64,000 nt of DNA from Boletus sp. NGJ (lineage: Eukaryota; Basidiomycota; Agaricomycetes; Boletales; Boletaceae), in assembly GCA_019096195.1 (NCBI GenBank), contig JAGTXK010000039.1, forward strand, positions 166,641 to 230,640. The letters are read 5' to 3'. This document shows positions 1-64,000 of this stretch, in pieces. The position numbers and the translations under genes were made by a program. Each line of letters starts with the position of its first letter. The stretch's first letter is position 1. The notes beneath the pieces were generated by a model. It was not told the DNA's origin. It was given only the letters and a program-made list of their open reading frames with translations, and searched no databases.

Positions 1-352
1 CACCGCACTAGCGCACCAGCGATCTTGGGCGAATCGGAATACAAGGCGGGAAACATGTCGCAAAACCACCGAGATTTGTATCGTTGGACAATACGGAAAG
101 CGATTGGAACACAGAGTAGCATCATACAAGATACGATATCAATGAAAAACGAACGTGAGGGGCTGATCGTGATTATCCGAGCGAAAGGGGAAAAAAAAAA
201 AAAGGCATCAAAGATCCATCCATCGCGAGTAGAGTACCCATCTACAACACCCTTTCAGTGTTATTTTTCTTGGGACAGGAAGAGGTCGTCAACTGTAAAC
301 GATGTGATCAACATATGTGTATGTAGGAGTGGCCGAGAACCCGAACCAATAC

Positions 353-550
353 TTAATAGTCGACACCGCCGCTACCGTAGCCTGAACCACTTCCCCTCTC
401 CGAGAGGGCCTAAAACACGAGAGGAGTTGGATGGGTGGAGACACAGAGTAAACGGTGGGAACCTACCTCACGTTTTGCCACGGGGACGGCCGCGGCAAAG
501 ACACAGGACGCTGCTGAGAGCAAGAAGAAGGCTGCGAGAGAGAGACGCAT
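353..550 (-). CDS. Small secreted peptide precursor with Kex2-type site (46 aa)
   Basis: Two exons on the minus strand (550-467 and 409-353) flank a 57-nt GT...AG intron. The splice is phase 0 and gives 46 residues. The start MRLSLAAFFLL and the hydrophobic stretch up to about residue 21 form a clear signal peptide. A dibasic KR at residues 26-27 follows, as in Kex2-processed fungal propeptides. The predicted mature tail is about 19 residues, rich in Gly and Ser, and ends GYGSGGVDY. There is no Cys in the mature part, so it is not a hydrophobin or a cysteine-rich effector. It has no CaaX motif, so it is not a typical basidiomycete pheromone. I do not recognise the family. An in-frame upstream extension to 736 exists, but the signal peptide argues for the ATG at 550. 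Confidence 0.55.
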
Positions 551-1448
551 GGTGTAGATATTGAAAGTGGGTTTAGCCGTCAGAAGAGAGTTGGCGTGCA
601 AGTCGGTTGAGGGACTGGACGCCTGGCGAAAGAACGTTGCGCATTTAAGTATGTGTGAAGCGGGCCTGGAAATGCCCTGAAAAAAATAACCACAGGGTGG
701 GTTTAGCGCGCTCGATTGACTGGACGTTTTCGTCACGGCTCACATCATCATTTCAAAGAAGCGAAGAGATGAACGCCCAGGTGACGAGTGCCTCATCCTT
801 GAAGCGGAACTCGACCAGCTGAGGACACGTTTTTCGTCCCAGCGAGTCATGGATGACCACGGCGACTCCAAGACGCACCGATTGAGAGATGGAGGCTATT
901 GACGAGTGCCAAGTCGATGAGCATGCAATGGTTATCGCGGCCTATCGCAGTAAGATCACTGCGCACTTGCCAGATGAGGGTATTTTGGTTACGTCGCCCT
1001 GGTACCTGTGCCTATGCAGGTCCGAAACAGACTGCGGAAACAGAAACGTACGCGGCGCCCTCTGCTGCAAGAATATTGTCACGTTCACAGAGCAGCGATC
1101 GACGAAGGGAAATTAAGGGACTCGAGCGAACAAAGGGTCGGCTAAGTCGGATCATGTCATTGTCAAGCCCCACAGCGTATAAATTGCAATGCACGAGTCG
1201 ATATCTCGTCCGGACCGAGGACGCGCCGGTCAGTTTGCACGTTCCACATGGACAATGTGCGTGATGTCATCGCGTGAGTCACGTGGGTGGTCCGTGCACG
1301 CTGACGCGTTGTTGACTGGTGTGAAAAAAAGCTGTGATTTTATGTACTTGATTTTGTTTTCTTTTTTCTTTTTTCTATTTTTTTTTTTTTTTTTTTTTTT
1401 GCGAGATTGTACGGTTTCCGATCAGCCAACGTCGACCCGACTGTCATT
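551..1448. other. Intergenic, divergent promoter region
   Basis: No supportable gene. Open frames here are short, lack splice support and overlap each other. The stretch lies between the minus-strand secreted peptide gene and the plus-strand gene starting at 1449, so it should hold both promoters. Confidence 0.5.
1378..1400 (+). promoter_or_regulatory. Poly(dT) tract upstream of ATG 1449
   Basis: An uninterrupted run of 23 T lies 48 bases before the start codon at 1449, preceded by further T-rich sequence. Poly(dA:dT) tracts of this kind commonly mark nucleosome-depleted fungal promoters. The role here is inferred from position. Confidence 0.4.
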
Positions 1449-3782
1449 ATGGCTGCAGCGGCTGTATCGCTCGCCTGTCCACTTCGCCGCTCGACCCGGC
1501 TCGCCCACGCCCACTCTCACCCGCCCACCCGCCAGCACCACAGACTCAAGTCCCACCACCCACGCCATCCACCCAGACCCACCCCAGACCCTGAGCCTGA
1601 CCAGGACTCCTCCTCCTCCGACCCCGAGAACGAGCTCACCCCCCGCGCCCTCCGCGCCCTCAAGCGTCAGCGACTCGCCCTCGACCCCGATGGCCTCCCC
1701 TTTTCTACCTGCTCCCGCCCGAAGAAGCGGCGGAAGCATCCCATACCCCTTCCCCCAAAGGTCAGTCGTCTGTCCACACCACACCACCACCTCACACCAC
1801 CACCTCCCCAGCGCCTATGTTCCCCATCTTTGACGCCCATCCATTCCCAGACCATCGACGGGTAAGCCCACCCTCTCCGCTTGAATCCCCTCTCACTCGT
1901 GCCCACAGCCCGCACAGTACCGCCACCGCCAACCCAACGTCGCTTCTAGCAGACGAGAATCCCCCCTCGTCGCTCGTCGCCCCTCTGACCACGCTTCATA
2001 ATGGGCCGTCGATACCTCTTCACGATATACGCTCGGCTGCATCCAAACCCGAGCTTTCGATACCCCTCCCCCCGCCTTCCGCAGAGCCATCGCACCCCAT
2101 AGCGACACCCTCTAATCCCTCTTCGCCCGAGCCACTCACACCCCTCACACCCCTGACCCCTTCTCCCGAATCATCCCCATCTCTCCCCGGCCACGACCGA
2201 CAACTCCTCCCGCTCTCCCCCCCGCACGATCCTCTCCCCCCTCCAGTATCTCTAGACACCCTCCAGATTCCAGATTCCACCCCATCTGCCTCGGGCACAC
2301 TCACTACGGATTCTTTTACGCCCCCTCCATTATCTACGCCCCCCATATCGCTAAATCCCACGCTCGATACCCTTATCCCATTCGAGGGCCTTCATCCGCC
2401 ATTTGACCCCGAGTTATCGGTACAACCATCAACGCCACCCCAATTACAAGGTTTAGAGCTTCAAGACCAATTTCATTCATTTCCACCACCCCAGCTTTAT
2501 GTACCTCCAAATCCTGTGTTTGTCCGTGATCGAGAAATCAATATATGGAAACTGGCTTGTCAAGAGCGGGTAGATTATTTGTGCGTCCGCTTCTTTTCGC
2601 CTCCTTTCTCGCTACTCCCCATTCCCCTTTGATCCGCTTTGCGTATATATTTAGATGATGTCATTTGCTAACTTGCCTCTCAGATTACGCCGCTATGGGA
2701 TCGATTATATCAAGGCACTCGTCGAATCAGAAGCCCGCTCACAATCAACGTCATCCTCATCAACACCACAGACCAAATTCCGTCTCTATACCCCCGCCAG
2801 CTACACCTATTCATCCTCCTCCTGGGGGTCCACCTCTGGTCCCCGCAAGGCATTCCCCGTCGATGAAGAGGGCGACGATCCGGATCCAGCTTGGCCCATG
2901 GATGATGCCGATTGGGTCGATGCCGATGTCGACATGGAAGACGAGGACGAGGACGACTATGATGACGAGGACGATGCTGTGGACGGTGAGGCAGAGCGCG
3001 AAGGCGAGGCGACCCTGGAAGCTGTGCAGGGACTGGTCATTGCAGATGCTCCAAGCCAGCGTGACGCTGCGGTTGCCATGCAGGTCGACGACGCGGTCGA
3101 GGTGATGCAGGTGGATAGCCCAAGTCTGGACGGGCGGTTGGCGACAAAGGCACCTGTCAGCTCCGAGCCACAGGTCCCGCTACGTCCAGCATCCTCCGCG
3201 GCTGACCCGTCCCTACGTCCCTTGTCGCCTGTCCCCCATCCATACCCGTCGTCTCCACCTGTGACGCCACCCAGTCTTCCACCTCTTTCATCATTGCATG
3301 TCCCTCTACTATCCGAACCGCCCCGTGCTTTCATGGGCCGCGGGACTCCACCAGACCGGCAACGACTGATCGAGTGGAGTGGCTCTGGACGTTTTGCGAC
3401 AAACGGCATGGGACCACCGCTCTACCTCTCGCCCGTCCCCCAACGCCACGCCAGCACCGACGTGGGCATTGTTCCCATGTCCGTCGACGCGCCCATACAT
3501 CCCTCGCCACCTCACCCCCAGCACGGCGAGTGGACGTCGTTTTTGTACTCGATGCTCGAAGGGGACGGTGTCGGTGTGGGCACGGGCGTGGGCAATGCCT
3601 CGCATGCTTCCGAACCGACGTGGTACGAGCTTGGTTTGGAATCCGTCCCTACGGTCGTCACGGGGAACGCGCCGGAGCTCCCACTCTCTCACCCACACAC
3701 GCACGGGCGGATGCCGGTCGTGGAGCAGGCCGTCGAGGAAGGGAACAACAGCTCGAGCACGTTGCGATTTGCATTGGGTTAA
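1449..3782 (+). CDS. Disordered Pro/Ser-rich protein with acidic segment, unknown function
   Basis: Four exons fit without frame conflict: 1449-1760, an 11-nt micro-exon 1851-1861, 1909-2580 and 2684-3782. The total is 2094 nt, giving 697 aa. The first exon carries a basic patch ending RPKKRRKHP, a plausible nuclear localisation signal. The middle is very rich in Pro and Ser. The exon 3/4 junction gives a short ordered-looking segment around VDYLLRRYGIDYIKALVE, the only part likely to fold. A strongly acidic Asp/Glu run follows at about residues 420-460, then another Pro/Ser region. I recognise no domain. The composition resembles a nuclear scaffold or transcription-associated disordered protein, but this is inference. 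The micro-exon is the least certain part of the model. Confidence 0.6.
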
Positions 3783-4524
3783 GTTCCGCTCCCAGGTTAG
3801 GGTCATGGTATTTATAGAGCTATTATATCATGGATCTCGTCACCTTGTTTCTCTTCTTCGTCATCTGCCCTCACTACAGCTCTTCCGCTTGCCCCTCTGC
3901 CCTCTCATTGCTTGTGCTTTGCTCTGCTCTGCGCCTGCTCGTGCTCATGTGTCGTCGCTGGTCGTCGCTTCCGCTCTCCTGGTGAGCCTTATATCATCGC
4001 GGTCATATACCTCCATATCCATCTCGCTCCCCTCATCATCGTCGCACATATCACTGTGTTTTTGGAATTATAGTTTTCACATGCCATCGCCCATTCTCTC
4101 CTTTGGTATTAATGACACCTCCCTTGATTCGACGTCCGGAATCAACTCCATCACAACTACTCGTGTAGCAATAGGATTAAAACGCCGACGACGGTTGTTT
4201 TTTCTCTTTACCTTTTGGTATCCCATTTCCATGCTATTCTTTCTCAGACGTTTCGTGGGATTGGGTCGTGGGTTACGGTTCGAACCATTTTTTTCTACTG
4301 GATGTTTTTCATCCCTTTCCACTCGAACCTATAGGATAAAAGTCTGTTCTCCTTGTTGCCATCTCCGTATTCCCTCGCACATTCCCCTCTGGTCTGTATA
4401 CCTCTTTTTTTTTCGCCACGAAATGGAATGTTTTTCCCATTCTTTTTTCTTCTGTAAACATGTAAAGAGCACCTTGAGGGTTTGGTGGTGGTACCCCCAT
4501 AATATACATTCTATAGCTGCCACT
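3783..4524. other. Convergent 3' intergenic region
   Basis: This lies between the stop at 3782 (plus) and the stop at 4525 (minus). It is pyrimidine-rich with no supported gene, and presumably holds both 3' UTRs. Confidence 0.5.
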
Positions 4525-7500
4525 TCACGCCCCGATATGAATGAACACGATCCGCTGATCGATAGGGACGACGTCCTTGTCGACCGACTTGGACGCCCTG
4601 TTAAGCGCCCGCGCGGCCTGCGTACAGTCCAACTCGGCCCCGGGAGGAAACAAGTGCGAGTAAAACGCCCTCACCATGTGATGTGCCACCGCGTCGTCCA
4701 CGGCCCACATCGTCCCGATGACGCTCCGGAACCCGGCGAATTGGGTCGCGGCGGCGAGAGAGAGGATTTCGTCTGGGGCGTTGTGATCGCCGACAGCTGT
4801 GTGGCATGCGGAAAGGAATGCGAATTCGCCTGCCACGTTCGTGCCCGTGCTCGTGCCTGCACCTACACCCACGCCCACGCCCGTACCGACGCTGCGGACG
4901 ACATCGAGCACCGTCACCGCCCGATCTCGCAACGCAAACGCAGAGTCAAACGGCTGTACGACATCAGGATGACCATGACACGCGAGATGGGCCCACGCGT
5001 GCGTACCGAGCGCGGTGAGCGCTGCGTCAGCTGTGCTAGCGTCCCCCGAGAGTGCGAAAAAGGGCATCGTGCGCGGGAGGAGGGAGTGGACGAGGACGAG
5101 TTCAGAGTCGATGGTGAGGAGGGTGGGGGAGGTGGAGGTGGGTTTGGCTTGGCCGATCGCGATGAAGGCGGGTGGGGCCGAGGGTGAGGTCGAGGTCGAT
5201 GGTCGATGACGTGCACGGATGAGCGCAGCTAGCGTTGGGGTGTACGAGGAGACGTACATGTTTGGGAGGTTGAGCGCGCCTGTGCGGTACGGCCCTGCCG
5301 CGTGCAGTGGGAGCGACGTCAGCTTCGAGGTGGGACACCACCAGATCCGTGCGCCGCGCGGTAGGAACGTGGTCAGCTCGTCGACGATCGGGCGGACGAG
5401 CGAGTCCCAGAGGGCGCGCAGGACCACCACGACCTGTCTCTCACGCGTCTTTTCCTCGCCGACTCGCGTCGTCGACTTTAGCATCCGATAAAACTCGGCG
5501 GAGAGCGTCGTCAGGTCTTTGAGCGTCGTGGAGGGGAGGGGGACGTGTCGCGGCGGAGCGTCGTGCAGGACGATGAGGGCGTCGCATCGCTGACGGTTGA
5601 TGTTGACGAGGATCACGGGTCCGCCGAGCGCAGCACGCTGCAAGCCCTGGAACGAGGGACGGTCCAGGAAGGACTGGAATCCCTCCTGTTGGCGGATGCG
5701 TGCGACGATGTCCTCTAATTCTTTGGACGACTGTCGGTATTGGCGCGTCGCTTTTTCTGTCGTCAACCGCGACGCCGTCAAGGCTGGCTGCGCAACGGTG
5801 CTCTGCGCTAGCTGAGCGCTCACCCGTTCAAAGTCGGACGCCAACGCGCATCCTGCGTCGCCGGTGGAACGCAGGGCGTCGAGGGGCGTGCGGCTCTGTG
5901 ACATTTGCGACCACAACAACCCGCGTCCTTGCTCCGAGAGTTCGACCGCCAACTCCAGCTCGCCCTGCGCGATCGCACAGGCCGTGGCGTCCGTCGCCAG
6001 GGGGCTAGTGCGTATGTCCCAGCGTTTGTCCAAGAGGGCAGCGTGTCGACTTTTGATGGACGCGGTCGTGAGCAGGTGTTGGTTGAGAGAGGCAAGGGCG
6101 GTCTGATAGGCGAGCAGTGCAGACGAGTGACGTCGCTTCTCAGCGTGTTCGACCCACTCGAGTGCCGCAGCAACGCTCGTGTAACTGTCCATGTGGGTGT
6201 ACGGCGCAGCTTGTTCGTAATACCGGAAGCCGTCCTCCATAAAGCAGGAGGCTTGCAGCTGCGAAAGCTCGTATATGGACATGGACAACTTCGCAGCTTT
6301 GAAACACATGTCGTGGAACACCGGGCTGTCTTTTGAGAGTGTCTGCATGGTACGTTGGAGAAGGTTGACCGCGGCGTAAAGGTCCTTGATATTGCCACGG
6401 AGTTCTGCCCGTACGCGTAGCGCTTCCGCAAGATCTACGCATGTCAGTGGTTGATCATAGAACGAGGCTGGAAAATGGGCGAGAGCTTCTGTGAAGAAGA
6501 CGATGGCGGCGTCGAGGCGTTGGAGACGATCGTGGTGACGTCCAAGCTTGACCAACGCATTGCCATGGTGTCGGCACAAGGTCCCTCGAAAGAGGTGCTT
6601 GGGTGGCATTTGTTCCGCAGCAACACCAAAGAGCTCGACACATCGTTCCAGGTCCGCCAAATCCTCTCGTTCGGTGTAACGGACGGACAATAACGTGGCG
6701 AGGGCGAATGGAACAAGGAATTCCTCATTGACGGCGGGGAGTGTGAGCGCACGAGTGACGCGCTCGATCGCCACATCCAAGTCACCCCCGCTCCTTTGGA
6801 CTTGGAATCGCGCGAAGAGTGCACTGCCCAAGTTGACCAAGGACGCCTTGTAATCAGAGTGTCCGGGCGTAGGGGACAAAATTTCCTCCGCTTCGGTCAA
6901 GAGTACGATCGCTTCGTCCAGCGCGTCACCGGAATCCTGGTGATACTCGAAGCGCTCGCGCAGCGCGTTCCCGAGTTGATTGCAAACAGGGACGTAGTTA
7001 AAGTTACCACGTGTGCAGCTACGCTGGGCGACGCGATAAAACGCAATGGATTCGTCGAGGTCCTTTGGATCCGCACTAAGCTTGAAGCGCGCGGCGAGGG
7101 CGTTGCCAAACTGTAGGTGGGCAGGCACGTACTCTGCACGGCCTTTGGGGAGCGTTGGGACGATTTCGCGGAATACAGCGATGGAGATGTCGATATCTGT
7201 CTCCTCTCGTCCATGCTGGAACTTTTGGAGGAACGCCTTGGCGCGATTGATCTTTAAGGCCACGAAGGCTGGCTCTGCTGGTCGCGTGGAAACCAAAGCA
7301 CGATCGCAGTGATCGATGATGGTCTGACATTCCTCGATGTTTCCGGACCTATAGAAGCAATCCAACAGAGTCGACGTCAGGTTTGCTACCGTTAACGGAT
7401 AATTCGGCTCCTCTGGAGACGAAAGGGCCAACGCATCCTTGCACGTCGAGGCGGCGAAACTGAGATCTTGCATGTCACCCTTGACATTGAACGACGCAGC

Positions 7501-8768
7501 AAGAGCACGGCCATACACGGAGAGCATGATGGGACGCCGGTGAAAACCTGGTTCGCACAACTCAAGCGCAGAGGCAAGCTTCTCGATGGAGGAATCCAAG
7601 TCGGCAATGTTTCCTGCCGCATTGTAGTGGGCGAAAAGCGCGGTTCCGAGATTGAAAAGGGTGATGGGCCGGCCAGAAGATGTCGGGGGTAGAATGTCAG
7701 AAGACGTGGTCAGGTATTGGATTGCTTGATCGAGGTCTTCGATGCTCCCTAACAATGTGTAGCGTAACTGCAGGGCATCACCATAGTTATCGAGGAGCCG
7801 TGAATGGTCCAGATTAGGCACAGTGGAGTGTTCCATCGCTGTTTCATAACAGCCAATCGCCATCTCCATCTTTTGCACATCCTCTTGCGCTTGCTGCATA
7901 AATACAGCGCCGAGGCTCGTGAGATACAATAGATAGCCCTCCTGTCCTGGAGAGCGCAGCTGCAATGCGGACACGTAAAGATTGGCAGCGCTTTCCAGGT
8001 CCTGCAAATGACCGTCTACCTCGGATCTGAGAAACATCGCATCCGCGAGATTCCCCAAAATGGAGTGTCTTGATGGATGACCAGGAGGGCGTAGGTCCAG
8101 ACAGGACTGATAGTGCATCAGCGCTGTGTCTAGATCGGCCCTGTTTCTCGTTCTTGTGAACCGTTCCTTCAACGCACTCGCAAAGTTATTGAGGAGTGCG
8201 TCCCGGTTGAGACTTTCAGGAGGGCAGGTTGATAGAGCAGTGGAGCTGGTTTCAACGATTCTATCGAGGTCCGCCACATCTCCATATCTCCAATATCGGT
8301 TGAGAAGACCACTGACAAGGCTTGCCACTGCTGGGAGGTAAAAAGACTGTTCTGGCGTGCATGACTCCACAGCAGCCTCAAAGAAGCTGATGGCTTGCGT
8401 TAGGTCCCTTGCATCACCCCGAAGCTTGAAACGCTTAATGAGCGCATTTCCCATATTGCATAGAGCTGCGACGTGAAAAAAATGGCGAGGAGGTGCCAAG
8501 TCGAGGACTTGCTTCGTCCGGGAAATGCCTTCATCGAGGTCGTTCGAATTTCCCGAGAGTGCAAAACGAGCCATGAGGTTGTTTGCGAATATGTTGAGAG
8601 CTGAAAAGTACTCTGCATCGTCTGGATCCAGCGATGCCAGTGCTTCTCTTGCGATTTCAACCTTGTCAGGATTTTGGATCTGGGCTGCGACTTGGCTGTT
8701 ACAATTAACCACTTGAGATACACAAGGCAGGCTCAACAAACAGGTGAAACGCACCTTATCTCAACCAT
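4525..8768 (-). CDS. TPR-CHAT domain protein (caspase-like peptidase fold)
   Basis: A 14-nt first exon (8768-8755) splices over a 59-nt intron to 8695-4525. The phases agree and give 1394 aa beginning MVEISQVAAQIQ. The body is a long array of degenerate tetratricopeptide-like repeats, each with an ALxxRF...GDxxDLDxAI pattern every 45-55 residues, as in Agaricomycete CHAT proteins. The C-terminal 300 residues form a CHAT domain (caspase HetF associated with TPRs), including TSLPLHAAGPY. The putative catalytic His is in HLACHG near residue 1243 and the catalytic Cys in FLSACHTA near 1302. The C-terminus VPIDQRIVFIHIG is typical of these proteins. CHAT domains belong to the caspase-like clan CD fold. 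The substrate is unknown, and the TPR array probably senses or binds a partner. No obvious substrate such as a gasdermin is adjacent. A further upstream exon cannot be excluded. Confidence 0.85.
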
Positions 8769-9116
8769 CACTCACGATGGATGAATGGCAACTTATTTGG
8801 GGGCACGCTACTTATCTCGCATTCGATATATATTATATGCGGACTTAACGAAAACGTTGTGATAACAAGGTGTTGCACAGCGCACGCGACAGGATGTGAA
8901 CCGTACTGAGTCTACCATATGGATATTGGAACGCCTCGCAGACGAAGCATGCTTGTGCCACGAGATATGAGTCGCCTCTAAGGTCAATGTGTCCTCTGCG
9001 GGATCGTGTTCTTCATTTAGCCAGAACACGTTCAAGGGATGCCTTGTTAATGTGTTCCCGGGGGGTGATGCAACAAGGGAAGGTCAACGGATGACTGGGC
9101 AAAGGATCGATTAGAG
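8769..9116. other. Intergenic; left edge of P450 duplication
   Basis: No gene. From about 8970 the sequence matches 12750-12890 closely (shared TTCATTTAGCCAGAACACGT), so this is the downstream flank that was duplicated with the P450 gene. Confidence 0.55.
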
Positions 9117-11200
9117 TCACAATCGAGATCGAGATTCTCCGAGTGCAACACACCGAGCAATTCCATTCCTATATTTTACTTCAAACGTGATATCCTTCCC
9201 ATCTGCATCCTTGGCAAGATTGAAATCGAGCGTCGCTAGCATCGTCACCATAGCACACCATAAAGACGCGTCGGCGGCGTGTCGACCGGGACATATTCTC
9301 CTCCCAAAGCCAAAAACGAAGTCGGCTTTGTCGTCAGTTAAAATCCCTTCTGCATCTAAAAACCTCTCAGGGATGAACTTCTCTGCATCAGGGTACCGAG
9401 CTTCATCGCGGGTCATGGCCCTGAGTAAAATATAAACATTTCTACCCAGACAATATAAAAAACACCAATTGCATACCAAATATTTGCAAAGACAGTTGCT
9501 CCTATGGAATAAATGCCATTACGAGCACGTCTCATGAATACGTCTGAAATACCTTTGGGAATGTAGAAACCGACGTAAATATCACTTTTTGTGGTGGCAT
9601 GTGGAGCACCTTCAAGACCGTATCAGTAAAGCTGTTTGGAAAATCGAGTTCATGATCGCACCAAGAGGAGCAGGAGGCTGCCATCTCCATGTTTCGCGCA
9701 AGATCGCGTCGATATATGGCAAGGACGATCTGTCATCAAATTCCGGTAACCTATCGGTCCCCACGATAGCGTCGATCTCCGCCTGTGCGCGTTTCCAGAT
9801 CCGAGGATTCTTAACCATCGCATGCGTGAATGTCGTTAATAATGCACTTGACTGTGGGCTCTGTAAGTGTTGCATTCATTTCCCAGGAGGCACGACATAC
9901 CGTCTCTACAGAACCTACGACCGAGCAGTTCGTTTAATCATTCACATGGACAGCTAGCGTGGCTGGAACCTACCTAAGAAAGCAGTCGAGGAAGTCTTTT
10001 TAAGAGCTTTTTCATACACCGAACGGTACGAGTCGTCGAATTCCTCCATGCGAGTGATATGATCCGATACCATCGAGGGGTTAATATCTTCCTTGGATTC
10101 CTAAAACAATACAAAGTCATTCCCAGCCTGTTTCAGGCGGACGAGACTTACCATACGCCTCTGGACGTACCGGTATGGTGTCTCGATCATCTTGACACCC
10201 CACTCACGGGCCACCCTCGCCTCACGTTTGATCCAAGTCCCAGGAAGCCACTCGGGTATGTGCAACACTTTCAAAATGACGTCAAAAGGAGTTGTGCTTC
10301 AAGTGTACCCAAAGGTGCTCACAAAACGGGAATGCCTTGAGGAGGACTGCCTTCTCGGGCATTAACGCCGGGAATGAAGCTTCAACAAAGTTGTTGATAA
10401 TCGATACCATCTCGTCATTACGGGAGCTTGGTTCGTAGTCATATATGGAACACATCGTGACCGCGGCAGCAAACCTGCAGGATTTTGAGGTTCCTGAAAG
10501 ATGCCTCTAATCGATCAAAATTTTCTTACGTCGAATAGTGAGATATGTAGTCGATTGGATTGTCCATCACATTCAAGATAATCTGGCGTGCCTTGCGGAC
10601 TTGCATCGGATGAAAGTTGACAGCGGCGTCGGCGCAGAATGTCTGATGGAATATTCGCTGGCACAGCCTCCATTGTTCACCGTACTGCGCAAAAGCAAAG
10701 TTGGAATCGTGACCGTATCTGGAAGTGCATCAGTATGCACCTAGTCTATCACAGGACACCCCATTGCGTGGAAATTAGATGGATTCACTCACGGATCAAC
10801 TGTTGCTATGAAAGGACGACTAGAGTACAACTGCGATCGTTTCTCGAGGAGGTCCGTCGCGACGGAGAGTGAGTTCAGGACCACGACATCCATATCCAAC
10901 AGTCGGATGTACATTATATCACCTAAGAATTGTCAGAGTCATGCATTCCAGCTCCGTACCACCGTACTCACCATACGTTTCCTGCCAGTTTGTATAAGTT
11001 CTGAAGGGTTCTTCCCTACTAACAGAGAGGGCATTTCCTAATAATGGTAGAGGGGTTGGGCCAGGGGGGAGACGATATCCCTTCCTCTCGATGCGATTCT
11101 GGATGAGCCGCCGAATCATGTCCACAGACACAACCGCAAATGGAACGAGCAGGGCCGCAAGTAGTGTAGTTGAAGTGGTCCATTCCATCCTTGCTGCCAT
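9117..11200 (-). CDS. Cytochrome P450 monooxygenase, copy 1
   Basis: An intron-rich P450 of about ten or more exons. An N-terminal membrane anchor (LLAALLVPFAVVSVDMI) is followed by the proline-rich hinge LPPGPTPLPLLGN. Then come the helix C motif GEQWRL, an atypical I-helix segment (GSVETSPQ after splicing), the K-helix ExxR in ILRETWRW, the PERF motif in FIPERFLD and the heme-binding loop FGFGRRICPGRH with the ligand Cys. Splices such as PLG/GAPHATTKSDIY and IPK/GATVFANIW/AMTRDE keep the frame through consensus GT...AG introns, so the gene looks intact. It is ER-anchored and uses NADPH-P450 reductase. It resembles fungal OrdA-like P450s; the substrate is not predictable. A near-twin lies about 3.8 kb to the right. 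No polyketide synthase, NRPS or terpene synthase is nearby to suggest a biosynthetic cluster. Confidence 0.85.
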
Positions 11201-12399
11201 GGGCTGTATTCAATAACAATCCACAGCCTAGGACAACACATCTTATAAGGGCCAACTGAGTTTCTGACGGTGAGAATGACCCGCGAAGATAAGAACTTAG
11301 CCCCCGGCTATCCACACTGCCGAGCTCGCCGAAGCGAGGAAGTGACCGCAGGGTGGCAATTTATTGCGTAACCTGTGCTCATTGTTATAATCTAGTCGGG
11401 TTTCTCCGATCAAGTAGAGGTGGTATAGAGCGCCCCCTTCGTATCAGCGCCACGGTCATAGGTAGAAACTTCTCGTTTATCTAGATATGATGACAATGAG
11501 CATGTGGATATCATTGCCACTATCTAATGGGAGCAAACCTCAAACTCGTTTCGGCAATGTGTACATTCTTCGGTTCCTAGGCTGCATCCCGATCATGATC
11601 TATAATCCTTGGTGTCACCGTTCCGCTCTGTCGACATCGACGCTCGACGCTTAATTTCCCCTCACCGCGAGAGTGGGATATACAGCGTCAAGTACAATCC
11701 CAGACACGTGGAATTATCTATTCGATCAGATCCCGGGCGAGGACCAAGGCACGGATGATGCCACACTCGACAGATGCGCCGCAGAGACAGTCGATCGAGC
11801 TGAGGACGTTGCTGTTTGATAGGGAGTAAGGTGTAGATTCGGGGATGGGGTTGCGTGAAGTTATTGGTTGTCGCGTGCTTTTCGCTTTTCGTTCATCCCC
11901 TAAAAGCCCTAGAACCTTGTCAAGTAAGGTGATCTTGTCCAGTTCTGCGTCCGAGCCGATAATTCCCCGGAGTCGACTTACCTACATGTGAGGTTCACAG
12001 CTAGCTGAGTCAGCATCATGCACACAAGGGAGATCAGTGTGCAAGCTGCTGTTTTTCATCCAACACGTTCGTAACAGCTATTCCGTCGAGCAATTGGTGT
12101 AGAGTTTTAGCTGTTCCCGTCAAGTCGAATGGTTGATCAGCCGCGTGTGATGAATGAAAAGATGAAGTTCAGTGAGTAAACAAGTTCGGAGTCCCAAACT
12201 AAAACGGTACTGGCGTCCATGACTTGAACGAGATGAATTATTTCAACGTCCTCGGATTATGCCTCCGCGGAAACCCATTCATTTCCAGTCGTCACATCAC
12301 TCGGAGTGGGCCAATCATTTTGAACGTCGCATGCATTAATGACGCCTATAAAATTCGACCGTCAATATCTCAGGTCAAGATCCAATTTTTGGGATGGTT
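11201..12399. other. Intergenic between P450 copies
   Basis: No gene. The first ~80 bases upstream of the P450 start are shared with the flank of copy 2. Further on, short stretches (around 11460-11600) still resemble 15290-15410, so this is a decayed copy of the P450/F-box intergenic region. The rest is unrecognised. Confidence 0.45.
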
Positions 12400-12760
12400 T
12401 CCTCACAAGAGATAGTATTCTCGCCGCTTCTGAAGCACGACCCAGATGCTGGCTCTCTCAAACTCATTGCAGCTTCCCTGCAGTGAGTGAAACACACGTT
12501 CCAAACTCGACCACTTTGTGACACTGGTACCCCTTCGCGTCTGGATGGTACAAGGACATTGAAGAATCAACGATATACGCCATCGTACCCAATGTATTTC
12601 TACACTACAATGCATGTCTCCGAAGTCTCGCTAGATTCCTTTTAAACGCTGTCATCTCGCGATCGTCGAGTTTACCTTCGCACAGCACCATACTGAATCT
12701 CGATACACACATGCCCCACATGCCCTCCCGCACCAAGCAGTTTGTACCGCGAGATACGAT
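12400..12760 (-). pseudogene. Decayed 3' fragment of the F-box gene
   Basis: Bases 12585-12750 align by eye with 15545-15700, the 3' end of the F-box gene, sharing TACACTACAA and AATCTCGATACACAC. On the minus strand the C-terminal peptide CIEIQ...EGxLDDRxM is recognisable, but the two halves lie in different frames. This is a scrap left by the segmental duplication that made the second P450. Confidence 0.6.
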
Positions 12761-12893
12761 CGAGTTGCCTCTCTGCGGGATTGTGTTCTTCATTTAGCCA
12801 GAACACGTTCGAGGGATGCCTTGTTAATGTGTTCCCGGGGGGTGATGCAACAAGGGAAGGTCAACGGATGACTGGGCAAAGGATCGATTAGAG

Positions 12894-14999
12894 TCACAAT
12901 CGAGATCGAGATTCTCCGAGTGCAACACACCGAGCAATTCCATTCCTATATTTTACTTCAAACGTGATATCCTTCCCATCTGCATCCTTGGCAAGATTGA
13001 AATCGAGCGTCGCTAGCATCGTCACCATAGCACACCATAAAGACGCGTCGGCGGCGTGTCGACCGGGACATATTCTCCTCCCAAAGCCAAAAACGAAGTC
13101 GGCTTTGTCGTCAGTTAAAATCCCTTCTGCATCTAAAAACCTCTCAGGGATGAACTTCTCTGCATCAGGGTACCGAGTTTCATCGCGGGTCATTGCCCTG
13201 AGGCAAATATAAACATTTCTCCCAGACGTTCAAAAGGACACCAACTGCATACCAAGTATTTGCAAAGACAGCTGCCCCTATGGAACAAATGTCATTACGA
13301 AACGAGCACGTCTCGTGAATACGTCTGAAATACCTTTGGGAATGTAGAAATCCTCGTAGATATCACTACTCGTGGTGGCATGTGGAGGACCTTCAAGACC
13401 ATCAGTAAAGCTATTTGGAAATCGACTCGGAGTTCATGATCGCACCAAGAGGAATAGGTGGTTGCCATCTCCATGTTTCGCGCAAGATCGCGTCGACATA
13501 TGGCAAGGACGATCTGTCATCAAATTCCGGTAACCTATCGGTCCCCACGACAGCGTCGATCTCCGCCTGCGCGCGTTTCCAGATCTGAGGGTTCTTAACC
13601 ATCGCATGCGTGAACGTCGTTATTAATGAGCTTGACTGTGGGCTCTGTAAGTGTTGCATCCATCTCCCAGGAGGCACGACATACCGTCTCTACAGAACCT
13701 ACGACCGAGCAGTTCGATTAATCATTCACGTGGACAGTTAGCGTGGCTGGAACCTACCCAGGACAGCAGTCGAGGAGGTTTGTTTAAGCGCGGTTTCATA
13801 CACTGCACGGTACGAATCATCGAATTCCTCCATGCGAGTGATATGATCCGATACCATCGAGGGGTTAATATCTTCCTTGGATTCCTAAAGCAATACCAAC
13901 TCATTCCCAGCCCTGTTCCAAACAAAGGTGCAAGAGACTTACCATACGCTTCTGGACGTACTGGTGCGGTGTCTCGATCATCTTGACACCCCACTCACGG
14001 GCCACTCTCGCCTCACGTTTGATCCAAGTCCCAGGAAACCACTCAGGTATGTGCAATACTTTCAAAACGATGTCAAAGGAAACCATACTTCAAGTTTACC
14101 CAAAGATGCTCACAAAACGGGAATGCCTTGAGGAGGACTGCCTTCTCGGGCATTAACGCCTTGACTGAAGCTTCGATGAAGTTGTCGATGATCGATATCA
14201 TCTTGTCATCGCGGGGGCTTGGATCGTAGTCATATATGGAACATAACGTGACCGCGACAGCAAACCTACAAGACTTTGAGAATCCTCAAAGACGTCTCGA
14301 ATTGGACACAATGTCCTTACCTCAAGTAGTGAGATGTGAAGTCGTTGGAATTGTCCATCATATTCAAGATCATCTGGCGTGCTTTGCGGAGTTGCATCGA
14401 ATGAAAGCTGACAGAGGCTTCGGCGCTATATGACTGATGGATTATTCGCCGGCACAACCTCCATTGTTCACCATACTGCGCAAAAGCAAAGTTGGAACCG
14501 TGACCGTATCTGGATCCATGGAAGTGCATCAGTATGCATCTGGTCTATCACAGGACACCTCATTGTGTGGAAATCAAAGGGATTCACTCACGGATCAACT
14601 GTTGCTATGAAAGGACGACTAGAGTACAACTGCGATCGTTTCTCGAGGAGGTCCGTCGCGACGGAGAGTGAGTTCAGGACCACGACATCCATATCCAACA
14701 GTCGGATGTACATTATATCACCTAAGAATTGTCAGAGTCATGCATTCCAGCTCCGTACCACCGTACTCACCATACGTTTCCTGCCAGTTTGTATAAGTTC
14801 TGAAGGGTTCTTCCCTACTAACAGAGAGGGCATTTCCTAATAATGGTAGAGGGGTTGGGCCAGGGGGGAGACGATATCCCTTCCTCTCGATGCGATTCTG
14901 GATGAGCCGCCGAATCATGTCCACAGACACAACCGCAAATGGAACGAGCAGGGCCGCAAGTAGTGTAGTTGAAGTGGTCCATTCCATCCTTGCTGCCAT
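12894..14999 (-). CDS. Cytochrome P450 monooxygenase, copy 2
   Basis: A paralogue of the gene at 9117-11200 with the same exon layout and motifs: N-terminal anchor, LPPGPTPLPLLGN, GEQWRL, ILRETWRW, FIPERFLD and FGFGRRICPGRH. All splice junctions examined remain in frame, including PLG/GPPHATTSSDIYEDFYIPK/GAAVFANTW/AMTRDETRYPD, so it appears functional. The first exons with their introns and about 80 bases upstream are identical to copy 1. The last exon (99 residues) is also essentially identical. The exons for helices C-D differ clearly: RRIIHQSYSAEASVSFHSMQ here against QRIFHQTFCADAAVNFHPMQ in copy 1. This pattern suggests recent duplication or conversion at the ends with an older or selected difference in the middle. 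Substrate unknown. Confidence 0.85.
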
Positions 15000-15588
15000 G
15001 GGCTGTATTCAATAACAATCCACAGCCTAGGACAACACATCTTATAAGGGCCAACTGAGTTTCTGACGGTGAGAATGGCTCGCGAAGACAAGTCTCGCTT
15101 ATACTCCGCCGCCGCCGAGTATCCACACTACGGCCCAGCGCTGGCTTCAGAAGCGAGGATGTCGCCGCCGCCACCACCCAGTGTGGACATTGTTCATTGC
15201 TGTCATGACTCATCTGCCCTTTTGAATCAACTTCTATCCAATCAGAAGTGATATAGATACGCCACCTTCGTACCAGCGCCAGGGGCATATGATGCAGAAC
15301 GTTCTCGTTTCAAGTTATGGCAGATGGCATGACAATGATGAGCATGTGCCAGATATCATCTTTGCGACTACCGTATCTAATGGCAGGAATACAACACCAA
15401 ACTCATCACGAGACATAGTATTCTCACCAGATGCGCACTGAAGATCTCCTGAGCCAAAGTGATACGGTACCCGGCCTTTGTCCGGACTCTGGATAGCACA
15501 GGCACGTTGAGGAATCACTGGCAATAGCACATGCGCCATCGCAACCCAATATACTTCTACACTACAACCTGTGCATGCCTCCCGAAGT
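15000..15588. other. Intergenic between P450 copy 2 and F-box gene
   Basis: The first ~80 bases match the upstream flank of P450 copy 1. The remainder has no supported gene and is the parent of the decayed intergenic copy at 11280-12400. Confidence 0.5.
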
Positions 15589-16973
15589 CTATCCAGACCT
15601 TCTCATCGCGCGATCATCGAGTTCACCTTCGCGCGGCACACCATCTTGAATCTCGATACACACCTGCTTCCCATGCCCACCTGCAGCAAGCCACTTGCAA
15701 AATCCCCTCACCCATCCTTTCCGCCGCGCCATCTCCGGTTCCTTCAACACGACCCTCCTCACCGTCTGCCACGCACCATCTGTCAACACAGGGGGGTCAG
15801 GGTTGGGGCGTACGTATCCCCGAAGTGTTGCTGCGAACTTTGCCACGTCCGTCCCCCCAAGAACGACCTCTTCTACGTTCGGAAACGCCTTCAAAAACGA
15901 CCCTGTCGGCATCTTCCACTTGATGGCACTGTTATGTAAATAGAGCGCTTTCACGCTTGCGAATCGAGGTGGCCGTTCCCATTGAAGACATATTCTGCCA
16001 CACGATTCGCGTACGGTAGCTCGACAGCAAGGTCGTCGTGCCAAGAAATTTCGAGGCGTCTGAGGTTAGGCGTAGTGAGGACGCTTAGGAGCTCGCAATG
16101 GTATCGGACACCAGGATCGCGGCGGTGGATCATGAGGGTCTCGAGTGAGGGTAGGGTGACACCCGGCGGACGCACTGGAAAATCCTCGTCTGGTTCGATG
16201 ATGGGTCCATACAAGGCAGCTAGCGTAACCAAGTTCGGCGTCGACCGTAAGAGCGCACAAAGAGCGGGGAACTCGACGAGATAAGGTGGGAGAAAGAAGC
16301 CCAGCATCGGACATTTCTGGGTCCGTATGTAACGTGAGCGAGTGTGAGGTTCTGGACGTTGAACGGCCAGTCAGATCTCATCCGAAAGGTTTCGATCGGC
16401 AAGTGGTCAATGTCAAGGTGGGTCAGTGATGGTGCCCTGCCACTGAGGAAAGGGAATAGGTAGAGGTCTCGGAGTTGATAATAGTGGGGGTAGGTTGTAT
16501 GATTCGCCTTGACAGACACACTCATCAAACGAGGTGCATGGAAGTTTAACGAACCCTTCATGACAGTGCAGATGACCGTATCCGATACATCCCACAGAGA
16601 AAGACTCCGCAGGCGATGTGCGTGTCGATTTAACGCACCGATGATCGACTCGAGGAAGGCTTCGGTGGAGATGGTTACGCTTGTGCACAAGCCAGTGACA
16701 GAAGCTGACGTCGATCTCGAAATTTCCAGACCGCTCTAGATACGTCTGTAAATGGTCTATTGGAGTCGCAGAAGTCAGGAAGACACGTGTCCACAACTCG
16801 GGACTGCGAAACACGACGGCGCGCCAGCTCCTGCAAACACCAGCTACCGCGATCGGCAGCGAAAACGCATGAGCCGAGTGTGGAACCTCATAGAGCCCGT
16901 ACTGGAGTATGTCAATGAGAATTTCGTTGGGAAGGAACGAAATGGACGAGAGCTGGATCTGGATGGGCTGCAC
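15589..16973 (-). pseudogene. F-box / leucine-rich protein, apparently frameshifted
   Basis: The N-terminus has a clear F-box: LPNEILIDILQYGL followed by VAGVCRSWRAVVFRSPELWT, a standard start for Agaricomycete F-box proteins that recruit substrates to SCF ubiquitin ligases. LRR-like sequence continues (LRSLSLWDVSD, LTHLDIDHLP, PSLETLMIHRRD, VEEVVLGGTDV). However, the continuous homology-like reading passes through three frame changes, near 16690, 16315 and 15985. None has a usable GT...AG intron; the gaps would be under 20 nt. The gene therefore looks broken by small indels, or the assembly has indel errors here. The stop is at 15589. A decayed copy of its 3' end lies at 12400-12760. An expressed spliced form is possible but I could not build one. 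Confidence 0.6.
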
Positions 16974-17769
16974 ACGCTCTGTAGGCGTCAGGGAGATTTA
17001 AATCGTAGTGAGACGAGCGTCCAGTTCTCGCTCGACAACCCACGGCTCTATCTCGGTTGGATAGTCAGGAACGCAAGGTAGCGCACTGTGGTTATTAGTC
17101 ATCTGAATCAGAGCTTGACAACACACGACGTAGTCTTTATCAAACTCATAGGTCTTGGAATGCCGCATAATTTCCGTCCGGTATGGTGCGTTTCAGTCAC
17201 AATGAAACATGATACAATGAGCTGATCATCATTGACCCAGTTCACTGAGCTCACCAGCACCTTTGGCACTGTCAGTGCCATCGTGGAGACACGACACCGT
17301 GTTGTGTTACCGAGCAAGATTTCACAGCTCGCTGGATAGCAGAGTCAAAGGTCAGCGCTTCAGCTGAGTGGGGCGAAACCGTGCAGAGTGATGACACTTC
17401 CGGATTCGGCCTTGTCACGAGCAACGTGTACGAGAAAAAAAAAAGATCATGAAATGGACGTGAACAGGTCATAAAAGTTGTCAAGCGTCGTACAAGAACT
17501 TAGACATCACAGTACAGGTCTGAGACGCCCCATAAACAAAGCATAGGGTCTGGCAAGATTACGCTACATACCAAAGGAAGTGGGAAAGCAGAAAGGACAA
17601 GACAAGACACAATAGATCAGTATCGAGTAACGCAGGAACTATTATCAGAGAACGTAAGAAAAATTAATAGGTATCAAGATCGAGGCAAGAGCATCAATTT
17701 AAAGCACAAGAGCACAGACCCCCTACATCACCACCGCATATCGCGACGACGATCATGCTCACTCACCGA
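16974..17769. other. Intergenic, no gene seen
   Basis: The upstream region of the F-box gene and 3' flank of the SAM-domain gene. Only short open frames without motifs or splice support. Confidence 0.5.
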
Positions 17770-20142
17770 TTATGGTCGGCGGACCCATCGTCCAAACCCC
17801 ATTCTTCGGAGCACAGCAGCACAGATGGCGAATGAGACCAAGATTATGCTGCATGACATGCGCGCCACCGACAAGCGTCCGCCTCTTTTCGCCGGAGAAG
17901 GGTATCTGTTGTTCACTCCAGAACGGGAACCAGTGCGAGCCCGAGACCGGTCTTGATCCACATGCGCGGATGCACCCACGTGTTCATAGGGAAATACCCA
18001 CCCCATCGCTCTCGCAACGATCGCGCGTGCAATCTCCCCCATCGACATGGTCTCCCAACCTTCAAGGACATCCCTATTCCTGGGATCCGCTGTATTGGAC
18101 TTCGCTTGTTCGTTTGCGTCCGATCGTCGTTGCCTTAATTCAAATTCAGAAGAGTGGCGAGAATCAGAGCGTTGGGTTGGCTCCAACACCGCCTCTTGCT
18201 TGGCAGTATCAGCTTCAACCTCCTCCAGACGCAGCCGGAATGCTTCCATTTGGGTACGTGTTACTGCAACAGACTCTTCAAGCGCTCGTAGAGCACTATC
18301 TGAATCATTCTGCAGATCTGATCCTGCTGGGGGCTTATCACGAACGACACCATTCACGCCGCTCGCATGGCGGTGATGGTCCACTAAATTCATCTCGCCG
18401 CCAACATTCTTGGATGCGTCGTCAGTGGGAGAACCGGTAAAAATGGCGGTGACAACTCGTTTTTGAGTCTTTGAATTCTTCCCTCTGCTTCCACTGCTTC
18501 CCCGCGCCCCCGGCCGCTTTGACCGAACTGAGTCTCCCCGGATTTTTTGGCCATCTTTTTTAGGAAGAGATGTGTCTGGTTCCAGGACCAGAGGAGAAGC
18601 ACTATCTGCATCCGCATTCAGGGAAACAGGAATACGTTTCACTGTCTCCCCCAGACCGAAGTCGGCCTCCCATGCTCGCGCTCCTTTCAGCGGGATGCTC
18701 GAAGACGACGCCAACAGCTCTTCAATGCTAGGCTCCTCTTCTTCGTCCCCAACGACTTCAAGCGCGGTATTCATGTAGATGTATGGAGGAGGTGGAGTCA
18801 ACGAGGGTGGTTCCTGGAGAACAACCGTGGAATCTGCCATGGACGAACGGACGTCGTGGGGTGATTCATCGTGTAGAGCGGACGGTAGGTCTGATGGGGA
18901 TTCTGGTAAACACTTGGCGCCCGAGATGGATTCAACCTCTGGCTCAATCTCGCTTTCAGACTCGGCCTCGCTCCCGCTCACGGAGCCCTGCTCGCTGGCA
19001 GAACATTCGCTCCCGCTTGTGCTTGCACGCTCCCAAGATTCAACGAGGCCCTTGACCTTGCCTCGACGACGCATGCGCATGCGCGCCAGGTCCCTGTACC
19101 TCTGTGCGGAGGCATCCGAAACCGAGTTGGAGCGGTGCAGAGACATGGCCGGGGATGGTGGGAAGGCGGATTCCCTGGTGTTGTTGTCAAGGAGCAGGCG
19201 GAGGTCATCAACAGACACAGAGGCACCGCGGATGTTGTTGAATGGGGTGGAAGAGTGAGCAGATCGGGAATAGATCTCATTCGAGTGGTCGGAGACTTCA
19301 TGCGAGTGATACGAGTCGACGTAGATGCGTCCGCGGAGAACGTCAGCGCGGAGGGTGCGCGAACGCTCAAGAAGCTGAGCGCGCTGCATATCAGAAAGGG
19401 GTGTGCTATGCACGTGTAAAGGTAATCAGAGGAGAAGGCCACGCAACGACAGACGTGGGACGTACCCAGCAAGATCCGCATCTGTGAGCCGCAGTAACTC
19501 ACGACCTGTAAGACCGCGTGTGCGGACACACTCGACTATGTCCATGAGGCTGGAGTCGTCTTTGTCCCCGTCAGTGTTGTTTTCCGACCTGAGAGAGGTC
19601 TCGAGATAGGTAGTGAGTTGATACGTGCTCCACTGCTTGGGGTTAGAAGGTAAGCCAGCGTAAAGCTCTGATCCGATGTCCTGGTCGTGACTATATGGGT
19701 AGTTCTGATCATGGCCGTGATGCCCTGTGATGGCCGGGGTGGCGCTGCCCGGTGGCATGGTCTCCGCCCTCCGCACTCGGTGCGTGAGTTTCGGCTCATC
19801 TGCGCGACCTGACGACACTGATGGGTTGTCTGATGACGCAACGACGACTGACGGTGGGATCGGCAATGGCGCAGGGCCGGTGCGCACTTCACCGCGCAAT
19901 TCTGCCTCGACCAACGACAATGAAGACGAATGGCGGTGCCGCACCCTCGTCATTGTCGGTATCCGGGAAGGCGAGGTGGGAACATAATTGTGCCTGATAT
20001 GGTGGGCAGAGTGTGGTGACGAGTTCGAGCGGGACAACAACGCAGAAGACGTCGTCTTGATTGCGTACGGATGAGCATTTGGCTGGATGGGTGGTAGGTG
20101 TTTCTTGGTGGGTTCCGCTGGCGAGACCGGTCGACTCGCCAT
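17770..20142 (-). CDS. SAM-domain protein with C-terminal membrane segment
   Basis: Two exons, 20142-19466 and 19405-17770, flank a 60-nt intron. The phase-2 junction gives ...DADLAG/TPLSDMQ and 770 aa. After a disordered Ser/Pro region, a sterile alpha motif domain spans about residues 160-230: WSTYQLTTYLETSL, LMDIVECVRTRGLTGRELLRL, then TDADLAG. SAM domains mediate protein-protein or RNA contacts. The long middle is Ser/Glu-rich. A coiled-coil stretch (LRALEESVAVTRTQMEAFRLRLEEVEADT) occurs in the last third. A single hydrophobic helix (MSCSIILVSFAICAAVL) ends 10-15 residues from the C-terminus, suggesting a tail-anchored membrane protein. I know no named orthologue. It shares a 245-bp divergent promoter with the LRR gene on the plus strand. 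Confidence 0.75.
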
Positions 20143-20387
20143 GGCTGCCAGTCAGTAGCTCGACCCCAGTCAATGAGTCGGTCAATGACCAGCCAGTGAA
20201 GACTGTTCAGCGGCGACGGGGCGGTGCGGTGAGTACTAAACACGCTGTCAATGCACAAAGGCCTGCTCATAATCCGAGCCACCGTGGGATAATTGTCGGA
20301 AGACATGTGGACCTTGTGCGGTAAGTACAACTTTGGTTGAACACATATCCGCGACTGGATTGCAAGTTGGACAGGACCATTGTACAC
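20143..20387. promoter_or_regulatory. Divergent promoter, SAM-domain / LRR genes
   Basis: 245 bases separate the start codons at 20142 (minus) and 20388 (plus), so both promoters must share or abut in this space. No specific site was identified. Confidence 0.4.
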
Positions 20388-22306
20388 ATGTCTCAGCGCA
20401 AACAACAACGATCAAGCGCACCGCAGGCCAAACGGCGACGTGAGGATAATGTCCCAGAATTTGGTGCACCCACGGAGGACGATGCTTCCCTGTTGCAACC
20501 AAACCATTTTCCCTCGGCAACAGCTTTGTCAACTCGTATCCTCCCTCAAAAGGCTGTTGTACCCTCGCTTTCCTCCCTCGCAGCTCGTTGCTTTGTAGCG
20601 CACGTTCGAGCACTGTCAGAGAACGAAAAATCATGGGCTCGTTCCAAACGCGATCTGAAGCGTTTGCCTGACACATTAGTACCAAGATTATTCTCCATGT
20701 TGCGATCCAGCTGCCCGACGCTTCTATCGCATGGCCTGATTGTTTTGGTAAGATTCCACGTCATGGTCCACTCTGTCTTGTCCAACCTGACACACTGAAG
20801 TATTTCTTGCGTGGGCCATCCTTTGTGCTCTCTAGCGATCTACCCGGCGTTCAGCGACAAACGATTGTTTCTGTTAAGAAAAATACAGCACTCAGAGAAC
20901 TTCATTTGATTGGTTTCGACAAGCTTGCCGATACGGTCTTTGCGTCCATATTACCTTCTCTTCCTCGTCTCCGCGTTCTCGTGCTCCGGTGCGGTAAATA
21001 GTTCTCTCTGTATGGCTCTCTGACGCGGTCACAGCGGTTGTTTCAAAGTCGGCACAAAAACCGCAGAAGCGATTGGTAGTGCGTGTCCGTCCTTGACTAC
21101 CCTCAATCTCAACTATACATCTGCCCCACCCGCGTCCCTCCTCGGACCATTGACCTCTTGCACCAGCTTGGAGGTGCTAAAGGTAGCAGGCATATCAAAT
21201 TGGGTGAGTGAATAAACTACCAATACCAATCGCACCGTCAACCCCCACAGCGCCTATCCAGACCGATGGCACCTTTGCAAAGCTCCTCGCCGGACTTGCA
21301 CGAGAACCCGACATGACCCTACCTCGCATGAAAAACCTCAAATTCCGCCAACTCGGTCTCTCCGAAACTTCGATGTATGCTTTCATCGCGCTCTGCCCAA
21401 ACCTGACCCGCCTGGACGTCTCCTTTACGCGTCTTCACCGTCTCCCGCCATCGCCACTCACTCCTGCGTCTACTCTGGAAAAGCTGTCCCTCACGTCAAC
21501 GGCACTGTCGAGTACGGATATCGTTTCGCTGATCAGCACTTTGCCGAACCTACGCACGCTTTACCTGGGTGCACTCGGCAGTGGACAGGGTTCGTCTGCC
21601 TCGATCGGTAACATATCCGCCATGACCATGACGGACGACACGCTCACATCCCTCACGGACATCATTGCAAACTTTGGACGCCTCGAGAAATTCAGCCTCG
21701 TCGGGAATACCAAATTAGGACTCACATCTCGTCATGGCGAACATGGTACAGTCGCCGACGTCATTCGTCGAGTCGGACGAAAGTGCAAGGCACGTCCCCA
21801 CCGTACCTTGCATATGACTGATCGAACGTACCTACGTATGACTTTGGATTGTTGCATGATAGCACCTCAACTTATCAGGGATACCGTATTTGCGATCACA
21901 AGACCTATGCGGGCTGATGTCGGAGGCGGTCCATGACAGTCCACCCAAACTCGAAGAACTTGTTCTCAACAATACTGGGATCGACGATGACGCAGCGCCC
22001 TTTCTAGCATGCTGTTCGTCGCTCGTCGTACTCGAAGTCGCGGGCACCAAATTGACAAGTCCGTCTTTCATGGCTACTGCCGTCGAGCGGTACATATTAC
22101 TACTCATACATCTTATAGGTAGCGGGCTGTTCCCAATTATTGATGCCTGTCCGGATTTGGAGAAGCTTGACTTGACAAGCTGTCGTGGAATCAGAGTGGC
22201 TGACCGCCGTCGATTCTTCGAGGTAACACCACCAATACATACGAGGGACGGCTTGTGCTGATGGATAAATTGACAGGTATGGGAGAGTGAATGGAGGAGT
22301 ACCTGA
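20388..22306 (+). CDS. Leucine-rich repeat (RNI-like) protein
   Basis: The start MSQRKQQRSSAPQAKRRRED gives a basic N-terminus, probably a nuclear localisation signal. At least six exons follow, with introns beginning near 20752, 20995, 21205, 21790, 22060 and 22222. Repeats of the RNI/LRR type recur: LRELHLIGFDKLADTVFASIL, LTTLNLNYTSAP, LTRLDVSFTRLHRL, LRTLYLGALGSG, LEELVLNNTGIDDDA and LEKLDLTSCRGIRVAD. The model ends EVWESEWRST with the stop at 22304-22306. The domain order (basic N-terminus, then LRRs, no F-box seen) is compatible with Rad7-like or other RNI nuclear proteins, but the similarity is too general for a name. Exon edges in the middle are approximate. Confidence 0.7.
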
Positions 22307-23035
22307 CACAGTACCAACCTTAACCCTCGTGCTCCAGCATGTATACTCGTGTATGATTCTGAGTGGCTTTAAGTTATTCGATTTTAACCGTGCTCATACA
22401 GTAGCCCGTATAAGTTGTAGAAGAGGTGCACGACGGCTATGTATCGAGAGATAACAAACCTCGTCGTCGGGCGGGGAAGGCAACGGCTCGATGGCTCACC
22501 TCAGTCATCGCATGGGGAAGGAAATGGGGTGAGGTGAGCGACTGCTGGAAAGGCGTCTAATATCCGAATGATGTGAACAGGAATAAGGATAACATCAGGT
22601 GGCCACAGCTGAGTGGGAACTGTTGGCAGACTCACTGGCTATATCACGCAGTGATCTCGTTCTGGTCTAGGATCCTATATATGTTGGCAAACAATCAGGA
22701 ACCCAACATGCGCCCGTTCCCCATCGTTTGGCTTCTTCATAATGCATGGTTGACACTAATACAGTAATATTAAGACTATGCATACGCAGGGCAAACACTG
22801 TCAGGAGTAGTAAGGTGTATAATATAATTTGACAAGGATCCATCATCCATACTTCGTAGACTATCGGCGTCAGCTACAGGACCTTCATACTATTATTCGG
22901 GAAAATAAGGTACGGTAGGAACTCGTATTTAAGGCAGCCCGGCATTGAAACATCAACAATAAAAAAAAATTAACCAGAAAGAGTCATTCAAAAAACCGGG
23001 TCCGACAAATATATGTACGTGCAACACACACCAGA
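22307..23035. other. Convergent intergenic region
   Basis: AT-richer sequence between the LRR stop and the stop of the BAR/PH gene. No supported gene. Confidence 0.5.
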
Positions 23036-25149
23036 TCACAGTTCCTCCGCAGACTTACTCTCAGTGGGTGCAGGCCCAGGCGCACCGAGAGATCCATCGG
23101 CGTAACTTTCTGCGCTTTCCCCTCCACCGTAATCATGTTCCGCATACGGAACACCTCTGACAGTCGAGCTGCCATTCGAGTTGAGATAAGAATGACTATG
23201 TTCAGTTGAATATGGCAGCCGACCCTCTGGCGCTTTCTCGAGCTGACGTCGACTTGCCCTTCGGTACCCGTTCATTTCACCGTTCACGGCCCCATTGTCA
23301 TGCTTGTAGTCGCCATCTAATGGAGTCGATTTCTTTTCTAGCTGAGTGGAAAGAGAAGCAGTGAATCAGTGACGAGGACCAAGCGGTTCAGGGACGACGT
23401 CCAAATGAACAATCTAGTGCTTACCGTGTATCCGTTCTTCCCATTCACTAATCCCGAATTCTTCCCGGTATGCGAGTATGAAGGTGGTTCTCCTTCCCCA
23501 TCGACGACAGCATCTTGATAGATATCATCGTCCTCTTCATCGTCCTGCTCCTCTTCAATGCTCGAACCCTCGTCATCACCCTCATCCTCGTCCTCGCTGA
23601 TATAACCAACAGAACGCACAGCCGCTTGGACTGGCCCTCCACGATCCATTTGTTCACTCGCGACAAGGTATCTCGCGCAGAGCATTCTGATGTCGTTCCA
23701 CCATTCCATCATGTCCTCGCGACTTCGTGTCCTAAAACTCCAGGCATGCTGACTGGTCACAATCAATTTAAAGCTTCCCCTGTGGGAACCGGTACCATCT
23801 TTCTTTCCTTCGATGTGGAATTTGTGAGATTTCGATGAGGCAGAGGAAGGTGGACCAAGCGTGCAGGCAGGAAGAAAGAGGGACAAGACAGGAAGGTGAC
23901 TTCCGATGTGTTCCGGATCAGAGGAAGCGTATTCGTGGAGGAAGCCAGCAGGAGTAAGGACATAATATGCCTCGCGGTACGTTCGTGTAAACCGCTTCTT
24001 GCGCTCAAGCAAGCCGGTATGTACGGCGATGACGCTTGGATCGCCTTTGGAAGGATAGATGATTGTCTCTGGGTTTCTCAGGGGTGTCTCTGGATCGAGG
24101 AGATGATCTGAGCGGGCGGAGAAAGATATCCATTCTCGATCTGGGGTAAGGGAAGACATGGCTTCGCCAATGGCGCGCCAGGTGTCTTGGACGGAGGATG
24201 ACATGCGGGAATGCCACTCGTCATAGGTCTGCCAAGCGGACTGAATTGCACGGACGATTCCCTCTTCAAAATGGGCGGAATTTTGCTGCATGATTATTAT
24301 AGATTTTTGGAGGGCGTTTTCTTCGTGTACTTGCTTCTGGAGTTGACGAGCGACGACCACATTTGCAACATACCTAAATAACGTGAGGGGAATATAAGCA
24401 GACAGTAAGGAAAAAATATATACGGGTCAGATTTTGCAGTAATGCTCATCGGGGTGTTCTTGAAGATGCTTATACTGGTGGCAAGGTCTCCTATCATTTT
24501 GGCGGAGAGTTCGCGCTCTTTAGCGACACTTGTAGCGAGTTTGCCTGTGTCGTTTTGAACGTTCTATGGAAATTCAGAAACAAGCACATTAAAAGGGTAG
24601 AACGTCGCACCTTGATATGTGCTTTGATCTCTGTTCTGAGCTTCTGAAGATGTTGTACAATCGAACTATCGATGGTACGACCAAGGTTGGCATGTTGGTC
24701 AGCAATGACCCTAGTCTTATCGCGTATGCTATAAAACACATCCTACACCACACATCATCACGGTGATTCATGCGGCAGAATGGAGTGACACGTGCCTGCA
24801 GGCCACCCTCTCCGAGAAACTGGTTTCCCGCCCTGAAGGGCACTTGTATTACCGCTCTGAGCTTGGTGTATTCGCGTGCAATGTTATTTTGAATATCTGC
24901 GAGGCCCTCGAAGTAGGCGATGAGCTGTTTTACAATAGCTTTCCAGGCGACGAAACGCTCGATGAGGACGTCGGATGGTTTGAGGTCTTGTGGAGCTACG
25001 TTTTTCTTGATGAGGGACTGCGAACGGGAGAGCGTACTTCCATGTTTCGACGCGCGCGAGACCGATGTCGCACGAGATATCGACGCTGTTTCGTGGTAGC
25101 TCATCGTTTTTGAGCAACCTTGACCGCAGCAGCGGCGAGTCGACGTCAT
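23036..25149 (-). CDS. Slm1/Slm2-like BAR-PH protein (TORC2 and PI(4,5)P2 effector)
   Basis: About six exons on the minus strand. The N-terminal half is a BAR-like helical region: IERFVAWKAIVKQLIAYFEGL, QNNIAREYTKLRAVIQVPF, KMIGDLATSISIFKNTPMS, then QLQKQVHEENALQKS. A PH domain follows: VIAVHTGLLERKKRF, REAYYVLTPAGFLHEY, then WSFRTRSREDMMEWWNDIR. After the PH domain come an acidic linker (SEDEDEGDDEG) and a disordered tail ending TESKSAEEL. This order matches the yeast Slm1/Slm2 family, which binds plasma-membrane PI(4,5)P2 and passes eisosome and TORC2 signals to actin and sphingolipid control. The start at 25149 is the first plausible ATG; MSYHETASIS at 25104 is an alternative. The divergent gene on the plus strand starts 132 bases away. 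Confidence 0.8.
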
Positions 25150-25281
25150 AATAGCGTGACATGTCACTTAACAATCACGTGATTACATGGTCACATCATC
25201 TTCCTTCGCTCTTAGTGTTTCACGCACAGGCTTTTCCATCCTCCGTCAGACGGTCCTCACACTCTTCTCCTCGTCGCAAAC
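25150..25281. promoter_or_regulatory. Short divergent promoter, Slm1-like / SND3
   Basis: Only 132 bases separate the two start codons, so the two housekeeping genes probably share a bidirectional promoter. A T/C-rich run precedes the SND3 start. No specific motif was identified. Confidence 0.4.
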
Positions 25282-26164
25282 ATGAACGCTGGTGTGCAAA
25301 ACATTCTGATTTCCCTCGGGGCCATGCAGAGTACGCTAATTTTTTCCCTCGAGTGGTCTGTTGACCTCTCTTTTTGCACCAGTTGCTCGCAGGATCCCGT
25401 TCGACGACCCGGTCGTTCTCAACTATGTCCGACTCGGTTACGTTGTCAGCCAGGTCATCATCATCGGCACATACCTTTTTGTCTCATACAAGGTTCTCTC
25501 TCTCTCGCCTTTTTGTGCGTAATCCTCCGAGCTAACTAGTACACGTCACCACTCAAGGTCAAGCAAAAGAACGACCAAACAGTCCTCAAATATGGTATGT
25601 CATTTGCTTCTTCCGAGTTTAAGGCATCCTCACGTCTTTTACCCAGTTGACACTCCCAGCCCGTTGGTCAGCCTCCGAGAGTCTTCCATGTTCTTTCTCG
25701 CTCATCCATTCTTTTAGTCGGCTGACTCGGGTGGACTCATCACGAGTACTGTAAGAGACTATGATCTTTCCGAGACGTCAAAACTGGTATGTTTACCACT
25801 TGATTGAACCTTTTCCCACTCTTATCCCGTGTGCTCCAGCTCCGTGGCGCGTACTTTGGTATCGCGATGATGGCCTTCTTCCATATCTACATGAAGTACA
25901 CTCAACCCCTCTTTATCCAAGCCCTTATGGGCGTGAAGAACTTGTATGACGCAAAAGTCGTCGCCATTCATGTACTTGGGAAAGCAGCAGAAGGTGACCT
26001 TAAGAGACCGTTCAAGGCCACCTCGATGTTCGGTCGTACGTCCGCACTCTTCTTTCATGCACACCCGGTTCAAATGCTTGTATATAGCCGCTGCTGGACC
26101 ACAGACCGACGCTGCCTCTATTGCAGAGGCAGAGAAAAAGATCGGAGCCAAGAAGGAGGAGTAG
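25282..26164 (+). CDS. SND3: SRP-independent targeting protein 3 / PHO88 family
   Basis: Six or so small exons. The spliced product starts MNAGVQNILISLGAMQ and continues with RIPFDDPVVLNYVRLGYVV, a hydrophobic segment (VSQVIIIGTYLFVSYK), VKQKNDQTVLKYV, the family hallmark TSTVRDYDLSETSK, a second hydrophobic segment (GAYFGIAMMAFFHIYMKYT) and GDLKRPFKATSMFG. It ends with a lysine-rich tail, AEKKIGAKKEE. This order is diagnostic of PHO88/SND3. The ER membrane protein was first linked to phosphate uptake and later shown to act in SRP-independent insertion of membrane proteins. The length is close to the family's usual ~190 residues. Confidence 0.9.
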
Positions 26165-29100
26165 ATGTACCGTGTTGTTCTTGCTTTGACGGATGGATGT
26201 CATGCTTAATATTTCATTCCACCGCCGGAGTTGCATCAGTATATTCGACATCTATCCATCTGAATCATCCGATACACCGGCATAGAAGTTGTAAGTCTTG
26301 AGTTCGTGAATGCCGATGCAGGTCAGTTTGAAACAATGGGTAGACTCACGTTCAAACGTTACTGTAACGTGCATGACTGGCCAGCCCGAGTGCTTCATCA
26401 ATTCTGACGAAATCCCAGCAGGTTCCATGACACTAAGCGTGCATTATGCACTGGCAACCCGAAGTCAACACCATACGAGAGGTCAAAACCATGATAAACG
26501 CTCCTTCAAGTTGCGTTTCCATGCCTGATATTGCCTGTCACCCCAGCGTACGGCGGTGTGCCGCGATAACGTCGACGGTTCACAACGTATCATTGGGTCT
26601 ATATATCGTCACCCTAGCCACAGGAAATCTTTATCAAAACGATAGACGTCGTTCTGACCCTCGCACACAAATGAGACAATGGTACACAGTTTCGCGTATG
26701 ACACCCCCCTCCTTTACTCTTTGACCCATTTCAATAGATTCCATGGGAACGCGTATACTCCTTGACCCTCCAGGCTTCCCTGAATATTCACCATTGCCAT
26801 CGCGCACGCATCCTACCGCTTCTCCGCCATGCGTTCGCAGAGATACGATCTATGTCACTGTTCGCTGCAAGACCTCCGGAATCGCGAGTTGAGAGCTTCT
26901 ATCCTCTCCAACACCCCGGTCTTTGGTATCTGACTAAATGAATGGGCCGACAAGCCTGCTGATCCATGAAAGGGATTGAGGGATGTGCTCTCTCATGCCA
27001 TTATCTCCGGGAATGTGGCCCAGTATGAAAGATGTCCTCTCACAGTGGATAAACGGTATCACCACACTTGCTTTCGTGCCACATTCGCGACCATCCAGAA
27101 GAAATTGTCTTCGTCGAAGGCGTTCTCGCAAACCCATCATCCCTTTTGGTGGATTCGGTATCCCCCGGTGCTGAGGGAGCATCAGACGTCGGAAGTGTAA
27201 ATGTCCGCGATACAATACACGATTACGCGTGCATCATCCTTGAAGCTTGAAGCTCTGTCCAAGCTCACTACCTCGGGGCCGGCCGCATTATTTGCTTCCC
27301 TCATCCACGGTCCAACTCTCTCGCTACATCAGCGTACCTGATCTGTGTGCCACACGAGTCAGGACGGGCACCGAATGTCAGGTGTACTCAAGGCACTTTT
27401 ACTGGACATATGCGGATTCGCTCACGGTGGTGATGCGGTGAATTTTTTTTTGGCAGAGGACGCCCGGACCGCCTCATTCGATACTGCGGAACCCGCGCGC
27501 GGTACCAAAAGCAAATGTTGAGACATGCGGGACGAAGGGTCTCCGTGCCTTGATGGCGAGGCAAGGAACAAATCACTCTGGTAAATGACAACTTGTCTTG
27601 TTCACATGTTTCATACTCGATGGAGGATAGCGTCAACGATGGATGACGCACGGGCCATGAAGATGCCGAAAACGTCAGACAGGACGAATTCATGGCAAAA
27701 GGGATCTGGTAGCGTAGCAATAGTGTTGTGGAATTCATTCGGTTCGAGGAGTCCGTGTAGTGTGAATGCTTTGACGGCTCGCAACTTTTGACGGCGTTTG
27801 TCAACCAAGATATGAATTCAATATTCCAAATCGTGGCGTCATCACCAGCCGAGGATGTCGATGCGCTCAGTGACCGTATGCACTTAGTCACTCAGAAGAT
27901 CAACATTCTCGAAGGGTTGCCAATACAAGAATGTCGCTTGTTGAGATTTTTCAGCATAGCTCGGCGAATTGCCGCCGAAATGTCCTCCTCTGCTTTGGAA
28001 GCGGATGAAGATATCAGGCATGATACGCCCAAAGAAAATTGTGATGCAGCATGCTGGTATATCACGAAGGTATTGTGGCTAAGACCGAGTGAAGCATGTT
28101 ACGAACAAACGTGTACTCACATTGGGAAAACAAGACCGATAAATGCTGGATTGACGATCCAATCGCAACCAGCGCAGTATGGTAGAACAAAACAGCTACC
28201 CCACAGAGCAATAAGCAAGTCGAGTACGCCAGTTTTCGCTTCACAGCAGCGGCCGCTCACTGACGGACACGTTCCAGCCGCCCATGGTATAATGGAGTAA
28301 CTCCAGCCTTGATCGGAAGATCTGGGGCGGTGGACCTGCGCACAAAAATTCCCCATCTCGTTGAGAAATTTCTCGTGGAGTATGGGCGCTCGCCGCTTCA
28401 CGAGTGCATCCTGGGACGGGTTTAATGCGGTTCGTAGGCTCGTCGTAAACAGAATCTTGCAGCCAAGATATGACGAGCACACAGGCTCGCAAGTCCCAGG
28501 GTAAGACTACCCTTTGGCAACGAGGAGAGGTCTCTCCCATGTTGACTGCTAGTTATATCGTCGCAACGAGGTCTCCTAGCTGATCCGAGTAAGCATAAGC
28601 ACCGAAGACACGAGGACACTGTGTGAACAAACCCATATTGAGAACAAGGAAAGGTATTTATGGAGCGACGCTTCGCAGTAAACCGAAAATCTTCTTTCTT
28701 TCACTCCTCGAAGCCCACGACAATTGTGTACCGTCAACGAGGAAGTCGTCGACAATGACCGGTGCGTAGCAGTTCTAAGGAGCGATTGTCCAAGGCTGAG
28801 AATTCAGCAAGACCAAACAATATGTTATGTAATTATCGACACCGGTCACTCGGGTGGGCAGTCGCATTCCATCCTGACGACTCAATACATCTTATGGGTG
28901 GGAGTTAATGGAATTCAACAAGGGCGAGCTGCAGACAGTCAAGAGGTCGGAAGCAAACAGGAATGGCTATGGACGCCATTTCTGTGTCGAGGGACCACAA
29001 GTGGATAGTGTGTGGGACTGAGGAGGGGGGGGAGGGGCAAGTGTGTGGGATGCAGAGATGCATGAAAAGGTCCCGACATAGAGTGCACAGACCCGGTCTA

Positions 29101-32100
29101 TGCAGTCGACGTCTCCCCAGACTCGACCAGGTTTGCCACCGGGATCGACTTGTCGACGGGGGCTCCACACGACGAGCACATCGCCACTAGTATCAGAAAC
29201 ATTGTACACAAATCATTTCTTTATATTCACTATCACTGTCTATCAGGCCATATTGATGTTGTGACCTCCGGTGAGCTGTAGAACTGCTGCTATGGCGGTT
29301 CGGCAGGTTCTGTCCGCGTTTTTCGACAGTCGCGCCAGTGACGCCCGTGTCGATGTCAGCTCACAGGTCCTTCCCGCGTGCATGGTCCAACGATAATCGG
29401 CAAAATTTTGCGGTAGCAGTTGACAACACAATCGAGTGTTTTGAAGTCTCCACCGCGTCCCAGCTTGCCAAAACGCATTCCTTAATGACGGTGGCGACAT
29501 CATCGAGAGTAAACCACCTAACTCCAATGTGGTATGATTTTGCTATTCGGTAACTAAAACGACTTGCGCTGACTCCTTCACTGTGTACATGCACCACAGA
29601 AACCAGGAAAAACCAGTCTAGTCAAGTCCGTCGCCCACAACGAGGACGGCAGTGGCGATCTCCTCGAGGTATTCGTTCGTTCGTTCGTTCCCCCTTGGAC
29701 CAAGTTCTCATGAGCGCGTAGGTCGAGGTGCCGTCGAGTTCGACCCTTCATGAGTTCAACTACGACGAGGTTAGTGGTCACTATTCTCTCATTTCCGCGC
29801 TGACGCTGCTGCAGCTGCCCTCCCCGGTGTCCTCCGTCCATCTCCACAAGGAAGAGGCACCTGCCTCCTGGGCACGTCCAATACCGCACCACAGTCGTCA
29901 AATCCCTTACCTACGGCCTTCCCTCGAAACGCACCTCCAGAGGAAAATCTCAATACGGCCAAGCGTCTCAGGGTATTCTATGCTGAAAAGGTTGTCACCG
30001 ACGTGGATCTGGAAAAGTAACAAAGACCTGGCATTGCACGAACCCGATCGAGTTCCCGGAAAGTCGCGTCGGGTTGCCGATCATCAATTTCATTCCCACT
30101 CATCAGCGAGAGTAGAAGCCACAAATGAGGATCCTTCGTAGATGGCTGCCGCTCAACTTAAGCGAGTGAGTACTCTTGATGAACGATCGGATATGCTGTG
30201 TCCGACATATCATCTTAGCGAGTGGTTGAAACATCTTTCAGAATACCACATCCCAAGGTCAGTCGGTCCTCGAGTTTGTATGCAGGGCCTCATAAGGCAT
30301 TGCAGCGTAACCTGCCTGCGAAGGCTGCTGATCCCAAGCACGCAAACAAAGGTACATTTCGTGGCGGATAAGGTCCAGCAAACCCAATGGAAGGACGGCA
30401 TGTCTGTCCTTTTTTCTGCTGATGGTAGATCACGTCATGACAGCCCACACCCTATTACGCGCAACAAGCGAACGGTGCATCTCATCCCTCGGACGGGAGG
30501 ATCCATGTAACGGTGCGCGCACTTTCGTTTAGACTCACAGTGGGCCTGGATGAACGAGAAACAGGCGATGTTATCTTTGTGATTAGGTTACTTGGATGGA
30601 TGTGTTGTCGTGGCTCAGCTACCGAAGATGGGGCCCATGGATGATTTGGGTGATTTGATGCAGCAAGACATGGAGGTGCTTATGTAGACATCGATCGCGC
30701 AGTTCTTCGAGTCAGTGTCACCTCGCAGCATTGGTATGAGTACTGATGAGCCCGTCCAGATCAAACTTGCTAGTCACTCAACGGTCACTGATTAACTGAT
30801 GACGCGCACGCGAAGGTTGGGATGGAGGACGGTGTCTGATTGCTTCGGGCCACTACTGCAAACCTAAAGAGTGTCAACTAAGACGAGGGTATGAATTAGA
30901 ATGTCGCATTCCTCCCGTTTCGATTTCTTTCTTGTTCATCACGGATCCAAGTATAACTGAGTGCAAGCGGTTCAAGTTGATCAGGACCTGAGGTGATTGT
31001 CCCTTGCACGATCGTGTACTCAAGACACCCTTGCATTGGCACTCCTCGGATGTACACGAAACGAGCGTCGTCGTGACGCTGCGATGGTCCCCTCGCTTCA
31101 TGATCGAGACGACGCGTAGGAGAAATCAGACATCGACGGGCTCGTCCTAGTAGTTCGCCCTCGTCGGACTTGGCTTCAAGCTAGCGCCATCATTGGCGTT
31201 CCCCCTCAAAAGCGCATTCGAGAAAGCAGCCTGTCGTGTTCGGTATCACTATTGGCTAATGGCAGAGGTCCAACTTTACAAGAGCGTTTCTCGTTCCCCG
31301 GTCTTCCGACGATTATCCACGAAGTACGCACGACCGGCGCGCGCTAATGTGCAAATGGATTCTACAGACACAACGCACTGTCCACCTGATCCAACTAATG
31401 GATATCAGACAGGAGTGGTCAGTGAGAGGCGCGGATAAGCGGTCCGCTCGGCGGCCGACTCTCTTGGCGACCGTGCTCACAGCGAGAGAAGCACAGAATA
31501 CCCACTGCACGCAATTCTGAGCGACCTGCGCACATGCGTTGTTCCGCGAGAGATTTTGTTTGATGGGGGCCCGTCGGACCGGTAGCGTGAGGTCAATGTT
31601 GCTAGCAACGGTCATGGCCGTGAGTCTATCAATGTTTACTGGAATAATCTATCATGTCTTTGATATGATATGAAACGCCTCGGTGGCATTGCATCACTTG
31701 CTTTTACTTATAATTTTGTAGCAAGGAATGCGGCCAACGTTGCGTGAGAAATACGTGAAACCTCTTGGGGTCTGCCTGTACTTACGTGGGTGAGTGTTCG
31801 GGTTTTTACGGACGCCCTCCTCTTGTGGCGAGGGGGACTCAGTTGCTGCCCGCGGCGCGCTAGAAAGGTTGTCCAAGCCTCGGTCAAATCACTGCTTGTA
31901 CGTGAACTTTTTTCTCGTTCCTAGTATTGTGCGAAGTCACGTCTTTCTACTAAGCACCGCAGAGCCTATCCAACCCGAGAACCACTCACGAAGATATCCT
32001 CTGGGACGACTCTTGATGACCCCGGCATTCCACATCCAATATTCCATTCCAAGTGCATGAACAGAAACCAGTTTGTGTCGATTTCCATCACTGTTTTGTG

Positions 32101-32427
32101 CACTGAGTAATCATTGAACTATGCCCTCAATCTTTCATAGGATAGGAAGCAACCACGAGGACATTGAATTCAGCTGGATCAGGTATATTTTTGCTTTGCA
32201 TGTTTCACAAATTTCCGAGAATAGTGCAGCCAAACTGATATGCTCCATCTATGAGGTCAGCCCGCGGCCGCGCTGTCGCAAAATGAACCCACATGCCTGT
32301 GGTTATACGTTATATCCCAAGATAGTGGTTGGTTGTACGCAGATTTTCGGACGCCAGATCGCATCGTACTTCTCGGGACAACTCTCGCCACTATATATCT
32401 TTTCCCCGAATGCGTTGACCGCCCGTG
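26165..32427. other. Gene-poor region with decayed coding-like scraps
   Basis: 6.3 kb without a gene I can build. Scraps that look protein-like but are broken by stops or frame shifts include minus-strand 27808-27611 (AVKAFTLHGLLEPNEFHNTI) and minus-strand 28480-28250 (LKEKFLNEM-like helix). On the plus strand there are several between 29330 and 30690. This looks like a graveyard of degraded genes next to the secreted glycosidase pair. I recognise no transposon ends, RNA genes or tandem arrays. Confidence 0.45.
29330..30690 (+). pseudogene. Possible degraded gene (unknown, WD40-like scraps)
   Basis: Plus-strand pieces with coding character occur in shifting frames. They are FAVAVDNTIECFEVSTASQ near 29400, GKTSLVKSVAHNEDGSGDL near 29620, ENLNTAKRLRVFYAEKVVTD near 29950, and a plausible C-terminus VAQLPKMGPMDDLGDLMQQ ending at about 30687. 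GT and AG signals exist between some pieces, but I could not join them without a frame conflict. The first piece is vaguely WD40-like. Either this is a pseudogene or I misplaced exon edges; the family is uncertain. Confidence 0.3.
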
Positions 32428-35158
32428 ATGCGTAGCCTATCCGCGACGTTGCTTTTCGCGCCATTCGCCAGCGCCGTCTCCCAACCATACCTCTGGAAGA
32501 ATGTCAAGATAGGAGGTGGGGGTGGTTCCGTTCCCGACCTCATTTTCAATCCGACTCAGAAAGGACTTGTATATGCACGTACGGATATCGGTGGTGCATA
32601 TCGCATGAACCCAAATGCATCATGGACCCCACTTTTGGATTGGGTTGATAACGCGCACTGGGATTATTGGGGCTGTGATGCACTCGCTACCGATCCTGTT
32701 GACCCTGCTCGCCTATATCTCGTGGGTGATGGTTTTATACTGCTCTCGGATCTATTTCTGACTAACCGTACATGAACAGGCTGCTGGGATGTACACTAAC
32801 TCATATGACCCAAATAACGGGACGATTCTAATATCCGCTGATTACGGATCGACATGGTCTAAGTCTCCTCTGTCGTTCAAGGTGGGGGGAAACATGCCCT
32901 CTCGTGGAATGTGAGTCAGTTTCCTCGTCTGGAAACCTGTTGCTCAGAAGTACACAGGGGAGAGGTATTTCTTCATACCTCTAACGCGCTCATACACTCA
33001 CACTTGTAAACGCATATATAGCGTTTGGCTGTAGATCCCAACAGCAACAACATCCTGTATTTTGGTGCTCGTAGTGGGCACGGGTTATGGAAATCTACCG
33101 ACTATGGAACGACATGGACAAACGTGAGAAACTTCCCGAGTGTTGGTAAGTTGAACAGTCACCTTCATAATCCCCGTTGATCCTTGTTAGGTACATACGC
33201 ACCTGACCCAAGTGACCCTACTGGATACGAAAGTGACTTGACCGGTCTCGCATTCGTCACTTTTGATAGTACATCTGGCGCAAAGGGATCCCCCACCCCT
33301 CGTATTTTTGTCGGTGTTGCGAACGTAGGATCCGATAACATTTTCATGACCGAGGACGCCGGGGAAACATGTGCGATGGTCAATGTGATGAACTGCATGA
33401 ATGCTAATCATGGATTGATTCAGGGAGGGCAATTCCTTGTCAGAATAACACGTACCTTCCGCACAAGGGCATTCTCTCCCCTGCTGAGAAGGTGCTCTAT
33501 ATCTCAGAGTCGAACAGATCTGGTCCACATGATGGCGCCCTTGGCGCAGTCTGGAAATACAACATCACATCTGGAGTCTGGACAGATATCACACCCGTAT
33601 TAGGAAGTTCGCTGACGTTCGCGTTTGGCGGACTTGCAGCGGACCTGCAACGACCGGGAACAATCATGGTAGCAGCACTCAACTCCTGGTGGCCAGATGG
33701 CCAGATATTCAGATCGAATGATGGTGGTGCGACATGGAGCCCTCTCTGGTCCTGGATTGCTTATCCAGAGCTCGCAAGGTGGTATACCTATAGCAACTCA
33801 TTGGCGCCCTGGATTGGACCCGATTACACAGTCTCCACCCCAGGCTTACAGATTGGATGGATGATGGAAGGTGAGATCCTCTAGGCAAGGAAAGCAGAGA
33901 CCTCATCACAACCTTGTAGGTCTCAATATTGACCCCTTCGATTCTAATCACTGGCTTTATGGGACTGGAGAGACCATTTACGGAGGTTACGACTTGACTA
34001 AATGGGATACGACTCATAATGTGACCATCGAGTCATTAGCAGATGGCGTCGAGGGAACCGCTATACTTGGTTTGATTTCACCTCCGACGGGAGCCCACTT
34101 GCTCTCTGCTGTTGGAGACGTTGGAGGTAGTGTCCACCACGATTTATGGGCATGGGTCGATGTACTGATATTTTCCAGGTTTCGTTCACTACTGTTTGGA
34201 TACTCCCCCGTTGGTATCATATACGAACCCGACTTGGTTGACCACCTCGGATATTGATTTTGCGGGAAACAACTCCTCCTATGTCGTTCGTGTCGGGACA
34301 GGGTCCAGCACTACCGCCATGCAATGCGCATTATCCACGGATGATGGTGTTACATGGTAAGGAAAATAGACTTGTTTCCAGATGCCTCTCATTTCGTTTA
34401 GGACTCCGGACGCAGGGGCAGCCGGACTTACTGGAGGCAAAGTTGCTCTCTCTGCGAACGGCGACACTGTCCTATGGGCCACCACCGGTAGCGGTGTCAT
34501 GGTGTCAACCAACCAAGCTAATTTCACGACTGTAAGCAGCCTTCCGTCAAGTGCCATCATCGCTTCCGATAAGAAAAACAACACCGTCTTTTACGCGGCA
34601 TCTGGGTCGACGTTTTACGTTTCCACAAACGGAGGTGTCACCTTTACTCCCAGTTGCATGCTTGGCTCGTCGACTGCACCCTTCAAGATCGCTGTGAACC
34701 CTAACGTGACTGGAGACGTATGGGTATCTTCGAATACGGGCCCTTTTCCACTCGACCAATTCAGGCGCCTCGTTCACTGCTGTGTCTTGCATCACACAAG
34801 CTTGGGGCATCGCTCTTGGAGCGCCAGCCACCAAAGGTGGATGCCCTGCGTTGTTCGCGGCAGCGGACGTGAAGGGGACTGTTGGGTACTATCGATCTGA
34901 TGATGCCGGTTCAACGTGGGTCCAGATCAACGACGCAGGGCATGGCTTTGCGAACGCGGCACTGAACGTAATCAGTGGTGACCCACGTATCTACGGTCGG
35001 TGAGTGATGCGCCGTCGTTGTCTTGTGTGGCTGGTACGTCTAACCAGCTTGCCCCGTTTTTTTTTTTTTGCTGTGTTGTTGGTAGCGTTTACGTTGGTAC
35101 CAACGGCCGTGGGATCTGGTACGGCGACATCGCTGCTGACACGAGTGTACGTCATTAA
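32428..35158 (+). CDS. Secreted GH74 xyloglucan-active endoglucanase
   Basis: A signal peptide (MRSLSATLLFAPFASAVS) precedes the mature start QPYLWKNVKIGGGG, a classic GH74 N-terminus. About nine exons. Repeated Asp-box-like blades of the double seven-bladed propeller are visible: ISADYGSTWSKSP, KSTDYGTTWTNV, FRSNDGGATWSPL, LSTDDGVTW, YRSDDAGSTWVQI. The two catalytic Asp regions of the family are present: YARTDIGGAYRMN near the N-terminus, and SAVGDVGG followed by FVHY after an intron in the middle. The end GRVYVGTNGRGIWYGDIA is typical. No C-terminal carbohydrate-binding module (CBM1) is seen. The enzyme should cut the xyloglucan backbone outside the cell. It is followed 600 bases on by a GH51 gene on the same strand. 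An alternative name within GH74 is reducing-end-specific cellobiohydrolase. Confidence 0.88.
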
Positions 35159-35759
35159 TGTGGAGGTACGTTCTCAGCTTCGTCTATCGTCCTGTTGCGT
35201 CCATGCTCGTTTTCTCAATCGGAATTTCATTTCTTGCGGCAAGTATTACACGTCAGTGCGAATTTAGCCTTTTGAGTTGTTTCGCCTGCACGCTCACGAT
35301 GTACTATTGTGAGGCTACATTTCGACAGTCGAGTGAATACCTGTTCCTCGGACCAAAAAGGATTGCACCTGATCGATTGATGTAAGATGAAGTTAGCTCT
35401 CTGAATAGAGAGATCACGTGGCAGGAACTCGCCAGTGCGGTTCGCAACCTCCATCATTTCGAGGGTGCCGGTAATGAGCAAGCCACCGTGGCAGTGGTAG
35501 ATCTAAGACTCCAACCAACAACAATGAAAGCCATCATTCTTCTTCCTCTTATTCTTTGTATACCGGGTTGTGCCGTTACCGGCCAGGAGCCAATAACCTA
35601 GCGCAGGGCGGCGTTGTCTGTGAGTCGATGACGAGAGTCATTGCCTCTTAATTGATATCTAAGATTGATATCTAACGCATCGCCACGGTGGAGCAAGCAT
35701 ACAAGAACTGGTCGAATTGTTTGGTGCGAGTCTCACGACTCAGCCCACTCAGTCCGCGA
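35159..35759. other. Intergenic between GH74 and GH51 genes
   Basis: The GH74 3' UTR and GH51 promoter. No gene seen. The two genes are tandem, so each should have its own promoter. Confidence 0.45.
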
Positions 35760-38700
35760 ATGTTGTCTCATATTCTTGTCCAAGGGCTACTAGCTTCTGC
35801 CATAGTCGTGGGCTGCGCGACAGCGACCACGGTAGTTACGGTAAATGGAACCGCGAGCCATTCGATACCCCCTCTCCTCTGTACGTCCTATTGCGCATTC
35901 TTTCCTACCAAGCCACTCACGATTGTGGTTAGATGGGCAGATGTTCGAGGCAAGACTGTTTCACCCAAGTAGTACCCTCATTTGACAGATATATTTCTCC
36001 AATCCACAGGACATTAATGTGAGTGGCACTCTTGCAATCCATATGCAGGGTACAGGAAACCATTTGACAGCATGTAAGAGTCGAGTCTAGTACGAACCCC
36101 AAATATCGGCTGACAGTCACATAGAGTGGTGACGGCGGTCTTTATGCTGAACGTTGGTCATCATTCCGTGACATAGATTGTAATTACCACTGACCGCATC
36201 CTTTTTCTTCAGTGCTGCAGAATCGAGCATTCCAACAAGTCACACCAAGTGAGCGACCTAATGAGAGTGCTCGAACGTCACCTAACTAACATGTCCAGAT
36301 ACAACCGGTGCACTGTACGCGTGGAGCACTCTCAACGATGCGATGATCAACGTGATAACTGATCCATTGCCCGTCTCACCTGCACTCCCAAATTCTCTTC
36401 AGTTAACCATTCCAGTAGGTGCTTCTGGACAAGTTGGTTTTGGGAACGGTGGTTACTATGGTTCGTCGAATTCATTGTGTTTCATGAACTATTGCATCAT
36501 GTACTGTACCAGGAATCCGGGTAAACTCCGAGTGGACATACAATGCATCCTTCTATTACAAATTCCCAGTGGCTTCCTCATTCAATGGGACAGCTACCGT
36601 TGCATTACAGGGTTCTACGGGCCAGACTTATGCCTCTACTGCCGTTCCAATTAACGGATCCCAGACAACTTGGCATCAGATAACTCTGAGCCTGACACCG
36701 ACGGCATCACCCAACTCTACGGCGAACAACTTCACGGTTACCTTCGACGGAGCTAATGCAGCTGGTCAGACCATCGATTTTGCCATGTTTTCCTTGTTTC
36801 CTCCAACCTTCAACAATCGCGAAAATGGCATGAGGATTGACCTCTCAAATGTACGTGATTATATTAACACACTTTGGTGTGATGACCTACTCATTGGCGA
36901 CCTCATAGGCGTTGTATGAAATGAAACCTTCGTTTTTCCGCTTGCCTGGTGGTAACAACTTGGTATGAAAAAACTAGCCCTCTCTCGCTTCTTCACTGAC
37001 AAGTTCCACAGGAGGTAAATCTCACTTGATGATACCATTCTCGATACGCTAAGCGGCGAACTTGAAACGTCAGGGGCAAAGTTGGGCAACCAGGTGGGTG
37101 TGGAACGCTACCCTTGGTCCACTCGTGAACAGATCTGGTTTGTCCCTGCATATAAATAACTAGTTTGCCTTCACTCACACGACACAAACAGGCCGTCCGG
37201 GAGACTGGGGTTACATCAACACTGAGTAAGTGATGTATGCACAAACTATTCGCCGTAAAGGGGTTGTTTACCTTACACAGTGGTCTTGGCCTCCTTGAGT
37301 ACATGTACTTGTGTGAGGACTTGGGGATGGAGCCAATTATGGCCGTCTGGTCAGGTTGGTCTTCCCTTTCCGGAGTTTGAAGCCACGTCTGAGCTATGCA
37401 GGCTACTCTCTTGATGGGCAGAGTGTTCCCGAAAACGAGTTGGCCCCGTACATTCAAACTGCCATTGACCAGATCAACTTCGTCATCGGTGATGCGGCCA
37501 CGAACGAGTATGGTGCGTTGGAATCATTTCATCTGAAACGGTCTAATCTGTATCTAAAGCCGCCCTTCGTGCCTCCCTTGGGCACCCTGAACCATTCACT
37601 CTCAATTACGTTGAGATTGGTAACGAGGACTTCTTCACCTCTCAATCGTGAGTCAGCCTATGCTCCAGATCTGCCATTGACACATTCTGAGTGAATTGTC
37701 AGATACATCTACCGCTGGAGGGACTTTGCAGGAAATCTCACTGCAGCGTTCCCTCAGCTTCGTATGTATGCGTTCAATTTCCTAGATACAGCTGCTTACC
37801 TCGGTTCTCCAAAGAGTTCATTGCAACCACCTACCCATTTAACCCCATTTTGAACCCCCTTCCTAAAGAGTACGACCTTCACGTCTATGCAAGCTCGGGT
37901 AGGTCGCGAATTGGTTTCACACAAGTAGTATTCTGAGCTCATTATAGAGTACTTTATCGAGAACGCATTCATCTTCGACACTTATCAGGTGTGATGGACA
38001 TGATGTTCACTTCCTCCCGTGCTCATTCCTTTGTTTTATTCCCTCAGCGAAACGGCACATACTATTTCCAGGTGAGGCTTTCTGAGAATGGCAATACATT
38101 ACGGTAGCAGTGCTGAAATGGTTCTGCAGGGCGAATATGCTGCTAACCTACCCAGCGGGTCGCTGTATCCCGATCTTCAAAGTAAGCTAGCATCTTAAAG
38201 AGTCTGTATCGCTTTGACGATGTCTCATTCATTCAGCCTCTTTGGGAGAGGCTGCCTACATCACTGGCTTTGAAAGGAACAGCGACATCGTGTTTGCTAC
38301 CTCCTATGCCCCTTTGGTCAGGAACATTGCTGCCACTAATCCCGGGCCGGTGAGTTCTGCTGCACCTGTTTCCTTGACGTTACTGATGTCTAAAAAATGT
38401 TATAGACGGCTGAACTGGTCGCTTTCGAGTAAGCGGTTTGATTCGTCCCGTGTACATCAACCACCAATCAGGAACCAACAGCGCTGCCAACGTTTACCCT
38501 TCCACTAGCTACTATGTCCAGCAGGTACGACCTTTCAAGCCCGATTCTACTTTTTCGATTCAACACGTTTGCACTCCAATGCTGACGTGCCGTGCAATAG
38601 CTCTTCAGCACCCACCGGGGTTCTGAATACTTACCCAGCACACTTCCCACCTTCAACGGGACCCTCTACTGGAGTGTCACTCGCGACACCAATGTCAGCA

Positions 38701-39004
38701 CTGTCTTGATCAAGGCGAGTAGTATATCTCGTCCGAGAGCCTACCATCGCCAATATTAATGCTCCTTGCTCCCAACTAGGTCGTCAATACCGACGCCGCT
38801 CCCGCTCCCATGACGTTCGTCTTACCTTTCGACGTTGCTCCCAGCGGGAATCTCACCGTGATCACCGGAGCGTTCAATGCGAGCAACACGCCCACGACTC
38901 CGGATGCTGTACTTCCCGTGACCTCCTCCATGACCCTTGCCCAGGTCTTCAACTACACCGCTCCCGCGTACAGCCTCAGTGCCTTGACTGCGTATGTTTC
39001 ATAA
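35760..39004 (+). CDS. Secreted GH51 alpha-L-arabinofuranosidase
   Basis: The signal peptide MLSHILVQGLLASAIVVGCATA is followed by IPPLLYGQMFEDIN, with Tyr completed across a GT...AG intron. Next come SGDGGLYAELLQNRAFQQ, the standard GH51 opening. Over a dozen exons. A carbohydrate-binding beta-sandwich region (NGTATVALQGSTGQTYAS) precedes the barrel. The barrel has RENGMRIDL, PSFFRLPGGNN, RPGDWGYINTDGLGL, EPIMAVWSGYSLDG, the acid/base region YVEIGNEDFF and the nucleophile region YYFQGEYAAN. A C-terminal beta domain (TLYWSVTRDTN, PMTFVLPFDV) ends at the stop near 39002-39004. It should remove arabinose side chains from arabinan, arabinoxylan or arabinosylated xyloglucan outside the cell. Pairing with GH74 fits hemicellulose breakdown. 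Small exons in the middle are approximate. Confidence 0.88.
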
Positions 39005-39556
39005 AGCTGCTGCGCGAACGCGCTAGTGGCAGAACTTTTCCCCCCTCTTTTTCTTTTTTAAGACAAGAGACATTTCCGTCATAGCACAGCACGACATACC
39101 TCCCAATTGAGAGACATGAACATCTGGAAAGTCAGCGTGCGAGATTGTCTAGAACGGGCCGATTCGTTTTCCATCATTCGTCTTCCCTGGTTGATCGCAT
39201 GCGCCTGTCTTTGGTTTGTCAATTGACTATATCAAATATTATTGCTTCAAAGAGATCCATGCGGATGCTCCAGCCGGTGCCGGTCACCGTGTGCCATTTC
39301 TACATCCCCTCGCTGCATGGACGTAGCAAGAGACGAAAAAAAAGAGATCGGCGGGAACCAACCTCGGGGCTCCAAGCCTGATTAGACACCTAATCGCTGG
39401 GCCTCAGTGGTTGCGGAAGGCAGAACGTAGCCAATACCCTTAATTCCCCCATTAAGTCCATCAAGAAAGAAGAGAATAAATACCGCATGCGTGAAAAGAC
39501 GGTGGTATGATATGATGTTAAGATCCCCATCTTCAACCCAACTATAACTCCCCACA
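39005..39556. other. Convergent intergenic region
   Basis: Between the GH51 stop and the phosphate transporter stop. No supported gene. Confidence 0.5.
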
Positions 39557-42500
39557 TCAAATCCTATCGACACAATAAAAATCATCAGTACCGTCACGTC
39601 ATACAATAAAAAAATGATGCCACATGCACTCACCCGATCGCCAACATGAGCAAGTACCCCACCGAAGATACGACCTGTCACTGGTCAGCCATGCCCGAAT
39701 ATCAAAACTCACACAACGTGTGGACGGGACACGCACCAGTGTCGCGATGATACTCGCCGGAATACCATTCTTGAGAAAATCGATGTTGGTGAGATAAACC
39801 TGCCCAAGATCGTCCTCTTGCGCCGCCCTATAGTGTGCCGTGTTAGCGCGAGCCGCAGACGAAATAGAAAATAGAATGCAACGCACGCAAGTTGGTTCGG
39901 GAAGCCAGACACCGGCATGCCCATCCCCGTAGAGCATATCAAAGCTGTGAGGAAGACGAGCAAGTTGGCATGATCGCCGGGGAGATTTTTGCCCACTTGT
40001 TGAGCGATCGGGACGAGGAGGACACTGGCGATCGTGTGGCTAATAAATGTCGAGACGATCTACGAGTAAAGTGGCAGGTTAACGGGACGAGAGACAACGG
40101 ACAATGGCACACAAAAGGGGAGACGTACGAGAACGATAACGGAAAGAACGACAACAACACTCCAGATTTGTCGCCCTTCGAGCGTTTGGTGAATGACATC
40201 ATCCATGGTATCCATGAGCCCACTAGACTTGACACCGTTCCCGAGCGCGATACCGCCCATGGCCAGGAACACGATCGTCCACGCGAACTGCTCAAAGTCG
40301 TCCTACGAACAAATAAACTAGCATCAGCTGATGACACCACGTCCCCTCACACATATCATACCTTGTTGAGAATACCGGTCGCAAAGAAAGCGACGATCGG
40401 TATGATAGCGATAATACCCATGTCTCCAATCGTATCCTTGATTTGATGTTCGATGCACCACAGCCCGATCGTCACGAGGCACACCACAGTCACCCAATAA
40501 TGCTTGAGAGTGAACACGTCCCTCGTCGGCCGGACCATCCTTATCTCGATCTCTCCATCTCCGTCTGGCGCACGAGCAGGTTGGTAGCTCACGAGCAGGA
40601 GTAGCCAAATGAGTATGATGGAAATAATAGACACAGGTAGCGCCACGGCGAACCAGCTTCCCCAGTCAAGTGGAGGGTCCATGTACTCAATGGCAATAAG
40701 ATTTTGGGGCGAGGAAATCGGCGAACTTTGGCCGCCGATGTTGGCAGCGAGCGCAATTCCAAGCTGTTGTGCATGCGCCACACCCCTCAGTGGCAACCCT
40801 GTGCGACTACATTGGACTTACGATCAGGCACGGCGCGAAAGACGCCCTCGCAGGTAATGTTCGGAGGATAGGCTGTACTGGAAATCAGAAAGTGACCGCA
40901 CCCTGGTAGTCCGACGTACGCGAATCAACGTGAAACAAAGTGCCGGTGCGGCAACGTTACTGAAAATATGTGTCAAGCCTCCATACGAACAACAAACAAA
41001 ATAAACAAGGAATCAGAGCACACCTAATCCACATGCTGGCAAAGCACGACACGACCATAAAGGCTAAAAGGACCGTTTTAGGTTTTGAACCAGCCATGCT
41101 CAACAGTCGCGTAATCAACATCCGATCAATGTTCGTCTTGCTCAACGCAGCGGAAATCGTCAAGCCGCCGATGAGAAGCATGATCGTCGGCGAAAACATG
41201 ACTGAGAATATGTGTCTGGGTAGCGAGCATCAATGACATGCTTGGGCGGGGTTTCTGTGACTTACTTGGTCGCATCAGGCGTCGGCAATGGCACCGGGTC
41301 CTCGCCGTCCGAGCGAATGACTCTCAAGACGACTAAAAGGAATGGGACAAGAGTCGAGGTCACGAAGAGCGGGATTGCCTAAACGCCATCAACTCAAACA
41401 TCGCACATCACACAACGCACACAGACCTCTGATGCCCACATGATCGTGCTGAAGATCAGGATGGCGAAGCACTTGTTTGCTTCGGGGCCATCCTTGACGA
41501 CGTCCATGTTCATGAGCGCAATAAAAACGGCGATCGCAACCATGAGTGGCACTCTCTTCCGTTTGAATCTGAAGCCCCCGAGCGGTGTCGGGATGTTGAC
41601 AATGCCGCTCTCCTCCTGCCGAATGAGGATGCCTCCACCAATCGTATCAGAGGCACCCGCTGCCCCGCGGCGCTCCTGCGCCAACATCTGGCGCCAAACG
41701 GTATCGCGCTCCCAGGCTATATGCTCTCGCTGATGGACCTTGAGTTGCTGTAGAGCAGCAGATGGATCATCACCGGTGACACATTTGGCGTACAAGGCGA
41801 CAAGGCGATTGATTGCGGCCGTGAGCTTGTCCTTGGAGCTCTGAAGGAAGGGATGCCGGATCTCGACTACGTCGTGCATATATCTATCTTTGAGCTATAG
41901 CGCACATTAGGTGGGTACAATGACATCGCGCACGCGACTCACCTCGTTATATGTGACTTTATCGTACCTATCGAACAGGTTAGGCAACCAACTCACGCGA
42001 ACGCGCACGGCACGTACTTTTTCAAGATCTTGCGGAAGCCAGAGTAGTTGACCTCGACGTACGACTTTAAGGAAGAGAAAGAGACGTAGAGATTAGTGAT
42101 CCTACGCTTGAACAAGAGACGGATATCCCAAGCGTAGTTGGTCTTGGCGGTCCACACGCTCTGCGTTGGGAGCGATGTGATGCTGTCCCTCATGTTCATG
42201 AGTCTATCAGCGATACGTCCCATCGGCGACTTGCTGACACTGTCGGCACGCGGTCGAGAAGAGGACGGACGCGGATCGAGGTCATGACCGTTTTCGGTGG
42301 AGGAAATGCTCCAGCGATGGCGATAACCGGAAGGGTTATTCCGCGCACCTGGTAAAACATTGAACGGTATCGCGATGAGTATGAGCTCAAGGACTTACTC
42401 GAGTCACTGCGCGGACGATAACTAATTGAGCTGGACTTTCTCCGACGTCGCTTCGGGGTGGATTCGTCCTCGAAACGGACATGGTCGCCGCCGATTTGCT

Positions 42501-43024
42501 CGTCGTCGTCATCGTCGTCGTCATCCTCTTCGTCCGCGTAGTCATCCATATAATGCTCGTGGGCCTCGAAGCCAGCTTCGTCCTGCTCAGTGACGAGGTC
42601 CTCGAGAGTTTGTAGGTCATCGAAGAGCTCCTTCTCCTTCTCTTCGTAGAAAAGGCATATCTTGTGAAGCTCCTGGTCGAGAAGTGGTACGAAGACGCCG
42701 TCGATGGTGGAAAAGTCGGGTTCCTCGACGAGCGCAGTATGTTCGTTGGCCTCGAGATCGATATGTACTGAACTGAGACGGTGATGCTCCTTTTCGAGCT
42801 GGTAAATATGGCGCTTGAGGACGTCGTAGCTGAGATTTCAGAATGTGCGGTAGTCCAAGTGGTGGGGGTGAGTGATGACGGCGAGAGAGCTGCAGACGAC
42901 GACGTACGCGATATATTCGTCCCACCAGTCTGCGACGGCGTTGAACTTGAGAGCTGAACTGTAGTCCAGCCTGTATCAATCACGTGGTGAAATGCGGATA
43001 CTACGTGTCGCACCTGAACTTCAT
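39557..43024 (-). CDS. SPX-domain low-affinity phosphate transporter (PHO87/90/91-like)
   Basis: An N-terminal SPX domain is split by introns. MKFSS/ALKFNAVADWWDEYIAY is followed, across an intron, by DVLKRHIYQLEKEHHRL, and the hallmark SYVEVNYSGFRKILKKYDKV comes later. A linker contains a pure Asp/Glu run (near 42500) and basic Ser-rich sequence. Ten or more hydrophobic segments of the divalent anion:Na+ symporter / ArsB-NhaD type follow: PLMVAIAVFIALMNMDV, FSPTIMLLIGGLTISAALS, SSPQNLIAIEYM, GIIAIIPIVAFFATGIL, WTIVFLAMGGIALGNGV and STGMGMPVSGFPN. The spliced C-terminus is YLLMLAIGI with the stop at 39557. SPX domains bind inositol pyrophosphates and tune transport to phosphate status. The order SPX plus anion permease matches yeast Pho87, Pho90 and Pho91 (plasma membrane or vacuole); which one cannot be decided. 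Confidence 0.88.
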
Positions 43025-45765
43025 GGCGAACGCGCGCAGAGAACGCGGGGTGTGCTGAAGAGACGGTCGACGCAGCGAGCGCAGGGGAATCTCCTCGAGT
43101 TCGTCCGTCGTTCTGGTTGAGCGTGGTATGGTGATGATGCCGTTCGGTTTGCCCTTTGTCAAAGTGCCAGTGCCACTGCGTCGGCTGTTCGGAGACAAAA
43201 ATAATTGACCATATGTGGCGCACGCGCTGCACCTTGACCGTTAGCCTCGTCGTCGCCGCCCTCGACGCCAAAGCCCGTTTACTGTACTCGTACCGGGCCT
43301 GCGACGCGCTGACAACGTTCTGGGAACCTTCAAAGGAGTTGGCAACCACGACCGCCACTATCATCGATCCATCGCGCCACTGTCACGCAAAAACAGACAT
43401 AGTCAAAATGGCCAGTGCTTGGATGTTCCCTAACAGAGCATCGTCTAGTTGTCGATGCCCTCCTCTTCACACTTGCAGTAACTTGACAACTTTCACGACA
43501 CCATCTACGCAAAACAGGAACGGCCCCCCGTGCCTGAATCCAGCATAAATCCGTCTCATCGTCCTTTGCCAAGCCAGATGGCGCCGCTTCCGACGGTGTC
43601 ACTAGAGCAATCACTTCCTAGCCGTCCTCTTACACGTGGACACTGACGGATACGCCCATAACAACCCACTGGCACCATGACAGCGGGTCCTTACTTGGCC
43701 TTGGCATCGACACTTCGATCGAACGCTCGAAATACGGAACGATTCGGACCTCGCACCACGCACGGACGTGACTCTGACACAACACACCCGCCTCACACAC
43801 TCCCCGTCTCCGTCTCAACCCATGATCGGAACAAGCTGACAATGCTCGGTGGCGCGACAGAATGAAATATGCCACACCATTACTATCATATTGGTCATGA
43901 TGGTCCCATTGGTCATCCCTGAACCAGGCCTCCGCTGCCTTCGAACCTATTTCGATGTTCAGATACCGCCGTTGAACGTGACTGTCCCCGCGTGCTTATG
44001 CGCGATTGCCGAGTACACGTGCCAACGCCAACGCCAACCTCAAACATGTCAACGCGTCTGGAACCCCTCGGCCGTCATGTAGCTCGTGAAAATCCCCCTT
44101 CGCCACATGGTTTCCGAGGGCTTTCATGCGTTCTTTTTTTCCTTCCAGCCAACAGGACTTTTTCTTGGTGACCGGAACATACATCCCGACGTCTGATAAT
44201 CCATGGTTCCCGTGGGTTTCGCACTACCCCGAACACGCCGTACCGCTTGCTCCGATCGCGGCGCGCTTCGAGTCCAGTGCATCACGCCGTGCCTTATCGG
44301 GGAAAACAAAAAGTATAAAAATAAAACTAAAATAGATCGAGAAACGAAATTCAGGTCCCATGCTCCAATACATCGCCCCGACACCACATCCAGCTTCTCT
44401 CGGTCCTGTGGTTGTTGTTGTTTTTATCCACGCCGCGCGTCCTTTGACGGACTGCAACTACCCCCGAGGGATATATCCATATCCATATCCATCGCTCGTC
44501 GAACTGCCATCAGTTCGTGTGAAGCCACATCGCCGCCGACCCATCTGTCTTCTGATCCCGCTGCACAATGCTGCGCCGGCATCTGATCCATTTCCCGATA
44601 CCGCAACAAGTAACTCGGGCCTTAGGTATGACCGAGCATTGATTTCGTTCCCACCCACGTCGCAGCAGAGCATGTGCACCAAGTCACCCGTCCGCTACCG
44701 ATGCCAATAGGCGATCGCTTCAGAACCAAACATGCACAAAATATAAAGCAAACGACCCCCAAAATATCTCGAGGCTTCGATAACCAGCATCGAATACAGA
44801 CGCCGGAAGTCTAATCATCAAGGGGTCGTCTTCTCTCTCCCACACACACAGTACATACGAGTATGGTAATCCCAAACATGTTCCAGACACGTAGCCGTGT
44901 CCACACGAATAGATTGTTGATTGTCATGACGAGGGCGGCGAAAACGCGAGGATCGGGGAAACGGTCCACACGCGTCAAAGACCCTCGGTCGGACATCACG
45001 TAGGAGTTAAACGTCAAACAGATAGGGACCTGACACATGCCACAACGTCGCCCTGGTTGGAGGAGTCGAACCAAAACACACGCTGGAATGATTAGCCGTA
45101 CATGCATGATCTCATGCCAGTTTTGATGGCTGTCCGAACCATTTTTTTGGACGGCGTTATAGGTAAATGCGGCCGTCGGCCGTACCAATATCCGGATCCT
45201 GTGTGCGTTACTGTAACGATATGCTTTGATCGTCCTACCGCGCGTATCGTGTGCCTTTGCACGCGAACTCGAAACAACATCATCATTCGGAGCGAGGTGT
45301 TTGATCTCGACGGCAAACACTTTTATGCGATGATGTATACAGTCTATTATGATTTTTCACCGTGTAGTACAACTAGCAAACTCCGAACAAGGATAGCGAC
45401 TTTTTTTGTTGTTGACGGGTAACATTACAGAAAGGGTTAGCGAAGGTGACCGAGTGGGCGTGCCAAGTGCGACGGTGCGAAATAACGAGGTACAAGCCAT
45501 GCAGGGGGAATCAATGATGCGGTGAATAGTTTAGCATCTCATGTAAAGCTAGCAAATCCAAAGAAAGCAACGAAACAAAAAAAGACGTAACGGACAAAGA
45601 AACGGAAATAGAAGAAAAAAGAGAAAGAGAACATGTGCATGAGAAAACCACAAGGCACCGGGAAACTAATTATGCCAAGGGACAAGACAAGTTGGTCGAT
45701 ACCCGGGGAGACAAGGACGCCGGGAGGGAACGCCAGGCTAGTAAGGACAACACGGCGCGCGAGGA
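43025..45765. other. Intergenic, no gene seen
   Basis: 2.7 kb upstream of the SPX transporter and downstream of the APSES gene. Open frames are present on both strands but none has motifs, splice support or sensible composition. Confidence 0.5.
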
Positions 45766-47676
45766 CTACCACGGTCTTAAAGGTCGCTTGATTCTCGTAT
45801 GCTCGCTCTCACTCTCGTCGCTTTCCGGCGTGTGATGGCATGCGGAAAGGCGCATGTCTGGACCGGCAGCCAGCGCCGCGTTCTTGCGGTGATAGTCACC
45901 ATCGCCATTCATCCGGTGGTAGTCCACCGCCCCAAGGTGGTGGGCATGCACACGGTAGTCCTGGTGATCAGACAGATACGGCACCGGAACAGGTCCGTCC
46001 ATGCGCCTCACGCGGCTTTTGAGCGTCGGAATATGGCCCTCGGTCGATCGTGGGGTTGCAGGGGAGGCAGATGACATCGCGCCGGCCGAGCTGCCCTCGT
46101 GCGAGGAACGCATCGTGGGGCTGAACTCGGGTGACACACATGCCGGCTCATAGTAGGCCCTGGCACGCATGGAGTCACTTGAACACGATGCAGGCGTCGG
46201 AAATGATTGAGTGGGTCTATCGCAAGGTCAGCAGAGGGCTTCATGAGGGAAGCAACCAACGGACCTCGCGGACACAGAGAAGGAGCGGTGTCTTGCCCAA
46301 CGGGCACGGTCCGCGTCAGACCCCACGTCATCCATCTTGAGTCGCTCGAGGACAGCGGCGGAATCTTGCGACGATACGCCGCGCAGATCCTCGAGTGCCG
46401 ATATAGGTGGTAGTGCATAGGAATGACTGCTGACGTGATGGGGTGGTGCGAGGGGTTGGATGGGTGGCAGCTTGATGTCATCGCCAGGGAATCTGCTGGT
46501 TGAGCGCGGATCTGAGACGGAATCATGGAGGGACATGGAGGGAATATCAAGGGACATGGACTCGGAGGACGGTTTTCGTTGTGCTCCCAAGGTACTCGGG
46601 TAGGGGGAAAAGCGCGATCGCAGCGAGCGCTCGCGGACGAGTGGGGATGTGGATCCAGGGGATGGTTGCCGACCTCGTTGCATCGGAGAACTGGCACGTG
46701 CATCGGGGAGTTGACGAGGGGGCGGATAAGAATACGGCGCATTGTACATGTGGGGAGAGGTGTCTTGGTCAGAGCGATGATAGGGTACAGCGTGTTCGGT
46801 GGGTCCAGACAGGACGGGAATGGTAGAGGACCAGGGTGGCTGAGAAAGCGAGGTAGCTGATATAGGCGCTGCGGATTGATTTGTCCGACGGGGTCGCCGG
46901 CGCCCCGATGCGGTGGACACGACTTGGCCATAGCCAGCCTGATCGGGGGAGAGACAAGTGCTGGGGAACGTGGGGCTACGGAGGGACGGTGAATTCAAAA
47001 AGGACGAGGGTGTAGAGGAGTCGACATTACCCAAAGAGAGGAACGAGGTCCTCACGTATTGGCCATGCAACACTGGAGCGACAATTAGGAGGCGAAAGGG
47101 GGGAGATGAATGAGGTACATACCGTCGTGACAGACGAAGAGCAACCTAAGCAAGCGAGATGAGTGGTAGAATGGACGCCATGGGTGGGGGGGGCACACAC
47201 CTCGTAAGGCATCCAGGTTCCTTGAATTTTGAGATAGCCTCCGCGCACCCGACGGATGACGGGAGCCAAGTCCGGCTGGGAATCGATCATTTTGACGATG
47301 TCGGCTGAAAAGGGCTAAATGGGGAGGGATAGGACATTAAGCGGAGGAGCTGACCTTTGGAATTGCCGAGCGCTGTGGGGGGCGATGAGGACAGGTGGCG
47401 GAGAGAGGGCATGGGACGTACCTTTCCATATGCCGGTCCAGAGGATGTAGCCGTCATCGATGTCCATCATGATCCACTGGCCATTGAGGGGGTACTCGTA
47501 GACGGGGCTGCTAGGTGGTGAGCACGGATGGGAGAAGGGAAGGGAACGGCTGACATGTAGCCCCTGGGATCGTTGCTGGTGATGTACCTGCCCTTTGTAA
47601 CCTGGTGATTGGGGCTGGCATAGGGACGGAAGCGGGGACCAGCTGGGGAGGAGGAGGAGGGGGAGGAGGAGTCCAT
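45766..47676 (-). CDS. APSES (KilA-N) DNA-binding transcription regulator
   Basis: Starts MDSSSPSSSSPAG at 47676; five or more exons. The DNA-binding region is rebuilt across short introns: YPLNGQWIMMDIDDGYILW, then TGIWK/ALGNSK/ADIVKMIDSQPDLAP. VIRRVRGGYLKIQGTWMPYE, a short intron and RRVAWPIREDLVPLFG follow, ending PSTCLSPDQ. This is the basic helix-loop-helix-like APSES/KilA-N fold of fungal regulators of growth, sporulation and stress response. The match is closest in feel to Xbp1-like or StuA-like proteins rather than Mbp1/Swi4, because no ankyrin repeats follow. The remaining ~400 residues are disordered, rich in Ser/Pro, and end SESEHTRIKRPLRPW. It acts in the nucleus; target genes are unknown. 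The last exon junction (near 46180) is approximate. Confidence 0.8.
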
Positions 47677-48359
47677 GGGCAGAAAGCCAGATCAGGTGGG
47701 GGGTATAAGTAACATTCAATGCCGGAAAATGAAGACTCCGCGGCAAAATTAGCAGCGCAACCGTCTCGGGGCCACGTCGACGAGGAAATGTCGCGTCTGT
47801 GACTGGAATGTGTGACATGAACATCGAGTGTGACATAATCTCGGCAACCGCAGCATCACAGCAACAAACCCAAATCGGGGTGGCAACGTGAACGAAACTG
47901 GGTCACCGAAGCCCTGCTGTTCCCTCGGCACCGCCAAGATTTCAGATCCAGGCACCCACTCAACCCCTCTCCTCGGCCCGCCATCCCGCCCCGTCGCGAC
48001 GCCACCCCCGTACACCCGGTTGAATCCTTCTCCCATTCCGGCCCATCCCGCCGATGAAACAGGGCACCCCCCGTCGCCGGACTTCAATATAACCCGATTC
48101 GGAATCGAAGCGGCTAGCGGCGCGTGCCTTGAATTTGGAAGCAACACACACCGTCGATCACCCTCGATGACTCAACCACCCAGTTCCCAGCACACCCCCC
48201 CCCCGTCCCATCCCACTCCGTCGGTACCGAGTACATCACGTCTCGTCCCCCTCGCTACTTGCTCCGAATAATCATATTACCCATCATCGTCCCGTCGACA
48301 ACCATACGATATAAATTACTACACCGCACACACGCATCCTACCAATCACACATCCTCCG
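47677..48359. other. Intergenic, APSES promoter and ODC 3' flank
   Basis: C-rich on the plus strand, no supported gene. The APSES start at 47676 and the ODC stop at 48360 border it. Confidence 0.45.
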
Positions 48360-49960
48360 TTACATCTCCCCGTGTCCGTGGCCCTCTCCTGCGAACCGAC
48401 GGAGCACCTCCCGTGCTTCCTCCCCACCCCTGCTCGTCGTGTACAGCACGTCGCTCAGCTCGAACCCGTTGAACTGGCTCGCCGCACTCATCGTATACGC
48501 ACCCATCTCGTGCCACCCGAGCCAGTCCCCGACTTGCAGTCCGCTCGGCAGCATCACCGACTTGCACACCTGGTCCAGCGAGTCACAGGTCGGCCCCCAC
48601 ACGCTGCTTGCCGACATGGCCTCCGTCCCATCCACATGGAACGACCCGTTCATGGACAGAACGTGTGGCGCCACCGCTTGATGATCAAACATGATGCAGT
48701 TAAATGCACCGTACACCCCATCGTTAATGTAGTCTGTATTTATAGCCCATCAGCCCCCTTGTCATAAAAAGTATCCACAAGAAACCACCATACTCACACA
48801 TGACGCTTGGCTCCTCCGTTTTCGCATCAGAACCCTCTTGCTCAGCTGAACCCTCGTTCATCTGCGCCCTCCGTGCAATGACATTCGTCGCGAGGCTGAA
48901 TGCCCGAGACACATAGTAACGTCCAGGCTCCGCAATCACCTTGATCCCCGCCCGGTCCGGAAAGTAGTGATGAATCGCCCGCGTCAACACGGACGCCGCC
49001 GTCTCCAGACGTCCATCTTCAAATCCGCCCCCGACGTCCAGCAACGAGAAGTGATATCCGACCCGCGACCCCATATCAAACGCCTCACGCGCGCGTCGCA
49101 CCGCGTCTTCATAGATCGTCGGATCATAGCATCCACTCCCGACGTGGAAACTCACACCAATCACGTCCAGGTGGAGTTCCCGCGCTTTCGCCAACAGGTG
49201 AGGTACAACCTCCAGAGGTGCTCCAAATTTCGCACCGAACCGACAGACGCTCCTGGAGTCGTCGGCGAGGATACGCACGATGAGTTTCGCCCCTGGGTGT
49301 GCACGTGCGATCTTGTACAACTCGTCCTCGTTGTCAAACGTCATCTTGTCCACACCCGCCTTGGCAGCGCTCCGGACGAACGATGTGGCCTTGCAGGGGT
49401 TGGCGAACAAGATCCGACCGGGCTCTACCCCGCCCAGCGCCAGTACTTTGGCGATCTCGCCGTTGGACGCGCAGTCAAAGCCCGCGCCCAACGCAGCCAG
49501 CAACCTCAACACATACGGGTCTGGGTTGCACTTGACGGCTGTCACACCACGCCCGTGAGTAACAGAGCGAGACCGACAAAGCAGACTACAGACCGTAAAA
49601 GGGCTCGATGTCAGGCATGCACTGAAGCCAGCGCTGGTGTTGACGGTACACTTGACCGAGATCGGCGACAAAGAACGCTTTCTCAGCGTCGTTCCTGTTC
49701 TCGGCCGCCTTGCGTGAGGCATTCATAATTCCATTCCTAAGATGGACGTCAGGGTGTCCTCGGAGGAGCGGCGGGAGGGAGGTAAAGATATTCTCAGCCT
49801 CTCCCTCATCCGCCGTCGAATCAGATTTTTCGTGAATTAAAGGAGGGTCCTCCAGTCGGTCCAAACCTGGTGTATCGCGGAATCCCGGAGAACCTGGGAA
49901 GGAAACAGGTGCCTGGAGATCCACGGGAGTCGCTGGAGGGAGTATATCGACGCGGGACAT
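48360..49960 (-). CDS. SPE1: Ornithine decarboxylase
   Basis: PLP-dependent decarboxylation of ornithine to putrescine, the first step of polyamine synthesis, in the cytosol. Three exons. The junction FY/AVKCNPDP restores the PLP-lysine motif exactly. Family landmarks follow in order: GAGFDCASNGEI, GRILFANPCKA, MTFDNEDELYKIA, VGVSFHVGSGC-type glycine/His motif (seen as IGVSFHVGSGC), LLDVGGGF, IAEPGRYYV, MYYINDGVYGAFN (rebuilt across the second intron), and the catalytic Cys in WGPTCDSLD. It ends GEGHGHGEM. The start MSRVDILPPA at 49960 gives an N-terminal extension of about 90 residues before the barrel, as in other fungal ODCs, where this region can serve turnover. No antizyme gene is in the window. 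Confidence 0.93.
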
Positions 49961-52922
49961 CGCTTTTTTATCAGGGAATACCAAGGGATCTATCGTGTCT
50001 ATACGGCAACGGTGGGTTTTTTCGAAAAAGGGTATGTTCACGCGCTTGAGTTTGAGTTTTGGAAACCTTGAATTACCGAACCAGAATCGCCACGGTTGCG
50101 GAGGTGCCGGGCTAGCCAGGACGGTAATAGACGGGGTTTATTGCAGAAAGGGATGATCCTCGCCTTAAACAGCGAGGAAAAGATCAAGAAAAAAAAAAGT
50201 TGAAACAGACGAGAGTGGCAGCGAGCAAAGAAAATTGCAGAGTAGAAAGTCGCTGTCAAGGAGGTTCGCCTTTGTCGAGGATGAGAAGAGAGGGTGAGAG
50301 AGAGAGGTTTTAAATCGTACCACGAACGGACGACCACCTGAAATTGGACGATCGATGAGCGCAGGTGTAAGGAAGGGGAGAACCGGGATGAAAAACTCAC
50401 TCCAGGGCCAACAAGCGGAGATCGTTATTCCTTTCCTGATCAGTAATGGTGGCAGAAAAGGGTCTCTGGAGGCCGCAGGTTACGCTCTAGGGCAAGTGCA
50501 TACGACGACGACGACCGAGGAAATTGCGATTCGTGAATGCGTAGCAAAAGCGATTGGCGGGTGGTTTCTCGGAGTCGGTCTATTGCAGAGACTGGATCAA
50601 ATTTCTTATGACGATCAATGACAAGTGTTTATGTAAACGTGGCTCTCCATTCCACGCCCGCGCCACCACCTCACACAATGCCGACGCTCTCCATGAGGCG
50701 CACAGTCATATGGATATAAGAACCAGACATCGCCTTCAACAACGCCCACAGCAGGGCCAACTGGACACAGGGCATTATCCCCTCACACACACACCAGGAC
50801 CTATACATAGCACGTCTATCTCAAGACGCCCACACTAGTTCCGCTCCGACCCCCGTATATGGCCCACGTCAAACCGCAATGATTCCCTTCCCGGGTCATC
50901 GTGCCATCACATACAAATTACTGTATGTAGCTCTTCTGCATCCTGTGCAGCCTCATCGCGCCGCATGCAACATGTTCCGGCTCGAAACACACGTTCCACA
51001 CACCCCCTCCATGATATTCCCGGGGCCTGTCTCAGACCGTGGTCATCTCCACGTCATTTCCGACACATCACACCCTGCTTTCGAGTTGCATTGACAAGTT
51101 CCTCCCGCCAAGGACGCATGACTGTTCATTCGATCGTGAATCTTTGGTGTGCATGCATGGGCATGCTGCAATCCCATCAGCATCATTGCCGCGGAAGGCT
51201 CCTCGACAGTGGAGATGATCGCATCGCCGTTCAGGAGCACGAAACACCTTGGAAACATCGCCGCATTACGCTCGATCGACCACCCGACGGTGGTGAATGA
51301 AAAGAGTGCGTGCCAACACCGCCGAGGGTGCTGAGCTCAATGGCAGGATACCACGAGGGGCGTTGGTACCGTCAATTGGCCCCTTCTTCCCTGAGAATGC
51401 GCATTTGGAAGGTTTGGCAACGAAAGCACATACAGCATCGTATGTGCGTAAGGGTGACCCCACTTTCTCGTCATTCAATCCGTTACCTGTTGGGTGTATG
51501 GTCGGAAGAACCATTCAATTCCGTATCAACTCCACAATCTACCGACCTGACCACCCAACGGAGCGATCAAGGTTCCAGTTCATAAAAAAAACAACGACCC
51601 TAAAAGTTCCAATGATCCCTTCTTTTTGTGTTGCCACTCGTTTTTCATGTATCCTAGATAGGTATCTTGGGTGTGAACCACATTCGCTCGCCGGGGGTCA
51701 CGTCAACGTGAACGTTTGAACTTTAAAACACCTGGCCCTATTACTTTGCCAACGTTTCCTGCCCCTCACGCGGCTCTTTCCGAGGGTACCATAATAATAA
51801 TAATAATATTCCCCCATCAAACGATGTGTCCGTGGACACAGCCATCCAGAACTCTCCGTCTATCTTGGTATTTATCTTGCCGGCATTTCGATCGGGTACC
51901 CGCGTCAGTAGATGAGCCACCCCTGGCGCCATTCTCGAGGCTCGAGTATTATATACATACTACATATTCGCGGGAAGGAAGCACCGTAGATGGAACGGCG
52001 CCTACGTTTATACATCTCATCCGATCAGTGTCATTTTACGAACTGGCCAAGTAACTAGGATCTCCGTGTCGTCTTGTTCACTTGTCCTCTATCCACGCGC
52101 GTGATCGGGGACGCAAGGGAATAGATGTGATGCGTGTCGTTTGTTGTCGCGTACGGATACGGCGGCGAGGGAAAAAAAAAAAATCAAATATTCCGAGAAG
52201 AATATTCGCTGTATGGCGTAAGGGCTTACGATTGGGGTACCTGGAAGGCTTTTTGCGTGGCGAACCCAGCCAGGGAACTCCACTGGCATTTGTTCCGAGG
52301 GATCAAACCGTGGTTTAGCTTGCGCTTAGCTCGGGATCAGCGTGATCAATGATTATCGATGATCCATTGTATTCGGTGCGCCAAATTAGTGATAGTGGTC
52401 CTGTGGTCACAGGTATCCTACTCAAGCCGGATACTATTCGCAGGAGCACGTCGCCCGATCAACGCCATCGGGTGCCATGTGGGAAAATAATATGCGGGCG
52501 AGCGCACCGGGTCGCGCTTGCATCTCGTAATGCTGTCAACTGGTGCGTGCAGGCGTGCTGCGCCGCTGTTTACCTCGGTCAACTTGCGTTACTCGTCAAG
52601 GTTATATCCGCTCGTAATGGCAGGACAATTTACGTCGTAAAGATGCCAAGGCAACGAGGAGAACATGTCGTAATGAAGTCCTTTGGAGTCGGGAGAATTC
52701 CTTGCCAAAACGCCATCTCTCAACCCGCATGCGGCTCTACTCAATGATCTGCCCATGGACAAAGTGACGTTATACGCTTACTTTGGTCCAGGTATATGTC
52801 ACCTGTGATGATGGCTTGGGAATGGCGAACAAAGATGCGGCAGAGCTCGTCATTGGCAGGGGTGTGAATGCGCCGCGAGCACGATCAACTCCGCGGATTG
52901 CGTGGTAGACGTGCGGCAGTGT
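49961..52922. other. Intergenic, ODC upstream region
   Basis: About 3 kb. The first 400 bases hold a long T/C-rich (minus strand) leader typical of an ODC promoter/5' UTR. The remainder has no gene I can support. A short (AAT)n tract occurs near 51791-51808. Confidence 0.5.
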
Positions 52923-54164
52923 CTAACGATCCCACTCTATCAACCCTCCGAGAGGTAGATGCTGTACGACCACGCGTTTGCCCAAAACCTCGGCCTACAG
53001 CAGCAGAGGTATGAATGCAATCGAGAGGCGAGACACGGCCGCGACTCGCCTGGTACATTTCAAACAAGCCTTTGTTCACCTTGGCCCAGCTCTGTACATG
53101 TCTCGCGATCGAGTACAACTGAGATGAGTGCTCAAAGAACGGGCCGTACTTCACTTGATGGATCCTTGCGATCGCCATGAAATACAGATTGTCAAAGCTA
53201 TCGATGGGATGCGCGCCTTTGGCGAGTTGGACGCCGAGGACTGCGTTGACGGGTACCGTCGTCTGATCTAGCGAACAAAGAGCGTTACCTGGAGCTCATT
53301 GCAGCGGTACTATGGGAAAAGCGTGCCTCGGAGTTGCCCACTCCCGAATATGTAGGGGAGGAAGCTGTAATCATCTAACCCCCATACACCATGGCTCCCA
53401 GCCGGCTCGAGCTTGTACGTATCTTGCAGCCGCCAGCAGAGCCGAAGGTAGCGCACAAAGACGCGGAGCACGAGGGCGCGTTCGTCGGGTGGGTGGGGGT
53501 GGACAATGCGGAGGAGCGTGATGGCGCAGAGGAAGAGGGAAAAGGCGGTTTCGTGGCCGGTACCGTAGTCGAGACGGCGCAAGCTACCAAACGACTCGAG
53601 AAAGTAGGGCTTGAGGAAGCGGATGGCGGTGGCGTGGATGGGGCCGAGGAACATGCCTAAAAGGTGGTCGGATTCCTGCGAGGTGGGGGGGTGAGCGACT
53701 TTTGCGGCGGTCAAACAGGGTGGTACTTGCCTTGATGAGGCGGTCGCCCCAGTAATCTCTAAAAGTTGGGTTCCCGAAGCGCGGGGTGGCTGTTCCGGGT
53801 TTGGGAGGTGGCGACCCGTCAATCCAATGGTCTAGTGTATCGAGAACGGTGAGGAGGTTGGCGATGGCCTAGCAGGCATGTGTATTGAGGATCAGATGAG
53901 TCATGGTTGAGGAAGTACGTTTGTCCCTACCTGGCTGCAACCCTCGACCGCCGCATCTGAACCGGACACGCGTGGTACGGTAAATCCCACGACGGATTCG
54001 TTTAGTCGACGTAGGAACAGTTGATAATCATGATACCCTATCGTGTGCTTCCAATGAGCAACGTCTTCGTCAAAACGGATTTTCTGCTCGGGTGAACTGG
54101 CAGTGTCAACCAGATCGGATAATGAGATTTGGCGTAGGTCCCGCAATGTGGACTTGGAAGTCAT
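52923..54164 (-). CDS. Serine/threonine phosphatase 2A activator (PTPA / RRD family)
   Basis: A peptidyl-prolyl isomerase-like activator that loads metal and restores activity of PP2A-type phosphatases. The start is MTSKSTLRDL at 54164. Landmarks: KIRFDEDVAHWKHTIGYHDY, FGNPTFRDYWGDRL, SFGSLRRLDYGTGHETAFSL, LRLCWRLQDTYKLEPAGSHG, VWGLDDYSFLPYIFGS, AKGAHPIDSFDNLYF, VKYGPFFEHSSQLYSIA and the C-terminus AEVLGKRVVVQHLPLGGLIE. All are conserved PTPA motifs, and the active-site GTGHE loop is intact. The last intron begins CAG/GCGAGT, so it is a GC-AG intron; the frame is restored to MYQ/AEVLGK. Whether this is the Rrd1 or the Rrd2 type cannot be decided. It is divergent from Ku70. Confidence 0.93.
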
Positions 54165-54424
54165 GGCGGTGATATCTTCAAGTGGTTCATGCAATAGGGT
54201 GGGTCTCTTGCAAATGTTTTGTAGCCAAGATGGTCTTGCGATCCGAATGACCCGAAGTGCGCAGTGGCAGTGACAGAACAGGGATTCAGATAAGTCATAT
54301 GACTTGATGATGTAATACATGTTTCGATGATGGAAACGCGTCCGTGTCGCGCGTTCTCTTCTGACCCTCGCTTGCCGCTTGACCATTTAGCGCACACCCC
54401 ACGACGCACAGGAAATCCGAAAAA
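54165..54424. promoter_or_regulatory. Divergent promoter, PTPA / Ku70
   Basis: 260 bases separate the two start codons. No specific site was recognised. Confidence 0.4.
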
Positions 54425-57357
54425 ATGCCGCCTTTTGATGACTGGAACGTGGTTGATGACGAAGAAGAAGAAGAACTGCAAGATACTTCAGTCAGTCTGC
54501 GTTGTCTTGTCCGGTCTACCGAGTAACCCCTATTTTATAGTTCTTCGAAGGGAAACGAGATGTGATTCTATTTTGCATCGACTGTTCCGAGTCTATGCAC
54601 GAGCTCCGAGATGATCCCGTGTACGAAAACGTGCAGACTTCTCACCTCCTCGCAGCCCTCGACGCCGCTATGCAAATCCAGAAGAAGAAGGTTATTGTTG
54701 GTCCAAACGACTCTGTTGGAATATTACTTTTCAATACGGTGAGATTGTGTTGACGTCGTTTCTGACAAGATGCTCAATGATGTGGGTTTTAACCCAGACG
54801 CGACCCAACGAGGTCAAGGGCTATGCCTCTGAGATTAAGAAAAACACCTTCGTCTATCAGCAAATTACGCCTATAAGTGCACCGACGATACAGGAACTCA
54901 TTCGCTTGATTGATGGTATATACGGTCTCCTTTGATAATGTCAAATTGTTGAATGATTTGTTTTCAAGAGGCCAGAGAGGACCCGGATCTACTCCGAAAC
55001 ACCTTCCCCCCTATTCAAGGAAAAAAGATGTCCATGGGTGATGTGTTCACTAGCTGTAACTGGGTCATGCGCGATGGGTTGAGTAGCTTTCGAGTTTCGC
55101 GACGGGATGCCTGACTAACTGCTTTCCAGTGCACCCAAGACGGCATCAAAGCGCGTGTTCTTGATTACGGACGATGACAATCCGCATCCGAATAGCAAGC
55201 AGCTGCTCACGTCCTCCAAGACAACTCTCATCGTTTGTCGCTCGTGGATACGGTTTGCAGGGTCATCTGACTGCGTTGACAGGACCTTACCCAAGCCGGG
55301 GTGCAAATAGAGCCGTTTTTTATCTCCACGCCAGAAAAGCCGTTTGATCCAACAAAGTTTTATTCCGTCCGTTTTGAATCCTTCCACTGGAGTCCGTGTG
55401 ACTGAACTTTGAAACATGACAGTCTGTCTTGCCGTCGAATTCTCTTGATGTAGACGAGGATGAGGAAGATTCGGGGATGCTCCCAACATCTATCTCAATC
55501 ACTAAGATTGATGACCTCCTTTCCCAAATGCGATTTCAAGAAGTCCCGAAGCGCGCCCTATTTAGCATTCCATTTGAACTCGGCAAAGAGTTTGTCATCG
55601 GTGTAAAAGGGTACGTTTCTCACCTACTCCTTGCAACGCCGACAGTGCCTCAGCGCCTGCCAGTTATGGTTTAATCACTGAGCAAGAGAAAGGCGCATAT
55701 AAGTACTTTATTGACCTTGGAAACCGAATGGAGGTCGCAAATAGCCGAACGGTGTACCTTGACGAGGTTCTCTTTCATATTCTGTGGCCATACAACTTGT
55801 TTTCTGACCTCTCACGCTCTCATAGGATCAACAAGTAGAAGTAGACCGTCCAAAGATAGTATTTGGTGGGAAGTTGAGCACTGGTACGGCAGGCATGGGT
55901 GACGAAAATGAGGAACTGAGCATGTCGGTGACGAGGGCGGTGAAATCTGATTACAGAGTAAAGTAGCCTCGCGTTTTGGCTGCACATGACGTGCTGAATG
56001 ATTGTCCGCACAGCCGTTTTATACCGCGGATGAGATTCGGTCTTTCCGTACTTCCAACCTCGAGCCTGGTGATGCCTACTCTAACCTTTATTGTATCAAA
56101 AGCTCACAATCTCACCCTTCCAGGTCTCAAGCTTCTTGGCTTCAAAAACAAGAATCAGATTGCATTCGAGGACAATGTCAAACATGCCCTATTCATTTAT
56201 CCAGACGAGCTGGTGAATGGTTTAACGCTGCGTGCATCATTTCTTGTCTAAGTCTCTTGTTCTAGAAATATTCTGGGAGTAAACGCACGTTTAGCGCTCT
56301 TCTGCAGAAGATGCTAGAGAAGAACAAGATTGGATTGGCCCTCGCCTTAGTCCGTCGCAATGCTACCCCTGCTTTCTGCGCCCTCGTACCACAGGTGGAT
56401 GATCTTTAGTTGCTCTCTAGATCGCTCACCTCGAAGTATATTTGTAGGCAGAAACAGTGGAAGAAGGCGGATGGAGTGAACCTGCCGGATTCCATCTCAT
56501 CTTTATCCCTTTTGCTGACGACATCCGCGCTGCACCAATCACCGAAGCATTCAGAGGCACGTCAGCCCATTCTCTGGATCCTGCTTGCTCACGTATCTCG
56601 GTATTAGCTGCGGAAGAAGTCAAGGATGCTGCGAGAGCTTGGATTGACAAGTTGTGTGTCAAGAACGGTGCATATCCTCCAGACTCGTATCCGAACCCTG
56701 GTGTGTTTGCGTCACCTCGTTCATGTTTGTCGCTCCTTCAATCAGTCTTTTAGCGCTCGCATACCATAATGCCCAACTTCAGGCAAGCGCTTTCCGTGAA
56801 GAATTTGATACGGAAGCGTTCGAAGATCTGACCCGACCCAAATACGATAAGATGCATGAGGTTTGGCAATCTCTGTTACACCCCGCGAAGTTAATGAACG
56901 TGTTACATAGCGGGCGGGGGCACTGCTCAAGGAATGGAAAAAAGTGTTGACAAGCGACGAGAATTACAACACCGTCATTGCGACGACGGGTACGAAGAGA
57001 AAGCCTGTTCGTCGCCAAACTCACATCATGTCTGTTAGCTAACGACAAGGAACTTTCTTTTCTTAGGACATCTCAGTTGATGAAGCGGACCTTCGGAGTA
57101 AGTACGCGGCAGGAATGCTAGACAAAGTGAGCCGACTCATCCAAGTTCTTGGTGGGATTCTAATTCAAAGCGATCATGATCGTATAGCTTCGGGTCGATC
57201 AACTCAGGGTACGTTTTTCCCCGCATAGCCGAAGCGCGTGCCTGTCTCTGCTCACTCTGAGACACTGCAGGAGGTGCTCAAAAATAAAGGTTTACCAACG
57301 GCAGGGAGGAAAGCCGAGCTCATCGAGCGCGTGGCCGAGTGGTTGGACAAGTACTAA
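54425..57357 (+). CDS. KU70: Ku70 DNA end-binding subunit
   Basis: Subunit of the Ku heterodimer that binds double-strand ends for non-homologous end joining and also protects telomeres. About thirteen exons. It starts MPPFDDWNVVDDEEEEELQD (acidic, as usual). The vWA-like domain follows: KRDVILFCIDCSESMHEL, VGILLFNT, PIQGKKMSMGDVFTSCNWV, KRVFLITDDDNPH. Then comes the Ku core: VPKRALFSIPFELGKEFVIG, GLITEQEKGAYKYFID, LKLLGFKNKNQIAFEDNVK, and LALVRRNATPAFCALVPQ just before HLIFIPFADDIR. A C-terminal SAP DNA-binding motif is rebuilt over two introns: LRVDQLR/EVLKNKGLPTAGRKAE, ending LIERVAEWLDKY. It looks complete. It is the last host gene before the telomere-associated DNA. Confidence 0.93.
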
Positions 57358-58715
57358 TTGGGTTTGTTACAAGGATGTATCCCGCAGTAATGAAACGGTT
57401 TACTCGTTGGTTTGGTGCATATTTCTGATCAGCATGTGGTCCTCTGACGTTTTAAGGCATGACGTACGCCAAGTTGAGACTGTCAGCGGAACAACAGGTC
57501 ATGTTTAGCTTTGCATCTATGCCTACGAGTGGTACATACGACGTCGGCCATGTTTGATAAACGACGGGCTGATAGCGACAGCTACTAATTGTGTACCTAG
57601 GCCTGATCGATGATCGATGATCATCACAAGTCGGAAGACTACTATCACGGCACCAGTGCTGCAAACACTGGTGGTGTGAGGTCTACAGTCCCTTTCTCGA
57701 CTTCCTTGTCGATGATGAAGGGTTGATGGAGAAAAGGGCGACGGACCACATCCTGTATATCGCAGGCGTGCAGTTGAATAAGGATCACCAACGTTGGAAA
57801 CGCGCTTACCGGATGTGATGAATTCAGTGCCAACTTGCCTGGTCGCTTTCATTCGTCTCTGTTAAAGAGGAATACGGAAAGAGATAACAAACGCTTGATG
57901 TATTGTCTGTGTTATCCAAGGGTCGATCACCCAGATGCAGGTTATCAGATGCTACCATCCGGGTTCTCTCGAAAAGTCGACAGATGGATGAAACATACCA
58001 GCTCGCAGGCTCTGAACATGAATACCATCCGTCCGATGGAACGGGGGACGGCACACCTGAAGTGCATGGAAAAGCACCTGATTTGAGCCGACGAGACACG
58101 CGCGCCGAATGTCTGAAATGGTCTGGATGGATAACGGTCGAGAATGGACCGACAAGGTCACAAGCAGCTCCTGGCGATAGTTGACTACATCCCAGTACAT
58201 CGGGGTGTGGACAGCGGCGGATGTTTCCTGGAGACAATCAAACGTTTTTCCCTCTCACAAGCATCGAATCGTAGGGGGTGTTTCTTTCACGATGGTGAGC
58301 ATGTCGTTTTTTTTAACCATCGTTGTGCTTAGCTATTTTTTCCTACCTTTGAACACTGGATTATTCATCGCGCCGTTCCTTCATTCTGCATGTTTTCTTT
58401 CCGCGATCAGTTGCAGCGGCGGTACGTCAACATCGGACTTTCGTTTACCCTTTTTTTGCAAGTGTTTAACTCTCCCCTTCCTTCTGCTCTATCCACCACC
58501 CCACTAAGGTTATATGCAGACTGAAATTGTCAACATTAATATTACTATTTTTACTCTATATTGCTTCTTCCATCTTCTTGAGAGATGTAGTAATTCATGA
58601 ATAAATCTTTTCATGCCTGCTCAATCATGGTACTCACCCTAGTGAACATTGTCATACTGTTCCTCTCTCTATTGTTGATCAGTGTTTACTCAGGCTCCTT
58701 TTAGGCTGGGCTGCA
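57358..58715. other. Intergenic between Ku70 and subtelomeric units
   Basis: No gene supported. The sequence becomes T-rich after 58290. There is no sharp repeat boundary until about 58716. Confidence 0.5.
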
Positions 58716-58760
58716 TTTGTTTGTGGGGAGTGAGCACTCGAGTGGGGATAGGGGGGCTGA

Positions 58761-58785
58761 GCACAGCAAGCGAAGCGAGCTGTGC
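58761..58785 (-). other. Terminal hairpin, unit A
   Basis: A 7-bp stem, GCACAGC (58761-58767) with GCTGTGC (58779-58785), closes an 11-base loop AAGCGAAGCGA. The geometry is the same as in units B and D. Confidence 0.6.
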
Positions 58786-58980
58786 GAGGGGGATAGGGAG
58801 CCGAGCCGAGCCGCGAAGCGGCGAGGCGAGGCGTTACCGGCGGTAAGGCGATAACGCTGTTGCCTCGGCAAGGGATTACCTTTTTGGGTCGCACTAGAGA
58901 TATTGTCTACCGGTCGTGTAACCAATTCGCCGGCGGTGTCTAGCCTTAGCTACCACCCTAGTGCTTATCTACACTAAAGG

Positions 58981-59015
58981 CCCGATCATGGGTTTCGACC
59001 TTTTGGTCTCATCAG
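58981..59015 (-). ncRNA. Hammerhead-like core, incomplete
   Basis: On the minus strand CTGATGA (59015-59009) is followed by a perfect 4-bp stem II (GACC, loop AAAA, GGTC) and GAAA (58996-58993). A short CCC/GGG stem III with loop ATGATC can form. The expected U-H cleavage step and the matching stem I strand are not convincing, so this is either a degenerate ribozyme or chance. Confidence 0.3.
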
Positions 59016-59331
59016 TAGGGGCGCACACCCCTAAACCCACACCACCTTAGGACATACTAACCGGCTTATGTACACCTCACCATGATTTTGTATTGTCCTG
59101 GGCAGACTGGCTCATGAAATTTCCTTTTCAGGACTTATGACCGCCATACTAAGGAATTTCTCCCACGCAGTCGCTTTCAGACCCCGCAATCACGTGTCAT
59201 TGGTGCGCCGTGCCGGGTGTTAACCGGCCGCGTTATACCCGGTGAACGCTTAGTCAGCCGCAGGCCCCGCGGCTCGTTAGTTAACCGGTCACGTGACGTT
59301 GGAAATCGACCACGATCGCTACACTAGTAGG

Positions 59332-59337
59332 TTAGGG
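59332..59337 (+). repeat. Telomeric TTAGGG junction (A/B)
   Basis: A single TTAGGG followed by extra G at the boundary between units A and B. Confidence 0.5.
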
Positions 59338-59345
59338 GGGAGCGA

Positions 59346-59368
59346 GCACTCGAGCGAAGCGAGAGTGC
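59346..59368 (-). other. Terminal hairpin, unit B
   Basis: A 6-bp stem, GCACTC (59346-59351) with GAGTGC (59363-59368), closes an 11-base loop GAGCGAAGCGA. Compared with unit D, the loop is unchanged while both stem strands differ together. Confidence 0.65.
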
Positions 59369-59393
59369 GAGCGGGGATAGTGTGGGATGGGGG

Positions 59394-59468
59394 GCCAGAT
59401 AGGTAATAGGCTGAGGGCGACCAGCTCTCAACCACCTATTTCGTCCGGGGACTCATCAGACCTCTGGC
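59394..59468 (-). ncRNA. Type I hammerhead ribozyme, unit B
   Basis: Minus-strand order: GCCAG-A-GGU (stem I 3' strand), CUGAUGA (59459-59453), GUCC-CC-GGAC (stem II), GAAA (59442-59439), then stem III UAGGU / GCCUA. An upper helix UGAG/CUCA closes the loop AGCUGGUCGCC. Next come UU, the predicted cleavage point between 59405 and 59404, and ACC-UAU-CUGGC (stem I 5' strand). All invariant core bases are present and stem I pairs 3+5 bp around an internal loop. Self-cleavage is predicted, not shown. Confidence 0.8.
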
Positions 59469-59818
59469 GGAATAGTGAAAAGAATTTCTTGGTACTCACG
59501 CTGTATTTATAGGGAGAGTACCGCGCACGGACCATCAGTGAAACGTGTGAATAGCGGAGATAGACGCAGCGGAAATTAAACCGGATCTTGCCGGTTGTCA
59601 CTCGGATCTTTCCGGTTGCGCTTCTGCGTGAGAATTCTCTCACGGCTCGCGGTAATTAAATTTGCCGAAGCCGGGTGGCGCAGTAGCCGAGTCGGGCCGG
59701 TCGGGTATCGGTCCGATGCTTTCTTTCGGTTATCTCCGGGATCGGTCTAGACCACTTACGTAATTTATTCTCACCCCTTGCCGGGGGTGTGCCACCGTTA
59801 GGTTCCTAAGTTAACCGG

Positions 59819-59830
59819 TTAGGGTTAGGG
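59819..59830 (+). repeat. Telomeric tract, 2 x TTAGGG
   Basis: Two exact TTAGGG copies at the B/C boundary. Confidence 0.8.
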
Positions 59831-60372
59831 AGCCGAGCCGAGCCGCGAAGCGAAGCGAGGCGAGTGCGTTACCGGCGGATAGTGTGCGATAACGCGGGGG
59901 CCTCGGCATAGGGATTACGCTGAGGGCGTCCAGCACTCAGACCACCTATTGTCGTACCGGTCGAGTACTCAATTCAGACCTCTGGCGGAATAGTGCTAAG
60001 CATTTCTTGAGCTACGTCACCCTAGTGTTTATCGGGACACGAATCGCGCCCGGTCCATCGGTCTCGACACTGTGGGTCTCAGGCGGAGATAGGGGCGCAG
60101 CGGACCCCTAAACCCGACTCCTGCCGGTTAGGTCACTCGGATCTTTCCGGTTGCGCTTCTGCGTGAGCATTCTCTCACGGCATGCGGTTATTGTATTGTC
60201 CTGGGCCGGCTGGCGCATGATAGCCGAGTCGGGCCGTTTCAGGTCTCTCGGTCCGCTGCATTCTCCGGGATCGGTCTAGACCACTTACGCAGTCGCTATT
60301 CTCACCCCTTGCAATCGGGCGTGTGCCACCGTTAGGTGCGCTCAGTTAGCCGGTTTAGGGTTAGGGTTAGGG
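59831..60372 (-). repeat. Subtelomeric unit C, mosaic of A-like and B-like sequence
   Basis: Starts AGCCGAGCCGAGCCGCGAAG like an internal point of unit A. It carries B-like tracts (GACCTCTGGCGGAATAGTG, CTCGGATCTTTCCGGTTGCG) alternating with A-like tracts (CACCCTAGTG, TTGTATTGTCCTGGGC, CACGCAGTCGCT...). The hammerhead position is defective: minus-strand CTGAATTGAG replaces CTGATGAG and GACAA replaces GAAA, although the CTGAG/CTCAG upper stem III helix survives. Ends with three TTAGGG. Confidence 0.65.
60355..60372 (+). repeat. Telomeric tract, 3 x TTAGGG
   Basis: Three exact TTAGGG copies at the C/D boundary, followed by extra G and the hairpin of unit D. Confidence 0.85.
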
Positions 60373-60380
60373 GGGCGCGA

Positions 60381-60405
60381 GCACAGCGAGCGAAGCGAGC
60401 TGTGC
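60381..60405 (-). other. Terminal hairpin, unit D
   Basis: A 7-bp stem, GCACAGC (60381-60387) with GCTGTGC (60399-60405), and loop GAGCGAAGCGA identical to unit B. Confidence 0.65.
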
Positions 60406-60428
60406 GAGGGGGATAGGAGTGGGATGGT

Positions 60429-60505
60429 GCCAGATAGGTAATAGGCGATGGGGCGACCGCTTCCATTGCCACCTATTTCGTCCGGGGACTCATCAGACCT
60501 CTGGC
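60429..60505 (-). ncRNA. Type I hammerhead ribozyme, unit D
   Basis: The same fold as in unit B: stem I GCCAG-A-GGU / ACC-UAU-CUGGC, CUGAUGA, GUCC-CC-GGAC, GAAA and stem III base UAGGUG/CGCCUA. The upper helix here is AUGG/CCAU instead of UGAG/CUCA, so three pairs have changed with pairing kept. The loop keeps GGUCGCC. Predicted cleavage lies between 60440 and 60439. Confidence 0.8.
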
Positions 60506-60852
60506 GAATAGAGAAAAGTATTTCATAACTCTTACCTGTATTTATACAAGAAAGAGTCGCGCACGGACCATTAATATAACGTGGGAGAGCGGAGATAGAC
60601 GCAGCGGAAATTAAAGCCGGATCTTGCCGGTAACACTCGGATCTTTCCGGTTGCGCTTCTGCGTGAGAATTCTCTCACGGCTGACGGTAATTAAATTGCC
60701 GAGCCGGGTGTCGCAGTAACCGAGTCGGGCCGTTCGGGTCTTCGGTCCGATGCTTCTTTCGGCTATCTCCGGGATCAGTCTAGACCACTTACGTAATATT
60801 ATCTCACCCCTTGCCGGGGGTGTGCCACCGTTAGGTTCTCTAAGTTAACCGG

Positions 60853-60886
60853 TTAGGGTTAGGGTTAGGGTTAGCACGTTAGGGTT
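60853..60886 (+). repeat. Telomeric tract and degenerate telomeric repeats
   Basis: Three exact TTAGGG copies, then TTAGCACG, then TTAGGG and TTAGCGG. This is the junction between unit D and the 3' region of the reverse transcriptase element. Confidence 0.85.
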
Positions 60887-61643
60887 AGCGGTTAAAAGTT
60901 TAGGTTAACGCTAATGGCCCTTATGAGATTACGCGTATGGGCTAGGCTATAGCACTGATCACGCACGTTAGGGTAAGGTTATTAAAGCTGTCGGAAACGA
61001 CTTGATTCCGTCTTCACCCCGTTATCTAGAACTATCGGGTAAGATTCCAGCCTATCTCGCTGACAAGCTCGTTTAGCTGCTTGCTCGTACGCCCTTACCA
61101 TATTAATGGTACGGTTTAACGTCACTAAATATTGATAAAACACTGCAAAGTGTTTCGGGTATACTCAGGTCTAAGCTATCGTAAGCTTACACTTTCGTAC
61201 GCGTCGTCTGTTGGCCGGACTCTTCGTCCTTTCACCCCAGGTATTCCCGTGGCGATTGGATTCCTACTGAGTGTTTCACCGTTCGGACCCCCCGGTTACC
61301 CGGGATTCCAGCCGGGACGCTGAAAGGAGAGGCTTCGTTGAGGCCTTCAAACAACCCTTTCATTCCCTACTCCACCGACCGTCCGGACAGATATTCTCTC
61401 CGTCAGTCCTACTGACCCGTAGACAACACATCGTTGCTACTCGGGCTCAACGTCAAGCGGTAGTGTCGTACTCGCGTACGAGCCGGTTCTCCCGCACAAA
61501 CTTAGCCTGCAGCCGGAGCAAACAGGTACCCGATCCATTACAGACAAGGCTCGCCGGGGGGCCGAAGCGCCCTAGCTGTGAGTTGAGGCCCTACGGTAGA
61601 GGGACTCCATCAGTTTCATCGCCGTTTCGCGGTGATGGAAGTT
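60887..61643 (-). other. 3' region of the retroelement
   Basis: Downstream of the RT stop in minus-strand sense. No hammerhead core was found here. A scattered GTTAGGGTAAGG occurs near 60967. Some GC-rich inverted repeats occur (GGTTACCCGGGATTCCAGCCGGG near 61299). The plus-strand open frame here is not convincing. Confidence 0.5.
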
Positions 61644-63986
61644 TCAAGGCTTTGAGACTCGTAAAAGCGTCTCTGCCATCTGGTCAGCAGTGTCCTCCAC
61701 AAACATGGGAGAAGCAGATCGCCGTTGTACAGAATGGTCGGCGTCCTCTAGATCAATCACTTTTCCTGATTGTAGACGCCGCCACCTTGCTGGTAGAACG
61801 GGTTCAGGGGGACCGGTGTGACCAGGTTGGTCACCGGGATGGATGGAATCCGTTTCCCCGGTCTCTTTATCTGCTATCCTTTCCAACACTATCTTTTTCC
61901 AAAGACTGGTTAGATCGAATAATTGCGTGGTGCGTTTCCGCGACACGATAATTCGACGGTCTAGGATATCCGTCTTCCGGAGGTCTGGGACCTCAGTCGG
62001 TGTACCATCCGCACGCACAGACTCTATTAAGAGCCGGGGTTTCCGGTCCACGTCATCCGTATAGCCTACAGGCTCCGGGGGGAATTCAATGTTGAATTCC
62101 ATACGCTCGGCTTTATAAAGCCAAGTTCGCATATATCCTAGGATAGTGTCTCCTAATTTAGTGACGGAGAAAAGATCCCATGCTGTGTTGTACTCGGTTT
62201 TGAGCACCAGGACTGCGCTTGCCGCCGCAGTGTCGGTTTTTGTCGTTAGGCGATCTCGCCATCTTTCCTGGAGTTTATTGCGTCTCCAGTACAACAACAG
62301 CGACTCGTCGTATCCACGCGACGTATAGATGGTTACCAACCAATCTATCGCATCCAGATAGTTTTCGTATGTACTACTGAGCGTGGCGAGTCGACTCATC
62401 TCACCGTAGAACGTACCTCGTTTGACGTCTATCGGGTGAGCTGAGACATAGGGTATTCTCTGGTGGAGCGATTTGGCCTTCTGGTAAGGTCTATGCTGCA
62501 GTTTACCTCTATGATCTTTATAGAGCAGCATATCCAGGAAAGGCTGGGCATTGCCCACGTCCCACGTTATAACACAGTGGTCGATTACCACATTTTCGCG
62601 CATAATGGCTAGCGCTTCCTGAGGGCTACTAGCGTACACTATACCGAGGCAATCGTCGATATATCGGCCGTAATAGGCCACACGGGGGTGATTTAATATA
62701 CCGTCACGTTTCTCGCAGAACCACCCATACAAATTGGCGAGGTCCGGGGAGTCTGCAACGCCCATTGCTAGGCCGTTTAGTTGCTGGTATATTTGCCCGT
62801 CGAACTGTGTTAACAACTCCGTGTTACCAACCCTGAGACAGTCGTTAAAGAACATAACGAAGGTCTGAATTGACAGCCCGTTCCAGTGCTCATTTTCGTC
62901 CCCTTCATTCGCATAGATCCATTCGACAAACATGCCAAAGATTCTATCCAAGCATAATTCCAAAGGAATGTTGGGGTAATAAGCTACAACGTCACCTGTG
63001 ACGATGTAAAACTGGGCACCCGGGATCAGGTGGAGTTGACTCAATTTTATCGCTAAGTCTTTGCTGCCATGGATGACAGTCAGCGCCTCTGCAACTAGAG
63101 GTTTGAGCATTTTGCTACAGAATTTTGCAGCCGGATTTTGGATCGCGCTGTGGCAGGGTAAGATAGGCCTGAATTTGACCGGTAGTTTATGGATCTTTGG
63201 GATTCCATAAAAGCGCGGAATATGGTGGTCTGCCGTAGGGGCGGTAACAAGACTCTTTAAATACTCGTCTATAGAACCATATTTCCAACAGTAGATATCC
63301 GACCGCTGAGAGAGGAGGATCATCTCGGTACATTTCTTATCGAGGATCCGTTTCGCATCAGCGTTGTCGAGGCGTTTGTATTCGCGCTCGTTGGACAAAC
63401 ATGCGGTGGTGTTTTCTATTATCCAGGTCCGCTCTGACACCGCTAGGCCGAGATTCTTGTCGGTCGGCGTTACAACATAGTCGTTGTCGATCATGAATTT
63501 GCGCAACTCGTTTACCTTAGGACCGAGCGGTTTAAATGTGTCGTCACTAAGGCCATCAAGTGGGGCATTGGCAGTGACGTTGTGGACGTATGCACGCCCT
63601 CGCTTGAGAGCGAGTTCGCAATAAAACGGTAATACGGGTGGGTCCGCCTTACTGGGGGGCTTCACGTCGTAGTCTGGATCGTAGGTTTCGTTATTTTCTC
63701 CCTCTAACGTAAACTTAATCTTCCACCTCAGGCGTCTTACGAAGTCGAGGTAGGCGTCAGTAATCAGCTGCGTCTGACGGGGTTGATGAAACATATGTTT
63801 CATACCAATCCCAAGATCGTGCTCCAATTCCCGCGGGATGGAGACTCCTGGGCCAGTGTGGATTCGTGATCTAAATCGGCCGGCCTCTATAAACTTAAGA
63901 GGTGTATGTCTGATCACGGCTTCAATGGCCTGCGTTGGGTGGGCGTTGTCTATTATCTCGTCGGGGAGTGTCCAATAATGAGACAT
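61644..63986 (-). CDS. Penelope-like reverse transcriptase, endonuclease-lacking
   Basis: 780 codons. Penelope-type RT landmarks in order: TPTDKNLGLAV (residues 173-183), HIPRFYGIPKIHK (255-267) and KFRPILPCHSAIQNPAAK (271-288). The first catalytic Asp is D332 in TGDVVAYYPNIP. Then come GLAMGVADSPDLANLYG (405-421), catalytic YIDD at 442-445 in YYGRYIDDCLGIV, QPFLDMLLY (481-489) and the thumb motif HPIDVKRGTFYGEMSR (517-532). The catalytic triad is intact and there are no internal stops, so it may be active or recent. The C-terminal part is basic, then Pro-rich, with no GIY-YIG endonuclease. That points to the Athena/Coprina class, which uses chromosome ends as primers. The frame stays open from the ATG at 63986 to the right edge of the window, so the true start may lie outside. 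Weak homology to telomerase RT is a known property of this family. Confidence 0.88.
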   Translation of the reverse strand: MSHYWTLPDEIIDNAHPTQAIEAVIRHTPLKFIEAGRFRSRIHTGPGVSIPRELEHDLGIGMKHMFHQPRQTQLITDAYLDFVRRLRWKIKFTLEGENNETYDPDYDVKPPSKADPPVLPFYCELALKRGRAYVHNVTANAPLDGLSDDTFKPLGPKVNELRKFMIDNDYVVTPTDKNLGLAVSERTWIIENTTACLSNEREYKRLDNADAKRILDKKCTEMILLSQRSDIYCWKYGSIDEYLKSLVTAPTADHHIPRFYGIPKIHKLPVKFRPILPCHSAIQNPAAKFCSKMLKPLVAEALTVIHGSKDLAIKLSQLHLIPGAQFYIVTGDVVAYYPNIPLELCLDRIFGMFVEWIYANEGDENEHWNGLSIQTFVMFFNDCLRVGNTELLTQFDGQIYQQLNGLAMGVADSPDLANLYGWFCEKRDGILNHPRVAYYGRYIDDCLGIVYASSPQEALAIMRENVVIDHCVITWDVGNAQPFLDMLLYKDHRGKLQHRPYQKAKSLHQRIPYVSAHPIDVKRGTFYGEMSRLATLSSTYENYLDAIDWLVTIYTSRGYDESLLLYWRRNKLQERWRDRLTTKTDTAAASAVLVLKTEYNTAWDLFSVTKLGDTILGYMRTWLYKAERMEFNIEFPPEPVGYTDDVDRKPRLLIESVRADGTPTEVPDLRKTDILDRRIIVSRKRTTQLFDLTSLWKKIVLERIADKETGETDSIHPGDQPGHTGPPEPVLPARWRRLQSGKVIDLEDADHSVQRRSASPMFVEDTADQMAETLLRVSKP

Positions 63987-64000
63987 CCTAGGGCATGCTA

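Follow-up and report, generated by a model that had tools for sequence, protein, structure and literature searches.

Type I hammerhead motifs in the flanking repeats of a probable telomere-attached Penelope-like retroelement of Boletus sp. NGJ

Results

The window, the whole 64,000-nt stretch of DNA analyzed here, is the end of contig C118 in the 32.8-Mb assembly of Boletus sp. NGJ. For one long host protein, the closest named relatives come from boletes (Imleria badia, 66%; Boletus, 61 to 63%), and others reach 79%. A reverse transcriptase (RT) open reading frame on the minus strand (61644 to 63998) is interrupted by the contig end. Directly 3' of this RT element lies unit D (60373 to 60850, minus strand), a pseudo-LTR (pLTR) placed as are the pLTRs of another RT copy, L038 on contig C46. 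Continuing leftwards, all on the minus strand, are unit C (59831 to 60354), a fine mosaic of the pLTR and a type III hammerhead unit; unit B (59338 to 59816), a solo pLTR that is 99% identical to the stretch of contig C46 (L006) holding the 5' pLTR; and unit A (58794 to 59329), which, as read from the sequence, is a type III hammerhead unit that falls short of the ~932-bp length seen in L036. The edges of units B and D are telomeric repeats, and plus-strand telomeric repeats occupy every junction: TTAGGG repeats between the RT element and pLTR D (60851 to 60884), repeats between units D and C (60355 to 60372) and units C and B (59817 to 59830), and a repeat between units B and A (59330 to 59337). 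TTAGGG reads rightwards at all four tracts and the RT ORF lies to their right on the minus strand; element sense is therefore minus. Judging by repeat orientation, the chromosome end is to the right. The subtelomeric array adjoins a multi-exon gene (54426 to 57357) that, by its look, is presumably Ku70-like.

A first-pass annotation of this DNA had claimed two type I hammerheads, and a rule-based descriptor scan recovered both as stated, on the minus strand at 59395 to 59468 (hammerhead B) and 60430 to 60505 (hammerhead D). The descriptor encodes general hammerhead rules (core, three stems, and NUH site), with minimum stem lengths that were fixed after the motifs had been seen. It found three hammerhead cores in the window, all on the minus strand, two of type I (60496 and 59459) and one of type III (59015), and none in 150 dinucleotide shuffles of the window. 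By this descriptor, B and D each possess the universal core, three stems, an NUH cleavage site, and the open stem I of type I; read on the minus strand, the order is CTGATGA, stem II, GAAA, stem III, and ATT^ACC, and stem I consists of 3+5 bp with a 2-nt bulge. The first bases after the predicted cleavage sites, 59404 and 60439, are 1035 apart and agree with the cleavage points first proposed. The suggested covariance-model check, by comparison, returned no Rfam match in the window at gathering scores, and at a lax threshold RF00008 matched D with 21.2 bits (E 0.26) and B with 18.3 bits (E 1.7), spanning only about half of each motif. Membership in the ribozyme class was not made to depend on the Rfam gathering cut-off. 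Two other lax-threshold matches in the window, TB9Cs1H1 and Vax2os1_3, were judged to be due to chance. Between B and D, the upper stem III helix changes from UGAG/CUCA to AUGG/CCAU, and the three paired changes reported for it are present, counting from the loop, as changes on both sides; they are accompanied by small indels outside the helix.

The RT protein has 370 relatives, among which the 120 listed include one that is named, Lentinula edodes; the window protein was aligned with 39 of those 120. Pfam RVT_1 was matched in 13 of the 40 aligned proteins, a set that includes the window protein, and Pfam found no RT domain in the window protein or the L038 protein. RVT_1 was the sole Pfam family matched among these 40 and GIY-YIG was not detected, yet Pfam barely detects this RT protein at all. 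The AlphaFold model of the RT has a pLDDT of 76.5, with low confidence for residues 684 to 780. Foldseek ranks 1 to 12 and VIA rows 1 to 12 for this model are telomerase RTs, with low whole-model TM-scores, and viral polymerases and a group II intron RT appear only after these first twelve telomerase rows, intermixed with more telomerase rows. The predicted telomerase-like fold is consistent with a Penelope-like RT. With the RT profile as query, the PDB sequence search returned a single match (E 0.72), and a search for RT relatives in viral contigs found none.

The organization of the element is clearest in L038, where the RT copy begins with CCCTAA repeats followed by a B-like unit with a hammerhead at 2038 to 2111. 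The open frame (2075 to 5902) is the one ORF of at least 300 aa in L038; its start overlaps the 5' repeat unit, and the first ATG past the 5' pLTR, near 2218, is out of this frame. On the 3' side, the frame is followed by a 3' UTR, CCCTAA repeats near 6655 to 6695, a second B-like unit (hammerhead at 7041 to 7114), and then CCCTAA. The two B-like units flanking the ORF are identical at 479 of 485 columns and each contains a hammerhead; near-identical hammerhead repeats thus lie on both sides of the ORF, and so B and D are pseudo-LTRs. Pseudo-LTRs with a hammerhead on both sides of the ORF were observed in this one copy. Across the genome, 12 RT copies were assembled from 22 tblastn pieces (one 27-residue piece on C108 was omitted), and all 12 have a type I hammerhead 1138 to 1195 nt (~1.14 kb) 3' of the ORF and telomeric repeats, in G-strand orientation, between the ORF and the 3' pLTR. 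Together with the pLTR pair of L038, this bears out the claim that the type I hammerheads lie in telomere-associated retroelement units. On the 5' side, a same-strand type I match was present in 6 of the 12 copies, within 1.5 kb in 3 of them, and of these three only that of L038 is intact. The RT copy on C107 is read as having its 5' end inside the pLTR hairpin, capped with telomeric repeats, as expected from 5' truncation followed by telomere healing. In element sense, the layout is (CCCTAA)n, ~370 nt, TATAAATA, hammerhead, a covarying GC hairpin, and CCCCCCTAA, followed by an ORF with a telomerase-like RT, a 3' UTR, (CCCTAA)n, a second like pLTR, and CCCTAA.

The type III hammerhead in unit A (58987 to 59041, minus strand) had not been recorded in the first-pass annotation. 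It is supported by both a descriptor match and RF00008 at 43 bits (E 1.7e-7; cut-off 48.5), and it outscores B and D with that model. A core pattern, run on the window and 20 further stretches of the same genome, located 20 type III places, one of them inside a mosaic. Contig C107 (L035:9600-10000 and L036:1-3400) contains tandem type III units of ~932 bp with a single CCCTAA at the joints, which represent a candidate non-autonomous telomeric element. Unit C, in turn, switches 61 times between pLTR and type III unit sequence in 295 informative steps and holds a broken type I hammerhead (59907 to 59986, 13 bits) between B and D. By eye, short runs of the two unit types were also seen to alternate at L036:3569-3612 and L043:6986-7067. 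These mosaics are perhaps the product of chimeric consensus in repeat assembly or of template switching. The idea that cleavage points 1035 nt apart release a defined RNA was not upheld: successive type I cleavage sites in L038 are 1008, 559, and 5003 nt apart, the last of these being the distance between both sites of its RT copy, and because the 1035-nt interval spans mosaic unit C and the L038 spacings are unequal, no standard fragment is defined.

Type I copies were collected from 21 sources, the window and the 20 further stretches, with a model (R1) that was built from 10 type I variants and is fit for finding copies, not for measuring covariation. The search gave 42 type I places, 39 of them with E<1e-14. 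By sequence, the core and stems are intact in 36 of these 39 strong copies, which comprise nine variants; the remaining three are two decayed copies on C10 and an altered one on C63. Identical copies of the main variants stand at separate loci, in 12, 8, 5, and 5 copies. A genome search with RF00008 gave at least 13 matches, of which 10 scored 43 bits and none exceeded the cut-off; weak matches were found in 3 of 14 control genomes, with none above the cut-off. Of the 15 hammerhead-bearing contigs, 10 have their arrays within ~10 kb of an end, and on C20, C107, C8, C10, and C114 the arrays lie further inside. Several other features of these regions were recorded. Head-to-head RT elements or units, some deep in contigs, occur at L040/L041 (contig C50, 376-387 kb), L031-L034 (C20), and L039 (C8), and may be telomere fusions or fold-back assembly artefacts. 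The sole assembly match to five perfect TTAGGG repeats (7 overlapping) is on C107 at ~495981-496078, 23 kb inside the contig, and the reversed control pattern had 20 matches in the assembly. In L042 (C10), RT pieces with stops accompany hammerhead copies changed mostly from C to T and G to A, a pattern like that of RIP or methylation decay. C81 (~1.701 Mb) and C122 (~312.8 kb) contain pLTR-like matches at 79%, with weak RF00008 matches of 25.6 bits in both.

Two further elements of the pLTR flank the hammerhead. Upstream, a TATAAATAC box is placed by sequence reading at 60538 to 60546 for D and 59503 to 59511 for B (both minus strand), and a TATAAATA box is found 43 to 47 nt upstream of the hammerhead in 36 of 38 copies. 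Downstream, each pLTR has a hairpin between the hammerhead and CCCTAA, located at 60381 to 60405 in unit D (GCACAGC/GCUGUGC) and 59346 to 59368 in unit B (GCACUC/GAGUGC), both on the minus strand. Its stem is changed as matched pairs among copies (also GCUGC/GCAGC and CACUUUUGC/GCAAAAGUG), and the loop stays mostly the same. When arms were swapped among copies, the advantage of the matched arms had P 5e-5 across 13 distinct hairpins and P 1e-4 after these were collapsed to 10, values that are uncorrected for relatedness and draw on few independent stem changes; 2 of 38 copies, which have no hairpin centre, were omitted. Poorly paired single hairpins occur in L034, L040, and L044, as well as in two copies on C10 outside the test. 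Covariation is more clearly seen in this 3' hairpin than in stem III.

Among 32 distinct units, the hammerhead outside upper stem III is 99% identical and upper stem III is 64% identical; identity is 70% in the 200 nt upstream and 75% in the 60 nt downstream (one of 38 copies, with less than 200 nt upstream, was omitted). The copies had been chosen by both motif ends, and the middle blocks of the hammerhead are also 97 to 98% identical. Because a MAFFT alignment misplaced stem III, this stem was scored on anchored arms by script. The upper arms vary jointly across copies, and they were compared by permuting arms among distinct sequences, a procedure that leaves relatedness uncorrected and draws on few independent stem changes. 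Matched arms exceeded swapped arms as duplexes (8 pairs; P 0.008) and in the free fold (9 variants; P 0.001), and with the hammerhead fold enforced the same comparison gave P 0.09 (9 variants). The duplex test left out 6 of the 15 distinct sequences (four without anchors and two unsplit by the cutting rule) and one that had the same arms as another; the enforced-fold test left out 6 of the 15 that fell outside the hammerhead frame, and the free-fold test used the same nine. For eight of the nine intact variants, the predicted minimum is an alternative, non-hammerhead fold with a UAGGU/ACCUA pairing and an upper helix extended into GG/CC, and the enforced hammerhead fold lies 1.8 to 6.8 kcal/mol above the predicted minimum. 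Because the upper helix is also part of this alternative fold, stem III covariation shows that a hairpin is kept and not, by itself, a ribozyme. The compensatory changes in stem III are real, favor the alternative fold over the active fold, and are no proof of ribozyme function. The gain in pairing is clear only for a helix shared with the alternative fold (P 0.001 in the free fold, 0.09 in the enforced hammerhead fold), and describing the changes as direct evidence of selection on RNA structure was an overstatement.

Discussion

The data presented here make it likely that B and D are pLTRs of a telomere-attached Penelope-like retroelement (PLE), probably one without an endonuclease, similar to Coprina and Terminons, and that the motifs are the type I hammerheads of this element. 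Building on what is directly seen, namely the layout, orientation, repeats on both sides, TATA box, and conservation, a sequence of events can be proposed. Transcription from a promoter in the pLTR would start ~15 nt before the hammerhead, as the TATA box suggests, and the RNA would extend into the CCCUAA that ends the next pLTR, placing a hammerhead, hairpin, and CCCUAA at both ends. CCCUAA could then pair with the TTAGGG overhang of the chromosome and prime reverse transcription, as proposed for Terminons, joining the element so that its 3' end faces the chromosome interior, consistent with the observed orientation and repeats. The hammerhead may trim leaders and cut read-through transcripts of the arrays, with predicted cleavage giving RNAs that start with ACCUAUCUGG, the hairpin, and CCCUAA, and the solo pLTRs and type III units would travel in these arrays as non-autonomous passengers. 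Cleavage by a type I hammerhead would separate the tail from the RNA upstream of it, so the template would be uncut RNA or priming would be internal; it is our guess that the alternative fold could keep the RNA uncut. A bolder and rather unlikely reading is that both RNA ends carry a hammerhead, the covarying hairpin, and a CCCUAA primer site, that the hammerhead toggles between an active and a stable alternative fold, which decides whether the telomere-pairing tail is retained, and that a parasitic, non-autonomous type III family is co-resident.

It may instead be that the structure that matters is the other fold, formed by UAGGU/ACCUA and the contiguous upper helix and serving, for example, RT binding, with the hammerhead core surviving as an ancestral relic, either inactive or held in an off state. 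The position of this fold as the predicted minimum in eight of nine intact variants argues for such a reading, as does the finding that arm swaps cost more when the RNA folds freely (P 0.001) than when the hammerhead is enforced (P 0.09), but the reading leaves unexplained why CUGAUGA, GAAA, and the cleavage triplet are retained in 36 of 39 copies and why a type III hammerhead of 43 bits is found in the same arrays, and we regard it as rather unlikely.

Similarly doubtful is a scenario in which the solo pLTRs and type III units are retrozyme-like elements in their own right, their hammerheads generating the small circular or unit-length RNAs by which they spread and the RT acting in trans. The 5' end common to the pLTRs of B, D, and L038 and the tandem ~932-bp type III units in L035/L036 are consistent with this possibility; against it, other type I units are 5'-truncated variably (L038, ends near 600 and 1607), as plain truncation gives, and recombination between pLTRs can also yield solo pLTRs. 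That the variation among copies merely reflects consensus errors in a repetitive assembly is highly improbable, given that the main variants are found unchanged at separate loci (12, 8, 5, and 5 copies) and that the stem changes come paired, even though unit C (61 switches in 295 steps) and, by eye, L036:3569-3612 and L043:6986-7067 blend two unit types and several arrays are head-to-head palindromes.

Returning to the telomere-attached PLE as the preferred reading, several related systems are known. Gladyshev and Arkhipova reportedly described Coprina in 2007 as telomere-associated, EN-deficient Penelope-like elements of fungi, and we take the Boletus element to resemble them in its basidiomycete host, telomeric repeats, and RT type, a likeness by description. 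The abstract of Cervera and De la Pena from 2014 is said to state that fungal PLEs encode hammerhead variants that are stable as monomers. Our literature search, for which the original papers on PLE hammerheads were out of reach, returned no hammerhead account for a fungal telomeric Penelope-like element, and we do not claim that none is in print.

Hammerheads in PLEs and in telomeric Terminons have already been published (PMC6155905, PMC7761336, PMC6431247, PMC12477314), and in one of these papers every available PLE sequence is stated to show hammerhead motifs (PMC6155905). Like the fungal motifs, the PLE hammerheads are of type I and located in flanking repeats; they are described as minimal forms, usually without helix III, whereas the fungal motifs have a full stem III (PMC6155905, PMC7761336). 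For Pleurotus ostreatus, five 55-nt matches to Rfam Hammerhead_3 are listed, of type III and from a basidiomycete like the motif in unit A, and the excerpted text states no tie to retroelements (PMC5040776). As to function, published accounts contain a model for Terminons in which the ribozyme fold exposes adjacent telomere-complementary repeats (PMC6431247), a report that a lizard Penelope-like element initiates internally and that ribozyme mutants were without effect on insertion in vitro (PMC11167929), and a review in which what hammerheads do in vivo, in Penelope-like elements as in Terminons, is called a mystery (PMC7761336).

The closest parallel is with the Terminons and Athena elements of bdelloid rotifers, which, as described, have an EN-lacking Penelope-like RT, as the fungal element probably does, and share with it attachment at G-rich telomeric repeats, a 3' hammerhead close to telomeric repeats in reverse complement, and copies that are 5'-truncated and arranged in arrays (PMC6431247, PMC12477314, PMC7761336). 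Terminons are portrayed there as giant and multi-ORF, whereas the L038 copy is ~5 kb with one ORF of at least 300 aa. Unlike in the Terminons as described there, the fungal ribozyme has a complete stem III and is followed by ~60 nt with a covarying hairpin before CCCTAA, and the fungal arrays also hold a second, type III hammerhead family. Hammerheads in PLEs and Terminons are thus already known, and what appears new, at least to us, is that the arrays also house a type III family and that a covarying hairpin precedes the tail. In this fungal set, natural variants of a single ribozyme stand next to one and the same telomere-pairing tail, within a small genome and together with a strongly covarying second structure, and the set permits asking whether the ribozyme, the hairpin, or both ready the RNA for priming at chromosome ends, a telomerase-like process. 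The fungal element is a well-populated addition to the telomeric, hammerhead-bearing Penelope-like elements.
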